Source of the DNA: Mameliella sp. MMSF_3455
Lineage (GTDB): Bacteria; Pseudomonadota; Alphaproteobacteria; Rhodobacterales; Rhodobacteraceae
Length of the DNA stretch: 48,182 nucleotides
Assembly: GCF_030733205.1 (NCBI RefSeq)
Contig: NZ_JASHJL010000039.1
Span: 1-48,182 of the forward strand
Reading direction: 5' to 3'
Shown: in pieces, positions 1 to 48,182 of the stretch
How the letters are laid out: each line of letters starts with the position of its first letter
Position numbering within the stretch: the first letter of the stretch is position 1
Position numbers and translations under genes: made by a program
The notes under the pieces: model-generated
Database searches by the model: none
Told to the model about the DNA's origin: nothing
What the model saw: the letters and a program-made list of their open reading frames with translations, nothing else

Positions 1-76
1 AGGTCGTCTCTCCAGAGACCCACTCTCCCGCGATCAGATGACGACCGTGGGGGGTGAAGCTGCTTTTGTCCAGCAT
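1..76 (-). CDS. Aldehyde dehydrogenase, N-terminal fragment (probable 2-oxoglutarate semialdehyde dehydrogenase)
   Basis: Only the first 25 codons lie in the window; the gene runs off the left edge. The visible residues (MLDKSSFTPHGRHLIAGEWV...) match the N-terminal strand of NAD(P)-dependent aldehyde dehydrogenases, which often reads LIGGEWV or similar. An AAAGGA ribosome binding site stands about 7 bases before the ATG, and the gene starts 14 bases after the preceding stop, so it is the last visible gene of the sugar-acid operon. In such operons an aldehyde dehydrogenase oxidises 2-oxoglutarate semialdehyde to 2-oxoglutarate in the cytoplasm. Catalytic residues are outside the window, so the substrate is inferred only from the upstream dehydratases. 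Confidence 0.7.
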   Translation of the reverse strand, partial: MLDKSSFTPHGRHLIAGEWVSGETT

Positions 77-90
77 GATCTGTCCTTTCG

Positions 91-1614
91 TTAACCTGTG
101 ACCCCGATGGGCCAGGGAGCGAATTCCTCGGCGCCGACACCCAGCGCCTCGCTTTTCGATGTCTCGCCAGAGGCGATGGCCAGGATCCTGTCGAAGATCT
201 CCTCTCCCATCGCGTCCAGCGTTGTCTCGCCGTCGATGACGGCGCCGCAGTTGATGTCCATGTCCCCCGACATGCGCAAGAACATCGGCGTGTTGGTCGC
301 CAGCTTGATCGTCGGCGCCGGGAAGGACCCGAAACAACTGCCCCGACCGGTGGTGAAACAGACGAGGTTGGCGCCGCCTGCGATCTGGCCCGTGGCTGCC
401 ACCGGGTCGTACCCCGGCGTGTCCATGAAGACCAGCCCGCGCGCCGTGACCGGTTCGGCGTAGCGATAGACCGCCTCTATGCCGGTCATGCCGCCCTTCT
501 TCGCCCCGCCCAGCGATTTCTCGATCACATTGGCCAACCCACCCGCCTGGTTGCCGGGGCCGACCACCCCCTGCATCTGGACATCCCTCCCGTCTGTATA
601 GTCCAGCCACCACTTGATCCGGTCGAGAAGCGCGCGGCCCGTCTCCTCGTCCCGCGCCCGCGCCGTCAGGGTGTGTTCGATCCCGTAGAGTTCGGGCGTC
701 TCCGACAGGATCGCGGTACCTCCGTGACGGGCCAGGATATCCACCGCCCTCCCCAGTGCCGGGTTTGCGCTGAGGCCGGAAAACCCGTCCGAGCCACCGC
801 ATTGCAGCCCGATCTTGAGATGCGCGGCGGGCTGCGGGCTGCGCTTGGCCTTGTTCGCCTCGGGCAGCATCTCGCGCACCGCCGCCTTGCCCGCCTCGAT
901 GGCTGCCGCCGTACCGCCGACGTCCTGCATCCGGACCGTGCGCAGCATAAGCCCGGTTTCCAGAGCGGTATCCGCAAAGAACCGTTCCAGCGAGTTGCGC
1001 TCGCACCCCAGCGAACAGACCACCGCGCCCGCCATGTTCGGATGCCGGATGTACCCGGCTAGCGTCCGGTGCAGCAGGTCCATCGGCTCACCCGTTGCCT
1101 CCATGCCGCATCCCTGATTGTGGATGAAGGGCGCGACGCCGTCGACATTGGGGAACTCGGCCAACCGTTCGTCGTCGAAATAGGCCGCGATCTTGCGCGC
1201 AACCGTGGCCGAACAGTTCACCGTGATGAAGACACCGATATAATTGCGCGTGCCTACCCGGCCATCCGCCCGTTCGAAACCCTGGAAGGTTGCGCGCTGA
1301 TCCTCGGGCAGCAGTTCCGCCGCGATGTAGTCCTTGCCGAAGCGATAGTCTTTCTGGATCTCGTCCACCAGCACGTTGTGCCTGTGCATCCAGGTGCCGG
1401 GAGAGATGTCCTCTCCGGCGTAGCCGATCACCGTGGCATATTTCAGCACCGGCGCGCCCTTGGCGATGTGCGACGTGGCCAGCTTGTGGCCCGCCGGCAC
1501 ATCCTGCAGGGCGGTCACCCCTTCCTCCGGGATCTCGGTGCCTGCAGCCAGCGCGATCCGCGCGACAACCACATTGTCGCGCGGGTCAAGGCGGATGACC
1601 GGCGCGGCGGGCAT
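91..1614 (-). CDS. UxaA-family (altronate/galactarate-type) dehydratase
   Basis: A 507-residue cytoplasmic lyase of the UxaA/GarD family, which removes water from altronate, galactarate or related sugar acids to give 2-keto-3-deoxy acids. An N-terminal SAF-like domain (about residues 5-80) precedes a catalytic region with the family-type segments GRVGTRNYIGV, HNQGCGM and CGGSDGFSG, and its length suits the full two-domain form. The ATG at 1614 overlaps the stop of the RraA-like gene (TGATG), which marks translational coupling; a start 24 bases upstream is possible but would overlap the neighbour more. It shares an operon with an IlvD/EDD dehydratase, so two unrelated sugar-acid dehydratases are co-expressed. 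The exact substrate cannot be read from the sequence. Confidence 0.85.
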   Translation of the reverse strand: MPAAPVIRLDPRDNVVVARIALAAGTEIPEEGVTALQDVPAGHKLATSHIAKGAPVLKYATVIGYAGEDISPGTWMHRHNVLVDEIQKDYRFGKDYIAAELLPEDQRATFQGFERADGRVGTRNYIGVFITVNCSATVARKIAAYFDDERLAEFPNVDGVAPFIHNQGCGMEATGEPMDLLHRTLAGYIRHPNMAGAVVCSLGCERNSLERFFADTALETGLMLRTVRMQDVGGTAAAIEAGKAAVREMLPEANKAKRSPQPAAHLKIGLQCGGSDGFSGLSANPALGRAVDILARHGGTAILSETPELYGIEHTLTARARDEETGRALLDRIKWWLDYTDGRDVQMQGVVGPGNQAGGLANVIEKSLGGAKKGGMTGIEAVYRYAEPVTARGLVFMDTPGYDPVAATGQIAGGANLVCFTTGRGSCFGSFPAPTIKLATNTPMFLRMSGDMDINCGAVIDGETTLDAMGEEIFDRILAIASGETSKSEALGVGAEEFAPWPIGVTG

Positions 1615-2339
1615 CAGCGGTTGTTCGCCTTGCGCCACTCGGCGAACTTCTCGAGGTTTTCCTCCTGGGTGGCCGGGTAGAGGCCGATGATCGTCTGCCC
1701 GTTCTGGACCTGTTCGAGCGCGAAATCCTCGTAAGCGGTCATTTCGATGGCCTCGTCCGCGATCTCGTCCGCGAGATGCGCGGGGATGATGATGACGCTG
1801 TCATCGTCGCCCACCACGATGTCGCCGGGAAAGACCGGCGCATCGCCGCAGCCGATGGGGACGTTGATGTCGATGGCCTCGTTTGTGGTCAGGTTGGTCG
1901 GGCTGGAAGGGCGTGAATGATAAGCCGGCATGTCCAGTTTCGCGATGTTCATGGCGTCGCGAAAGCCACCATCGGTCACGACACCGGCACCGCCCCGCAC
2001 CATCAGCCGGGTGATCAGGATGTCGCCCGCGCTCGCGGCCTGGGCCGATTTGCGGCTGTCCATGACCATGACGTGCCCGGGCGGGCAGGTCTCGATCGCC
2101 TTGCGCTGGGGATGGTCGGGGTTGCGGAACTCGACCAGCTGGTTGCGGTCCTCGCGGGCGGGCATGTAGCGCAGGGTAAACGCGGGCCCGACCATGTTGC
2201 GGCCCTTCTGGCCAAGGGGGCGCACGTCCTGGATGACCTGGTGGCGCAGGCCCCGCTTGTAAAGCGCGGTGGCCAGTGTTGCGACGGAAACCTGTTCCAG
2301 CTTGGACTTGGTTTCCGGGTTCATCGGGGTGTCACTCAT
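1614..2339 (-). CDS. RraA-like / HMG-aldolase family protein
   Basis: A 241-residue protein of the RraA/4-hydroxy-4-methyl-2-oxoglutarate aldolase fold. It carries the family signature GGFRD near residues 124-128, with the Arg-Asp pair that in the aldolases binds substrate and metal, and an earlier GPAFTLRY segment. True RraA regulates RNase E, but family members inside sugar-acid operons more probably act as aldolases, decarboxylases or lactonase-like accessory enzymes. The chosen ATG has GAGGA about 8 bases upstream; longer reading would run into the DHDPS-family gene. It is 11 bases from that gene and overlaps the UxaA-family start, so all three are co-translated. Catalytic role here is unproven. 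Confidence 0.8.
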   Translation of the reverse strand: MSDTPMNPETKSKLEQVSVATLATALYKRGLRHQVIQDVRPLGQKGRNMVGPAFTLRYMPAREDRNQLVEFRNPDHPQRKAIETCPPGHVMVMDSRKSAQAASAGDILITRLMVRGGAGVVTDGGFRDAMNIAKLDMPAYHSRPSSPTNLTTNEAIDINVPIGCGDAPVFPGDIVVGDDDSVIIIPAHLADEIADEAIEMTAYEDFALEQVQNGQTIIGLYPATQEENLEKFAEWRKANNR

Positions 2340-2350
2340 GGATTTGGTCC

Positions 2351-3247
2351 TCAGATCAGGCCGTTGGTTGTCATGAAAGCGCGCAAGCGGGTCATCTGAC
2401 TGTCGGTCAGGGGCCAGGCCGCGGGCGGGCGGGCGCTGCCGCAATCCTCGCCCATCAGTTGCAAAGCCGCCTTGACGCCAGGCACGTTGGCGCCGCCCTG
2501 GTCCTCGGCACGGATGTCCTCGAAGACCTGCATTTCCGCGATCAGGCGGCGCGCCTCGGCGTAGTCGCCGCCTTCCAGCGCGGTGTTGATCGCCACGGAG
2601 CGTTCCGGCCAGACGTTGATCAGGCCCGAGGTAAAGCCGCGCGCGCCCACGGCGTAGAAGGCAGGCGCCCAGACCTCGGCCAGGCCGCCGGTCCAGATGA
2701 TGTGATCGGGACAGGCGGCGATAGCGGCCTTCAGCTTCATCGGGTTGGGCGTGGCCCATTTGACGCCGACGACGCCCTCGACGTTGCAGAGCGCGGCGAT
2801 GGCATCGGTGCCGATGGCATCGTTGCGCAGGTAGAGGATGATCGGCAGCCCCTGCCCCGCCTCGCGAACCGCGAGGACATAATCGACAAGACCGCGGGGC
2901 GCGACGAAGGGATCGGGCGGCTGGTGGATCATCAAGGCCGCGGCGCCAGCGGCGTGCGAGGCCCCGGCCAGGCGCTCCGCATCGCGCACGCCACGACCGA
3001 CACCCGCAACCATCGGCACCCGCCCCGCGATATGGGCCCCGGCGGCCGCGACCATCGCGCAGGCCTCGTCCACGGTGAGACCATAGAACTCGCCGGTGTT
3101 GCCATTGGCAGTCAGGACGTGCACGCCCGCGGCAACCGCCCGATCCACCACCGGCTTTTGCAGGTCCGGCGCGATCTCTCCGGCGCTGTCGAACGGGTTG
3201 ACGAGAATTCCGGAGACGCCCGTCAGGGCCTGGCTCAATTCGGTCAT
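2351..3247 (-). CDS. Dihydrodipicolinate synthase-family aldolase/dehydratase (KdgD- or AraD-like)
   Basis: A 298-residue TIM-barrel enzyme of the DHDPS/N-acetylneuraminate lyase family. Visible landmarks are GNTGEF (residues 49-54, carboxylate binding), catalytic Tyr139 in ILYLRN and Schiff-base Lys163 in VGVKWATPN. In sugar-acid operons such members dehydrate 2-keto-3-deoxy-L-arabinonate, or decarboxylate and dehydrate 5-keto-4-deoxyglucarate, to 2-oxoglutarate semialdehyde; the downstream aldehyde dehydrogenase would finish the route. The start has CAGGAG at good spacing; a longer reading frame upstream lacks a site and is rejected. The choice between arabinonate-type and glucarate/galactarate-type substrate is open because both kinds of upstream dehydratase are present. 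Confidence 0.85.
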   Translation of the reverse strand: MTELSQALTGVSGILVNPFDSAGEIAPDLQKPVVDRAVAAGVHVLTANGNTGEFYGLTVDEACAMVAAAGAHIAGRVPMVAGVGRGVRDAERLAGASHAAGAAALMIHQPPDPFVAPRGLVDYVLAVREAGQGLPIILYLRNDAIGTDAIAALCNVEGVVGVKWATPNPMKLKAAIAACPDHIIWTGGLAEVWAPAFYAVGARGFTSGLINVWPERSVAINTALEGGDYAEARRLIAEMQVFEDIRAEDQGGANVPGVKAALQLMGEDCGSARPPAAWPLTDSQMTRLRAFMTTNGLI

Positions 3248-3334
3248 GTCAAAGCTCCTGAGTCCCGGCCCCCGCCGGGATCGTCTGTCGGCAACAGCCC
3301 CGGAACAGGTCCGGGGCCATTGCAAGGGGAAAGG

Positions 3335-5065
3335 TCAGTTGATCTCCGGTTCCGGTACCGGTCCACCGAACTCGGAGCGCAGGAAGTCGAAGTCGCATCC
3401 CTTGTCGGCCTGCTCGATATGTTTCGAAAACATCCAGCCATAGCCGCGTTCAAAGCGTGGCTCGGGCGCCGTCCAGTTGGCACGGCGCGCGGTCAGCTCC
3501 TCGTCCGTGAGACGCACGTTCAGCGCCCGGTTGGGCACGTCGATCTCGATGATGTCGCCCGTCTCGATCAGGGCCAGCGGCCCGCCGACGAAGGCCTCGG
3601 GCGCGACGTGCAGGATACAAGCCCCGTAGGAAGTGCCCGACATGCGCGCATCCGACAGCCGCAGCATGTCGCGATGTCCCTGTTTCAACAGCGCCTTGGG
3701 CATCGGGATCATGCCCCATTCCGGCATCCCCGGTCCACCCTGCGGCCCCGCGTTGCGCAGGACCATAACATGGTCCGGCGTCATCGGGTAATCCTCGTCG
3801 TTGATGATCTCCTTGAGCTGGGCATAGCTGTCGGCAACGATGGCGGGTCCGGAATGTTTCTGGAACTTCGGGTCCATCGCCGCCGGCTTGATGACCGCGC
3901 CATCGGGGGCAAGGTTGCCCCGCAGCACCGCCAGCGATCCCTCGTGGTAGACCGGGTTGGACAGCGGACGGATCACGTCATCGTTGTAGTTGACCGCCTC
4001 GGCGATATTCTCGCCCATCGTCTTGCCGTTCACGGTCATGACCGACAGGTCCAGCTTGCCCCCCAGTTCCTTCATCAGTGCCGGCAGACCGCCCGCATAA
4101 AAGAAATCCTCCATCAGGTATTCCTTGCCCGAGGGACGGATGTTGGCGATCACCGGCGTGCCGTGGCCGATCTCGTCCAGGTCTTCCAGCGTCAACGGGA
4201 TCCCGGCGCGGCGCGCCATCGCGATCAGGTGGATGATGGCATTGGTCGAACAGCCGGTGGCCATCGCCACGGTGACCGCGTTGCGCGTGGATTCCGGCGT
4301 CATGATCTTGTCCGGTGTCAGGTCTTCCCAAACCATTTCCACGGCGCGGCGGCCACAGGCGGCGGCCATGCGCTTGTGTCCCGCGTCCGGTGCCGGAATC
4401 GACGAGGCGCCCGGCAGGGTCAGGCCCCAGCCGTCGGCAATCGACATCATGGTGCTGGCGGTGCCCATGGTCATGCATGTGCCATAGCTGCGGGCGATAC
4501 CGCCCTGCACGCCCATCCATTGCTCTTTGCCGATGGTGCCTGCGCGACGTTCGTCCCAGTACTTCCAGACATCCGTGCCAGAGCCCAGCTTCTGCCCGGC
4601 GTAGTTGCCGCGCAACATGGCACCTGCGGGCATGAAGATGAAGGGAAGCCCCATGCTGACCGCCCCCATGACCAGCGCCGGGGTGGACTTGTCACAGCCA
4701 CCAAGCAAGACCACGCCATCAATGGGGTGGGCGCGCAGAGTCTCCTCCACCTCCAGCGCGCCCATGTTCCTGTAGAGCATCGAAGTCGGCTTCAGGAACT
4801 GTTCCGAAAAGCTGTGTACCGGCATTTCGACCGGCATGCCACCCGCTTGATAGACGCCCTTCTTCACGAACTCGGCGCGGTCGCGAAGGTGGTGGTGGCA
4901 GGGCGACAAGTCGGACCATGTGTTGATGATGGCGATGACCGGCTTGCCTTCCCAGTCTTCGCCGTCCAGCCCCATCTGCATCGCGCGTGACCGGTGCCCC
5001 ATCGAACGCAGGTCATCCGGCGCGAACCAGCGGGCAGAGCGGAGGTCTTCGGGTTTCTTGGTCAT
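3335..5065 (-). CDS. IlvD/EDD-family sugar-acid dehydratase (L-arabinonate dehydratase-like)
   Basis: A 576-residue iron-sulfur dehydratase of the IlvD/EDD family, converting an aldonate such as L-arabinonate (or D-xylonate, L-fuconate) to the 2-keto-3-deoxy acid. Three cysteines in the conserved contexts SPCHHH (Cys56), GGCDKS (Cys124) and GTCMTMG (Cys197) fit the [2Fe-2S] ligands known in the arabinonate dehydratase branch, and PEWGMIPMPKALLKQG plus the DARMSGTSYG segment near the C-terminus are family hallmarks. Length agrees with that branch. GAGAAAG precedes the ATG. It lies between the small membrane peptide and the DHDPS-family gene, consistent with consecutive pathway steps. L-arabinonate is the best guess for substrate, not shown. 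Confidence 0.88.
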   Translation of the reverse strand: MTKKPEDLRSARWFAPDDLRSMGHRSRAMQMGLDGEDWEGKPVIAIINTWSDLSPCHHHLRDRAEFVKKGVYQAGGMPVEMPVHSFSEQFLKPTSMLYRNMGALEVEETLRAHPIDGVVLLGGCDKSTPALVMGAVSMGLPFIFMPAGAMLRGNYAGQKLGSGTDVWKYWDERRAGTIGKEQWMGVQGGIARSYGTCMTMGTASTMMSIADGWGLTLPGASSIPAPDAGHKRMAAACGRRAVEMVWEDLTPDKIMTPESTRNAVTVAMATGCSTNAIIHLIAMARRAGIPLTLEDLDEIGHGTPVIANIRPSGKEYLMEDFFYAGGLPALMKELGGKLDLSVMTVNGKTMGENIAEAVNYNDDVIRPLSNPVYHEGSLAVLRGNLAPDGAVIKPAAMDPKFQKHSGPAIVADSYAQLKEIINDEDYPMTPDHVMVLRNAGPQGGPGMPEWGMIPMPKALLKQGHRDMLRLSDARMSGTSYGACILHVAPEAFVGGPLALIETGDIIEIDVPNRALNVRLTDEELTARRANWTAPEPRFERGYGWMFSKHIEQADKGCDFDFLRSEFGGPVPEPEIN

Positions 5066-5078
5066 TGTCCGGTCTTTC

Positions 5079-5201
5079 TCAGGAAATCGGTTGTGCGTAC
5101 TGGAACATCAGGAAGACGATCAGCGCCGCAAGCGCAAGACCGAAGACCCAGGGCCAGATTCCGTAACCGTTGATGTCGTCGTGACTGTCGCGTCCGATCA
5201 T
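5079..5201 (-). CDS. 40-residue single-span membrane peptide
   Basis: A short frame encodes a polar N-terminus (MIGRDSHDDINGYG), one hydrophobic span of about 18 residues (IWPWVFGLALAALIVFLM) and a short polar tail ending QPIS. A strong GAGGAGAG site lies 5 bases before the ATG, and the gene sits 11 bases after the TRAP permease stop and 13 bases before the dehydratase start, with no room for anything else. This tight operon packing and the perfect ribosome site support real translation. It may be a small partner of the TRAP permease or simply a membrane microprotein; no family is recognised. It is short enough to be missed by default gene callers. Confidence 0.7.
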   Translation of the reverse strand: MIGRDSHDDINGYGIWPWVFGLALAALIVFLMFQYAQPIS

Positions 5202-5212
5202 TGGGTCTCTCC

Positions 5213-7288
5213 TCAGTTCAGGAATTCAGGCAGGAAAAGCGCGATCTGCGGGAAGAACATCACCAGCAGCAGGCCGACGACCTGCAACCCGATGAAGGGC
5301 AGCACCGCCAGAAAGATTTCCTGCAGGGTCACATCCTTGGGCGCCACGGATTTCAGCCAGAAACAGGCCGGTCCGAAAGGCGGCGACAGGAAGTAGATCT
5401 GGATGTTCATGACGAAAAGGATGCCGAACCAGATCTTGGCCTGATCCTCGGTCAGGCCAAGGTCGGGCGCCAGCGTCATGATCACCGGCGCAAAGACGGG
5501 AACGGTGATCAGCACGATGGCGATCCATTCCATGAACGTGCCCAGCACCATCAGGATCAGCATCATCACCAGCACCGTGCCCAGCGCCGACAGCCCGAGG
5601 TCAAGGAAGAGCGAGCGCATGAACTCTCCGCCGCCGACGAGATTGAAGATGCCGACAAAGCTGACCGCGCCCAGCACCAGCCAGATGATGGTGCCGACCG
5701 TGGTCATCGTGCCCAACATGGCGGCCGACAGCACGTCCCATTGGAACTTGTGGCGCACGGCGGCGATGAAGAGCGCCCCGATACAGCCCACGGCCGCGGC
5801 TTCCGTCACCGAGGCGATGCCGCCGTAGATCGACCCCATGACGGAGGCGATCAGCAGGATGCAGAGGATCACGGCCGTCAGGCGATCCTTGGACAGCTTC
5901 TGTTCCGATCCGGTGATCTCGGCCACTTCGGCGGCGGTGGGGGCCAGGCTGTGGTTCAGGTTCACCCGCAGCAGGACGTAGCCCGCGTAAAAGACCGCCA
6001 GCATGATCCCCGGAATGGCTCCGGCCATGAAGAGATCACCGATACCGACCTCCGCCGCCAGGCCGTAGACGATCATGATGATCGACGGCGGGATCAGCGT
6101 GGCCAACGCGCCCGAGGCGCAGATCAACCCGATGGACAGCTTGCGATCATAGCCAAGGCGGAACATCTGCGGCAGCGCCACGAGGCCCAGCATCACGATC
6201 TCGCCGCCCATGACGCCGGACATGGCGGCCAGGATCACGGCCACGACCGTGGTCTGCACCGCCACGCCGCCGCGCAGGTTGCCGGCAAAGATCGACATGG
6301 CATCGAACAAATCCTCGGCAATCCCCGCCCGTTCCAGGATCGAGGCCATGAGAACGAAGAAGGGCACGGCAACCAGGCTGTAGTGTTCCAGCAGGCCCAC
6401 GGCGTTGGACGACACAAGGAACAGGCCGCGCGGACCGAAGAAGCCAATCGCCATGACCACCGAGACAAACAGCGTCACGATGCCCAGCGGCATGCCCGTC
6501 ATCATCAGGGCGACAAGCAGCACCACCATGATGATCGAGATCGTGCCCAGATCCATCTCGCGCAGTTTCAGCGCCTTGGACGGGTCCATCGCCTTGCCGA
6601 TCTCGGTGATGAAGTCCGAGAACATCACCGCGATCTGCACGTCCAGCACATGCGCCAGGAAAGCCGAGATGAAATAGACGATGAAATACCCGCCAACCAC
6701 CTTGACCGCCAGCTTGGCGGGCTTGCTCGACAGGTGCCGATGCAGGTTCATCATCAATTGGGCAAGGTACATGAAACCGCCGATGACCATCAGGCTCTTC
6801 ATCATCATCGGCATGGGCGAGTTGAAGGCAGAGCCCGATTTCTCGATCCGTCCGACGCTGTCATAGGCCCGGATCGAGGCATCGCTGAGCAGCATGTAGA
6901 GCGCGATGATACCGACGATCATCGCGAAAAGTTCCAGCCACCAGCGCTGCGCCTTGCTGGCCATGTTGTGGATCACCGTGATCGCGATATGGCGCTGTTT
7001 CATGGTGACGTAGCCCGCCGACAACATCCATGCGGCGGCGACGATGGTCATGACCGTTTCAAAGGCCCAGTAGGTGGGCGCGTGCAGGACATAACGGGAA
7101 AACACCTCCCAGAGGGTCGCAAGAGCCGCGACCATGTAGAAGGTGGAAATGGCGATGCCGGTGATGTGGCTGGTATGCTCGACCACCGTGTATTGCGAAC
7201 GCGGCAGGTCCGCTTCTTCGTGCAGCGGGTCCTGGGCGCCGATCTCGATCTCGGTCTGGTCCAGGGCGTCGTCTAGGTTGCGCGTCAT
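5213..7288 (-). CDS. TRAP transporter fused small-large permease (DctQ-DctM)
   Basis: A 691-residue inner-membrane protein that joins the two TRAP permease subunits. The N-terminal part (about residues 35-230) has a DctQ-like pattern, including FSRYVLHAPTYWAFE; the C-terminal part (about 245-690) is DctM-like, with GLPLG-type turn (TGMPLGIVTLF), PFFVLMASILERAGIAEDL and LIPPSIIMIVYG. Together with the receptor encoded upstream it would import a sugar acid or related carboxylate using the sodium gradient. An AGGAAC site precedes the ATG. A GC-rich hairpin separates it from the receptor gene. Fusions of this kind are known; the long polar cytoplasmic N-terminus (about 30 acidic residues) is a minor peculiarity. 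Confidence 0.93.
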   Translation of the reverse strand: MTRNLDDALDQTEIEIGAQDPLHEEADLPRSQYTVVEHTSHITGIAISTFYMVAALATLWEVFSRYVLHAPTYWAFETVMTIVAAAWMLSAGYVTMKQRHIAITVIHNMASKAQRWWLELFAMIVGIIALYMLLSDASIRAYDSVGRIEKSGSAFNSPMPMMMKSLMVIGGFMYLAQLMMNLHRHLSSKPAKLAVKVVGGYFIVYFISAFLAHVLDVQIAVMFSDFITEIGKAMDPSKALKLREMDLGTISIIMVVLLVALMMTGMPLGIVTLFVSVVMAIGFFGPRGLFLVSSNAVGLLEHYSLVAVPFFVLMASILERAGIAEDLFDAMSIFAGNLRGGVAVQTTVVAVILAAMSGVMGGEIVMLGLVALPQMFRLGYDRKLSIGLICASGALATLIPPSIIMIVYGLAAEVGIGDLFMAGAIPGIMLAVFYAGYVLLRVNLNHSLAPTAAEVAEITGSEQKLSKDRLTAVILCILLIASVMGSIYGGIASVTEAAAVGCIGALFIAAVRHKFQWDVLSAAMLGTMTTVGTIIWLVLGAVSFVGIFNLVGGGEFMRSLFLDLGLSALGTVLVMMLILMVLGTFMEWIAIVLITVPVFAPVIMTLAPDLGLTEDQAKIWFGILFVMNIQIYFLSPPFGPACFWLKSVAPKDVTLQEIFLAVLPFIGLQVVGLLLVMFFPQIALFLPEFLN

Positions 7289-7381
7289 CGCTCGATGTTC
7301 CTATCCCGGCCGCCCCCGGGATGCGGGGCGGTCTTGTAGCGCGTCAATTGGTGTATTGGTCCGGTGTCTTGGGCGCGGCAT

Positions 7382-7408
7382 GGCACGCCCGCGGCTGGCG
7401 GGCGTGCC
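7382..7408 (-). terminator. GC-rich intercistronic hairpin between receptor and permease genes
   Basis: An 11-bp perfect stem (GGCACGCCCGC paired with GCGGGCGTGCC) closes a 5-base loop just downstream of the TRAP receptor gene. There is no T-run on the minus strand, so it is more likely a partial terminator or an mRNA 3'-end protector that lets the receptor be made in excess of the permease, as is common for binding-protein operons. Confidence 0.6.
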
Positions 7409-7428
7409 CTTGTCAATTGCGGCGAACC

Positions 7429-8469
7429 TCAGAGCAGGCCGGCCTCCTTCATGAAGGCGACATGCGCGTCGTAGACTTCCCTGGCCAGGTCCGACCCGGC
7501 GGCAAAGTCTTCCCAGGCTTCCTGGGCGATCTTGCGGAACTTGTCGCGCTCTTCCTGCGGCCAGTCGATGACGGTAATCTCACCCTCGGCCTTGTCGCGG
7601 GCGACAAGCTGGCGGTCGAGGCGGTCGAAGTGCTGGCGCAGACCGTTGTAGGCAGCAAGATACCAGGTCTCGAGCGCAACCTGCTCTGCCTCAGTCAGCT
7701 CTTCCCAGACCTGCTCGGAGACGGTGAATTGCAGGATCGGTGTCGAGTGGATGCCGGGGTAGATCGGGTACTGGGCGATCTTGTGCATGCCGTTGGCATC
7801 GTTGTTGGCGTAGGCAGAGTTGTCCGCCGCGTCGATCACGCCCTTTTCGAGCGCGCCGTAGGTTTCCGACCCGGCCATCGAGACCGGCGCAGCGCCTGCG
7901 CGTTTGAACACGTCGGCAGCCAGCCCCTCGGGCGAGCGGATCTTCAGCCCCTCAAGATCGGCCACGCCGCGCACCGGCACCTTGGAGACGAAGGCCTCGC
8001 GCGCATAGGCGCCGCAGCCGACCACATGGACGCCCGGGAAATGTTCGTCATAGAGCTTTTGCAGCATTTCCTTGCCGCCGCCCTGCGCGCAAAAGGCCTG
8101 GATCTGGTCGGCGGAGTCGTACCCGGCGATCAAGTCACCCATCAGGGCAAAGGCGGGATCGACACCGGCGAAATAATTGATCGAGGTCAGATCGCCGTCA
8201 AGGATGCCGACACCGATGGCTTCGGGGGTTTCGCGGCGCGGCACAACCGCGTTGATCGGCAGCAGTTCGACCGTCAGCGACCCACCGGTCATGGTCTCCA
8301 GCTTGGGCACCCATTCCTCGTTCAGGTAGGCCAGCGAGGCGTGGCTGGCGTTGGACGAAGTCTGGATCTTCAGCACGCGGTCCGCGGCAGTGGCCGCGCT
8401 GGCCGTGGCCAGGGCTGCGACCGCCACGACCCCTGCCCTGGACAGCGTCTTGAGCATCTCGAATTTCAT
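7429..8469 (-). CDS. TRAP transporter substrate-binding protein (DctP family)
   Basis: A 346-residue periplasmic receptor. Its signal peptide (residues 1-29, ending ATAA before DRVLK) has a basic start and alanine-rich core. The mature part shows DctP-family landmarks such as LEGLKIRSPEG (the arginine that binds the substrate carboxylate) and MAGSETYGALEKGVIDAAD. The ATG at 8469 has an excellent GGGAGGAATTT site; an upstream in-frame start would bury that site. It is the first gene of the sugar-acid operon, directly behind a promoter overlapped by a palindrome. The probable ligand is a sugar acid, inferred from the downstream enzymes. Confidence 0.93.
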   Translation of the reverse strand: MKFEMLKTLSRAGVVAVAALATASAATAADRVLKIQTSSNASHASLAYLNEEWVPKLETMTGGSLTVELLPINAVVPRRETPEAIGVGILDGDLTSINYFAGVDPAFALMGDLIAGYDSADQIQAFCAQGGGKEMLQKLYDEHFPGVHVVGCGAYAREAFVSKVPVRGVADLEGLKIRSPEGLAADVFKRAGAAPVSMAGSETYGALEKGVIDAADNSAYANNDANGMHKIAQYPIYPGIHSTPILQFTVSEQVWEELTEAEQVALETWYLAAYNGLRQHFDRLDRQLVARDKAEGEITVIDWPQEERDKFRKIAQEAWEDFAAGSDLAREVYDAHVAFMKEAGLL

Positions 8470-8532
8470 AAATTCCTCCCGTTCTTCGCTGCGCGTCACG
8501 CTTTCTCACGCGGGTATATCGGCAGCTGGCCA

Positions 8533-8563
8533 AACTAATATATTAGTTGATACAACCGGTCAA
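8533..8563 (-). promoter_or_regulatory. Promoter of the sugar-acid operon with 16-bp palindromic operator
   Basis: On the minus strand TTGACC (8558-8563) and TATTAG (8535-8540) are 17 bases apart, a plausible sigma-70 promoter for the receptor gene. The perfect palindrome AACTAATATATTAGTT (8533-8548) covers the -10 element. A weaker inverted repeat, TCAATC-TT-GATTGA, lies at 8560-8573 on the -35 side. A plus-strand candidate (TTGATA 8547-8552, TTGAAT 8570-8575) for the GntR gene overlaps the same sites, so one bound repressor could shut both directions. Binding of the adjacent GntR protein is inferred. Confidence 0.55.
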
Positions 8564-8633
8564 TCTTGATTGAATACCAACGCCGCCCTGCTAGATCCTC
8601 GTCATTCGCAGGGTGGGCGCAGGGAGTGGTCCG

Positions 8634-9356
8634 ATGATGGCCTCGATTGAACAAAGCTTTGGCGACACGGCAAAAAGCGCCCCGACCTCGGCTGCGGGGA
8701 CGGTCTATGACGCGTTGCGCCGCAAGATCGTGTCGCTGGACTACCCGCCCGGCACCTCGCTCTCGCGGAACGCGCTTGCGCAGGAATACGGCGTCAGCCT
8801 GACCCCCGTGCGCGAGGCGATGCAGCGGCTGGAAGAGGACGGATTGCTGCGGATCATGCCTCAGTCGGGCACCGTGGTGAACCGGATCGACGTCGACCAA
8901 CTGTACGAAACACAATTCCTGCGCATTGCCGTCGAAACCGAGGTGGTGCGCCGCCTCGCCCTGGCCCCGCAGCCGACGATCCAGGGCCGCGCCCGCGCCA
9001 TCGTGCGGATGCAGGAGACCCTTGTCGGCGACACCGAACAGATGGGCATGTTCTACGAACTGGACCGTGCCTATCACCGGACGCTGTTCGCCGGCGTCGG
9101 CATGACCAACCTGCAGCAGATGCTGGTCCGGCGGATGGGCCACCTGCTGCGCTGCCAGAGGCTGGATCTCCCGTCCGAGGGAAAGATGGCCGACATCGTG
9201 GACCACCACAAACGCATCCTAACCGGGATCGAGACTGGCGATGCATTGGCGGCGACAGAGGCGATGCGCAGTCATCTTTCCGGCACGATCAGCCGCCTTG
9301 ACGTGCTACGTGCCCGTTTTCCCGACCATTTCTCGGAGCCGGCCCCCGACGGCTGA
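8634..9356 (+). CDS. GntR-family transcriptional regulator (FCD/FadR type)
   Basis: A 240-residue regulator. A winged helix-turn-helix occupies about residues 18-88 (VYDALRRKIVSLDYPPGTSL, then LAQEYGVSLTPVREAMQRLEEDGLL and QSGTVV), followed by a helical FCD ligand-binding domain with the metal-binding pattern (Asp in LDRAYHRTLF, His in HHKRILTGIE and HLS near the end). The ATG at 8634 has AGGGAG at proper spacing; a GTG 21 bases upstream is less likely. It is divergent from the sugar-acid operon and presumably represses it until a pathway intermediate binds. Ligand is unknown. Confidence 0.92.
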   Translation: MMASIEQSFGDTAKSAPTSAAGTVYDALRRKIVSLDYPPGTSLSRNALAQEYGVSLTPVREAMQRLEEDGLLRIMPQSGTVVNRIDVDQLYETQFLRIAVETEVVRRLALAPQPTIQGRARAIVRMQETLVGDTEQMGMFYELDRAYHRTLFAGVGMTNLQQMLVRRMGHLLRCQRLDLPSEGKMADIVDHHKRILTGIETGDALAATEAMRSHLSGTISRLDVLRARFPDHFSEPAPDG

Positions 9357-9439
9357 CGGCCTGTCCCACCGCGATTGCGCGGTCAGGGGAATGCGCCTAG
9401 GCTCGGCGGGAATGCGAAACCGCGCCGGAGGTCAGCGAC

Positions 9440-10480
9440 GTGCCAGAGATCGAGCCAAACCCGTTCCGGGGCAAGGGGATTTTGCAGGATTGGCCCCTGC
9501 CCGCCTCTGATCCGGCACCCGTCTCGGCTCTTCTGGCGCGTTGCCCGAAACATGCGCCCACGCCGCTGCATGATGCGCCAGAACTGGCCTCTGCCTGCGG
9601 TGTGGCCGTGTTGAACATCAAGGACGAGAGCGGGCGCATGGGTCTGGGCAGTTTCAAGGCGCTTGGCGCCGCCTACGCCATCGCACGAGACGCCTGCGAT
9701 GCGGGCGGCGACCCGCCCTCGGCCGCTGGCCGCACCTATGTCGCGGCCAGCGCGGGCAACCACGGTCTGTCGGTGGCCGCAGGGGCCGCCGTTTTTGGCG
9801 CCCGCGCGGTGATCTACCTGGCCGACTCCGTGCCAGAGGCCTTTGCCGACCGGCTACGTGCCAAGGGCGCCGAGGTCGTGCGCGCGGGCGCCACCTACGA
9901 GGACAGCATGGCCGCCGCCGAACAGGCCGCCGCCGACAAGGGATGGACCCTGCTGTCCGACAGTTCCTGGGAGGGCTACACCGATCCGCCGCTGGCGGTC
10001 ATGGAGGGCTACCTGCAACTGGCCGCCGAGGCCGTGGATCAGGTACCCGAACCGCCCACGCATATCCTGTTGCAGGCCGGCGTCGGCGGTATGGCCGCAG
10101 CCCTCGCCGCGCATTTTCGCGCCGCCTGGGGGGATACCCTGCAGATCGTCGTCGTGGAACCGGATGCCGCCCCTGCCTTGCGGGACAGCATCCGCGCAGG
10201 CCGCGCCGTGACCGCACCGGGGCCGGTATCCTGCATGGGGCGCCTCGACTGCAAGACGCCTTCGATGATCGCCTTGGCCGGGCTGTCGCGGGATGCGGAC
10301 AGATTTGCGACCATCGCCGAAGCCGAGGCGCAGGATGGTGTCGCCACGTTGGCCCGGGGCGGGCTGGCCACCACCCCCTCGGGCGGGGCGGGCCTGGCCG
10401 CGCTGATTGCCGGGCTGCCGGGGATCGGGACAGAGGCACGGGTGCTTGCGGTGCTCAGCGAAGGCCCCGAGGATGGCTGA
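9440..10480 (+). CDS. PLP-dependent lyase, diaminopropionate ammonia-lyase-like
   Basis: A 346-residue fold-type II PLP enzyme. The motif KDESGRMGLGSFKALGAAYA contains the Schiff-base Lys73 and closely matches 2,3-diaminopropionate ammonia-lyases; SAGNHG and the glycine-rich QAGVGGMAAA bind cofactor. These enzymes deaminate 2,3-diaminopropionate or serine/threonine-like substrates to 2-keto acids plus ammonia. It is shorter than typical diaminopropionate lyases (about 400 residues), so a related activity such as that of EutB-like dehydratases is possible. The start is GTG with GGAGG about 9 bases upstream. It overlaps the M24 gene by 8 bases and begins a three-gene unit. Confidence 0.82.
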   Translation: MPEIEPNPFRGKGILQDWPLPASDPAPVSALLARCPKHAPTPLHDAPELASACGVAVLNIKDESGRMGLGSFKALGAAYAIARDACDAGGDPPSAAGRTYVAASAGNHGLSVAAGAAVFGARAVIYLADSVPEAFADRLRAKGAEVVRAGATYEDSMAAAEQAAADKGWTLLSDSSWEGYTDPPLAVMEGYLQLAAEAVDQVPEPPTHILLQAGVGGMAAALAAHFRAAWGDTLQIVVVEPDAAPALRDSIRAGRAVTAPGPVSCMGRLDCKTPSMIALAGLSRDADRFATIAEAEAQDGVATLARGGLATTPSGGAGLAALIAGLPGIGTEARVLAVLSEGPEDG

Positions 10481-11639
10481 CGGGCGCCCCGGTTTCGGCG
10501 CGGGTGAATACCGCCGCCGCTGGACCGCGCTGCAGGCTCGCATGGCCGAGGCGGGCGAGGATGCGCTCTTGCTGACCGGCGCCGCGGATGTCTTCTACCT
10601 GACGGGCTTCCTGACCCGCTTCTGGGAAAGCCCGGCCCGTCCCTGGTTCATCGTGCTGCCCGCCAAGGGAGACCCCGTTGCGGTGATCCCGGAGATCGGC
10701 GCCCACCTGATGGGGCAGTGCCATCTGGGCGATATCCGCACCTGGCCCGCGCCTGACCCGGTGGACGACGGCATCGGCCTCTTGACCGACACGCTGGCCG
10801 CGCTGGTGCCGGAAAGGGGACGGATCGGACTGCCGATGGGATTGGAGACCAGCCTGCGGATGCCGCTGGCCGACTACCGCCGCCTGACCGCAGCGCTCGC
10901 CCCCCGCGCCTTTGCCGACGCAACGGACACGGTGCAGCGCGTCCGAGAGATCAAGTCCGAACTGGAAATCGCCGCCATCCGCGAGACCTGCACCCTCGCC
11001 GCGCGCGCCTTTGACGCCGTGCCCGCCCTCGTTGCCGCCGAGCGCAATCTTGACGCGATCTTTCGCGGCTTCCAGGGCGCCCTGCTGGAGGCCGGGGCCG
11101 ATTGGGTCAGCTACACCGCAGGCGGTGCCGGTCCGGGCGGCTATGGCGACGTGATCTCGCCACCCTTGTCCGTCCCGGTCCAACGCGGCGACGTTCTGAT
11201 GCTGGACACGGGCGCGGTGAAGAACGGGTATTTCTGCGACTTCGACCGGAATTTCAGCATCGGCCCCCCCGATGACGACACCCGCCGCACGCAAAACGCG
11301 CTGTACGAGGCGACAGAGGTTGCCCTGAACCGCCTGCGCCCCGGCATGACCGCACGGGATGCGCACCGGCTGCTGACCTGCGCCCTGTCCGAACGCGGCG
11401 CGACGCCCGGCGGCGGCAGGCTGGGGCACGGACTGGGCATCACGCTGACCGAATGGCCCTCTTTCACCGATCGGGACCGCACCCCCCTGCGCGAGAACAT
11501 GGTGCTGACGCTGGAACCCTCTGTCGAGATCGCGCCGGGTCGGATCCTTGTCCACGAAGAGGATATCGTGCTGCGCGCCGACGGGCCGGAACTGTTGACG
11601 GAACGCGCGCCTTTCGACCTGCCAGAGATCGGGATATGA
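10473..11639 (+). CDS. M24-family metallopeptidase/hydrolase (Xaa-Pro aminopeptidase-like)
   Basis: A 388-residue pita-bread hydrolase. An N-terminal creatinase-like domain (about residues 10-150) precedes the catalytic domain, in which all five expected metal ligands are visible: Asp245 (LDTGAV), Asp256 (CDFDR), a His in LGHGLG, a Glu in TLEPSV and a Glu in HEEDIV. Family members cleave Xaa-Pro peptides, but others hydrolyse creatine or ectoine. The ATG at 10473 lies inside the end of the lyase gene; a longer upstream frame is less plausible. Company with a PLP lyase and an Asp/Glu racemase-like protein suggests a catabolic amide or ring hydrolase rather than a general peptidase. Confidence 0.85.
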   Translation: MADGRPGFGAGEYRRRWTALQARMAEAGEDALLLTGAADVFYLTGFLTRFWESPARPWFIVLPAKGDPVAVIPEIGAHLMGQCHLGDIRTWPAPDPVDDGIGLLTDTLAALVPERGRIGLPMGLETSLRMPLADYRRLTAALAPRAFADATDTVQRVREIKSELEIAAIRETCTLAARAFDAVPALVAAERNLDAIFRGFQGALLEAGADWVSYTAGGAGPGGYGDVISPPLSVPVQRGDVLMLDTGAVKNGYFCDFDRNFSIGPPDDDTRRTQNALYEATEVALNRLRPGMTARDAHRLLTCALSERGATPGGGRLGHGLGITLTEWPSFTDRDRTPLRENMVLTLEPSVEIAPGRILVHEEDIVLRADGPELLTERAPFDLPEIGI

Positions 11640-12385
11640 CCGGCTTTCCCTTCGACCTCGACGCCCCCGAGACAATCCGCCTGGGCCTGATCGTCCTGCA
11701 TGTGGACGAGACCATCGAAAGTGACTTCCGCCGCATCTTTCCCGGTGCAAACGTCGCCCTCCATGTAACGCGCATTCCCTCGGGGGCCGAGGCAACGCCG
11801 GAAACACTGGGCCGGATGGAGGCGGACCTGCCGCGCGTGACCGCGCTCTTGCCGCCCGCGGCGCAGTTTGCCGCCGTAGGATATGGCTGCACCTCGGGCA
11901 CCACGATGATCGGCGCCGACCGCGTGACGGAACTGGTGAACGGTGCCTGCCGGACAGACGCCGTCTGCAATCCCTTGAGCGCCGCGCGCGACGCCTGCCG
12001 TCTCCTGGGCATCCATCGTCTGGGACTGGTATCGCCCTATCGCCCGGACGTGGCACAGCCCGTCTGCGATGCCCTGGCCGGCAGGGGGACAAATGTCACC
12101 CGCGCCGTGCATTTCGGCGAGGCGATCGAGGCCAACGTCGCACGTATCTCGGGAAACAGCGTCGTCGCCGCCGCGCGTCAGGTCGCCCGGCACGGGGACG
12201 TTGACGGAATATTCCTGTCCTGCACCAATCTGCGCACGCTGGACGTGATCGGACCGCTGGAACGGGAGTTGGGCCTGCCGGTCTTCGGCAGCAACCTCGC
12301 CCTTGCCTGGGCGATGGCACGGGCCGCCGGGTCGCATGTCCTCCCGACGCTGGATTGCCGGTTGATGCAGGCGGAACCGGCCTGA
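11636..12385 (+). CDS. Asp/Glu racemase-superfamily protein (maleate isomerase/EutA-like)
   Basis: A 249-residue protein with the two catalytic cysteines of the Asp/Glu racemase superfamily: Cys85 in GYGCTSGTT and Cys196 in LSCTNLRTLD. The sequence between and the GCTSGT motif fit the maleate isomerase, arylmalonate decarboxylase and EutA branch rather than true glutamate racemase. The ATG overlaps the M24 stop (ATGA), so the two are translationally coupled. Its likely role is isomerisation or racemisation of a small dicarboxylic or amino acid in the same pathway. Convergent with the COQ4-like gene, leaving only 3 bases between stops. Confidence 0.82.
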   Translation: MTGFPFDLDAPETIRLGLIVLHVDETIESDFRRIFPGANVALHVTRIPSGAEATPETLGRMEADLPRVTALLPPAAQFAAVGYGCTSGTTMIGADRVTELVNGACRTDAVCNPLSAARDACRLLGIHRLGLVSPYRPDVAQPVCDALAGRGTNVTRAVHFGEAIEANVARISGNSVVAAARQVARHGDVDGIFLSCTNLRTLDVIGPLERELGLPVFGSNLALAWAMARAAGSHVLPTLDCRLMQAEPA

Positions 12386-12388
12386 CCG

Positions 12389-13006
12389 TCAGTCATCGCT
12401 GTCGCGGTAGCTCAAGGACTGGTCGCGCCTTTGGGCCGAAGTATCCAGCCGCCGCGTGGCACGCGTGCCCGGCACCAGCAGTTCGGCCTTACGGAAATAG
12501 GCGCGCAGCTCTTCCTTGACGATGCCGAAATGCCTGCGCACCTCGCGCACGGTCATCGACTGCCAGGGATCTTCCTCCAGCGGGACAAGGTGCAGATCCC
12601 GGTTCGGCAGGTTGTCGATGGAATAGCCCACCCCCAGCCGATAGCTGGGGATGTGCTCGGGGCTGAATTGCCAGACCTTGGGGTAAAGCGTCGTGGACAC
12701 ATGGATGAAGGTGTCGACCGCCTCATCCGTGATGTCCGAGGCCGCGCCCATCGTCGCCCCGATGATGAAGGCCTCGTCCTGGACATGCAGGCCCCGGCCC
12801 AGCAGGACATGGATGCAGTCATGCCGGGCAAGGCTGATGGCGCCGGGCAGCGCGTCAGGGCTCTCGGGATTTTCGTACTTCCGAATGATCTCCGGCACAT
12901 CCTCGGCCTCGGCGGCGGGCATGGTCGCCAGCACCTCGGCCAGGGTCATGTCGTCGGTGTCCAGTCCCGGGTTCCATTCGTCCCATTGCAGCAGTGCGCG
13001 GCCCAT
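12389..13006 (-). CDS. COQ4-like protein
   Basis: A 205-residue protein. The key observation is RHDCIHVLLGRGLHVQDE: His62-Asp63-x2-His66-x11-Glu78, exactly the HDxxHx11E metal-ligand signature of COQ4 proteins of ubiquinone synthesis. No signal peptide or membrane span is visible, and the C-terminal 40 residues are polar and Arg-rich. It starts 3 bases after the stop of the vWA gene, the last of five minus-strand genes, none of which is a ubiquinone gene, so a role outside ubiquinone synthesis is possible. COQ4 is normally about 220-260 residues and has a longer N-terminal part. Family call is by motif only. Confidence 0.6.
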   Translation of the reverse strand: MGRALLQWDEWNPGLDTDDMTLAEVLATMPAAEAEDVPEIIRKYENPESPDALPGAISLARHDCIHVLLGRGLHVQDEAFIIGATMGAASDITDEAVDTFIHVSTTLYPKVWQFSPEHIPSYRLGVGYSIDNLPNRDLHLVPLEEDPWQSMTVREVRRHFGIVKEELRAYFRKAELLVPGTRATRRLDTSAQRRDQSLSYRDSDD

Positions 13007-13009
13007 GCC

Positions 13010-13762
13010 CTAGTTGCCCCCCTCGAAGGCGGTGATCGGATCGAAACTGGCGTTCTCGGCAACCGCTGCCTGCAGCGCCTGTGCCAGTTTGCCGACATCG
13101 TCCACCGCGACATAACTGGTGTGGCCCTCGGCGTTCAGGACGTGGCGCCGCCCGATGCCGATGCCGATGGTGGCGACCTGCACCGGAGTCTTGTTCACCG
13201 TTTCGATCACCTCGCGCACCAGCAGGTCGGGATCGTCCGCCGCGCCATCCGTTGTGACGATGATCCGGTAAGTGCCGAAAGAGCGCGAGCGCGCCGCCTC
13301 TTCGGACAGCAGGTCACGGGCGGCTGACAGGGCCGGCCCGAGCGGGGTCGAGCCGGTGGAGCGCAGTGGAGACAACCTGCCCGGAAGGATGTCTGCGGCA
13401 TCCTCGACCGTCTCGAAGGGGAGGACCAACCCGGCGTTCAGCGCCAAGACCCCCACCCTGTCGTTGGTGTCCATCATGCGCACGGCCTGCAGCACGGCGG
13501 CCTTGGCCTGTTCCAGGTCGGACCCCATCGAACCGGAATCGTCCAGCACGATCATGGTAAAGATGCGGTCCGGGTCCGGCACGGTTTCCACGTCCGGCAC
13601 CTCGATCAGCGGCGGCCAGGCGGCCAGCGCCTCCCAGTCCACGGTCCCCATGTCCTTCGAGGCGGCGTAGGTGGTCGGCTCCGACACCGTGTTGTAGATG
13701 AAAAAGCCGCTTGCAGCCACGACACCGGCCACGGCCACCAGAAGGGTTTTTGCCTTGCTCAT
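13010..13762 (-). CDS. Membrane-anchored von Willebrand factor A-domain protein
   Basis: A 250-residue protein with an N-terminal membrane anchor or uncleaved signal (residues 4-24) and a vWA domain from about residue 67. The full MIDAS is present: DDSGSM (Asp74, Ser76, Ser78), Thr138 in GSTPLG and Asp171 in TTDGA. The domain should bind a divalent metal and a protein partner in the periplasm. Such proteins commonly act as assembly or adhesion scaffolds. It lies between the binding-protein/OmpA fusion (17 bases upstream) and the COQ4-like gene (3 bases downstream), suggesting a complex. The start has GGGGGA upstream at good spacing. Confidence 0.88.
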   Translation of the reverse strand: MSKAKTLLVAVAGVVAASGFFIYNTVSEPTTYAASKDMGTVDWEALAAWPPLIEVPDVETVPDPDRIFTMIVLDDSGSMGSDLEQAKAAVLQAVRMMDTNDRVGVLALNAGLVLPFETVEDAADILPGRLSPLRSTGSTPLGPALSAARDLLSEEAARSRSFGTYRIIVTTDGAADDPDLLVREVIETVNKTPVQVATIGIGIGRRHVLNAEGHTSYVAVDDVGKLAQALQAAVAENASFDPITAFEGGN

Positions 13763-13778
13763 GTCACCATCCCCCGTG

Positions 13779-15452
13779 TCATAGCGGATCGAAGGTGGTG
13801 GCTTCGGCCTGGGCCGTCAGCACCCGGAAAACGACGCGCATGTTCTGCCGCCACTCGGCCTCGGTGGTGGGCGGGTTGAACGCCGGGTTCGAAATGCCGA
13901 CGCCATCGACGATGAACTGGTCGCGGATCAGCCGGATGCCATTGTCCTCGGCGTAGGTTTCCAGAGCATCGACCACGGCGATGGCCCGTTGCAGCGACAG
14001 GTTCTGCGTCGAGGTGCGGATGCCGCGCAGTTCCGATTTGGCCGCGCCGTCCTTTTGCCTGCGCAGGAAGTGCAGCGGGTCGGCATGACCCTCGACCGTG
14101 ATGATCGCACCGGAATAGGTCGAGGCCAGGCGCAGGATCTCGGCGAAATCCTCGGCGTAGAGGTCGGCGGGGAAATCCGGCGTGTCCGGTTCGAAATAGA
14201 CCTGGAAGTCGATCTTGGTGTTGGCGTCCAGCTGGCCGGTGCGGCGCAGGCGGTTGACGGCTTGGGCCGCCTTTTCCGGGTTGAAGGCCGCGACCTGGCG
14301 GTCGTCGAGGTTCTTCAGCCCTTCGGTCAGAGCGGTGTAGTCCCATTCCGCCGTGGCCAGTTCATGCGGGAAGTCGATCATGCCCGCGCCGCGCAGCGCC
14401 GTGGCCACCTCCTGGCTGAGCACGGCGAAGCGGCGCAGGTCCGCCGGGTCGGCGAAATGGCGGGCGTTGCCCGACCAGCCGTCGGTGATCGCGTCCATCC
14501 AGAGGAACACGCCCTCTTCCTGCGGCAGCCCGCCAAGGAACTCGTCAGCCATCAGCTGGGCCATCTGCGTACGGTCGGGGTGGCCCTCTTCGGCCATGAA
14601 GGCGCGCATTTCTTCCTCGCCCCGGAACAGCGCGTTGACCAGCCGGGCGACCTCGTCGCGGTGGGCATCGAAATAGTCCGCCCGCACCGCGATGTAGTCG
14701 GCCACCACCGAAGTGGCCTCCAGTGTCGAAATCAGGATCGTCGATCCCTTGACCGACCCTTCGGCCCCGGTGCCCACGGCCCCGCCGGAGGTCAGAAAGC
14801 GCGCATCCGGCAGGATCACCGCCGCCGCATCGGCCTTGCCATCGGCAAAGAGATTGGCCGGCGTGTCGCCATCGCCTGTCAGCGCCTCTGCCCAGACCAC
14901 GGTCACGTCGTCAAAGCTGAGCCCCGCGTCCGAGAGCACCCGCCCCACGAAATCGACGTGCGGGCCATAGGCCTGGATCGCGATCCGCTTGCCCGCCAGA
15001 TCGGCGGGGCGGCGGATGCCTTCGCCCGCGACGATGCCGTCACCGGCCGACCAGCTGTGCTTGAAGAATACGATCTGCTCGGTCCTTGGATCGGCCTCCG
15101 TCACCGGGGCGGCGGCCATCAGCATGCCCAGCGTGCCGCGCAGGAACGGGGTGTCGCAGGCAAGGTAGTCCTCGACCTGACCTGCGAACTTGTCCTTGAC
15201 CGACAGCGTCAGTTCCCACCCCGCGTCCTGCAGCAACCCGCCGCGCGGGGTGAGGGAATTTCCGTTGGCATGGACGACGACACCATCCGCCCCCCAGGCG
15301 ATCAACGGCATCTTCTGCGTGGTTCCGCCGGAACAGTCACGCACCGGGCTGGTGACGACCTGGGCCAGCGGATCTCCGGTCTCGGCCATCGCCGGCAGGC
15401 CTAGAACGGACAGAACCAGCACTGTGCAAAAGGATCGAAAGAGTTTCTTCAT
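13779..15452 (-). CDS. Periplasmic binding protein fused to an OmpA-like C-terminal domain
   Basis: A 557-residue exported protein. After a signal peptide (1-23, AMA|E) comes an NMT1/SBP-type binding domain (about 40-370), recognisable from RRPADLAGKRIAIQAYGPHVDF, EALTGDGDTPANLFADGKADAA and ISTLEATSVVADYIAVRADYF. The C-terminal part (about 405-555) resembles an OmpA/peptidoglycan-binding domain: a beta strand ending in VYFEPDT, ITVEGHADP near 445-453, LSLQRAIAVVDAL and a final Arg-rich strand (NMRVVFRV). The usual NRRVE arginine pair is only partly kept. The fusion would tether a ligand-binding receptor to the cell wall instead of to an ABC permease; none is encoded nearby. Start chosen at the ATG with AAGGAC upstream. 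Confidence 0.8.
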   Translation of the reverse strand: MKKLFRSFCTVLVLSVLGLPAMAETGDPLAQVVTSPVRDCSGGTTQKMPLIAWGADGVVVHANGNSLTPRGGLLQDAGWELTLSVKDKFAGQVEDYLACDTPFLRGTLGMLMAAAPVTEADPRTEQIVFFKHSWSAGDGIVAGEGIRRPADLAGKRIAIQAYGPHVDFVGRVLSDAGLSFDDVTVVWAEALTGDGDTPANLFADGKADAAAVILPDARFLTSGGAVGTGAEGSVKGSTILISTLEATSVVADYIAVRADYFDAHRDEVARLVNALFRGEEEMRAFMAEEGHPDRTQMAQLMADEFLGGLPQEEGVFLWMDAITDGWSGNARHFADPADLRRFAVLSQEVATALRGAGMIDFPHELATAEWDYTALTEGLKNLDDRQVAAFNPEKAAQAVNRLRRTGQLDANTKIDFQVYFEPDTPDFPADLYAEDFAEILRLASTYSGAIITVEGHADPLHFLRRQKDGAAKSELRGIRTSTQNLSLQRAIAVVDALETYAEDNGIRLIRDQFIVDGVGISNPAFNPPTTEAEWRQNMRVVFRVLTAQAEATTFDPL

Positions 15453-15503
15453 AACAAGTCCTTCGTCGTTGTCGGGAACCTGGCCCCGAAAAATCAGCGC
15501 CGC

Positions 15504-16193
15504 TCAGCGGCGCAGCAGGGTCTCTGCGGTCGAAGAGGCGACTTCGACCTTCTCAAGCAAAGATGTGATCGCCCGCGCCTCCAGCCCGTCCAGCGCGTCG
15601 TGCAGGCTCTGGATGCTGGTGCGCAGGTGCGCACGGCTGGTCTCGACATCCTTGCCATCACCGCCGGTGCGGGCGCGCAGGGCACCGTGGGTCTCGATCG
15701 CCTCGACCACCAGATCGGACCGTGCCAGCACCGCCTGTACCCGCGGCAGTTCGCCGGGTGCATAGAACAGGCTGCGCGCCAGGGCATCGAACCTGTCTGC
15801 CGTCCGGGTAAGCAGCGCGGCGATGTCCGCTTGTGTTCCGGGCACGATGCGACGGATGCGGCGGGCACGGTCATGGGTTTCGATCACGGTGGCCAGCGCC
15901 GTGGCATGGCGTCCGGACCGGGCGCCGTGCAATTGGCTGAAGGCATGGGACAGCAACGCCGCCTCGGAATGCAGCATCCGAGCGGGCAACAGCATCAGCG
16001 CCCCCAGCGACAGCGCCAGCCCCAGAACCAGGGCCATGACGACATGGGCGCCAGGAAACCACAGCGGCAGGCGCACGAAAGCCAGGTAGGCCAGTCCGGC
16101 CACAAGCACCGTCACCAGAACCAGCATCATTGGCAGGACCGGCGTACGCGCCGACAGGCTGCCCGCACGGAGAACACGGTCGTGCATGGTCAT
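15504..16193 (-). CDS. Two-span membrane protein with helical cytoplasmic/periplasmic tail, function unknown
   Basis: A 229-residue protein with two adjacent hydrophobic helices (about residues 20-40 and 47-70) followed by about 150 mostly helical residues with regular Leu/Ala spacing and many Arg/Glu pairs (LTRTADRFDALARSLF, SIQSLHDALDGLEARAITSLLEKVEV). This topology resembles XpaC/TelA-operon membrane proteins, but I see no decisive motif. Its ATG overlaps the stop of the OmpA-like gene (ATGA) and it is 51 bases upstream of the binding-protein/OmpA fusion. It may bridge the membrane to the two OmpA-type anchors around it. Confidence 0.65.
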   Translation of the reverse strand: MTMHDRVLRAGSLSARTPVLPMMLVLVTVLVAGLAYLAFVRLPLWFPGAHVVMALVLGLALSLGALMLLPARMLHSEAALLSHAFSQLHGARSGRHATALATVIETHDRARRIRRIVPGTQADIAALLTRTADRFDALARSLFYAPGELPRVQAVLARSDLVVEAIETHGALRARTGGDGKDVETSRAHLRTSIQSLHDALDGLEARAITSLLEKVEVASSTAETLLRR

Positions 16194-16675
16194 GGTCGCA
16201 CCTGCCAGGACAGAGTCACCCGCGCGAGGCTGGACTGGTAGGCGCGATCGCCCGTCCCGTCCTCTCGTGGCAACGGATCACCCCCGCCGACGCCGCCGGT
16301 CCAATCGATACGACGTGGCGGGAAACCAGCGTCCAGCGCCACCTGCCGCGCGGTCTCGGCCCGCTCCTCGGAGAGTTTCAGGTTGGCGGCCTCGTCGCCC
16401 TGGGTGCCGCTGTGACCGGTGATCCGTATGACAATGCGGTCATCGGCGGCCAGCTGCGAAAACCTAGCTTTGAGGCGCGCCTCTTCGCCGGCGGCAAAGC
16501 CCGTTCCCCGGCTAAACACGAAATCCTCGCTGGCGGGTTTCAGCGCCGCGCCGGCGATTCCCAGCGCCGCGGCGCCGCCCAATGCCGCGGCAACCAGGAC
16601 CGCACCGATGATCGCACGGCGAGGCAGACCCGGGCCAGAGCGGGACGACGGGCTGGCGGCATTCTGTGACGTCAC
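16190..16675 (-). CDS. OmpA-like domain protein with N-terminal membrane anchor
   Basis: A 161-residue protein. A polar 15-residue start leads to one hydrophobic span (about 20-42, AIIGAVLVAAALGGAAALG) and an OmpA-like domain with ITGHSGTQGDEAANLKLSEERAETA, the Gly-His plus Leu-Ser-xx-Arg pattern of peptidoglycan-binding OmpA proteins. The terminal strand ARVTLSW replaces the usual NRRV. I chose the GTG at 16675 because GGAG stands 8 bases before it; a TTG at 16705 would add 10 residues. First gene of the five-gene envelope operon. Confidence 0.72.
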   Translation of the reverse strand: MTSQNAASPSSRSGPGLPRRAIIGAVLVAAALGGAAALGIAGAALKPASEDFVFSRGTGFAAGEEARLKARFSQLAADDRIVIRITGHSGTQGDEAANLKLSEERAETARQVALDAGFPPRRIDWTGGVGGGDPLPREDGTGDRAYQSSLARVTLSWQVRP

Positions 16676-17001
16676 GGGGCTGGCTCCATGCAATGACTTT
16701 ATCAAACATGGGTAGCATAGCCGCGATTCGACGCGGAAACAGGTCTTGATAACCCCCGCTCTGACAGGTGTCTTGTGACGTGCAGATGCCTATTTTTTCA
16801 TCAGGTTTCGGTGTCTATTGCCATCTCAGGCCAGTCGCGCAGGGGGAACGCAAGACCCGCCACCATCCCGCCCGCGGCCCGCCCCCTGGACTTTGCTCCG
16901 GATCGCGCCCCGGTGCCGAGGCACTGTCGCGCGGTCAAGCCCGCCCCCTGTCAGCAGGGCACGGGCCAGATCGAACCGGTCATCACGGCGAAATCACTGC
17001 A
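16676..17001. other. Intergenic region between idnD-like gene and envelope operon
   Basis: About 326 bases without a convincing gene; short open frames here lack ribosome sites and family features. It must hold the promoter of the minus-strand envelope operon. A TATGCT -10-like element on the minus strand occurs near 16714-16719, but no good -35 partner is seen. Short GC hairpins (GTGCC-GA-GGCAC near 16914; CCCTG-N4-CAGGG near 16946) may terminate the idnD transcript. Confidence 0.4.
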
Positions 17002-18048
17002 TCACGCAGGCTCGAATGTCAGGTGCACCTTGACTGATTTCGTCCGGTCGCCGGCGACCGCAAAGGCCTGTGCTGCCTCTTCCAGCGGAAAGCGCGCGGT
17101 GATGATCGGGCCCACGTCGATGCTGCCAGATGTGATGGCCTCGACAGCCTGAGCGAACTCCTCGTGAAAGCGATGGGTGCCTTGAACGCGGATTTCCTTG
17201 GCGACCAATGCATTGATCGGCATAGGCGTGTCGCCAACGACGCCGACCTGCACCAGCGCACCGCGCGGGCGCAGGGTCGCGATGGCCGAGCGGATCGCAG
17301 GCGCGGCCGCGGAGCATTCGAAAACGATGTGAAAATGCCCCTTGTCGGCGGCATAGGCCTCCATCGCATCGGGGTCCCTGGCGACGTTGATCGTACGGGT
17401 CGCGCCCATTGCGCGGGCGACCTCCAGCGTGGCGTCCTGAAGATCGGTGACAACGATCTCCGCTGCGCCCTCGCGCGCCGCGATGGCCACGCAAAGCGCG
17501 CCGATGGGACCAGCGCCGGTGACCAGTACCCGCTTGCCTGCGATGTCTCCGGCCATGTGCGCGGCATGCAGGCAGACCGCCAGGGGTTCGGCACAGGCCA
17601 CAGCACCCAGGTCAGCCCCCTCCGGCAAGGGGATGCATTGGGTGGCATCCACCACGATCCGGTCGCGGAACAAGCCCTGTTCATGCGGCAGACGGATGGC
17701 CGATCCGTTGAACCGCATATTCAGGCAATGCATGGGCAGGCCCTCGGCACAGTACGCGCACTCTCCGCAGGGGCGGCTGGGGTTCAGCGCCACCGGATCT
17801 CCCGGCGACAGATGCGACACCCCCTCGCCCACTGCCATCACCCTGCCCGAGGCCTCGTGGCCCAGGATGATCGGTTCGCGGACGCGGATGGTGCCGATTC
17901 CACCGTCGGACAGGTAGTGCATGTCCGAACCGCAGATCCCGCCTGCGGCGACGGCGACAAGCACCTCTCCCGCCCCCGGCGCGGCGACCTCCTCGGTTTC
18001 GATGCGCAGGTCATTGGCGCCGTAAAGACGGCAGACTCGGGTTTGCAT
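17002..18048 (-). CDS. idnD: Zinc-dependent alcohol dehydrogenase, L-idonate 5-dehydrogenase-like
   Basis: A 348-residue MDR-family dehydrogenase. GGICGSDMHYLSDGGIGTIRVREP is strongly characteristic of L-idonate 5-dehydrogenases. Catalytic zinc ligands Cys39 and His64-Glu65 (LGHEASG), structural zinc cysteines 94, 97, 100 and 108, and the nucleotide-binding GAGPIGALC near 174 are all present. It oxidises L-idonate or a related hexonate to a 5-keto acid in the cytoplasm. GAGGAGG precedes the ATG, 11 bases after the TRAP large permease, so it belongs to the same transcript. Its presence beside uxuAB widens the locus from hexuronates to aldonates. Confidence 0.88.
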   Translation of the reverse strand: MQTRVCRLYGANDLRIETEEVAAPGAGEVLVAVAAGGICGSDMHYLSDGGIGTIRVREPIILGHEASGRVMAVGEGVSHLSPGDPVALNPSRPCGECAYCAEGLPMHCLNMRFNGSAIRLPHEQGLFRDRIVVDATQCIPLPEGADLGAVACAEPLAVCLHAAHMAGDIAGKRVLVTGAGPIGALCVAIAAREGAAEIVVTDLQDATLEVARAMGATRTINVARDPDAMEAYAADKGHFHIVFECSAAAPAIRSAIATLRPRGALVQVGVVGDTPMPINALVAKEIRVQGTHRFHEEFAQAVEAITSGSIDVGPIITARFPLEEAAQAFAVAGDRTKSVKVHLTFEPA

Positions 18049-18059
18049 GTCGGTCCTCC

Positions 18060-19337
18060 TCAGTTGGTCAGGACGGATGGCAGCCAGGTGGCCAGCGGCG
18101 GAAAGAACGAAACCGCCAGCAGCACGAGGATGTTGGTCAGAAGAAACGGCAGGATCGCGCGCACGACCGGTGCCAGAGGCAGCCGGGCAATATTGGCGCA
18201 GACGAACAGGCAGACCCCCACCGGAGGCGTGGTCAGGCCGATCATCAGGTTCAGCACCGCGAAGGTCGCGAAATGCAGCGGGTCGATGCCCACCGCGTTC
18301 GACAGCGACAAAAGCGGCACGAACAGGATGATCAACGCGGCGATGGTTTCCATGAACATGCCGACGAACAGCAGCAGGATGTTGATCAGCAGGATCACCA
18401 GGATCCTGTTCTCGGTCACCGACAGGACGGAATCGGCGATGGCCTGCGGGATGCGTTCCGACACCAGGATCCAGCCAAAGACATTGGCAAACCCCACCAG
18501 CGCCAGGATGCCCGCCGCGGACACCGCGCTGTCGGCGATGATGCCAGGCACCTTTCGCAGCGGCAGTTCACGATAGATGAAAGCGCCGACGATGAAGGCA
18601 TAGACAGAGGCCACCACGGCGGTTTCGGTGGGCGTGGCGTAGCCCGACAGCAGCCCGTAGATGATCAGGAAGGTCATGGCGATGGCCCAGATCGCCCCGC
18701 CGAAACTGCGCGCGACCTCTCCCCAGCCTTGCCAGGGCTGGTGGGGATAGCCCCGCCGGACGGAGATGACGTAGCAGGTCACCATCATCGCAACGCCCAT
18801 CAAGATGCCGGGAATAGCGCCCGCGAGGAACATCTTGCCGACCGAAATCCCCGACAGCGCGCCGACGATGATCATCGGAACAGAGGGCGGGATGATCGGC
18901 CCCACGGTCGAGGAGGCCGCGGTCACGGCGGCCGAGAAATCGGCCGGATAGCCCGCCTTCTTCATGCCCGGGATCAGAACGCCGCCAAGGCTGGCGGCAT
19001 CGGCCACGGCGGTCCCCGTGATGCCACCAAACAGCATGGAGGCCGAGATATTCGTCAGGCCCAGCCCGCCCTTGATCCAGCCGACGATGGCGTTGGCAAA
19101 ACGGATGATCCGCTGGGTGATCCCCCCCTGATTCATCAGGTTGCCTGCAAGGATGAATCCAGGAATCGACAGCAGGACAAAGACATCCATCCCCGCGTAC
19201 ATCTTTTGCGGCATGACGACCGGGGGCATCCCGGAAAACAGAAGGTAGGCCAGCGACGACAGGCCAAGGGTGATCGCGACGGGAATGCCCAGTGCAAGAC
19301 CGGCCACGAAGACAGAGAAGAGGATAGCAACGTCCAC
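18060..19337 (-). CDS. TRAP transporter large permease (DctM family)
   Basis: A 425-residue inner-membrane protein of typical DctM length. It has about 12 hydrophobic spans with the family segments LALGIPVAITLGL, LLSIPGFILAGNLMNQGG, IIPPSVPMIIVGALSGISVGKMFLAG and LTTPPVGVCLF. It is the sodium-coupled translocation subunit that works with the DctQ and DctP encoded just upstream. The start is GTG, 3 bases after the DctQ stop, with GAGGAGGAG overlapping that stop, which implies translational coupling. Substrate is probably a hexuronate or aldonate given uxuAB and idnD alongside. Confidence 0.95.
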   Translation of the reverse strand: MDVAILFSVFVAGLALGIPVAITLGLSSLAYLLFSGMPPVVMPQKMYAGMDVFVLLSIPGFILAGNLMNQGGITQRIIRFANAIVGWIKGGLGLTNISASMLFGGITGTAVADAASLGGVLIPGMKKAGYPADFSAAVTAASSTVGPIIPPSVPMIIVGALSGISVGKMFLAGAIPGILMGVAMMVTCYVISVRRGYPHQPWQGWGEVARSFGGAIWAIAMTFLIIYGLLSGYATPTETAVVASVYAFIVGAFIYRELPLRKVPGIIADSAVSAAGILALVGFANVFGWILVSERIPQAIADSVLSVTENRILVILLINILLLFVGMFMETIAALIILFVPLLSLSNAVGIDPLHFATFAVLNLMIGLTTPPVGVCLFVCANIARLPLAPVVRAILPFLLTNILVLLAVSFFPPLATWLPSVLTN

Positions 19338-19340
19338 GGA

Positions 19341-19844
19341 TCACTCCTCCTCGGGACGGTGAGGTTTGCCGTCTTCGGTGCCGGACAGCATCCCGATGAC
19401 ACGAAGCACGGCAAAGACGGCCAGCCCGACCAGCATCAGCCAGACGGTGAAATGGACAAAATCCATGCGGATACCCAGCGCGGGAGAGGTCTGCATCTTG
19501 CCGATGGAGACATAGCGCCAGGCGTGCGACAGCAGGAAGATGGCCAGCCCGGCGGTGGCCACTGCTGCCAACAGGCGCAGCATCCACGGCAGCGGCGCGG
19601 GCAGCGCCTCGCTGATGACATCCACGTTCACCAGGTCGCCCGACCGCATCGCGGCCCCGGCGCCAAAGGCCACCATGTAAAGCAGCGCGTAGCGGGTCAG
19701 TTCCTCGGTCCAGACCGGCGAGGTGCCCGCCAGCCGCCCGATGACCTGGACCAGCACGGCCCCCATCAGCACCGCAAAGCCCAGCCCCGCCCCTATGCGG
19801 GCAAGCAGGACAACGGCCCGGATAAAGCGATCGACGTGTTTCAC
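19341..19844 (-). CDS. TRAP transporter small permease (DctQ family)
   Basis: A 167-residue membrane protein with four hydrophobic spans, the standard size and topology of DctQ. Family features include the first-span basic lead (KHVDRFIRAVVLLARIG), RLAGTSPVWTEELTRYALLYMVAFGAG and the acidic C-terminus. I use GTG at 19844, which has AGGGGG seven bases upstream; a longer frame from 19904 lacks a site and adds unlikely residues. It forms the permease with the DctM gene that follows. Confidence 0.93.
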   Translation of the reverse strand: MKHVDRFIRAVVLLARIGAGLGFAVLMGAVLVQVIGRLAGTSPVWTEELTRYALLYMVAFGAGAAMRSGDLVNVDVISEALPAPLPWMLRLLAAVATAGLAIFLLSHAWRYVSIGKMQTSPALGIRMDFVHFTVWLMLVGLAVFAVLRVIGMLSGTEDGKPHRPEEE

Positions 19845-19919
19845 CGTATACCCCCTGTCAATCAGGCCGGCGCCACGCACCCGCGGCACCGGCCAGGTTT
19901 TCATGCGAACGCGCGGGTC

Positions 19920-20891
19920 TTACTGCGCGAACAGCTCTTCGACGATCGGCTTGATCTCGTCGTTGACGTTGGCCAGGACGGCATCCTTGGCCGCGGCCTG
20001 GAAGGCTGCCGCATCGACGTCGACAAAGGTCATGCCTTGCGACTCGAGGAAGGCGCGGTCATCTGCCAGGCTCTTCTCGAACAGCTCACGCTCGTAGGCC
20101 TGCGCACGCTTTGCCGCTTCCATGACGGCATCCTTGTCGGCATCCGACAGCTTGGCCCAGGTGGATTCCGCGATGGTCAGGTAGATCCATGACCGGACGT
20201 GGTCGGTCAGGTTGACGTGGCTCTGGACCTCGTAGAACGACGCCGAACGGATCAGGGCCAGCGGGTTTTCCTGCGCCTCGATGGTGCCGTTCTGGAGCGA
20301 GGTGAAGACCTCGGAGAAGGCCATCGGGCCGGGGTTGGCGCCCAGCGCCTTCCAGACGTCCACGAAGAGCGGCACGTTCGGAACGCGCATCTTGAGGCCG
20401 TCTAGGTCAGCGGGCGTGGTGATCGGCCGGTTCGAGGTCAGGTCGCGCGCGCCGCGGGCAAAATAGGCGATCGGGCGGATCTGCACCTTGTCGACGATCT
20501 GCGCCTTGATGTCGTCACCCACAGGGCCGGCGGCAAAGGCATCCATGTCCTCGATGGTCTGGAAGGCATAGGGAACTGCCAGCAGCGCGGCCATCGGCGC
20601 CCAGTTCTGCAGGCTTTCGCCGGTGATCGTCATGTCGACCGTGCCCAGCTGCATGCCGTTGATCAGGTCGATTTCCTTGCCCAGCGACTCGTTCGGGAAC
20701 ACCTCGACGGCGATGCGACCGTCGGTCAGCGCCGACAGTTCCTCGCCGAACTTGACGCTGGCCTTGTGCCACGAGTTGTCCTCGTTCGCGAGGTGGCCCA
20801 GCTTGAGCGTCATTTCCTGCGCCGCGACCGGGGCTGCGACCATGGCCGCCACGGCTGCGGCGATTGCGGTCATCCTGAAACCAAAAGTCAT
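19920..20891 (-). CDS. TRAP transporter substrate-binding protein (DctP family)
   Basis: A 323-residue periplasmic receptor with a short signal peptide cleaved after VAA (residue 24). Landmarks are TLKLGHLANEDNSWHKASVKF, the carboxylate-binding arginine in LDGLKMRVPNVPLF and TSLQNGTIEAQENPLALI, which fit the sugar-acid (galacturonate/glucuronate) branch of DctP proteins. The ATG overlaps the GntR stop (ATGA) and has GGAGGAGAACAGGG before it. First transport gene of the hexuronate locus; the ligand assignment rests on this subgroup resemblance and the neighbouring uxuAB. Confidence 0.92.
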   Translation of the reverse strand: MTFGFRMTAIAAAVAAMVAAPVAAQEMTLKLGHLANEDNSWHKASVKFGEELSALTDGRIAVEVFPNESLGKEIDLINGMQLGTVDMTITGESLQNWAPMAALLAVPYAFQTIEDMDAFAAGPVGDDIKAQIVDKVQIRPIAYFARGARDLTSNRPITTPADLDGLKMRVPNVPLFVDVWKALGANPGPMAFSEVFTSLQNGTIEAQENPLALIRSASFYEVQSHVNLTDHVRSWIYLTIAESTWAKLSDADKDAVMEAAKRAQAYERELFEKSLADDRAFLESQGMTFVDVDAAAFQAAAKDAVLANVNDEIKPIVEELFAQ

Positions 20892-21634
20892 CCCTGTTCT
20901 CCTCCTTGGATGGGTGCGTTCACCGGTTGCGGCAAGTCGCCGTCCGGCAGTTCGAAATAGGCGGCATTGGCCGCCACGATCTGCGGCAGGTCGCTGAGAA
21001 CCTCGCGCAGGTGATACCGGACCGCCGAGTTGGCGCCGGTGACGTCGCCCTGCTCGATCTGGTCCACGATGTCGTGATGCTGCGCGATCAGCTTGCGCAG
21101 CGGGAAATGACCCAGCGACAGGAAGCGGACCCGGTCCATCTGCGCCTTCAGCCCCTCGATCTGTTTCCAGGCGCCGCGCTTTCCGGCCGCTTCGGCCAGG
21201 GTGCGGTGAAACAGCTCGTCGAGATCGATGAAATCATTGGGGTCGCCGCCTTCGGCCTCTTCCTGCCTGGCCAGTTGCGCGCGCAGCTCGGCAATGACCG
21301 CAGGGTCGGGCGAGCGCGCAAGGATCTTGGCGATATCGGCTTCGATCGCCTCACGCAGGAACCGCGCGTCCAGCACCGCGGAATAGCCGATACGGCTGAC
21401 GATGGTGCCGCGCTGCGGCAGGACGGCCAGCAACCCCAGGTCGGCGAGGCGGATAAAGGCCTCGCGGACGGGCTGACGACTGACGTCATAGGTGCGGGCG
21501 ACCTCGGACTCGGACAGCCTGTCGCCGGGCTTCAGGTCGTTGTGGATGATCCGCTCGCGCAGAATCCGCAAGACCTGCCGCGAAATCGGCAATGTCGGAT
21601 CAAGTTCCCAGGTTCCGCTGCCCTCGGCATTCAT
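20888..21634 (-). CDS. GntR-family regulator of the hexuronate locus (FCD type)
   Basis: A 248-residue regulator: winged helix-turn-helix at about residues 12-82 (VLRILRERIIHNDLKPGDRL, ARTYDVSRQPVREAFIRLADLGLL, QRGTIVS) and a helical FCD domain with its expected Asp and His ligands (DELFHRTL, AQHHDIVD, YHLREVL). The ATG at 21634 has GGGAGGA upstream. Unusually the regulator is the first gene of the transport operon it presumably controls, overlapping dctP by 4 bases, so regulator and receptor levels are linked. Ligand is likely a hexuronate or fructuronate, by analogy with UxuR/ExuR-type GntR proteins. Confidence 0.92.
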   Translation of the reverse strand: MNAEGSGTWELDPTLPISRQVLRILRERIIHNDLKPGDRLSESEVARTYDVSRQPVREAFIRLADLGLLAVLPQRGTIVSRIGYSAVLDARFLREAIEADIAKILARSPDPAVIAELRAQLARQEEAEGGDPNDFIDLDELFHRTLAEAAGKRGAWKQIEGLKAQMDRVRFLSLGHFPLRKLIAQHHDIVDQIEQGDVTGANSAVRYHLREVLSDLPQIVAANAAYFELPDGDLPQPVNAPIQGGEQG

Positions 21635-21734
21635 GATTCGCTGTCCTCCCGGGTGCTGACTACCATACTTCCATACTAGCCAGCAATCATGAAGGATGAT
21701 AGAGAGCCGCAATACTTCAACGCGGGAGGACATC
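21635..21734. promoter_or_regulatory. Divergent control region between GntR/TRAP operon and uxuAB
   Basis: These 100 bases must carry both promoters. A direct repeat CCATACT-T-CCATACT (21663-21677, 8-bp period) and an inverted repeat ATCAT-N5-ATGAT (21686-21700) are visible. On the minus strand TAGTAT, inside the direct repeat, could be the -10 of the regulator operon. These are candidate operator elements for the GntR protein; no clear consensus promoter pair was found. Confidence 0.4.
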
Positions 21735-22943
21735 ATGAAGCAGACCTGGCGCTGGTTTGGTCCCAAGGACCTTGTGACAACCGATGACGTGGCGCAGGCC
21801 GGGGCCGAAGGCATCGTATCGGCCCTGCACCACGTCCCCACCGGCACCGTCTGGAGCCGCGACGAGATCGCAAGACGACAGGCAGAGATCGCGCGCCTTT
21901 CCGATGGCAGCCCCTCGGGGCTGGACTGGGCCGTGGTGGAAAGCCTGCCGGTGTCCGAGGACATCAAGAAACAGCAGGGCGACTGGCGGCAGCACATCGC
22001 CAACTACAAGGAAAGCCTGCACAATCTGGCGGCCTCGGGGATCGAGGTGATCTGCTACAACTTCATGCCGGTGCTGGACTGGACCCGCACCGACCTGGCC
22101 TGGCGCCTGCCCAGCGGCGCCACCTGCATGCGGTTCGACCTGACCGATTTCGCGGCCTTCGACCTGCATATCCTGGCGCGTGACAACGCCAAGGAAGACT
22201 ATGACGCCGAGCTGCAAGAGGCCGCCGCGCGCCGCTTTGCCGGGATGTCCGACGAGGCAAAGGAGGCGCTGGCCGGAAACGTCGTCTACGGTCTGCCCGG
22301 GGCGGCAGAGCGATTCTCGCTCGAGGACGTGCGCGCGCACCTGGCCGAATACGCCGCCATGAGCGAAGCCACCCTGCGCAACCACCTGGTCGACTTCCTC
22401 TCCGAGGTCGCACCAGTCGCACAAGAACTGGGGCTGCGGCTGTGCTGCCACCCGGACGACCCGCCTTTCCCGCTGTTGGGCCTGCCGCGCATCATGTCGA
22501 CAGAACCGCAGTACCGCGCGGTGATGGAAGCGGTCGACCTGCCCGCCAACGGCATCACGCTGTGCTCCGGCTCGCTCGGGGCGCGCCCCGACAACGACCT
22601 GCCGGGCATGATGGAGCGGCTGGGCGACCGGGTGCACTTCCTGCACCTGCGCAACGTCAAACGCGAGACGCCGGACCTGCGTGGGTCCTTCCACGAGGCA
22701 GAGCACCTGGGCGGTGACACCGACATGGTGGCCCTTGTCGAGGCCGCCCTGAAGGAAGAGGCCCGCCGCAAGGCCGAGGGACGTGCCGACTGGTCCATCC
22801 CCTTCCGCCCCGACCACGGGCAGGACATCCTCGATGACCTAGGTCGCAAGGCACAGCCGGGCTATCCGTCGATCGGGCGCCTCAAGGGGCTGGCGGAACT
22901 GCGCGGCATCATCGCCGCGCTGTCGCCCCGGGTGGTGGCATGA
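21735..22943 (+). CDS. uxuA: Mannonate dehydratase
   Basis: A 402-residue TIM-barrel dehydratase converting D-mannonate to 2-keto-3-deoxygluconate. Recognised from MKQTWRWFGPKDLVTTDDVAQAGA, VESLPVSEDIKKQ, VICYNFMPVLDWTRTDL, LCCHPDDPPFPLLGLPRI and FRPDHGQ; the Cys-His-Pro-Asp-Asp and HLRNVK segments carry metal and substrate ligands. Length agrees with E. coli UxuA (about 394). The ATG has GGGAGG upstream; a longer frame is rejected. It is the first gene of the uxuAB unit, overlapping uxuB by 4 bases. Confidence 0.97.
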   Translation: MKQTWRWFGPKDLVTTDDVAQAGAEGIVSALHHVPTGTVWSRDEIARRQAEIARLSDGSPSGLDWAVVESLPVSEDIKKQQGDWRQHIANYKESLHNLAASGIEVICYNFMPVLDWTRTDLAWRLPSGATCMRFDLTDFAAFDLHILARDNAKEDYDAELQEAAARRFAGMSDEAKEALAGNVVYGLPGAAERFSLEDVRAHLAEYAAMSEATLRNHLVDFLSEVAPVAQELGLRLCCHPDDPPFPLLGLPRIMSTEPQYRAVMEAVDLPANGITLCSGSLGARPDNDLPGMMERLGDRVHFLHLRNVKRETPDLRGSFHEAEHLGGDTDMVALVEAALKEEARRKAEGRADWSIPFRPDHGQDILDDLGRKAQPGYPSIGRLKGLAELRGIIAALSPRVVA

Positions 22944-24406
22944 CCCGTCTCGGCACGCTTGACCAACTGGCACAGGGGGTCCGTCGGCCCGACTATGACC
23001 CGGCCGCCCACGGGCCCGGCATCGTCCACATCGGACTGGGCGCCTTTCACAAGGCGCATCAGGCGCTCTATACCGATGACGCCCTCGCGTCGGCGGGTGG
23101 CGACTGGCGCATCACCGGCGTCAGCCTGCGCAGCCTGGAACCGGCCGCGGAACTGAAACCGCAGAACGGGCTGTACACCCTCATCGAACGTGGCGTCGAA
23201 GGCAGTACGGCGCGGATCATCGGCGCCATCGACCGCGCGCTGAGCCTGTCCACCGACCGGCGCGCGGTGCTGGACGCGCTGTGCGATCCGGCCACGCGCA
23301 TCGTTTCGCTGACCGTCACCGAAAAGGGCTATGGCATCGACCGGGCCACGGGCGGAATTGACCGCAGCCACCCGGCAATTGCCGCGGACCTCGCAGATCC
23401 GGATGATCCGCAGGGTGTCGCCGGCCTTCTGGTCTGGGCATTGGCGCAACGGCGGCAGGCCGGCGCGCCGCCCTTTACAGTGCTCTGCTGTGACAACCTT
23501 CCGGAAAACGGCACGCTCGTCCGGTCGCTGCTGGTTGATTTCGCCCGAGAAACTGCGCCGGATCTGGCCAATCACATAGCCAACGATGTCGCCTTCCCCT
23601 CGACGATGGTTGACCGCATCACCCCGGCCCGCACCGAGGCGACGCTGGCTTTGGCCCGCGAGATGACAGGGGTGGAGGATCGCGGCGCCATCGAATGCGA
23701 GAGCTTTCGCCAATGGGTGATCGAGGATCGCTTTCCCTATGGCCGCCCGGCGTGGGAGGCCGGCGGCGCGGTTTTTGTCGAGGATGTCCGTCCCTTCGAG
23801 AACATGAAGCTGAGGATGCTGAACGGCGCCCATTCCATGCTGGCTTATGCCGGTTTCTTGGCCGGTCACAGGTACGTCCGCGACGTGATGGGCGATCCCG
23901 CGCTGGCGGCTCTGATTCGGCGGCACCTGGCCGCCGCATCTGCCACCCTGCCGCCCCTGCCCGGCGTGGACCTGACTGTTTACGCCAAGGACCTGGCCGC
24001 GCGGTTCGCCAACCCGCACCTCGGGCATGAAACCTACCAGATCGCCATGGACGGGACCGAGAAGATGCCGCAGCGCATCTTTGCCGCCGCCTGCGACGCG
24101 ACGGACCGCAAGCAGGGACTGGCCCCCTTCGCCTTCGCCACCGCTGCCTGGATGCGTTACACGCTGGGCCGCGACGAAGCGGGCAAGACCTATGACCTGC
24201 GCGACCCCAGGTCCGCCCTGCTGACCCCGCCGCCCGATGTTCCGGTCACGCCCGAGGGCCTCCACGACCGCTTGACTGCGATCCCCGACCTGATCCCCGC
24301 GCGCCTGACGGAGGCGCCCGGATGGCGCGATGCGGTGATCGCGCGGCTGGCTGTCATGCTGGATCAGGGAATGCGCCCGGCCATCGAGGCCGAAGCGTCG
24401 CGCTGA
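22940..24406 (+). CDS. uxuB: Fructuronate reductase / mannitol dehydrogenase family
   Basis: A 488-residue NAD-dependent polyol dehydrogenase of the long-chain mannitol dehydrogenase family. IVHIGLGAFHKAHQALYTDD holds the nucleotide-binding site, and the catalytic Lys is in the ENMKLRMLNGAHSMLAYAG segment. In this context it interconverts D-fructuronate and D-mannonate, the step before UxuA. The ATGA overlap with uxuA shows coupling. A mannitol or arabinitol oxidising role is a less likely alternative because of the uxuA partner and length near 486. Confidence 0.93.
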   Translation: MTRLGTLDQLAQGVRRPDYDPAAHGPGIVHIGLGAFHKAHQALYTDDALASAGGDWRITGVSLRSLEPAAELKPQNGLYTLIERGVEGSTARIIGAIDRALSLSTDRRAVLDALCDPATRIVSLTVTEKGYGIDRATGGIDRSHPAIAADLADPDDPQGVAGLLVWALAQRRQAGAPPFTVLCCDNLPENGTLVRSLLVDFARETAPDLANHIANDVAFPSTMVDRITPARTEATLALAREMTGVEDRGAIECESFRQWVIEDRFPYGRPAWEAGGAVFVEDVRPFENMKLRMLNGAHSMLAYAGFLAGHRYVRDVMGDPALAALIRRHLAAASATLPPLPGVDLTVYAKDLAARFANPHLGHETYQIAMDGTEKMPQRIFAAACDATDRKQGLAPFAFATAAWMRYTLGRDEAGKTYDLRDPRSALLTPPPDVPVTPEGLHDRLTAIPDLIPARLTEAPGWRDAVIARLAVMLDQGMRPAIEAEASR

Positions 24407-24419
24407 CCGCCAAACGCGA

Positions 24420-24448
24420 AACGGCCCCGCCTTTCGGGCGGGGCCGTT
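24420..24448. terminator. Bidirectional hairpin terminator between uxuB and the third TRAP operon
   Basis: A 12-bp stem (AACGGCCCCGCC with GGCGGGGCCGTT) closes a 5-base loop between convergent genes. Short T-rich stretches follow on both strands, so it probably ends transcription from both sides. Confidence 0.8.
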
Positions 24449-24460
24449 GTCTTCAGGGCA

Positions 24461-25816
24461 TCAGCCGTAGACCAGCCTTGGCAGCCAGGTGATGATCTCT
24501 GGCACCGTCATGCACAGCACCAGCCCGACGATCTGCAGGAACAGGAACGGCAGCGCCGACTTGAAGATGTCGGTCATCGGGATGTGATCCGGGGCCACCC
24601 CACGCAGGTAGAACAGCGCGTAACCGAAAGGCGGCGACAGGAACGACATCTGCATGTTCACCAGGTAGAGCACGCCGAACCACAGCACCAGGTCCTCGGG
24701 GCTGTCGAGGCCAAAGGCGGCCGCGCCGAGCGCCTTGATGATCGGGACGAAGATCGGCACGCAGAGCAGCAGGATGCCGACCCAGTCCAGGAACATCCCC
24801 AGGATCACCAGCAACACCTGCATCAGGATCAGGATGCCCCAAGGGCCCAGCCCCGTAGCCGCCAGCGCGTCCTGCACGAACTGTTGCCCGCCTTCCAGCA
24901 CGTAGAGCCCGACAAAGATCGTCGCGCCGAACATGATCCAGATGACCATCGCGCTGGCCTTGAGCGTCGTGGTGCAGGCCTCGCGCACCGTTGGCCAGTC
25001 CAGCTTGCGGTGGATGGCGGCGACGATGAAGGCGCCGAAAGTGCCGATGCCCGCCGCCTCGACCGGGGTCGCCACGCCGGAAAAGATGATGCCCAGCACC
25101 ACCACGACCAGCGTGATCGGCGCTGCCATCTTGCCGACGAGGCGCAGTTTCTCGGCGTTGGATACCCGCTCTTCGACCGGAATTGCCGGACCCAGCGCCG
25201 GATTGATATAGCACCGCAGTGTGACGTAGAGGATGTACATCCCCGACAGCAGCAGGCCCGGGATGACCGCGCCGATGAACAGCTCACCCACCGATTGTTC
25301 GGCGACCACCGCATAGATGATGGCCAGGATCGATGGCGGGATCAGGATACCCAGCGTGCCGCCGGCCATGATCGAGCCCATCGCGATCTTGGGGTCGTAC
25401 TGGCGCTTCAGCATGGCCGGCAGGGCGATGATGCCCATCGTCACAACCGCCGCGCCGATCACGCCGACCATCGCCGCAAGGATCGTCGAGGCGATGATCG
25501 TGGCCGAGGCCAGCCCCCCCTTCACCCCGCCGAGGACCTTGTAGATCACGTCGAACATGTCGTTGATGATCCCTGCCCTCTCCAGCATCGCCGCCATGAA
25601 GATGAACAGGGGGATCGCCGAAAGCTGATAGTTGGTCATCAGCGGGAAGATCCGGCTGGGCACGATGTTCAGCGCCCGCGCGTCACCCAGGACAAAGAGG
25701 AAGACACAGGCCAGCCCCCCGGTGACGAAGGCCAGTGGCAGACCTGCCATGAGCAGCGCCAGAAGGCTGCCGAACATGATGAGCGTCAGCCACTCGATTC
25801 CGATTTCGATACCCAT
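24461..25816 (-). CDS. TRAP transporter large permease (DctM family)
   Basis: A 451-residue DctM protein with about 12 hydrophobic spans. Typical segments are LLMAGLPLAFVTGG, LSAIPLFIFMAAMLERAGIINDMFD, GILIPPSILAIIYAVVAEQSVGELFIGAVIPG and LSPPFGYALFYLRGVAPD. It is slightly longer than the hexuronate-locus DctM and belongs to the alpha-keto acid/mannitol-type branch judging by LERAG and the long C-terminal half. It starts 3 bases after the fused small permease stop; together with that protein and the Tat-exported receptor it forms the third TRAP system of the window. Confidence 0.95.
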   Translation of the reverse strand: MGIEIGIEWLTLIMFGSLLALLMAGLPLAFVTGGLACVFLFVLGDARALNIVPSRIFPLMTNYQLSAIPLFIFMAAMLERAGIINDMFDVIYKVLGGVKGGLASATIIASTILAAMVGVIGAAVVTMGIIALPAMLKRQYDPKIAMGSIMAGGTLGILIPPSILAIIYAVVAEQSVGELFIGAVIPGLLLSGMYILYVTLRCYINPALGPAIPVEERVSNAEKLRLVGKMAAPITLVVVVLGIIFSGVATPVEAAGIGTFGAFIVAAIHRKLDWPTVREACTTTLKASAMVIWIMFGATIFVGLYVLEGGQQFVQDALAATGLGPWGILILMQVLLVILGMFLDWVGILLLCVPIFVPIIKALGAAAFGLDSPEDLVLWFGVLYLVNMQMSFLSPPFGYALFYLRGVAPDHIPMTDIFKSALPFLFLQIVGLVLCMTVPEIITWLPRLVYG

Positions 25817-25819
25817 GCC

Positions 25820-27133
25820 TCAGTTCCCCCGCGCGATTTCACGGATGTCTTTCGAGACTTTCGAGATGCCCTGCAGCACCAGCAAAAGCCCACCCATCAC
25901 CATGACCCATTTCATCGGCCATAGCGGCACTTCCCACTCGTTGAAGCTGATCTCGCCCCAGCGGATGTTCGGATCGGCCCATTGATCCAGACCAAAGCCG
26001 CCGACCATCTCGCCAAAGGAGATCTGTCCGCGCGCCCAGTCCGAGACCACCGCATTGCCGGAGGGCACCGCGATCGCGTCCATCGCAAAGATCCAGGACG
26101 TCACCAGCAGCGTGCCGGCGAAGATGAAGAAGAAGATCGAGGTCAGAAGATCGACCCAGGCCTTTTTCGGCTTGGTCAGCGGGGCATAAAAGATGTCGAC
26201 CCGCACATGGCTTTCGGTCAGCATCGCGTAGGCACCCGCGATCAGGTATTGCATCCCGAACATCAGGTACATCGCCTCGTGCGCCCAGTTGGTCGGTGAC
26301 CCGAAGACATAGCGCGCGATCACCTCGTAATAGTAGACGAAGACCGCGATCACCGCCCAGTAGGCGACGAACTCGCCGCAGAACAGCGACAGCCGGTCGA
26401 TCCAGTTCTGCGCATAATCGCTGTCGTGCCTGGGCCCTTCCTCGGCCTCGGCGGCCATCAGCGCCTTTTCGGCTTCCGACATTTCCTCGTGCGGTGGCAG
26501 GGCCTCGTTCGCGCGCCGCACCAGCATGGGCATCAACACGAAATCCAGCGCCAGCAGGGCCAGGATGAGATACAGTCCGTACCCCGCCGCGCTATCCCAG
26601 AAGGCGCGGGTTTCGGCGGCCTCATCGCGCAGGGGGGTGATATCCTCTTGCGTCGCGCGGGCATCGGTCAGGCGCTCCTCGCCCTTGGACACCGTGTCCT
26701 GTGCCCTCTGCAGGCGGCGCTCGGCACTACGCTTGGCAAAGCTGCCTTCCTCCGCCTCGTCAAAGGCGTCCTGAAGGTCCGCCATTCCGGCCCGCGCCTC
26801 TTCGACACGGCTTTCTTCGCGGTCCAGCACCCGCTGCGCCACGCGCAACTGGTTCTCGTAGTCCGACAGGACCGAGCGTGCATCCTGCGTCTGCCCGTTC
26901 GCAAAGAGGATGAACAGGAAAATCGGGATATAGACCAGTCCCAGCAGGTTCTTGAGGTAGAAGCGATGCAGGCCAATGATTCCGCCGGTGACGCCGATCA
27001 TGTAGGCCAGCGGCAAGGTATAGCGTTTCTCGGCCCTCTGGGGGCGTCGCGACAGGATCATCGCGATGATGGGAAAGACGATCAGCCCCACCCAGTAGAG
27101 CCAATGTGGAAGCGTGAAGCTGAGACCGGGCAT
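25820..27133 (-). CDS. TRAP small permease with N-terminal TM2-like and coiled-coil extension
   Basis: A 437-residue membrane protein more than twice the usual DctQ size. Residues 40-80 contain a TM2-like hairpin (LPLAYMIGVTGGIIGLHRFYL, then a second span), with the GxxGxHRFYL motif. Residues about 83-180 are a charged, heptad-rich coiled coil. After a further span (185-203) and an acidic linker comes the DctQ domain (about 245-435, WAVIAVFVYYYEVIARYVFGSPTNWAHEAMYL). The extension is in frame and well coded. It could regulate or scaffold the transporter. The gene starts 87 bases from the receptor stop. Confidence 0.82.
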   Translation of the reverse strand: MPGLSFTLPHWLYWVGLIVFPIIAMILSRRPQRAEKRYTLPLAYMIGVTGGIIGLHRFYLKNLLGLVYIPIFLFILFANGQTQDARSVLSDYENQLRVAQRVLDREESRVEEARAGMADLQDAFDEAEEGSFAKRSAERRLQRAQDTVSKGEERLTDARATQEDITPLRDEAAETRAFWDSAAGYGLYLILALLALDFVLMPMLVRRANEALPPHEEMSEAEKALMAAEAEEGPRHDSDYAQNWIDRLSLFCGEFVAYWAVIAVFVYYYEVIARYVFGSPTNWAHEAMYLMFGMQYLIAGAYAMLTESHVRVDIFYAPLTKPKKAWVDLLTSIFFFIFAGTLLVTSWIFAMDAIAVPSGNAVVSDWARGQISFGEMVGGFGLDQWADPNIRWGEISFNEWEVPLWPMKWVMVMGGLLLVLQGISKVSKDIREIARGN

Positions 27134-27219
27134 TGACGGTCCTCATGGTTTGGCATGACAAGGAAAGCGCCCGGCACACGTCTGGCGCCGGGCGGAAACG
27201 ATCTTTGCGGTCGAACCGA

Positions 27220-28320
27220 TCAGAGCTTGAGTTCAAGCCCCTGGGTCAGCGCCGGGTCCACATAACCCAACGAGCCGGACATCATGTAGTCCAGCTGGAT
27301 CTTGAAGACGCGCGCAGCCTGCGGATCGCGGTTCGCGTAGTCGAACCAGACCGGAACGGCGACCTCGGTCATCAATTCCACGTCGTCCTGCGTCAGGCGC
27401 GTGACCTCGGTGCCGTCGGCCTCGAACTTGGCCCATGCGTCCTGGTCGGCCTTCTGGATCGCGGCATGGTGCATGTCGGAATAGACATGCGTTTCCATTT
27501 CGACGAACTGCTTCATCTGCGGGCTAAGCGCGTCCCAGGCAGCCTGACCCACGGTGATGTCCATGATGTCGACCGGCTGGTACAGCGACATGAAACCCGG
27601 AGGGCCCATGACGATGTAATCCGTCACCTGGCTGAAACCGAGCGCGTAGTTGACCGCCGGCCCAACGTAGTCGGCCACGTCGATCGTGCCCTTTTCCAGC
27701 GCCGGGAAGATTTCCGAACCGGGCAGAACCGTGGTTTCGGCACCGATCTGGGTAAAGATCTCGGCCACCATGCCGCCGGGCAGACGCATCTTGCGGCCCG
27801 CGAAGTCGTCGATCGAGCGGATCGGCACCTTGGAGTGGATGATGTTCGGGCCGTGGTGGACGGGCCCCACGAAATGCATGCCCTGCGCGGCGTAAAGCTC
27901 GCGCGCGATGTCGATACCGCCGAGCCCGTAGTAAAAGACATCGAATTCATGCGGGTTGCGCAGGCCCAGAGGGATCGAGGTCAGGAACGTGGCCGCCGGA
28001 ATGATGCCCTGCGCGTAGATCGTAAAGGGGTTCACCGCGTCCAGAACGCCGTTCTTGACCGCGTCGTACAGCTGAAAGTCCCCCACGACGTCATTTGCGC
28101 CAAAGGGCTGGAACGCCAGTTCGCCGCCGGTCTTTTCCTCGATGGTTGCGCACCAGTCCTTGAAAATCTGCAGGCCGGCGCCGCCGGGCCAGCTGGTCTG
28201 GATCTTCCAGGTGGTGGTCTGACCCTGCGCCGTTGCGAGATGCGGGGCCGCAAGAGTTGCCGCGCCGGCACCAGCCAAGGTGCGCAGCGCTGCGCGCCGC
28301 GTTGAGATATTTCGTGTCAT
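27220..28320 (-). CDS. TRAP transporter substrate-binding protein, Tat-exported (TakP-like)
   Basis: A 366-residue receptor with a twin-arginine-type leader (STRRAALRTLAGAGAATLAAP, cleavage near residue 32, ATA|QG). The mature sequence resembles TakP-type receptors: WKIQTSWPGGAGLQIFKDWCATI, FAGRKMRLPGGMVAEIF, PGSEIFPALEKGTIDVADYVGPAVNYALGF and YQPVDIMDITV. TakP proteins bind 2-keto acids or lactate, often with a metal. GGGAGGACGAAG precedes the ATG. It leads the third TRAP operon; ligand is inferred by resemblance only. Confidence 0.9.
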   Translation of the reverse strand: MTRNISTRRAALRTLAGAGAATLAAPHLATAQGQTTTWKIQTSWPGGAGLQIFKDWCATIEEKTGGELAFQPFGANDVVGDFQLYDAVKNGVLDAVNPFTIYAQGIIPAATFLTSIPLGLRNPHEFDVFYYGLGGIDIARELYAAQGMHFVGPVHHGPNIIHSKVPIRSIDDFAGRKMRLPGGMVAEIFTQIGAETTVLPGSEIFPALEKGTIDVADYVGPAVNYALGFSQVTDYIVMGPPGFMSLYQPVDIMDITVGQAAWDALSPQMKQFVEMETHVYSDMHHAAIQKADQDAWAKFEADGTEVTRLTQDDVELMTEVAVPVWFDYANRDPQAARVFKIQLDYMMSGSLGYVDPALTQGLELKL

Positions 28321-28543
28321 CTTCGTCCTCCCATTTATCCAGGCGCCCGATCATGACGGAACCGGGCTCCCTAGGGGCAACTCTAAGTCCGCCCCATGAA
28401 ATTGGTAATATTTTCTTTCCGAAACCGCAAAGAAATCTTCGACACATTCTGAATATCATAGGTATAGCTGCACCCCGGCAAGGGCTGCCCCACAACGGGC
28501 GGCGAAAAAATTCTAAAAATACCAACGGGTTAATCCTGGCCTG

Positions 28544-30178
28544 TCAGGCCACCCGAGACCGGCAAAGACAGCTTGCCCGGATCGGCACATCTGCCCGGGC
28601 GAGGGCGACGTCGAGCGCCGCCCTGACATGAGCACGCTCCACCGTCTCGCCGCGCCGGGCCAGGCATTCGTCCAAGCCATGCAGCGCCCAGACGTTGCGT
28701 GGATGCTGGCTTGGACGCGGCAAGGCACCGTCAAGACCAAGATCGGCCCGATAAACCGCCTCGGCCTCGGCGTAGTGTCCGGCATCCATCAGCAAGGCGC
28801 CCAACGCGTGCCGCGTGGGCTGCGGCCAGGACCAGGGCTCTTCGTATTGCAGCCCGTCATCCAGTGCGACCGCCTCGCGCAAGCGGGCCAGACCCTCCTC
28901 GTACCGTCCAGCCTTGTAGGCGACCTCGCCCAGCATCATCTGCTCGGCCACTGCCAGAACGTCGCGCGCGGTGTTGTTGAACAACATCCGCTCCTCCGGG
29001 ACCAAGGCATAGGCATCGGCAAAGGCCTCTGTTGCGGCCGCCGCCGCGTCGTGCCGCCCCAGGTTGGCCAGCGCGACAGCCCGGGCGTAGAGGATCAAGG
29101 CATTGGTCGTCGTATAAAGTTCGGTGTCCTCGGGCAATTCCAGGTCCAGCACATGGGACCACATGCCGAAGCGGATGTAGACATGCGGCAGGGCCGCTAC
29201 GAATGTCTCGAACAGGTCGGGATAGACCCGCACCACCTCGTCCGGCACCTCGGCGCGCAAGCGTGTGGCCGCGTCCAGGGCCGCCGCCTTCTGTCCCAGG
29301 AACATCGCCCCGTAGAGTGCAAAATGCAAATTGTGGATGCGGTAGAGCGCGTAGAAATTCGCGGCCCCCGACCGCCTCTTGAAGGTCTCGTCGACCCTTG
29401 CCGCGGCCAGGTTGCGCGACAGCACGTTCTGGTAATCGCCGCACAGCACGTCGATGTGCGTCGCCATATGCACCAGGTGCCCCGCGTCCGGCACCAACCC
29501 CGTCAGGCGGTCACCGTGGGGCAGCGCCCGTTCCGGATGCGGCGACATTTCCATCAGGTGGATATACATGTGCAGCAGCCCGGGATGGTCCCAGGCACCC
29601 GGCACCTGGTCAAAGGCCCTCTCCAGCACCGCCATCGCTTCGGTGGTCGATGCCTCCGGGTTTGGCTCACCGCGATGATGGTCCCAAAGCTGCCAGGGGG
29701 TACGGTTCATCATCGCTTCGGCATGCACAAAGATGACATCCAGATCGTCGGGAAACTGCGCATAGACCGGCTGCATCGCGGCGGAAAACTCGTCGTTGAA
29801 CGGCTGGTAATCCTCGATGCCCGGGTCCTGCGGATAGCGCGCGGCCAACGCCTCCAGCAGGGCTCGCTCGACCGGCGTCGCCCCTTCCACCGCCAGCCCG
29901 GCGGCCAGTGCCGCATGGGCGCGGGCCAGGGCCGGCGCCTTTTCCTCGGGGGTAAAAACCTCCCACGGCTTGTTGTAATTCGGCCCTATGGCATAGGCGA
30001 TGCCCCAATGGGCCAGCGCACACGCCGGGTCGGCCTCCAGCGCCCTTTCAAAGCAAAGAGTCGCCTCTTCGTGGTTGTAGGCAAACAGCCAGACCAGTCC
30101 CCGGTCCAGCCAAAGCTGCGCCTCTGGAACGGTCACGACCGGACGGCCATAGGTTCCGAGATCATAGTAATCCGACAT
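28544..30178 (-). CDS. TPR-repeat protein with conserved His clusters, function unknown
   Basis: A 544-residue all-helical protein without a signal peptide. TPR-like repeats are clear (LFAYNHEEATLCFERALEADPACALAHWGIAYA near 31-63; AGRYEEGLARLREAVALDDGLQY; AGHYAEAEAVYRADLGLDG). Its centre holds His-rich motifs HPGLLHMYIHLMEMSPHPERA (198-218) and HLVHMATHID (234-243), which resemble a widespread TPR family of unknown function with a HMPxHI motif. The ATG at 30178 has GGAGGGG upstream; a longer reading is unsupported. It is alone on its transcript and divergent from the DUF4139-like gene. Metal binding by the His clusters is speculative. Confidence 0.85.
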   Translation of the reverse strand: MSDYYDLGTYGRPVVTVPEAQLWLDRGLVWLFAYNHEEATLCFERALEADPACALAHWGIAYAIGPNYNKPWEVFTPEEKAPALARAHAALAAGLAVEGATPVERALLEALAARYPQDPGIEDYQPFNDEFSAAMQPVYAQFPDDLDVIFVHAEAMMNRTPWQLWDHHRGEPNPEASTTEAMAVLERAFDQVPGAWDHPGLLHMYIHLMEMSPHPERALPHGDRLTGLVPDAGHLVHMATHIDVLCGDYQNVLSRNLAAARVDETFKRRSGAANFYALYRIHNLHFALYGAMFLGQKAAALDAATRLRAEVPDEVVRVYPDLFETFVAALPHVYIRFGMWSHVLDLELPEDTELYTTTNALILYARAVALANLGRHDAAAAATEAFADAYALVPEERMLFNNTARDVLAVAEQMMLGEVAYKAGRYEEGLARLREAVALDDGLQYEEPWSWPQPTRHALGALLMDAGHYAEAEAVYRADLGLDGALPRPSQHPRNVWALHGLDECLARRGETVERAHVRAALDVALARADVPIRASCLCRSRVA

Positions 30179-30252
30179 GGCCCCTCCTGCTGCCGGATCA
30201 TCATAACAGGATTCCCAGAAACCGGGACAAAGACGCGCCCCGACAGCCGCGG

Positions 30253-30273
30253 CGAAAAAATGAATTTTTTTCG
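30253..30273. promoter_or_regulatory. A/T-rich inverted repeat in the divergent TPR/DUF4139 region
   Basis: CGAAAAAA and TTTTTTCG flank a 5-base spacer, a perfect 8-bp inverted repeat in otherwise GC-rich DNA, midway between the two divergent starts. The half GCGGCGAAAAAAT also occurs about 1.7 kb away, downstream of the TPR gene near 28500-28512. It may be a protein site or a bent-DNA element; a TATGAT -10-like box for the TPR gene lies at 30200-30205. Confidence 0.4.
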
Positions 30274-30363
30274 GGATATCCACCAAGGACGCGGGCAGGT
30301 GATGCGTCGTAGACTCTGACCACGGCCTTTCAGCCGTCCGCGAATGACGAGGAGTCGACGACC

Positions 30364-32274
30364 ATGACCAAATCCATTTTCCTGCCCGCCCTGCTGGCAA
30401 CCACCTGTCTTGTTTCCACCGCCCTTGCCTCTCCGCAGATCACCCGGATCGAACTGGGACAAGCCGGGATCGCCCGTTACACTTTCATCGCGCCGACAGA
30501 GGGCAACACGCTGTCTTTTGACGTGCCGATGCGCGATTCCGACGACGTGCTTGCCTCGCTCGTCGTGCGAGATCCTTCGGGCGGCGTCATCGACCTGCAG
30601 ACCGACACGCCCGGCAGCAGCCTTGCGGCGCTGGCGGACACCATCTTTGCCGGCGGTGTACCGCGCACGACAGAGGGGCTGGTGCGGGCCATGATCGGTG
30701 AGACGCTGGAGGTCACCACCGCCCGCGGCGCCTTCACCGGGCGCGTCATGGGCGTGGGCGAAACCCAGATCGTCGAAGAAGGCAAGGACGTGACCCGCAC
30801 CACCGTCCTGATGCTGACCGAGGACGGCGTGCAGGACATCGTGCTGACACCCGGTGCCCAGGTCACCTTTTCCGAGGAGGTCGCGGCACAACTGGCCCGC
30901 GCGATGGATGCCGACCGGCGCGATAGCAAGACCCGGCGTTTCGACCTGACGCTGGAGGCCGCGGACGCTCGCGACGTGCACCTGTCCTATGTGACAGAGG
31001 TCGCGGCGTGGAAGAATTCCTGGCGGCTGCTGCTGGACGAAGGCCGGTTCCAGGGCTGGGCCACGGTCGAGAATGTCTCGGGGCAGGATTGGGACGACGT
31101 GGCACTGACGCTGACCACCGGCTCTCCCGTCGCCTACCGGCGCGAACTGATCGACCCGCTGTATATTGCGCGGAACGATCCCCCCTCGGGTCCGCGCCCG
31201 ATCAAGGCGGCGCCCGACCTGGGCGTCCGGGCATTGGCCGCCCCCGCCGCAGAAGCCGCTTATGCCCCCGCGGTCAAGGAAATGCTGGCGCTCGATCTTG
31301 CCAAACCCTCTGGCACGGCCCGCGCAGGCGAGGCCCTGAGCGGCGCGGGCATCCTGCGCTATGCCATGCCGCAGCCCGTCGACCTCGAAGACGGGCGCAC
31401 CGCCAACCTGATGTATTTCGACATGGCAATCGAACCCGAGATCCGGGCGCTGTACCGCCCGCAAAAGACCGGCAAACAGGTCCTGATGGCCGCTTCGCTG
31501 CAGGCCGATCAGGCACTGGCGCCGGGCCTGGTCTCTGTTCAGGATGCCAACGGTTTCGTGGGCGACGCGCCCTTTACCGGCATGTTGGCTGGACAAAGCC
31601 GCCTCTTGCCCTTTGCCGAGGCCACGGGCGCCGTGGTCAACACCGACCGCCGCCAGACCCAGCGCATTTCCGCGATGATTTCCGGCGGAGAGCAGGTGAC
31701 CGTCAACCTGATCACCCTGCGCACGACCCGCTATGACGCCACTCTGCCGGAAGAAGCGACGCTCTTCTCGGTCGAGCATCCCGGCGGCTTCGGAGAACTC
31801 GACCGTGCGCCGGGCAAGGTGGAACAGGGCGACGGTTTCATCCGGGTGACCGTGCCCGTCGAGGCGGGCGAGGTCTCGTTGGACGTCGTGGAACGGTCCG
31901 TCAGCCGCCGCCAGTATTCGCTGGACTCGGGTGACTTCGAGCGGTTGGTGCTGGATGTGCGCGCCGGGCGGATCGCGGTCGACGCGCCCCTGGGCGAAAG
32001 CTTTGATGCCGCGCATGACCTGCTGCGCCGCGCCCGCGCCATCCAGCAGGAGATTTCCTCTCTGGAAGACCGCCAGCGCGAATTGTCGAGCGAACAGGGC
32101 CGCCTGCGCGCGAACCTCGACGCGGTCGAGGTCGAGAGCCTGCGCAATCGCTACATCGAGGCTCTGGACAGCACCGAGACGGAAATCGTCGCTGCGGCGG
32201 ACAAGCTTGACACTTTGCGTGGCGAACTGCGGACGGTCGGGACAGATCTGATCGCGCTCTTCGATCCCAAGTAA
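30364..32274 (+). CDS. Exported DUF4139-like protein
   Basis: A 636-residue secreted or periplasmic protein. The signal peptide ends after ALA (residue 22). Beta-rich segments such as VTEVAAWKNSWRLLLDEG, WATVENVSGQDWDDVALTLTTGSP and the late VLMAASLQADQAL region match DUF4139/mucoidy-inhibitor-like proteins, but the usual N-terminal coiled coil is missing and a short helical coil instead follows at the end (about 550-625, LEDRQRELSSEQGRLRANLDAVE). Biological role of the family is unknown; envelope function is likely. GAGGAG precedes the ATG. Confidence 0.78.
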   Translation: MTKSIFLPALLATTCLVSTALASPQITRIELGQAGIARYTFIAPTEGNTLSFDVPMRDSDDVLASLVVRDPSGGVIDLQTDTPGSSLAALADTIFAGGVPRTTEGLVRAMIGETLEVTTARGAFTGRVMGVGETQIVEEGKDVTRTTVLMLTEDGVQDIVLTPGAQVTFSEEVAAQLARAMDADRRDSKTRRFDLTLEAADARDVHLSYVTEVAAWKNSWRLLLDEGRFQGWATVENVSGQDWDDVALTLTTGSPVAYRRELIDPLYIARNDPPSGPRPIKAAPDLGVRALAAPAAEAAYAPAVKEMLALDLAKPSGTARAGEALSGAGILRYAMPQPVDLEDGRTANLMYFDMAIEPEIRALYRPQKTGKQVLMAASLQADQALAPGLVSVQDANGFVGDAPFTGMLAGQSRLLPFAEATGAVVNTDRRQTQRISAMISGGEQVTVNLITLRTTRYDATLPEEATLFSVEHPGGFGELDRAPGKVEQGDGFIRVTVPVEAGEVSLDVVERSVSRRQYSLDSGDFERLVLDVRAGRIAVDAPLGESFDAAHDLLRRARAIQQEISSLEDRQRELSSEQGRLRANLDAVEVESLRNRYIEALDSTETEIVAAADKLDTLRGELRTVGTDLIALFDPK

Positions 32275-32285
32275 CGCAAAACGGC

Positions 32286-32309
32286 CGCCGGCCTCTTGCA
32301 GGGCCGGCG
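32286..32309 (+). terminator. GC-rich hairpin after the DUF4139-like gene
   Basis: An 8-bp stem (CGCCGGCC with GGCCGGCG) closes an 8-base loop 11 bases after the stop codon. No T-run follows, so termination may be weak or Rho-dependent. Confidence 0.5.
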
Positions 32310-32811
32310 TCCGCCATCCCGCACGACGGCGTGATGCTTTTGCCGGGTTCCGGGCCGTTCCGGGGGTGGCAAGCGCGCCACGTCCGGACCGACCCCGCGC
32401 CCGGCACAAGGTTGCGCGGGGCGGCGCTGCAGGTTGGTGGAACGCGGCCCGCCGCGCCGCCAACCGAACGGATCGACTCATTGGCAAACCAAATGCAGGC
32501 CCATGCCAACAGCTGGCCTACCCCGGCACCGACCGACGCTCGTGCGGATCTACGTCAACCACTCCTACAGCCGCGAGGAACGCGATCGCGGCCTTACGCT
32601 AGCAGCCCCCGCTGACTTTGCGCGGCACTTGACCACTGCAACCGCCCACCCAGTTAGACAAGACAAGAGCTCTGCGCATCGGGTGACTGCGCAACTTGCG
32701 CCAATGGGCATAATCACCAGCCGAGCGCCGGTCGCGGCAGGATGCAAGATCCGTGGCGGGCAAGGTACCCTCCATCGGGCACATCCTCTGTTCGTCGCTA
32801 CAGGCAAAAGA
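32310..32811. other. 500-base stretch with no recognisable gene
   Basis: The open frames here start without ribosome sites and show no family features or signal sequences. Composition is less GC-rich towards 32640-32800 than the flanks. I see no tRNA, repeat or IS end. It may be an old gene remnant or regulatory DNA. Confidence 0.4.
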
Positions 32812-32837
32812 AAAAGGGGGCCTCGTGGCCCCCTTTT
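32812..32837 (-). terminator. Intrinsic terminator of the small secreted-protein gene
   Basis: On the minus strand an 11-bp stem (AAAAGGGGGCC with GGCCCCCTTTT) and 4-base loop are followed by a T-rich run (TTTTTCTTTT), a textbook Rho-independent terminator 15 bases after the stop codon at 32853. Confidence 0.9.
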
Positions 32838-32852
32838 GTCCGAACATCCAGA

Positions 32853-33113
32853 TCACCTTGTGGAAACGACTGGCGGACTGGACGTCATCGCGTCATGAAC
32901 GGCCCGCTGGAAGGTTGCTTTCTTCCGGTCGATCAACTCGATCCGGGTCTTCCGGTTGCTGGGCTTTTCATTCTGGATCTGGACGATTTCGGCCAGCGTG
33001 TAGACGCCGGGCGGCAGGCCCAGTTGTTTTGCCATCAAGTCGACGGTTTCATTTGCGAATGCCGGTCCGGAAATGGCGAACATCGTGGCGATCAAAGCAG
33101 CTTTCGTGAACAT
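32853..33113 (-). CDS. Small secreted protein, function unknown
   Basis: An 86-residue protein with a clean signal peptide (MFTKAALIATMFAISGPAFA, cleavage after residue 20) and a 66-residue mature part rich in Lys, Arg and Pro, with LGLPPGVYTLAEIVQIQNEK and no cysteine or membrane span. GGAGGAAG precedes the ATG; an upstream in-frame start lacks a site and would bury the signal peptide. It has its own terminator and lies behind the tandem-heptamer repeat, making it a likely target of the SARP-like regulator. LPPGVYTLAEIVQI is reminiscent of small Rhodobacteraceae exported proteins of unknown role. Confidence 0.78.
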   Translation of the reverse strand: MFTKAALIATMFAISGPAFANETVDLMAKQLGLPPGVYTLAEIVQIQNEKPSNRKTRIELIDRKKATFQRAVHDAMTSSPPVVSTR

Positions 33114-33196
33114 TGTACTTCCTCCAGGCTTTTTGAGTTGGGTGACACACAGGCTTCTGCGCGTATCTCCATTCAACCATGGAGGCAGGAACGGAC

Positions 33197-33236
33197 TGTC
33201 AAAGGGGTGTCAAACAGGTGTGAAAACAACGCGAAA
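33197..33236. promoter_or_regulatory. Tandem heptamers at 11-bp spacing, candidate SARP operator
   Basis: TGTCAAA (33197), TGTCAAA (33208), TGTGAAA (33219) and the degenerate CGCGAAA (33230) recur with exact 11-bp period, each separated by 4 bases. SARP-family activators bind direct heptamer repeats of one helical turn just upstream of promoters. On the minus strand each TTTGACA copy contains a perfect -35 element TTGACA for the small secreted-protein gene, 84 bases from its start. Confidence 0.7.
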
Positions 33237-33361
33237 CGAGCCGTGAAAGAGATGAAAATGCCGATTTGGTGCGTTCTCAAGGGCAATAAGCGCGTCTCAC
33301 CGGCCATTTGATCAAGACACCCGTTCTGAAACGTCAGTTGTCTCTGTGGGATGAACGGCCT

Positions 33362-33396
33362 TTGCCGGGCGATGGCCAAGGGACACCGCCCGGCAA
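33362..33396 (-). terminator. Hairpin after the protease gene
   Basis: A perfect 10-bp stem (TTGCCGGGCG with CGCCCGGCAA) with a 15-base loop starts 18 bases downstream of the protease stop on the minus strand. No T-run follows, so it may only partly stop transcription before the heptamer repeats. Confidence 0.55.
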
Positions 33397-33413
33397 TCGC
33401 GCCGTCAAAGGGT

Positions 33414-35168
33414 CTACAGTGAGAGCAGCGCCTTACCCGAGACGATTTGCATGCCGTATCCGGCGTCCTGCGCGCCTTTTTCCATATCCGGCGCAGGCAC
33501 CCGGGCTTTTTCAAGTTCTTCCCTAGCTTCTTTTCCGCTCAACAAACGCTCACCGGCATTACGCTGCTTTTGCTGCAGCAAGGCGAGCAAACCGGCGATC
33601 TGGCACGATGCGGCAGAGGTTCCGCCGAACACGGTGTAAAGCGACCGTGGCATGACCTCGGTGTGGTACGGGATCGGATCGTCCGGGTTGCGATCACCCG
33701 AAGTCCTGAGGACGGGGCGTTTGTCCGCCCCCTCTTCGGCAAAGTCGTCCTCTTCGCCCGCTTCGGCCGCATAACCATACTGACCGGGAATATCGATCGC
33801 AATCAGCCCGTAGGGCGAGTAAGGACCACGGTCGCCTGCCCCCTCCGGCACGCTCACGTCCATGTCCAGGTTGCGCCCGCGCCATGTGATGTCGTCGTAT
33901 CGGTGGTACCGGTCGGAAACTTCCTGTGCATCGTCCGATGGCGCATAGAACAAGGTGCCTCTCGCGTCATAGCCTGCGCTGTAGGATGCGTGGGCGCCCC
34001 GGGCATTGACGGCCCCCACCACGATCAGGTTTTCGGCGACCGGACCGCCACCATTCTTGCCCGTCAAGACAAGGTTGGCCGGGTAGTCCAGCGTGTCCGA
34101 CCCGCTGTTCCCTGCCGCCATCACGACCGGTATCTTTTCCGAAATGACGGACAGAAGTGTCTCGAACAGATGCTTTTCCGCGGAGCGCGCGCCACCGGCT
34201 AGCAGCCTCGTGCCTCTCAAGGACAGGTCCTCACGCAGTTCCTTCTCGCTCGGCGGGCGAGACTTTCCGCCGTCCTCTTCCGTCGCGGGCAGATCGGAAA
34301 CGCCGCGCGGGATCAGGATCACGTCCGCGTCGTGCCCCACCGCCCAGAGCAGCGCCATGATCAGGGGCCAGTATTCGGTATTGTAGACGGTGCTGATCGG
34401 AATGATATTCGCCGTCGGATGAATGCCCGCGTAGCCGATGGCATTCGGATTGCGATTGGCGGACCTGTCCGCGCCACTTTCGAGTGGCCGTGAGGATCCG
34501 TTCTGGCGATCACGACCTTCACCCTGGGCGGGCTCGGGTGCGGCGGAGGGCTTCGCATCGGTTTGTGTCGCGGCGCCATCGTCGATGCACTCCTTTTTTC
34601 CGTATCCCCCAGGGCTGGCCGCAACCAGGCCGGCGCAAGCGGTACCGTGGGCCGCGAACCTGTCAGAGGGATCAGGCAGTTCAAGGTATTTGTGCGTCTT
34701 CAGGCAATTTCCCAAGATGTCGTGAAGAACCGACCTCAACGGGTCGCCGACCGCATCGAACGCGTCTAGCAAGTCCTGGTCGCCGGCGATCCACTCCTGT
34801 ATACGAGGCCAGTCGTAGTCTCTCCCGGCATAGACCGCACCCTCGAGGAACCCGGTGAAATCCACCGGATGGATCAATCGCTCCGAGGCGAGATTCGGAT
34901 GCTCGAAGTGGTTGGCCCCCTTGGAAGCGGCGGCCGGGCCGCTTCCGGCACAGCCATTGTCGATAATCGCCACCGTCACGGCCTTGAACTGGCCATCTGG
35001 GTCGAAAATCTTTTTCCACTCTTCCTTTGGCTTGCCTTCGTAAGGCTCCGCGCAGTCCTCTGAATCCACAGCTTCCCAAGGTTCTACAAGAAATCCAAGC
35101 GCCTGAAGGTGCCAGAGGTAGAATAGACCTTCGCGGTCCTCGCAGGTCGTGCAATCACCATCGGCCAT
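33414..35168 (-). CDS. Subtilisin-like serine protease (S8 family), no signal peptide
   Basis: A 584-residue protease. The triad is complete in family contexts: Asp70 (VAIIDNG), His174 (AAHGTACAGLVA), oxyanion Asn354 (AAGNSG) and Ser518 (FGGTSAASCQIAGL). Between His and Asn is a polar insert (about 185-245, rich in Gln, Asp, Ala and Pro). The start ATG has GGAGGAG and no signal or pro-peptide is visible, so the enzyme is apparently cytoplasmic or exported with a partner. It starts 1 base after the PAP2-like stop, so both are co-translated. CTTC at residues 6-9 and other scattered cysteines are unusual for subtilases. Target is unknown; the upstream PAP2-like protein or the small secreted protein are candidates. 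Confidence 0.9.
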   Translation of the reverse strand: MADGDCTTCEDREGLFYLWHLQALGFLVEPWEAVDSEDCAEPYEGKPKEEWKKIFDPDGQFKAVTVAIIDNGCAGSGPAAASKGANHFEHPNLASERLIHPVDFTGFLEGAVYAGRDYDWPRIQEWIAGDQDLLDAFDAVGDPLRSVLHDILGNCLKTHKYLELPDPSDRFAAHGTACAGLVAASPGGYGKKECIDDGAATQTDAKPSAAPEPAQGEGRDRQNGSSRPLESGADRSANRNPNAIGYAGIHPTANIIPISTVYNTEYWPLIMALLWAVGHDADVILIPRGVSDLPATEEDGGKSRPPSEKELREDLSLRGTRLLAGGARSAEKHLFETLLSVISEKIPVVMAAGNSGSDTLDYPANLVLTGKNGGGPVAENLIVVGAVNARGAHASYSAGYDARGTLFYAPSDDAQEVSDRYHRYDDITWRGRNLDMDVSVPEGAGDRGPYSPYGLIAIDIPGQYGYAAEAGEEDDFAEEGADKRPVLRTSGDRNPDDPIPYHTEVMPRSLYTVFGGTSAASCQIAGLLALLQQKQRNAGERLLSGKEAREELEKARVPAPDMEKGAQDAGYGMQIVSGKALLSL

Positions 35169-35169
35169 G

Positions 35170-36225
35170 TCAACTCCTCCCCTCGTACCACTCGCGCTGA
35201 ACGGCCCGCATCTGGTAGCGGCAGGCATAGAACAGGTAGGGTGCGAACTTTCCCGCAAGCTCGACCCCGGCCTCGGTGTCGGACTTGTAGTGCAAGCCGG
35301 CGTATTCGCGGTTCTCGCCGATGCGCTGCGCGACGTGGAACAGTTCCTGCGTCGCGGTGTATTCGGGAATGGCCCGCGACAGCACCAGCGCCACGCAGGT
35401 ATCCTGGAACGCGTGGTTCGAAGGATAGGACGGGTGCGGCGGGATTCCGATGAACGGCCGCAGCGCATTGTCGACATGCGAAGGCCGGGGCCGTGTATAG
35501 CGGGTCTTGTAGACATAGCCGACCCGTTCGGACAGTTGCAGCACGGTGGAGATCAAAGCGCGCGTCGCCCGATAGCCCGCCAATTCCTCGATCCCGAGGC
35601 GCCGTAGCATGTCCGTCGGATTGTTTGCCGCGACCTGGCGGATGATCTCTTTCTGACGGAATTCATCCCCACGCAGACGGGTCTGTTTGCGGTGCAGTTC
35701 GCGCACTTCTTCGCGGGTTTCCTGCATGCCCGGCGGCGGCTGCAGCGGCAGACGCTCATACGCATAGACATTCTTGCTGAGTTTCTGTTTCGCTATGTTC
35801 GACACATAGGCGTTGTGGGCCTTTGCAAGACCGGCATCCTCGTTCTTTGCGGTATTGAGCGTGCCTTCAAACTCCGCAGCCGCCGTCGTTTCAATGGCGA
35901 TGTCTCTCAATTGCACGAGGTCCCGCAATTCGCGCCAAGTCGAGATGACCTGATCACCGAATGCCGGAACCGGATCGCCGTTCAACGCCGGAGAGCCAGT
36001 CGGCGCCGTGCCCGCGCCCTGCGTGCTGGCGCTGAAATGGGCGTGCGCGTGGGCATGCGCGTTGAAATGCGCATGGGCATGGGCGTGGGCATGGGCGCTT
36101 GGCCCCGGCGTCGTGGCCCGCGCAAGCGGTGCAACATCCCTTTGTTCTTTTCCGTCATGGCGGAAGAGCTTCCCTCTCCGCCCAAGCCGAAGGCTGGGCC
36201 CGTCTAGGCGATGTTCTTCCGACAT
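35170..36225 (-). CDS. PAP2/vanadium-haloperoxidase-like protein with His-Ala tract
   Basis: A 351-residue protein with all three PAP2 motifs: Lys240-x6-Arg247-Pro248 (KTRYTRPRP), PSNH (268-271, in place of PSGH) and Arg306-x5-His312-x3-Asp316 (NREYAGLHYKSD, Asn for the usual Ser). These bind phosphate or vanadate in acid phosphatases and haloperoxidases. There are no membrane spans and no signal peptide, so it resembles soluble enzymes of the family. Residues 44-64 carry nine His residues alternating with Ala. Residues 97-235 are mostly helical. The ATG at 36225 has GGAGGAACC upstream. It sits between the regulator (26 bases) and the protease (1 base). Activity, phosphatase or peroxidase, cannot be decided. 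Confidence 0.85.
   Translation of the reverse strand: MSEEHRLDGPSLRLGRRGKLFRHDGKEQRDVAPLARATTPGPSAHAHAHAHAHFNAHAHAHAHFSASTQGAGTAPTGSPALNGDPVPAFGDQVISTWRELRDLVQLRDIAIETTAAAEFEGTLNTAKNEDAGLAKAHNAYVSNIAKQKLSKNVYAYERLPLQPPPGMQETREEVRELHRKQTRLRGDEFRQKEIIRQVAANNPTDMLRRLGIEELAGYRATRALISTVLQLSERVGYVYKTRYTRPRPSHVDNALRPFIGIPPHPSYPSNHAFQDTCVALVLSRAIPEYTATQELFHVAQRIGENREYAGLHYKSDTEAGVELAGKFAPYLFYACRYQMRAVQREWYEGRS
36034..36096 (-). repeat. His-Ala coding repeat (two blocks of alternating His/Ala)
   Basis: The coding DNA repeats a 6-bp unit, giving AHAHAHAHAHF then NAHAHAHAHF. The two blocks differ in synonymous bases, so the repeat is not a fresh slippage product, though it may vary in length between strains. 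Confidence 0.85.
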
Positions 36226-36251
36226 TGGTGGTTCCTCCGGTTTTGGGGGGG

Positions 36252-37898
36252 TCAACTGGCGGCCTTCTCGGCAGTGCGCAGGCCGGAAATCAGGAAGCGG
36301 CGCACATGGTCCGCGGGAACTGGCGCAGCCGGATCCTCAAGCCTGCGCCATGTGAAACCCGGGTCCCGCTTCTCGATCCTTCGATAGGTCGCTGCCGCCG
36401 AGACCAAATCCCCGGATTGGGCATAGTTTGCGGCCAGGTAGCGCAGTGTCGGCAAAAAAGGCTGTGTCCCCGGGATCTGCTGGGACAAGGACCTCGTCCC
36501 ATATTGGATCGCCTTTTCGAAGCTGCCGGACAGGGAATGCGCCATTTGCCTGAGAGAGCCGAACAGATACTGGTAAGGGCTGTCGCGGCCGAAGCGAACT
36601 GCGCGCGCCGCTGCGACTTTCGCGGTGTCGTAGTCACCGGTGTAGCAGGCGAGCGTTCCTTTGGCGTAGTGATACAAGGCAAGGTCCGGAGGATCCGATT
36701 GAAGAGGCGCAATGAGGGCAGCGGCGCGTCCGAAGTCCCGGAAGACAAAGCTGTAGACATGCGAAAGCAGCGAGCGTGCCAGCGGATTGTGCGGATCAGC
36801 CTCGATCGCACGGGCGGCCCAGAAATCGGCCCGCGCCCGGATCTCGTTGAGGTCGAGCACTTTGGCCTCGAGAAGATGAGCCGAAGAATAGGCGCTCCAG
36901 GCGAAGTAAGACGCCTTTGGTTGCAGATCGCACGCTTTTTCAAGCGCATGGGTCGCTTCGGCAAGGGACCGCTCCGACCGCCGCATCAGGCGATCGACGC
37001 CTTCGATGAGGTTGCGTGCAGCCTCGCGCTCGGCGGTCATCCCGCCGAGCCCGGAATGAAGAAGCTTGTTGCAGATCTCGTCGACCAGTTGCGCCGTCAT
37101 CTCTGACAGGAGTTCGGTTGCCAGAGATGCCGTTTCGAGCTGGCGTTGTTTGCTCCAGATTACAAACTGGTTCTCCACCTTGAAAATCTTGAACGACAGG
37201 CTTGTCGCCGCACCAAGAGACAGGGCCTGGACCTTCAGGAACAGATCCGCAGGACGGGCCCCGGCGGCGGCGACATCACGGAAATCATGGATGTCGAAAA
37301 CTTCGTAGTACCTGAGGTTCGTCGCAATCTTGTCGATCACCAAGTTGGCAACCAGTTTCGCCGTATCATCGTTCACGGACGTTAATACCGGCAGGATACC
37401 CAGGCTCAGCCGTGGTCCGTTTTCGCAGTCGGTGCCGCTGGTATGGGATACCGTCGGCCTTGCATCGGATCCTTCCGAATTGACGCGCATTTCGGAGAGC
37501 CAGATATTGAATTGGGGATCCTTGATATCGATCCCTTCTAGGAATTCCCGTCGAGAGGCGGCATTTACGTCTGGATCGAAGTAGTCGATTTTCAGATGAT
37601 CCCGGGCCAGGAGGACCGGCCCGCCATCCGTGAGCAAGATCCGCTTTGCGTCTTGCCGGAACATGCGCCGCAATTGAGACAGGGCTTGTCTAAGGCTGTT
37701 GCGGGCTTGTTGTTCCCCCCTGTCACTCCAGAGCTTGTCTTGAAGCATGGCCCTGGAACAGGGTCGGTCACCATAAATTGCGAGGATTGCCAGCAGTCCC
37801 TTGGCCTTCTCTCCGCACGTGCCCGTCAAAATATCCCTGCCCTCTCTGTCGAGAACCTGGATCGGTCCGAAGAGCTTCAGTTCATATGTCGGTGCCAT
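36252..37898 (-). CDS. SARP/BTAD-like transcriptional regulator with TolB-like and TPR regions
   Basis: A 548-residue regulator. Residues 4-95 form an OmpR-like winged helix of the SARP type (ELKLFGPIQVLD, then KAKGLLAILAIYG, AMLQDKLWSDRGEQQARNSLRQALSQLRRMF). Residues about 165-260 look like the TolB-N-like segment found in related adenylate-cyclase/CadC-like proteins (LGILPVLTSVNDDTAKLVANLVIDKIATNLRYY). TPR-like helices fill the rest (ARADFWAARAIEADPHNPLARSLL, YHYAKGTLACYTGDYDTAKVAAARAVRFG). The ATG at 37898 is preferred because homology to the DNA-binding domain begins there; only a weak AGGCG site precedes it. It leads a transcript with PAP2-like and protease genes, and two heptamers stand about 90 bases upstream, which suggests autoregulation. 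Confidence 0.82.
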   Translation of the reverse strand: MAPTYELKLFGPIQVLDREGRDILTGTCGEKAKGLLAILAIYGDRPCSRAMLQDKLWSDRGEQQARNSLRQALSQLRRMFRQDAKRILLTDGGPVLLARDHLKIDYFDPDVNAASRREFLEGIDIKDPQFNIWLSEMRVNSEGSDARPTVSHTSGTDCENGPRLSLGILPVLTSVNDDTAKLVANLVIDKIATNLRYYEVFDIHDFRDVAAAGARPADLFLKVQALSLGAATSLSFKIFKVENQFVIWSKQRQLETASLATELLSEMTAQLVDEICNKLLHSGLGGMTAEREAARNLIEGVDRLMRRSERSLAEATHALEKACDLQPKASYFAWSAYSSAHLLEAKVLDLNEIRARADFWAARAIEADPHNPLARSLLSHVYSFVFRDFGRAAALIAPLQSDPPDLALYHYAKGTLACYTGDYDTAKVAAARAVRFGRDSPYQYLFGSLRQMAHSLSGSFEKAIQYGTRSLSQQIPGTQPFLPTLRYLAANYAQSGDLVSAAATYRRIEKRDPGFTWRRLEDPAAPVPADHVRRFLISGLRTAEKAAS

Positions 37899-37985
37899 GC
37901 TTTCGACGCCTGGAAACGCTTCAATCACCCTTAGTGTAGCGCATTTGCCACGGAGCCCGAACATTTTCGTTTGCCGCGGCGCGGA

Positions 37986-38003
37986 ATTCACACCTTTTTC
38001 ACA
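37986..38003. promoter_or_regulatory. Two heptamers at 11-bp spacing upstream of the SARP-like gene
   Basis: On the minus strand TGTGAAA-AAGG-TGTGAAT has the same heptamer and 11-bp period as the repeats at 33197-33236. The core is 15 of 17 bases identical to TTCACACCTGTTTGACA found there. It lies 88 bases upstream of the regulator start, with a TACACT -10-like box at 37933-37938. Orientation towards the regulator is opposite to that at the small-protein gene. Confidence 0.55.
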
Positions 38004-38099
38004 TTCGACCTCGCCATCTCGCCTGCCCGCCGGCTCCAGAGGCAAAGCGCCGTCATCGGTTTGGGGAACAGGTCAATTGGTTCCGGGATTATCCCCCGG

Positions 38100-38128
38100 T
38101 TGCCACTGCCGCGGCGAGGCGCTACGGT
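38100..38128 (+). promoter_or_regulatory. Promoter of the thi operon
   Basis: TTGCCA (38100-38105) and TACGGT (38123-38128) are separated by 17 bases and lie just before the TPP riboswitch, so transcription would start at about 38135 and carry the whole aptamer. Confidence 0.6.
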
Positions 38129-38138
38129 GCCGCCAAAT

Positions 38139-38224
38139 CCGTTGGGGTGCCCTGCAACAGGGCTGAGAGGCATCGCGCCGACCCATCGAACCTGATCCGG
38201 GCAATGCCGGCGTAGGGAACGGAG
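38139..38224 (+). promoter_or_regulatory. TPP (thi-box) riboswitch
   Basis: The conserved elements appear in order: GGGGTGCCC (38144-), GGGCTGAGA (38160-), ACCC then GAACCTGATCCGGG (38188-) and GCCGGCGTAGGGAAC (38206-). These form the pyrimidine and pyrophosphate sensing helices of the TPP aptamer. Thiamine pyrophosphate binding is expected to lower expression of the ten downstream genes. Confidence 0.97.
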
Positions 38225-38233
38225 ATCGCGCAC

Positions 38234-38257
38234 GCAGGCAAACCGCCTGCCCGTTTT
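38234..38257 (+). terminator. Riboswitch expression-platform hairpin
   Basis: GCAGGC-N5-GCCTGC followed by CCGTTTT lies between aptamer and thiD and resembles a short intrinsic terminator. The thiD site GCGGAGGAG is 25 bases further, so control could be at termination or by sequestering the site. Confidence 0.55.
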
Positions 38258-38294
38258 CCAGACTCTTCCCGCGTGCCCTTGTGCGGAGGAGAAA

Positions 38295-39098
38295 ATGGAA
38301 AAGGTCGCGAAACTCCTGATCATTGCAGGCTCCGACAGCGGTGGAGGCGCTGGCATTCAGGCCGATCTCAAGGCCGCCTCGGCGCTTGGCGTCTACGGTG
38401 CCACGGCGATCACGGCCGTCACCGCACAGAACACGGTGGGCGTTCAATCCGTCGCGACGCTGGCCCAAGAGATGGTGGCGGCGCAGATCCGCTCGGTGCT
38501 CGACGACATTGACATCGACGCGGTGAAGATCGGGATGCTGGGCGCGGTCGAGATCATCGAGGCGGTGGCGCAGGCCTTGCAGGGCTTCGCCGGTCCGGTG
38601 GTCCTGGACCCGGTGATGGTTGCGAAGTCCGGGGATGCTCTGCTGGACGCGTCGGCGGTCACGGCGTTGCGCGATCACCTGCTGCCCCGCGCAACGATGC
38701 TGACCCCGAACTTGCCCGAGGCCGCCCGGCTTCTGGAACACGATCCCGCAACCACGTCTGAAAGGATGGAAGCGCAAGGCGCGGCGCTGCGAGCGCTCGG
38801 GCCGGACGCGGTGCTCATGAAAGGCGGCCACGCCGAAGGTGAAACCTGCCGCGACCTGCTGGTGACAGAGGCTGGTTTCACTGCTTTCGAGGCGCCGCGC
38901 CTGACCACGCGCAACACCCATGGCACGGGCTGCTCCCTGTCCTCGGCCATCGCGGCCGAAATGGCCAAGGGCGCTGCACCGGAGGCCGCTGTCCGCCGCG
39001 CGCATGGCTGGCTGCACGGGGCCATCGCCGCGGCGGACCGGCTGGAGGTCGGACGCGGTCACGGGCCAGTGCACCATTTCCACGAGGTCTGGGCATGA
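38295..39098 (+). CDS. thiD: Hydroxymethylpyrimidine (phosphate) kinase
   Basis: A 267-residue ribokinase-fold kinase that phosphorylates HMP and HMP-P to HMP-PP. It begins LLIIAGSDSGGGAGIQADLKA, the classic ThiD start, has VLDPVMVAKSGD in the middle and ends with TRNTHGTGCSLSSAIAAEMAKG, where the GTGC anion hole and catalytic Cys lie. GGAGGAG precedes the ATG. First gene of the riboswitch-controlled operon, overlapping thiO by 4 bases. Confidence 0.97.
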   Translation: MEKVAKLLIIAGSDSGGGAGIQADLKAASALGVYGATAITAVTAQNTVGVQSVATLAQEMVAAQIRSVLDDIDIDAVKIGMLGAVEIIEAVAQALQGFAGPVVLDPVMVAKSGDALLDASAVTALRDHLLPRATMLTPNLPEAARLLEHDPATTSERMEAQGAALRALGPDAVLMKGGHAEGETCRDLLVTEAGFTAFEAPRLTTRNTHGTGCSLSSAIAAEMAKGAAPEAAVRRAHGWLHGAIAAADRLEVGRGHGPVHHFHEVWA

Positions 39099-40063
39099 GC
39101 GCGGAAGTCACGATCCTGGGCGCCGGAGTCGCTGGGTTGTGCGTCGCGCATGAACTGGCGGACAGGGGCGCGGCGGTCCGCATCCTTGATCCCGCGGGCG
39201 GGCCCGGTCCTGAATGCTGTTCCTGGTGGGCTGGCGGAATGCTGGCCCCGTTCTGCGAAGGCGAAGCAGCGGAAGAGCCGGTGACACGTCTGGGCGCGCA
39301 AGCCGCGGACTGGTGGCAGGCGGCTGGCGTGCCGGTGGCGCGGGATGGAACGCTGGTGGTCGCCCTTGGCCGCGACCGGGGAGAGTTGGACCGTTTCGCC
39401 CGACGGACGGAGGGGCATCGGCGCCTTGATGGCGAGCAACTCGCCGCGCTTGAGCCGGTTCTTTCGGGGCGGGTCTCTGGCGGTCTTCACTTTGCCCAAG
39501 AGTCACATATTGATCCGCGGACCGCGCTGGGCACCTTGCGACAGGGCCTTGCTGCACGCGGTGTTTGTGTCGCGGCGAACGGCGACCTGAACGGCACCGT
39601 GATCGATTGCCGGGGCCTTGCCGCGCGCGACCGGCTGCCCCAGTTGCGTGGCGTTCGTGGCGAGATGGCGGTGCTGCGCGCGCCGGAGGTTACGCTGCGC
39701 CGGACGATGCGGATGCTGCATCCGCGCCACCCTCTCTATCTCGTGCCGCGAGGGGACGGTGTCTACATGCTGGGCGCCACCCAGGTCGAGAGCGACGGGC
39801 GTGGCCCCCCTACCCTGCGTTCGGTGGCGGAACTGCTGAACGCCGCCTATGCCCTGCACCCGGCCTTTGCCGAGGCCGAGGTGCTGGAAATCGGCGCCGA
39901 TGCGCGCCCCGCCTTTCCCGACAACCTGCCGCGGATCGTCCCGCAAGGCGACCGCATCCATGTCAACGGCCTGTTCCGGCACGGCTTCCTGCTGGCCCCC
40001 GCGATGGCGCGGATGGTGGCAGGGCTGGTGCTGGACGGCGAGCACTCGGAGTTCCTGCAATGA
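39095..40063 (+). CDS. thiO: Glycine oxidase
   Basis: A 322-residue FAD enzyme of the DAO family. It starts with the dinucleotide-binding VTILGAGVAGLCVAHEL, has CSWWAGGMLAPFCE (FAD and substrate contact) and near the end IHVNGLFRHGFLLAPAMA. It oxidises glycine to dehydroglycine (iminoacetate) for the thiazole ring in the ThiG reaction. Its presence instead of ThiH marks the aerobic route. ATGA overlaps on both sides (thiD and thiS). Confidence 0.95.
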   Translation: MSAEVTILGAGVAGLCVAHELADRGAAVRILDPAGGPGPECCSWWAGGMLAPFCEGEAAEEPVTRLGAQAADWWQAAGVPVARDGTLVVALGRDRGELDRFARRTEGHRRLDGEQLAALEPVLSGRVSGGLHFAQESHIDPRTALGTLRQGLAARGVCVAANGDLNGTVIDCRGLAARDRLPQLRGVRGEMAVLRAPEVTLRRTMRMLHPRHPLYLVPRGDGVYMLGATQVESDGRGPPTLRSVAELLNAAYALHPAFAEAEVLEIGADARPAFPDNLPRIVPQGDRIHVNGLFRHGFLLAPAMARMVAGLVLDGEHSEFLQ

Positions 40064-40257
40064 AGATCATCTTGAACGGCGCACCCACAGATATCGCGGC
40101 GACCGACCTTGCCACGGCCCTGGACGAACTGGGCTACGGACAGGCGCGCGTCGCGACGGCGGTGAACGAGACCTTCGTGCCCACCGCCGCGCGCGCCCAG
40201 CATGCCTTGGCCGAAGGCGACCGGCTGGAAATCCTCGCACCCCGGCAGGGAGGCTGA
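40060..40257 (+). CDS. thiS: Sulfur carrier protein ThiS
   Basis: A 65-residue ubiquitin-like protein ending in the required GlyGly (RQGG). [12 protein letters not shown] and the [11 protein letters not shown] core are typical. ThiF adenylates the C-terminus, which then becomes a thiocarboxylate and gives sulfur to ThiG. ATGA overlap with thiO; thiG starts 1 base after its stop. Confidence 0.96.
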
Positions 40258-40258
40258 C

Positions 40259-41029
40259 ATGCCCGTTTTCTACGGAACCGAAATCGCATCCCCCCTGATG
40301 CTGGGCACGGCTCAGTACCCCTCTCCCGCGGTGCTGGCCGAGGCGTTTCACCGCTCCGGCGCGGGCGTCGTGACGGTGTCGCTCCGGCGCGAGGCAGCGG
40401 GCGGTGACGGCCAGGGGTTCTGGGACTTGATCCGCGGTCTGGGTATCCCCGTCCTCCCCAACACCGCCGGCTGTCATTCCGCACATGAGGCGGTGACAAC
40501 CGCCCATATGGCGCGCGAGATCTTCGGCACGGACTGGATCAAGCTCGAGGTGATCGGCCACGCGGACACACTGCAGCCCGATCCCTTCGAACTGGTCGAA
40601 GCGGCGCGGATCCTCTGCGCGGACGGCTTCAAGGTCTTTCCCTACACGACCGAGGACGGGATCCTTGGCGGTCGCCTGTTGGATGCGGGCTGCGAGGTCC
40701 TGATGCCCTGGGGCGCCCCCATCGGCACCGGGCTGGGTCTGAACAACGTCTACGGTCTGCGCACTCTGCGCGCGCAGTTTCCCGAGGTACCGATGGTGAT
40801 CGATGCGGGGCTGGGCCTGCCCAGCCAGGCGGCACAGGCGATGGAGTTGGGCTTTGACGCCGTGCTGCTGAACACGGCGGTGGCCAAGGCCGGCGATCCT
40901 GCGGCCATGGCCGAGGGGTTCGCCCGCGCGCTGGAGGCCGGACGGCTGGCGCGCTCTGCCGATCCGATGGAACCGCGCGACATGGCCGCCCCCTCTACCC
41001 CCGTGCTGGGACTGGCGGTGCTGGAATGA
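40259..41029 (+). CDS. thiG: Thiazole synthase
   Basis: A 256-residue TIM-barrel enzyme that joins 1-deoxyxylulose 5-phosphate, iminoacetate and ThiS sulfur to the thiazole. Schiff-base Lys95 lies in [52 protein letters not shown] and [32 protein letters not shown] are family signatures. Start at the ATG 1 base after thiS, inside the GGAGG-like stretch AGGGAGG. Confidence 0.97.
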
Positions 41030-41622
41030 CGCTGGATCGCTTTTATCCGATTTTCGATCACCCCGACTGGCTGGAACGGGCGCTGCCCCTCGGCGTCAAG
41101 CTGGTGCAACTGCGTATGAAGGACCGCCCCGAGGCCGACCTCCGCGCGTTCATCCAACGATCGCGCGATCTCTGCCGGGCGGCGGGTGCGGTTCTGGTGG
41201 TCAACGACCACTGGCGGCTGGCGGCGGAGTTGGGCTGCGGCTGGGTGCACCTGGGGCAAGAGGACCTCGACACGGCCGACCTGCAAGCAATCCGCGGCGC
41301 CGGGCTGAAGCTGGGCATTTCCACCCATGACGAGGCCGAACTGACCCGCGCGCTGGAGTGCAGGCCGGATTACGTGGCCCTGGGTCCGGTCTGGCCGACC
41401 ATCCTGAAGAAGATGAAGTGGCACGAACAAGGTCTGGACCGCGTGACAGACTGGAAGCGTAGGGTTGGCGATCTGCCGCTGGTGGCCATCGGCGGGCTGT
41501 CGACCGCCCGCGCGCCGCAGGCCTTCGCAGCCGGGGCCGACATAGTATCGGTCGTGACGGATATCACCCTGAACGCCGACCCCGAGGCGCGCATCCGCGA
41601 ATGGATCGAGGTGACGCGATGA
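41026..41622 (+). CDS. thiE: Thiamine-phosphate synthase
   Basis: A 198-residue TIM-barrel enzyme coupling HMP-PP with thiazole phosphate. [35 protein letters not shown] and [21 protein letters not shown] and AIGGLSTAR carry the phosphate and diphosphate contacts. ATGA overlap with thiG and TGATG-type overlap with thiF. Confidence 0.96.
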
Positions 41623-42602
41623 CCCGCTACGTCCGGCAGATCGCGGTACCGGAACTGGGCGCGGCGGGACAGGATCGGCTACACGCGGCCTCTGTTCTGG
41701 TGGTGGGCGCCGGCGGGCTGGCGGCACCGGTTCTGCAATATCTTGCCGGTGCCGGTGTCGGGCATCTCCGGCTGGTTGATCCCGATCACGTGGACGAAAG
41801 CAACCTGCACCGGCAGACGGTCTTTCGCGCGGGGGACCTCGGCCAGCCAAAGGCCACAGCCGCCGCAAGGTCGCTGGACGGGCTGAACCCTGATTGCCGG
41901 ATAGAACCGGTGACTGTCGCGCTTGATCCGGGCAACGCCGCGGCGCTGGCAGCGGGCGTGACTCTGGTGCTGGACTGCGCCGACAGTTTCGCCGCCAGCT
42001 ACATCCTGTCGGAACTCTGCCAGGAACTCGGGTTGCCGCTCATCAGTGCTTCGGTCACCGGGACAGAAGGCTATTGCGGCGGTTTCTGCGGCGGGGCGCC
42101 CTCGTTGCGCGCGATCTTCCCCGACCTGCCCGAGCGGCTGGGCTCCTGCGCCGAAGACGGTGTGCTGGGCCCGGTCGTCGGGGTCATCGGCAGTCTGCAG
42201 GCCCAGATGGCGCTGACCGTGCTTGCAGGGATCGGTCCCTCACCTCTGGGCCGGGTCACAAGCTATGACGGGCGGGCGCATCGGTTCGGCGGGTTCTCGT
42301 TCGTCGGTGCGCCCGAACCGGACAACTGTTTCCGCTTCATCAGTCCCACCGCCATCGCAGCCGGCGATTTCGTCGTGGATTTGCGCGCGCCCGACGAAGG
42401 GCCGCTTGTCCGCGACGGTGCCTTGCGCCTTGCGGCCGATGACCTCGGCCCGGACGGCCCGGTGCCCGCCCCCGGCCAGCGCGCGGTGCTGTGCTGCCGC
42501 TCGGGCCAACGTTCCTGGACCGCGGCCGAACGGCTTTCGCGCGTCTGGGACGGAGAAATTACCCTTGTCGCCCTTGGCGACCAAACCGGAGCGACCTCAT
42601 GA
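41619..42602 (+). CDS. thiF: ThiS adenylyltransferase with C-terminal rhodanese-like domain
   Basis: A 327-residue E1-like enzyme. An N-terminal ATP-binding domain has [21 protein letters not shown] and [30 protein letters not shown] holds the cysteine equivalent to the one of ThiF that links to ThiS. Residues about 245-327 are a rhodanese-like domain ([26 protein letters not shown], with the active Cys near 300), which could deliver sulfur, a job usually done by ThiI. The zinc cysteine pairs of MoeB are incomplete. ATG overlaps thiE. Confidence 0.9.
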
Positions 42603-43534
42603 GAGTCCTGACCCTGCTGTTCTGCCTTTGCGCCGCGCCTGCCGCGGCTGCCGACAAGATGACCCTTGTTCTCGACTGGTTCGTGAACCCCGATCACGGG
42701 CCGATCATCATTGCCAAGGAAAAGGGCTATTTCGCCGATGCCGGTCTGGAGGTCGAGATCGTGGCCCCGGCCGACCCCGCCGACCCGCCCAAGATGGCGG
42801 CGGCCGGCAAGGCCGACCTCGCCATCTCCTACCAGCCGCAATTGCACCTGCAAGTGGCGGAAGGTCTGCCGCTGAAACGCGTCGGCACGCTGGTCGCCAC
42901 GCCGCTGAACTGCCTGCTGGTCCTCGACAACGGTCCAATCGCGGAAATCGCGGACCTCAAGGGCCGCAAGGTCGGCTTCTCGGTCGCCGGTGTCGAAGAG
43001 GCGCTTTTGTCGGCCATGCTGGCCCCTGCCGGTCTCGGGATGCAGGATATCGAGCTGGTCAACGTCAACTGGGCGCTCTCGCCCTCTATCATGTCGGGCC
43101 AAGTGGACGCGGTCATCGGTGCTTTCCGGAATTTCGAACTGAACCAGATGGAGATCGAGGGCGTCGCCGGCCGCTGTTTCTACCCCGAGGAAGAAGGCGT
43201 CCCCGCCTACGACGAGTTGATCTACGTCGCCAATCCCAACCGGATGGATCCCGACATGATCGACCGGTTCCTGGCGGCCACCGAAGAGGCCGTGCAATAC
43301 ATCGTCAACCATCCGCAGGAAAGCTGGGAAATCTTCGCCGCCTCCTCTGCCGAACTCGACGACGAATTGAACGCGAAGGCCTGGCAGGACACGCTTCCGC
43401 GCTTTGCCCTGCGCCCTGCCGCGCTGGACACCGGCCGCTATGCCCGGTTCGAGCGGTTCCTGAAGTCGGTGGATCTGATCGAAGAGATCCGGCCTGTTTC
43501 GGACCTCGCCATCATGACGGATGCGGATCAATGA
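42599..43534 (+). CDS. ABC transporter substrate-binding protein for a thiamine pyrimidine precursor (ThiY-like)
   Basis: A 311-residue periplasmic receptor of the NMT1/ThiY family with a short signal peptide ([18 protein letters not shown]). [52 protein letters not shown] and the late PIMTGQ-like [16 protein letters not shown] match ThiY. It should bind formylaminopyrimidine or HMP from outside. ATGA overlap with thiF; works with the ATPase and permease encoded two genes later. Confidence 0.9.
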
Positions 43535-44202
43535 GTTACGGTCGTACCTTCCCCCTGTGGCGCGCCGCGTCGGGCGAGAACTGGCAGAACTATACCCGCC
43601 ACGCCTTTGTCGAAGGGCTCTCTGACGGGAGCCTGCCGCGCGCTGCCTTTCTGCATTATCTTGTCCAGGACTACGTCTTTCTCGTCCATTTCGCACGGGC
43701 TTGGGGGCTGGCCGTCACCAAAGCCGGAACAATAGAAGAAATGCGCGCCTGTGCGGCGACAACACAGGCGCTGATCGACGAGGAAATGCGGCTGCACGTG
43801 CAGACCTGCGCCGCAGAAGGGATCGACGAGGCGACCCTGCAGGCCGCCGAGGAACGGCCGGAAAACCTCGCCTATACGCGCTACGTTCTGGACGCGGGTC
43901 ACGCCGGTGACTTCGCAGATCTGTTGGCGGCCCTGGCGCCCTGCGTGCTGGGCTACGGCGAAATCGGGGCGCGGCTGGCCAACGAGGCCACATCGGACAC
44001 CTATCGCGACTGGATCGGCACCTATGGCAGCGCCGAATACCAGGCGCTGTGCACCGAGGTCGGCGCGCTGATCGACGGCGCGGTGGCGCGCAGGCTGGGT
44101 CCCGCGCCCAAAGACAGCCCGCGCTGGACCGACCTCTGCCGCCGCTTTGCCACGGCAACGCGGCTGGAAATCGGGTTCTGGGACATGGGGTTGGCCCCGT
44201 GA
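43531..44202 (+). CDS. tenA: Aminopyrimidine aminohydrolase / thiaminase II
   Basis: A 223-residue all-helical TenA-class protein. Catalytic Cys138 is in APCVLGYGEIG, and QDYVFLVHFARAWGLA contains the Asp of the pyrimidine pocket. TenA converts aminopyrimidine from thiamine breakdown to HMP. It sits between the ThiY-like receptor and the ABC ATPase, as expected for the salvage of base-degraded thiamine. Start ATG overlaps the ThiY-like stop by 4 bases. Confidence 0.95.
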   Translation: MSYGRTFPLWRAASGENWQNYTRHAFVEGLSDGSLPRAAFLHYLVQDYVFLVHFARAWGLAVTKAGTIEEMRACAATTQALIDEEMRLHVQTCAAEGIDEATLQAAEERPENLAYTRYVLDAGHAGDFADLLAALAPCVLGYGEIGARLANEATSDTYRDWIGTYGSAEYQALCTEVGALIDGAVARRLGPAPKDSPRWTDLCRRFATATRLEIGFWDMGLAP

Positions 44203-44924
44203 AGCCACCGGGGCTTGCCTTCTCCGGTCGCGTCACTTTGGGCGATACGGTCCTGCTCGGCCCCGTTGCGATGCGGGCAGAGCCGGGACGCTGGACCTGC
44301 CTGCTGGGACCTTCGGGGATGGGCAAGTCCACCCTGCTGCACTGCCTGGCCGGCCTGACCGACGGCTTGACCCTCGACGGGCGGATCGAAGCCGGTGACG
44401 GGCGTCCCCTGGCCGGGCGCGTGGCCTTGATGGCGCAGTCCGACGGCCTGCTGCCCTGGCTCACCGTGGCCCAAAACGTGACGCTTGGCGCGCGAATGCG
44501 CCGCGAAGCGCCTGACCGGGACCGCGCCCGCACTCTTCTGGCCCGCGTCGGCCTGACCGATCTGGCAGGACGCAAGCCGCACGCTCTGTCCGGCGGGCAA
44601 CGGCAACGCGCGGCCCTGGCCCGGACTCTATACGAGGACCGACCGGTGGTGCTGCTGGATGAGCCTTTCTCTGCGCTCGACGTGGCGACACGGGCGCGGA
44701 TGCAGGACCTGGCCGCAGTCGAACTGGGCGGTCGGACGGTCCTACATGTCACCCACGACCCGGCAGAGGCCGCAAGGCTGGGTGAACGCATCCTGATCCT
44801 GACCGCAGGGGGCATCGAGACAATCGACCCGGAAGGCGCCGCACCGATCCCTCGTGTACCCGACGATCCGGACACCCTTTCAACAACCGGACGCCTCACC
44901 CGCCTGTTGCTGGAGGTCGCATGA
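44199..44924 (+). CDS. ABC transporter ATP-binding protein (ThiZ-like)
   Basis: A 241-residue ABC ATPase with Walker A (GPSGMGKST), signature (LSGGQRQRAAL), Walker B (VVLLDEPFSALD) and H-loop (VTHDPAEA). It powers uptake with the ThiX-like permease and the ThiY-like receptor. The start is GTG, overlapping the tenA stop (GTGA). It begins with an unusual short GLAFSGRVTLG strand in place of the normal leader. Confidence 0.93.
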   Translation: MKPPGLAFSGRVTLGDTVLLGPVAMRAEPGRWTCLLGPSGMGKSTLLHCLAGLTDGLTLDGRIEAGDGRPLAGRVALMAQSDGLLPWLTVAQNVTLGARMRREAPDRDRARTLLARVGLTDLAGRKPHALSGGQRQRAALARTLYEDRPVVLLDEPFSALDVATRARMQDLAAVELGGRTVLHVTHDPAEAARLGERILILTAGGIETIDPEGAAPIPRVPDDPDTLSTTGRLTRLLLEVA

Positions 44925-45673
44925 ACCTGTTGCGCATCGGCCTTCCGCTGTTGATCGGCCTCGCGCTCTGGCAAGGTATCATTCTTGCGCTCGACATGCC
45001 CTCTTTCATCCTGCCGGGGCCGCTGCGCGTGGCAGAGGCGCTATGGGACAATCGGGCATTGCTGGTCGAACATGCGCGCATCACGATTTCCGAGGTTCTG
45101 CTCGGGCTCTTGCTGGGTGCCGTTCTCGGCTGGATCTCCGCCACGCTGCTGGCCCTGTCGCCGGTCGCCGCGCGGGCGCTGAGGCCCTTGCTCGTCTTCA
45201 GCCAGGCCATTCCCGTCTTCGCCCTTGCGCCGATCTTTACCCTCTGGTTCGGCTACGGGCTGGGATCCAAGATCGCCATGGCGCTGCTCATTATCTATTT
45301 TCCGGTGACCTCGGCCTTCTACGATGCGCTGATCAAGACGCCGCCCGCCTGGGTCTCGCAGGCACGGATCATGGGGGCGGGTCGGACCCGCATCCTGTGG
45401 TGTGTTCGGATGCCCGCGGCGCTGCCCGGCCTGATGTCGGGGCTGCGGCTGGCGGCGGTCTACGCGCCGATCGGGGCGATCATCGGCGAATGGGTCGGCG
45501 CCTCGCGCGGGCTGGGCTACCTGATGTTGCTGGCCAACGGACGGGCCAAGATCGACCTGATGTTCGCCGCGGTTCTGGTGGTCGCGCTCCTGACCATCCT
45601 GCTGCACCGTGCTGTTGACGCGCTGGCGCATCAAGTGGAGATGCGCCAGCAGGGTATGAAAGGAAACGGCTGA
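44921..45673 (+). CDS. ABC transporter permease (ThiX-like)
   Basis: A 250-residue permease with six spans and the EAA-like loop (ARIMGAGRTRILWCVRMPAALPGLMSGLRLAAVYAPIGAIIGEW). The SsuC/ThiX type is clear from SFILPGPLRVAEALWD. It is the last gene of the thi operon; ATGA overlap with the ATPase. No clear terminator lies in the 30 bases before glyA, which converges. Confidence 0.92.
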   Translation: MNLLRIGLPLLIGLALWQGIILALDMPSFILPGPLRVAEALWDNRALLVEHARITISEVLLGLLLGAVLGWISATLLALSPVAARALRPLLVFSQAIPVFALAPIFTLWFGYGLGSKIAMALLIIYFPVTSAFYDALIKTPPAWVSQARIMGAGRTRILWCVRMPAALPGLMSGLRLAAVYAPIGAIIGEWVGASRGLGYLMLLANGRAKIDLMFAAVLVVALLTILLHRAVDALAHQVEMRQQGMKGNG

Positions 45674-45703
45674 AAGGGGACCGCACCAAACGCCAATCCG
45701 GGT

Positions 45704-46999
45704 TCAGAGCTCGGGATAGATCGGGAAGCGTTTGCAGAGGGCGTCGACCTCGGCGCGGACCTTGGCCTCGACCTTGGCGTTGCCGTCCTCGCCGTTGGCG
45801 GCCAGGCCGTCGACCACCTCGATGATCCAGTCGGCGATCTGGCGGAACTCGGCCTCGCCGAAGCCGCGGGTGGTGCCCGCCGGCGATCCCAGCCGGATGC
45901 CGCTGGTCACGGTGGGCTTTTCCGGATCGAAGGGCACGCCGTTCTTGTTGCAGGTGATATGCGCGCGGCCCAGCGCCTTTTCGGTGGCATTGCCCTTGAC
46001 GCCCTTGGGCCGCAGGTCGACCAGCACCACATGCGTGTCGGTGCCATGCGTGACCGTGTCCAGCCCGCCCTTGATCAGCTGGTCCGACAGCGCCTGCGCG
46101 TTCCGGATCACGTTCTGCTGGTAGGTCTTGAAGTCCGGCCGCAGCGCCTCGCCGAAGGCCACCGCCTTGGCGGCGATCACATGCATCAGGGGGCCGCCCT
46201 GGATACCCGGGAAGATCGCCGAATTCACTTTCTTTGCGATATCTTCATCATTGGTCAGGATCATGCCCCCACGCGGCCCGCGCAGGGTCTTGTGCGTGGT
46301 GGTGGTGGCCACATGGGCATGCGGGAAAGGCGAGGGATGTTCGCCCGCGGCCACCAGACCGGCGAAATGCGCCATGTCGACGTGCAGCCAGGCGCCGACG
46401 CTGTCGGCGATCTCGCGCATGCGGGCGAAATCGATCTGCCGCGGGATGGCCGACCCGCCGGCGATGATCATCTTCGGCTGGTGCTCCTGCGCCAGCGCCG
46501 CGACCTGGTCGTAGTCCAGCGTGTTGTCCTGCTGGCGGACGCCGTATTGCACGGCGTTGAACCACTTGCCGGACTGGTTCGGTTTCGCACCGTGGGTCAG
46601 ATGGCCGCCGGCGTCCAGGCTCATGCCCAGGATGGTGTCGCCGGGCTTCAGGAGCGCCTGGAAGACACCCTGGTTGGCCTGGCTGCCCGAGTTCGGCTGC
46701 ACGTTGGCAAAGCCGCAGTCGAAGAGCTGTTTCGCCCGGTCGATGGCCAGGTTTTCGGCCACGTCGACCCACTGGCAGCCGCCATAGTAGCGCCGGCCGG
46801 GATAGCCTTCGGCGTATTTGTTCGTCATCACCGAACCCTGCGCCTCCATCACCGCGCGCGAGACGATGTTCTCGGAGGCGATCAGCTCGATCTCGTCGCG
46901 CTGCCGGCCAAGCTCGCCGGTGATCGCCTGCCGGATTTCCGGATCTCTGGACGACAGTTTTTCGGTAAAGAAAGGGGCAACAGGGGTTTGCACGGTCAT
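45704..46999 (-). CDS. glyA: Serine hydroxymethyltransferase
   Basis: A 431-residue PLP enzyme exchanging serine and glycine with folate one-carbon units. The PLP lysine is in [54 protein letters not shown] is the standard N-terminal block. GAGAGGA precedes the ATG. It supplies glycine (a ThiO substrate) and belongs with the methyl-cycle genes that follow. Confidence 0.98.
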
Positions 47000-47101
47000 G
47001 ACAGTGTCCTCTCGCTGGGTCCGGCGTGCCGGGGGCAGCAGTGGGCCGGAGCGATGATCACGCTCCGGCCGGTCTGTTTGTTGGCCAGTTCGGGGGCCGG
47101 C

Positions 47102-48094
47102 TCAGGCCGCCGGAAGGGCGATGGCCCGGGCTGCCGCACCGTCGCGCGCGCCATAGTGGCCGAGCACGCTGGCCGCCAGCCCTGCGCCCATGCCTCCGGC
47201 CCGGTCCACCGGCAAGCCCTGAGCCAGCCCTGCAAGGAAGCCGCTGGCATAGGCGTCACCCGCGCCGGTGGTGTCGATCACCTGGGCGACAGGGGCCGCG
47301 GGCACATGATGCCGGCCATTCGCATCAGCCACCCACGAGCCCTTTTCGTGCTCGGTGACGGCGGCGACGGCGACCTTGGACATGGCCCAGTCCAGCGCCG
47401 CCTCGGCGTTGTCGTTCTCCGCCAGTGCACCGATTTCGGCATGATTGCCGATCAGTACGTCGACATAGCGCGAAACGGTGTTGCGCATCACCCCGATGTT
47501 GCGCTCCACGCAGCCTGCATCGGACGGCGTCAGCGCCACGGTCGCGCCCGCGGCCTTTGCCATCTGGGCCAGCGTTTCGATCACGGCGGCGCCATGCGGA
47601 GCGTCCCAGATATAGCCCTCGATGAAGAGGATATCGAACTCCTCCGGCAACGCCGCGCGTGCCTCGAAAGGCATCAGGGTCGTCGCCGCACCGAGGTAGG
47701 TGCTCATGGTACGTTCGCCATCCGGGGTCACAAGAACCACGCAGCGCCCGGTCCCGTGATCGTCGTTTTGGGCGACCGCGACAGGCGCGGCCAGTTCAAG
47801 ACCGACCATCTCGTCGAGAAAGGTCGCGCCGAGATCGTCATCGGCGACCTTGCCGATGTAGGTGCCCCGCACCGGCGTATCGGCCAGATGCGCGATGGTA
47901 TTGGCGACAGAGCCGCCGGACTGGCGCACGCCCGGTCCGACCTCCTTGAACAGGGCATGGGCGGCCTCGGCCTCGACCAGGTGCATCCCGCCCGGTGTCA
48001 GCCCGTGACGGCTGAGCACCTCGGGCGACACGGCGGCGACGACATCGACCAGGGCATTGCCCAGGCCGACGATATGCGGTGTGCGATTGCTCAT
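47102..48094 (-). CDS. PfkB-family sugar/nucleoside kinase, adenosine kinase-like
   Basis: A 330-residue ribokinase-fold kinase. It begins HIVGLGNALVDVVAAV and ends with the catalytic IDTTGAGDAYASGFLAGLAQGL (Asp base in GAGD); GGSVANTIAHLA binds the sugar. The sequence and length fit adenosine kinases, which would remove the adenosine formed by AhcY, encoded 11 bases upstream. GGGAGGG precedes the ATG at 48094; an upstream TTG is less likely. Another PfkB substrate is possible. Confidence 0.88.
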   Translation of the reverse strand: MSNRTPHIVGLGNALVDVVAAVSPEVLSRHGLTPGGMHLVEAEAAHALFKEVGPGVRQSGGSVANTIAHLADTPVRGTYIGKVADDDLGATFLDEMVGLELAAPVAVAQNDDHGTGRCVVLVTPDGERTMSTYLGAATTLMPFEARAALPEEFDILFIEGYIWDAPHGAAVIETLAQMAKAAGATVALTPSDAGCVERNIGVMRNTVSRYVDVLIGNHAEIGALAENDNAEAALDWAMSKVAVAAVTEHEKGSWVADANGRHHVPAAPVAQVIDTTGAGDAYASGFLAGLAQGLPVDRAGGMGAGLAASVLGHYGARDGAAARAIALPAA

Positions 48095-48105
48095 TTCGCC
48101 CTCCC

Positions 48106-48182
48106 TCAATACCGGTAGTGTTCCGGCTTGAACGGTCCTTCGGGCGCGACGCCGATGTAGTCGGCCTGGTCCTTGGACAGTT
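48106..48182 (-). CDS. ahcY: Adenosylhomocysteinase, C-terminal fragment
   Basis: Only the last 25 codons are inside the window; the gene continues past the right edge. The end GPFKPEHYRY is the highly conserved C-terminus of S-adenosylhomocysteine hydrolase, where the Lys-Pro-x-His-Tyr-Arg-Tyr tail reaches the NAD site of the neighbouring subunit. Stop codon TGA at 48106-48108. Confidence 0.93.
   Translation of the reverse strand, partial: LSKDQADYIGVAPEGPFKPEHYRY

Follow-up and report, generated by a model that had tools for sequence, protein, structure and literature searches.

The window (the whole 48,182-nucleotide stretch of Mameliella sp. MMSF_3455 DNA that was analysed) carries on its reverse strand the four genes of Table 1. 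The initial annotation had placed all of them correctly, together with the gaps of 26 bases between the regulator and PAP2 genes and of 1 base between the PAP2 and S8 genes, the hairpin ahead of the small gene and the terminator behind it. The motif GGAGG is read upstream of the PAP2, S8 and small genes. The 241-base stretch between the S8 and small genes gave a folding z of -2.36, with 3 of 200 shuffles as stable. A terminator scan of the window returned 5 terminator-like sites against 5.5 in shuffles, so that only the quality of the small-gene terminator is notable. On the strand of these genes the window scan found no promoter-like sites.

Table 1. Features of the window locus.
Feature	Position	Strand	Description
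Regulator gene	36252..37898	-	548 aa
SARP-like wHTH	residues ~31-87 of the 548-aa regulator		followed by a middle region and C-terminal TPRs
PAP2 / acid phosphatase / vanadium haloperoxidase-superfamily gene	35170..36225	-	351 aa; N-terminal peptide repeats
Repeat tail of the PAP2 protein	36034..36096	-	AHAHAHAHAHFNAHAHAHAHF, residues 44-64; Ala-His, codons mixed
S8 subtilase gene	33414..35168	-	584 aa; signal peptide not recognisable
Hairpin between S8 and small genes	33354..33406	-	strong, 13 pairs; no T-run after it
Small-protein gene	32853..33113	-	86 aa; signal-like start; occasional module accessory
Rho-independent terminator-like hairpin	32812..32837	-	downstream of the small gene; 11 pairs, then T-rich

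Pfam matched the S8 protein above the cut-off (E 9e-15), the PAP2 protein (PAP2, 1e-5) and the regulator (Trans_reg_C, 2e-5) just under it, the regulator's TPRs weakly (TPR_2, 7e-5), and returned no match for the 86-aa protein. Reading of the sequences, without a predictor, agrees with the earlier proposal that the small protein has a signal peptide and that the PAP2 protein and the protease have none; the regulator likewise shows none. The window has a segment of lower GC here that was not found in two relatives within the genus, whose collinearity with the window reaches base 32317. No tRNA was found in the window, and tRNA-mediated insertion was rejected on this ground. Furthermore, the same genome holds a second module (L034), which the initial annotation missed.

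Composition and distribution of the module

Judged from its sequence, the window locus is almost certainly an example of a module with three slots. The first is taken by a sensor-regulator, in which a TPR region is joined to a wHTH or, in a minority, to a class III cyclase domain; the second by a predicted enzyme of the PAP2/acid-phosphatase/haloperoxidase superfamily whose N-terminal tail consists of repeated short peptides; and the third by a putative protease of exchangeable class. Two PAP2 peptide patterns of this subfamily found 147 relatives, and among the best 80 of these all three genes were present in 78 loci, the two incomplete ones (L074 and L112) being truncated by contig ends; the whole triad lay on a single strand in 77 of the 78 complete loci. 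Conservation of the regulator-PAP2-S8 order in distant strains, which the initial annotation had put forward as its own test, was thus observed.

We then compared PAP2 places with and without the repeats, using 79 places taken from the 88 loci retrieved for the top-scoring matches, not from every match, and regulator and protease profiles built from the named module loci themselves. A regulator lay within 1.5 kb at 52 of the 56 repeat-bearing places and at 0 of the 23 repeat-less ones (52 with repeat and regulator, 4 with repeat only, 23 with neither, 0 with regulator only; Fisher 3.6e-16), and a protease, by four profiles, within the same distance at 50/56 and 0/23, respectively; the 23 include a decayed copy (L005/L036), in which a short remnant of AM repeats persists. 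Regulator and protease therefore follow the tail rather than PAP2 as such. Among individual loci, the PAP2 copy of L036 has decayed into two frames near the contig start and neither regulator nor S8 was found beside it, L048 is tail-less and its start looks signal-like, and in L051 and L182 the tail is present and no protease was found nearby. In L182 a transposase-like gene comes next. L065, L067 and L081 repeat L038, L037 and L039 and were not counted in the codon, tree and neighbour analyses.

The fixed four-gene unit originally envisaged was not supported, since, besides the window, just 4 of 131 loci scanned yielded a relative of the small secreted protein. Within the data searched, the full-length type of this protein (3 sequences) never turned up away from a module, so it is an accessory and not a stray gene, an occasional partner of the module; the suggestion that it is processed before export found no support. 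When the flanks from 99 loci were clustered, no general partner emerged beyond regulator, PAP2 protein and protease, and a further universal neighbour was rejected.

The N-terminal domain is a wHTH in 64 of 73 regulators, many with TPR matches, and a class III cyclase domain takes its place in the other 9/73; the L188 regulator has a wHTH plus a weak match to the cyclase query (2.6e-7). The N-terminal wHTH and the TPRs resemble SARP and HilA-type regulators, whereas the rarity of BTAD (7 of 73) and the cyclase swap do not. SARPs combine an OmpR-type wHTH with a BTAD behind it. The label 'SARP-like' is reasonable in that annotation names the counterpart in R. leguminosarum a 'SARP family transcriptional regulator', but the window protein gave no BTAD match. 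RRNPP receptors combine an Xre-type HTH with TPRs; the module regulators have Trans_reg_C or a cyclase domain instead, and no Xre-type HTH was present among 25 of the 30 families listed.

Modules are spread widely in Alphaproteobacteria and occur in other classes of the phylum (L215, L222) as well as in legume symbionts, and 82 plasmid records, including 67 from Rhizobium, contain PAP2 matches. This plasmid carriage, the patchy distribution and exchange of parts, the lower-GC segment not found in the two genus relatives and the peroxidase neighbours described below would suit antagonism or self-destruction, in which the regulator unleashes protease and haloperoxidase/phosphatase on the cell, phages or competitors. 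We nevertheless consider it improbable: no immunity-like gene is among the general partners in the 99 clustered flanks, PADLOC models matched 0 of 4 window proteins, which rejects a known defence system, and the subtilase had no relatives in the phage collection and the PAP2 profile no match in viral contigs, which rejects a phage or prophage origin.

The PAP2 enzyme and its protease partners

K240, R247, P248, S269, H271, R306, H312 and D316 are invariant in a 47-sequence alignment, and the window protein contains the PAP2-superfamily motif forms KX6RP, (P)SXH and RX5HX3D. The Pfam PAP2 score exceeded the cut-off in L207 and L050. Against the PDB the family profile matched acid phosphatases (7f17, 5e-28) and, with lower significance, a bromoperoxidase (1qi9, 4e-12). 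The enzyme thus shares its signature residues with class A non-specific acid phosphatases and vanadium haloperoxidases but differs from them in its repeat tail and its tie to a regulator and a protease. The export signal of the class A enzymes is also missing from the window protein, which on reading has no hydrophobic start. In L050, PAP2 and S8 are fused in one 946-aa reading frame with a start that reads as Tat-like. The residues are compatible with a vanadium haloperoxidase, an enzyme defined by vanadate binding and halide oxidation. Vanadium or haem peroxidase genes are recurrent neighbours of modules; a bromoperoxidase is present in 9 of 198 genomes, and in 4 of these 9 it lies about 3.5 kb or less from the module PAP2 gene.

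The third gene encodes S8 subtilases of several groups, papain-like proteases or eqolisins. Each of the five protease groups forms one clade of a careful 70-row PAP2 tree (without L050, L051, L182, L112, numerous S8 rows and four NSQ rows that were near-duplicates), and therefore enzyme and protease travel together. A quick 120-row PAP2 tree, without five rows lacking the motif (L096, L107, L109, L113 and L119), required 8 changes for 7 protease labels, the least possible being 6.

Family membership is supported for each class. The S8 triad and oxyanion Asn (D70, H174, N354, S518) are invariant in a 45-sequence alignment. The Peptidase_A4/eqolisin profile matched all three members scanned of a group of 5 (3e-23, 1e-27, 9e-21). 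The papain-like group of 6 gave C1 Pfam values below the cut-off in the two members scanned (0.0016 and 0.0025), and the Cys, His and Asn (NSWG) catalytic motifs of papain were read in all six, with NSWG in 5 and NSHG in L047. The best PDB match of the S8 profile was 7xr8, a major intracellular serine protease (3e-21). Like intracellular subtilisins, the module S8 proteins have the triad, the oxyanion Asn and no visible signal peptide; unlike them, they have an N-terminal LWHL motif whose W19 and L21 are invariant, and are paired with a repeat-tailed PAP2 protein. At the position of Ser-Leu-Gly-Gly, the substrate-binding stretch of subtilisins, Pro287 is nearly invariant and Arg288 invariant.

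The repeat tail

The hallmark of the module's PAP2 protein, missed by the initial annotation, is an N-terminal tail built of repeated short peptides. Except in the first S8 group, this tail is located at the N-terminus or close to it, the group medians being 1-8 residues from the nearest upstream ATG. We counted 43 distinct units, in which G makes up 29% and N 13% and Ile, Cys, Trp and Pro are absent; units with Trp or Pro (GGNWF, TGPG) were met outside the 43. In the window genome the exact (AH)4 DNA pattern occurs in the PAP2 gene only, and a partner protein with the same repeat was accordingly rejected. Units are often common to related genera, NK in most Hyphomicrobiales loci and NR in many roseobacters, and NSF, GSF and GGF fall together in one supported clade. 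On the quick tree at least 6 changes of period stand against 44 changes of unit.

The peptide copies are nearly constant, with 31 of 2372 adjacent residue pairs differing and synonymous sites saturated. Constancy follows partly by construction, as arrays were detected by peptide identity; the permissive count used for 31/2372 lessens this bias, and the codon permutation is independent of it. That test, done without L036, L048 and L050, showed that adjacent units share codons more rarely than random (818/2294 against a permutation mean of 950, 0 of 1000 permutations; with one array per unit, 282/933 against 361 expected, 0 of 2000). An ordinary phosphatase/protease operon with a neutral linker expanded by slippage, to which short DNA repeats are generally prone, is thus disfavoured; the clear tail is moreover missing at 23/23 PAP2 places without regulator and protease, and we regard this explanation as very improbable. 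The evolutionary puzzle is that 6-12 peptide copies are altered in step, yet their adjacent codons are less alike than chance.

Possible roles of the tail

As a tentative mechanism, to which we give a probability of about 0.35-0.37, the sequence data suggest that the co-encoded protease acts on the repeat tail of its PAP2 partner. The TPR region of the regulator would sense stress or a ligand and switch the operon on, enzyme and protease would be produced together, and the tail would be a strand recognised by the protease, serving as a many-site substrate or pseudo-substrate. Its occupation or trimming might gate the enzyme, the protease or both. Strict repetition could arise because one active site reads every copy, and the letters may drift along with protease specificity. 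The enzymatic output would be phosphoryl transfer or halide oxidation; the repeated presence of vanadium bromoperoxidase and haem peroxidase genes nearby speaks for a theme of oxidation or halogenation.

Three observations stand against recognition of the tail. No specificity shared by papain, eqolisin and subtilase would account for a similar tail design, and L051 and L182 keep the tail with no protease found near. In addition, the subtilase position that we take to correspond to S1-pocket residue 166 is not simply matched to the tail: it is Ile with 21 of 22 basic NR/NK tails (one Leu) and Glu with 4/4 neutral AQ/AM tails, the reverse of simple charge pairing, and a tail/pocket charge match was rejected.

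The tail might instead be a self-association segment, low-complexity and condensate- or fibre-forming, whose identical copies gather enzyme and protease and whose residues are free to change while like binds like. We hold this possible, though unlikely. Richness in G and N and the location of the tail at or close to the N-terminus in all but the first S8 group speak for it, as do the units GGF, GSF, NSY, NSQ, QG, SR and GR, which in our estimation resemble assembly-prone sequences; such segments, however, usually tolerate imperfect copies, which are rare here, and it would be left unexplained why a protease is almost always nearby.

Rather unlikely is a polyprotein of oligopeptide signals, from which the protease would free many copies of one di-, tri- or tetrapeptide, or of a small multiple of it, to be read by the TPR regulator in a lineage-specific circuit. 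Its three required parts (multi-copy unit, neighbouring protease, TPR-bearing regulator) are present, and period is kept more than letters. Yeast alpha-factor/Kex2 and the RRNPP regulators follow a comparable peptide-signal logic (repeated unit, protease, TPR reader); the likeness is in logic alone, with no homology claimed, and in contrast to them the unit is embedded in an enzyme and an exporter was not found. Neither exporter nor importer is a general partner among the 99 clustered flanks, words of 2-4 residues are very short, a unit is often shared by related genera, and it is not explained why the carrier is an enzyme with an intact active site. We think it quite unlikely, too, that the module is a broader proteobacterial peptide-word system, whose TPR regulator, with DNA-binding or cyclase output, would answer words that a protease of any class releases or reads, the enzyme tail storing 3-17 identical lineage-specific di- to pentapeptides. 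If true, all copies of a word would change together while their DNA is kept non-repetitive, which would amount to concerted evolution with no homogenisation of DNA.

A RiPP-like system with the tail as a core peptide under post-translational modification is highly improbable. RiPP clusters pair modifying enzymes with a precursor that bears a leader. Behind the triad of R. leguminosarum 248 come a ThiF-like protein and an aKG-HExxH peptide beta-hydroxylase domain (6.7e-16), the S8 protein there weakly matches a PatA/PatG model (7e-5, far below cut-off), and 16 loci have a conserved same-strand gene at equal distance (its identity taken from L207 only). However, a neighbour in the peptide-hydroxylase position is limited to those 16 among the 99 clustered loci, and outside the first S8 group there is scant leader room ahead of the tail. 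Modifying enzymes of this kind are present beside the L207 triad and were absent among the four window proteins.

The preferred reading remains action of the protease on the tail. The recurrence of the triad across many Proteobacteria, with lineage-wise protease exchange and tail rewriting, points to an undescribed system; in agreement with the initial annotation, no described system with this combination was found in the literature searched, which was covered in part. Its defining feature has been overlooked by annotation, the R. leguminosarum gene being named only 'phosphatase PAP2 family protein'. Widespread and apparently undescribed, this three-gene system offers testable enzyme-protease pairs, some of which occur in tractable Rhizobium strains, from five protease groups.

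The module in its genomic setting

Gene-by-gene reading of the window confirmed the location of the four genes reported in the initial annotation, together with the intergenic gaps and the terminator, and the catalytic residues of both the PAP2-like enzyme and the S8 protease are intact. The proposal that the four genes form one module is not supported for the last of them: just 4 of the 131 loci scanned have a relative of the small exported protein beside the module (full length in L056 and L204, weak in L062 and L063). Among 248 family genomes, 10 others match the small-protein model at 1e-6, with alignments ending by position 62 of 90, and no module gene lies within 1.5 kb of any of the 13 places of these partial matches. 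The small exported protein is an occasional accessory and no constant part of the module, which here denotes the TPR-bearing regulator, the PAP2-like enzyme with its N-terminal array of short identical peptide units (the tail) and the protease.

Collinearity with the window ends at base 32317 in two of the three genus relatives compared (identity about 91% and 88%), and in the third the sequence shared ahead of this base is limited to about 1.9 kb; beyond it the window carries the module, whose mean GC is below that of its flanks, and thiamine genes. In the genus relatives, matches to the thiD-like protein are merely 57-63% identical. Of the six genus genomes examined, all have the NSQ type of the module and only the window's own has the dipeptide type. 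A second module of the window's own genome (contig C18, locus L034) has divergent regulator and PAP2 genes and an S8 gene convergent with PAP2. Large relatives of the RTX/Hint protein of L034 occupy the equivalent position in the five remaining genus genomes.

Coordinates of the features discussed
Feature	Sequence	Position	Strand	Remark
Regulator	window	36252-37898	-	
PAP2-like enzyme	window	35170-36225	-	
S8 protease	window	33414-35168	-	
Small secreted protein	window	32853-33113	-	
S8 residues 287-288	window	34305-34310		Pro nearly invariant, Arg invariant
TPP riboswitch	window	38133-38235	+	Rfam, 76.6 bits
thiD-like gene	window	start 38295		after the TPP riboswitch, adjoining the module; named by reading
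RTX protein with Hint domain	L034	3612-7397		adjoins the second module
Decayed PAP2 copy	L036	1017-1957		split over two frames, AM repeat remnant
Class III cyclase-TPR protein	L039	9258-11234		as regulator, directly ahead of PAP2 and S8
Trypsin, DNA/RNA endonuclease and S8 domain protein	L065	5-5740		beside an animal-type haem peroxidase, adjoining the module
aKG-HExxH peptide beta-hydroxylase domain and ThiF-like gene	L207 (R. leguminosarum pRle248e)	9604-11990		downstream of the triad

Conservation of the triad and its variable slots

A PAP2 relative, tailed or untailed, occurs in 66 of 198 family genomes, own included (E <= 1e-3). As to whether the gene order recurs in other Rhodobacteraceae, a point raised by the initial annotation, regulator-PAP2-S8 was kept in 8 of the 9 best loci outside the window's own genome; at the ninth, the decayed copy L036 close to a contig start, neither regulator nor protease was found beside PAP2. 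When GTDB contigs were scanned with two peptide patterns of PAP2, 147 relatives were confirmed; the 80 best, which were retained, belong to Rhodobacterales, Hyphomicrobiales (Rhizobium, Neorhizobium, Phyllobacterium, Mesorhizobium, Devosia, Microvirga, Aminobacter) and Pelagibius. The triad is complete in 78 of these 80, L074 and L112 being truncated by contig ends, and L069 has its regulator on the opposite strand. Outside Alphaproteobacteria we found L215 (unit SGGA) and L222 (unit GGA), both from "same phylum" genomes, and 82 plasmid records, including 67 from Rhizobium, had a PAP2 match.

In a set of 73 regulators chosen for diversity, 64 carry a wHTH, which in the other nine is replaced by a class III cyclase domain (Pfam Guanylate_cyc matches 8 of the 73); these nine comprise all five loci with Peptidase_A4/eqolisin in the protease slot, all three of the third S8 group, whose gene is divergently placed, and L039. 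The first S8 group accounts for 85 loci of the tree set, the second for 22 (proteins of roughly 570-810 aa, the window genome's second module among them) and a papain-like C1 enzyme for six. Each of the five protease groups equals one PAP2 clade in the careful tree of 70 domains (supports 100/99, 100/99, 89/88, 98/83 and 100/99); the quick tree of 120 rows, odd rows retained, needed two changes each for the first and second S8 groups. PAP2 and S8 are fused in L050, behind a Tat-like start, and no protease was found within the stretch seen of L051, L182 (a transposase-like gene is nearby) and the truncated L112. The Pro-Arg pair of the S8 protease lies at what we take to be the position of the Ser-Leu-Gly-Gly substrate strand in subtilisins and might change specificity.

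Clustering the flanks of 99 loci revealed no further general partner. A vanadium bromoperoxidase-like profile matched at 13 of 126 loci scanned, seven strongly, including L059 (checked against PDB, 7e-116), and six distantly, the latter being all NSQ loci of the window's genus. Since the L059 protein has no match in the window's own genome at 1e-20, these six may be something other than bromoperoxidases. A bromoperoxidase is present in 9 of 198 genomes, no more than about 3.5 kb from the PAP2 gene of a module in four (full module at L267-L269, regulator and fused PAP2-S8 at L050) and elsewhere in five; a PAP2 relative occurs in 8 of these 9 genomes versus 58 of the 189 others (p 7e-4), the PAP2 and bromoperoxidase searches having apparently covered the same 198 genomes. 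A haem "animal" peroxidase profile matched 7 of 126 loci: its three builders, L195 (1e-135) and three weak ones (1e-18 to 1e-22). The triad of R. leguminosarum 248 (annotated as SARP, PAP2 and S8) precedes the peptide beta-hydroxylase and the ThiF-like gene, annotated "thiamine phosphate synthase", a possible RiPP locus.

The N-terminal repeat tail

At the N-terminal end of the PAP2 protein, 79 of the best 80 loci encode a dipeptide repeated perfectly four or more times, with the units NR, NK, SR, SK, AR, AK, GR, TK, AN, AQ and AM; the window unit is AH, L102 has a degenerate NK form and L043 the tripeptide NRG. Broader relatives adjoining regulators carry tri- or tetrapeptides such as NSQ, GGF, NSY, TGN, DAR, GGMN, HGGT and DGAV. 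Except in the first S8 group, the group medians for the distance between the tail and the closest ATG upstream of it are 1-8 residues, and many tail-less PAP2s have, by reading, signal-like N-termini. The 88 loci retrieved around the top matches from three genome searches gave 79 distinct PAP2 places; both tail and regulator were present at 52 of these, both absent at 23 (including the decayed L005/L036 copy with its short AM remnant), the tail alone at four and the regulator alone at none. Of the four, L013 lies at the start of a contig, the wider loci L198 and L192 show a regulator some 3 kb away from L022 and L027, and L026 is on a 9-kb contig truncating its protease gene (L205).

Under a permissive array definition, adjacent copies mismatch at only 31 of 2372 residue pairs, and synonymous sites across them are saturated (pS 0.98). 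The same codon recurs in adjacent copies in 818 of 2294 cases, versus 950 +/- 20 when codons were shuffled within each of 123 arrays (0 of 1000 shuffles as low); when each distinct unit was represented by a single array (43 in all), the figures are 282 of 933 versus 361 +/- 13 (0 of 2000). Together, the near-exact peptide copies, the saturation and the codon deficit indicate that the protein repeat is kept up copy by copy while repetition of DNA is avoided. The longest exact DNA period match has a median of 8 bases, the array one of 57. On the quick tree the unit changed at least 44 times, about the number of units, and its length at least six times; close relatives differ by a single-letter shift across all copies (NSF in L185, GSF in L183, GGF in L188).

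A literature search with partial coverage (titles and abstract openings) found no description of the combination, in line with the claim of the initial annotation. The component families are all known already; their three-slot arrangement, in which the enzyme bears a repeat tail, is apparently undescribed. A simple charge match between tail and subtilase S1 pocket failed as an account of specificity. The tail may act in self-assembly or in peptide signalling. Comparison of the loci indicates that tail, enzyme, protease and regulator are linked to one another, and we favour recognition of the PAP2 tail by the co-encoded protease, because the protease, whatever its class, is the tail's near-constant companion and because every copy is kept nearly exact.
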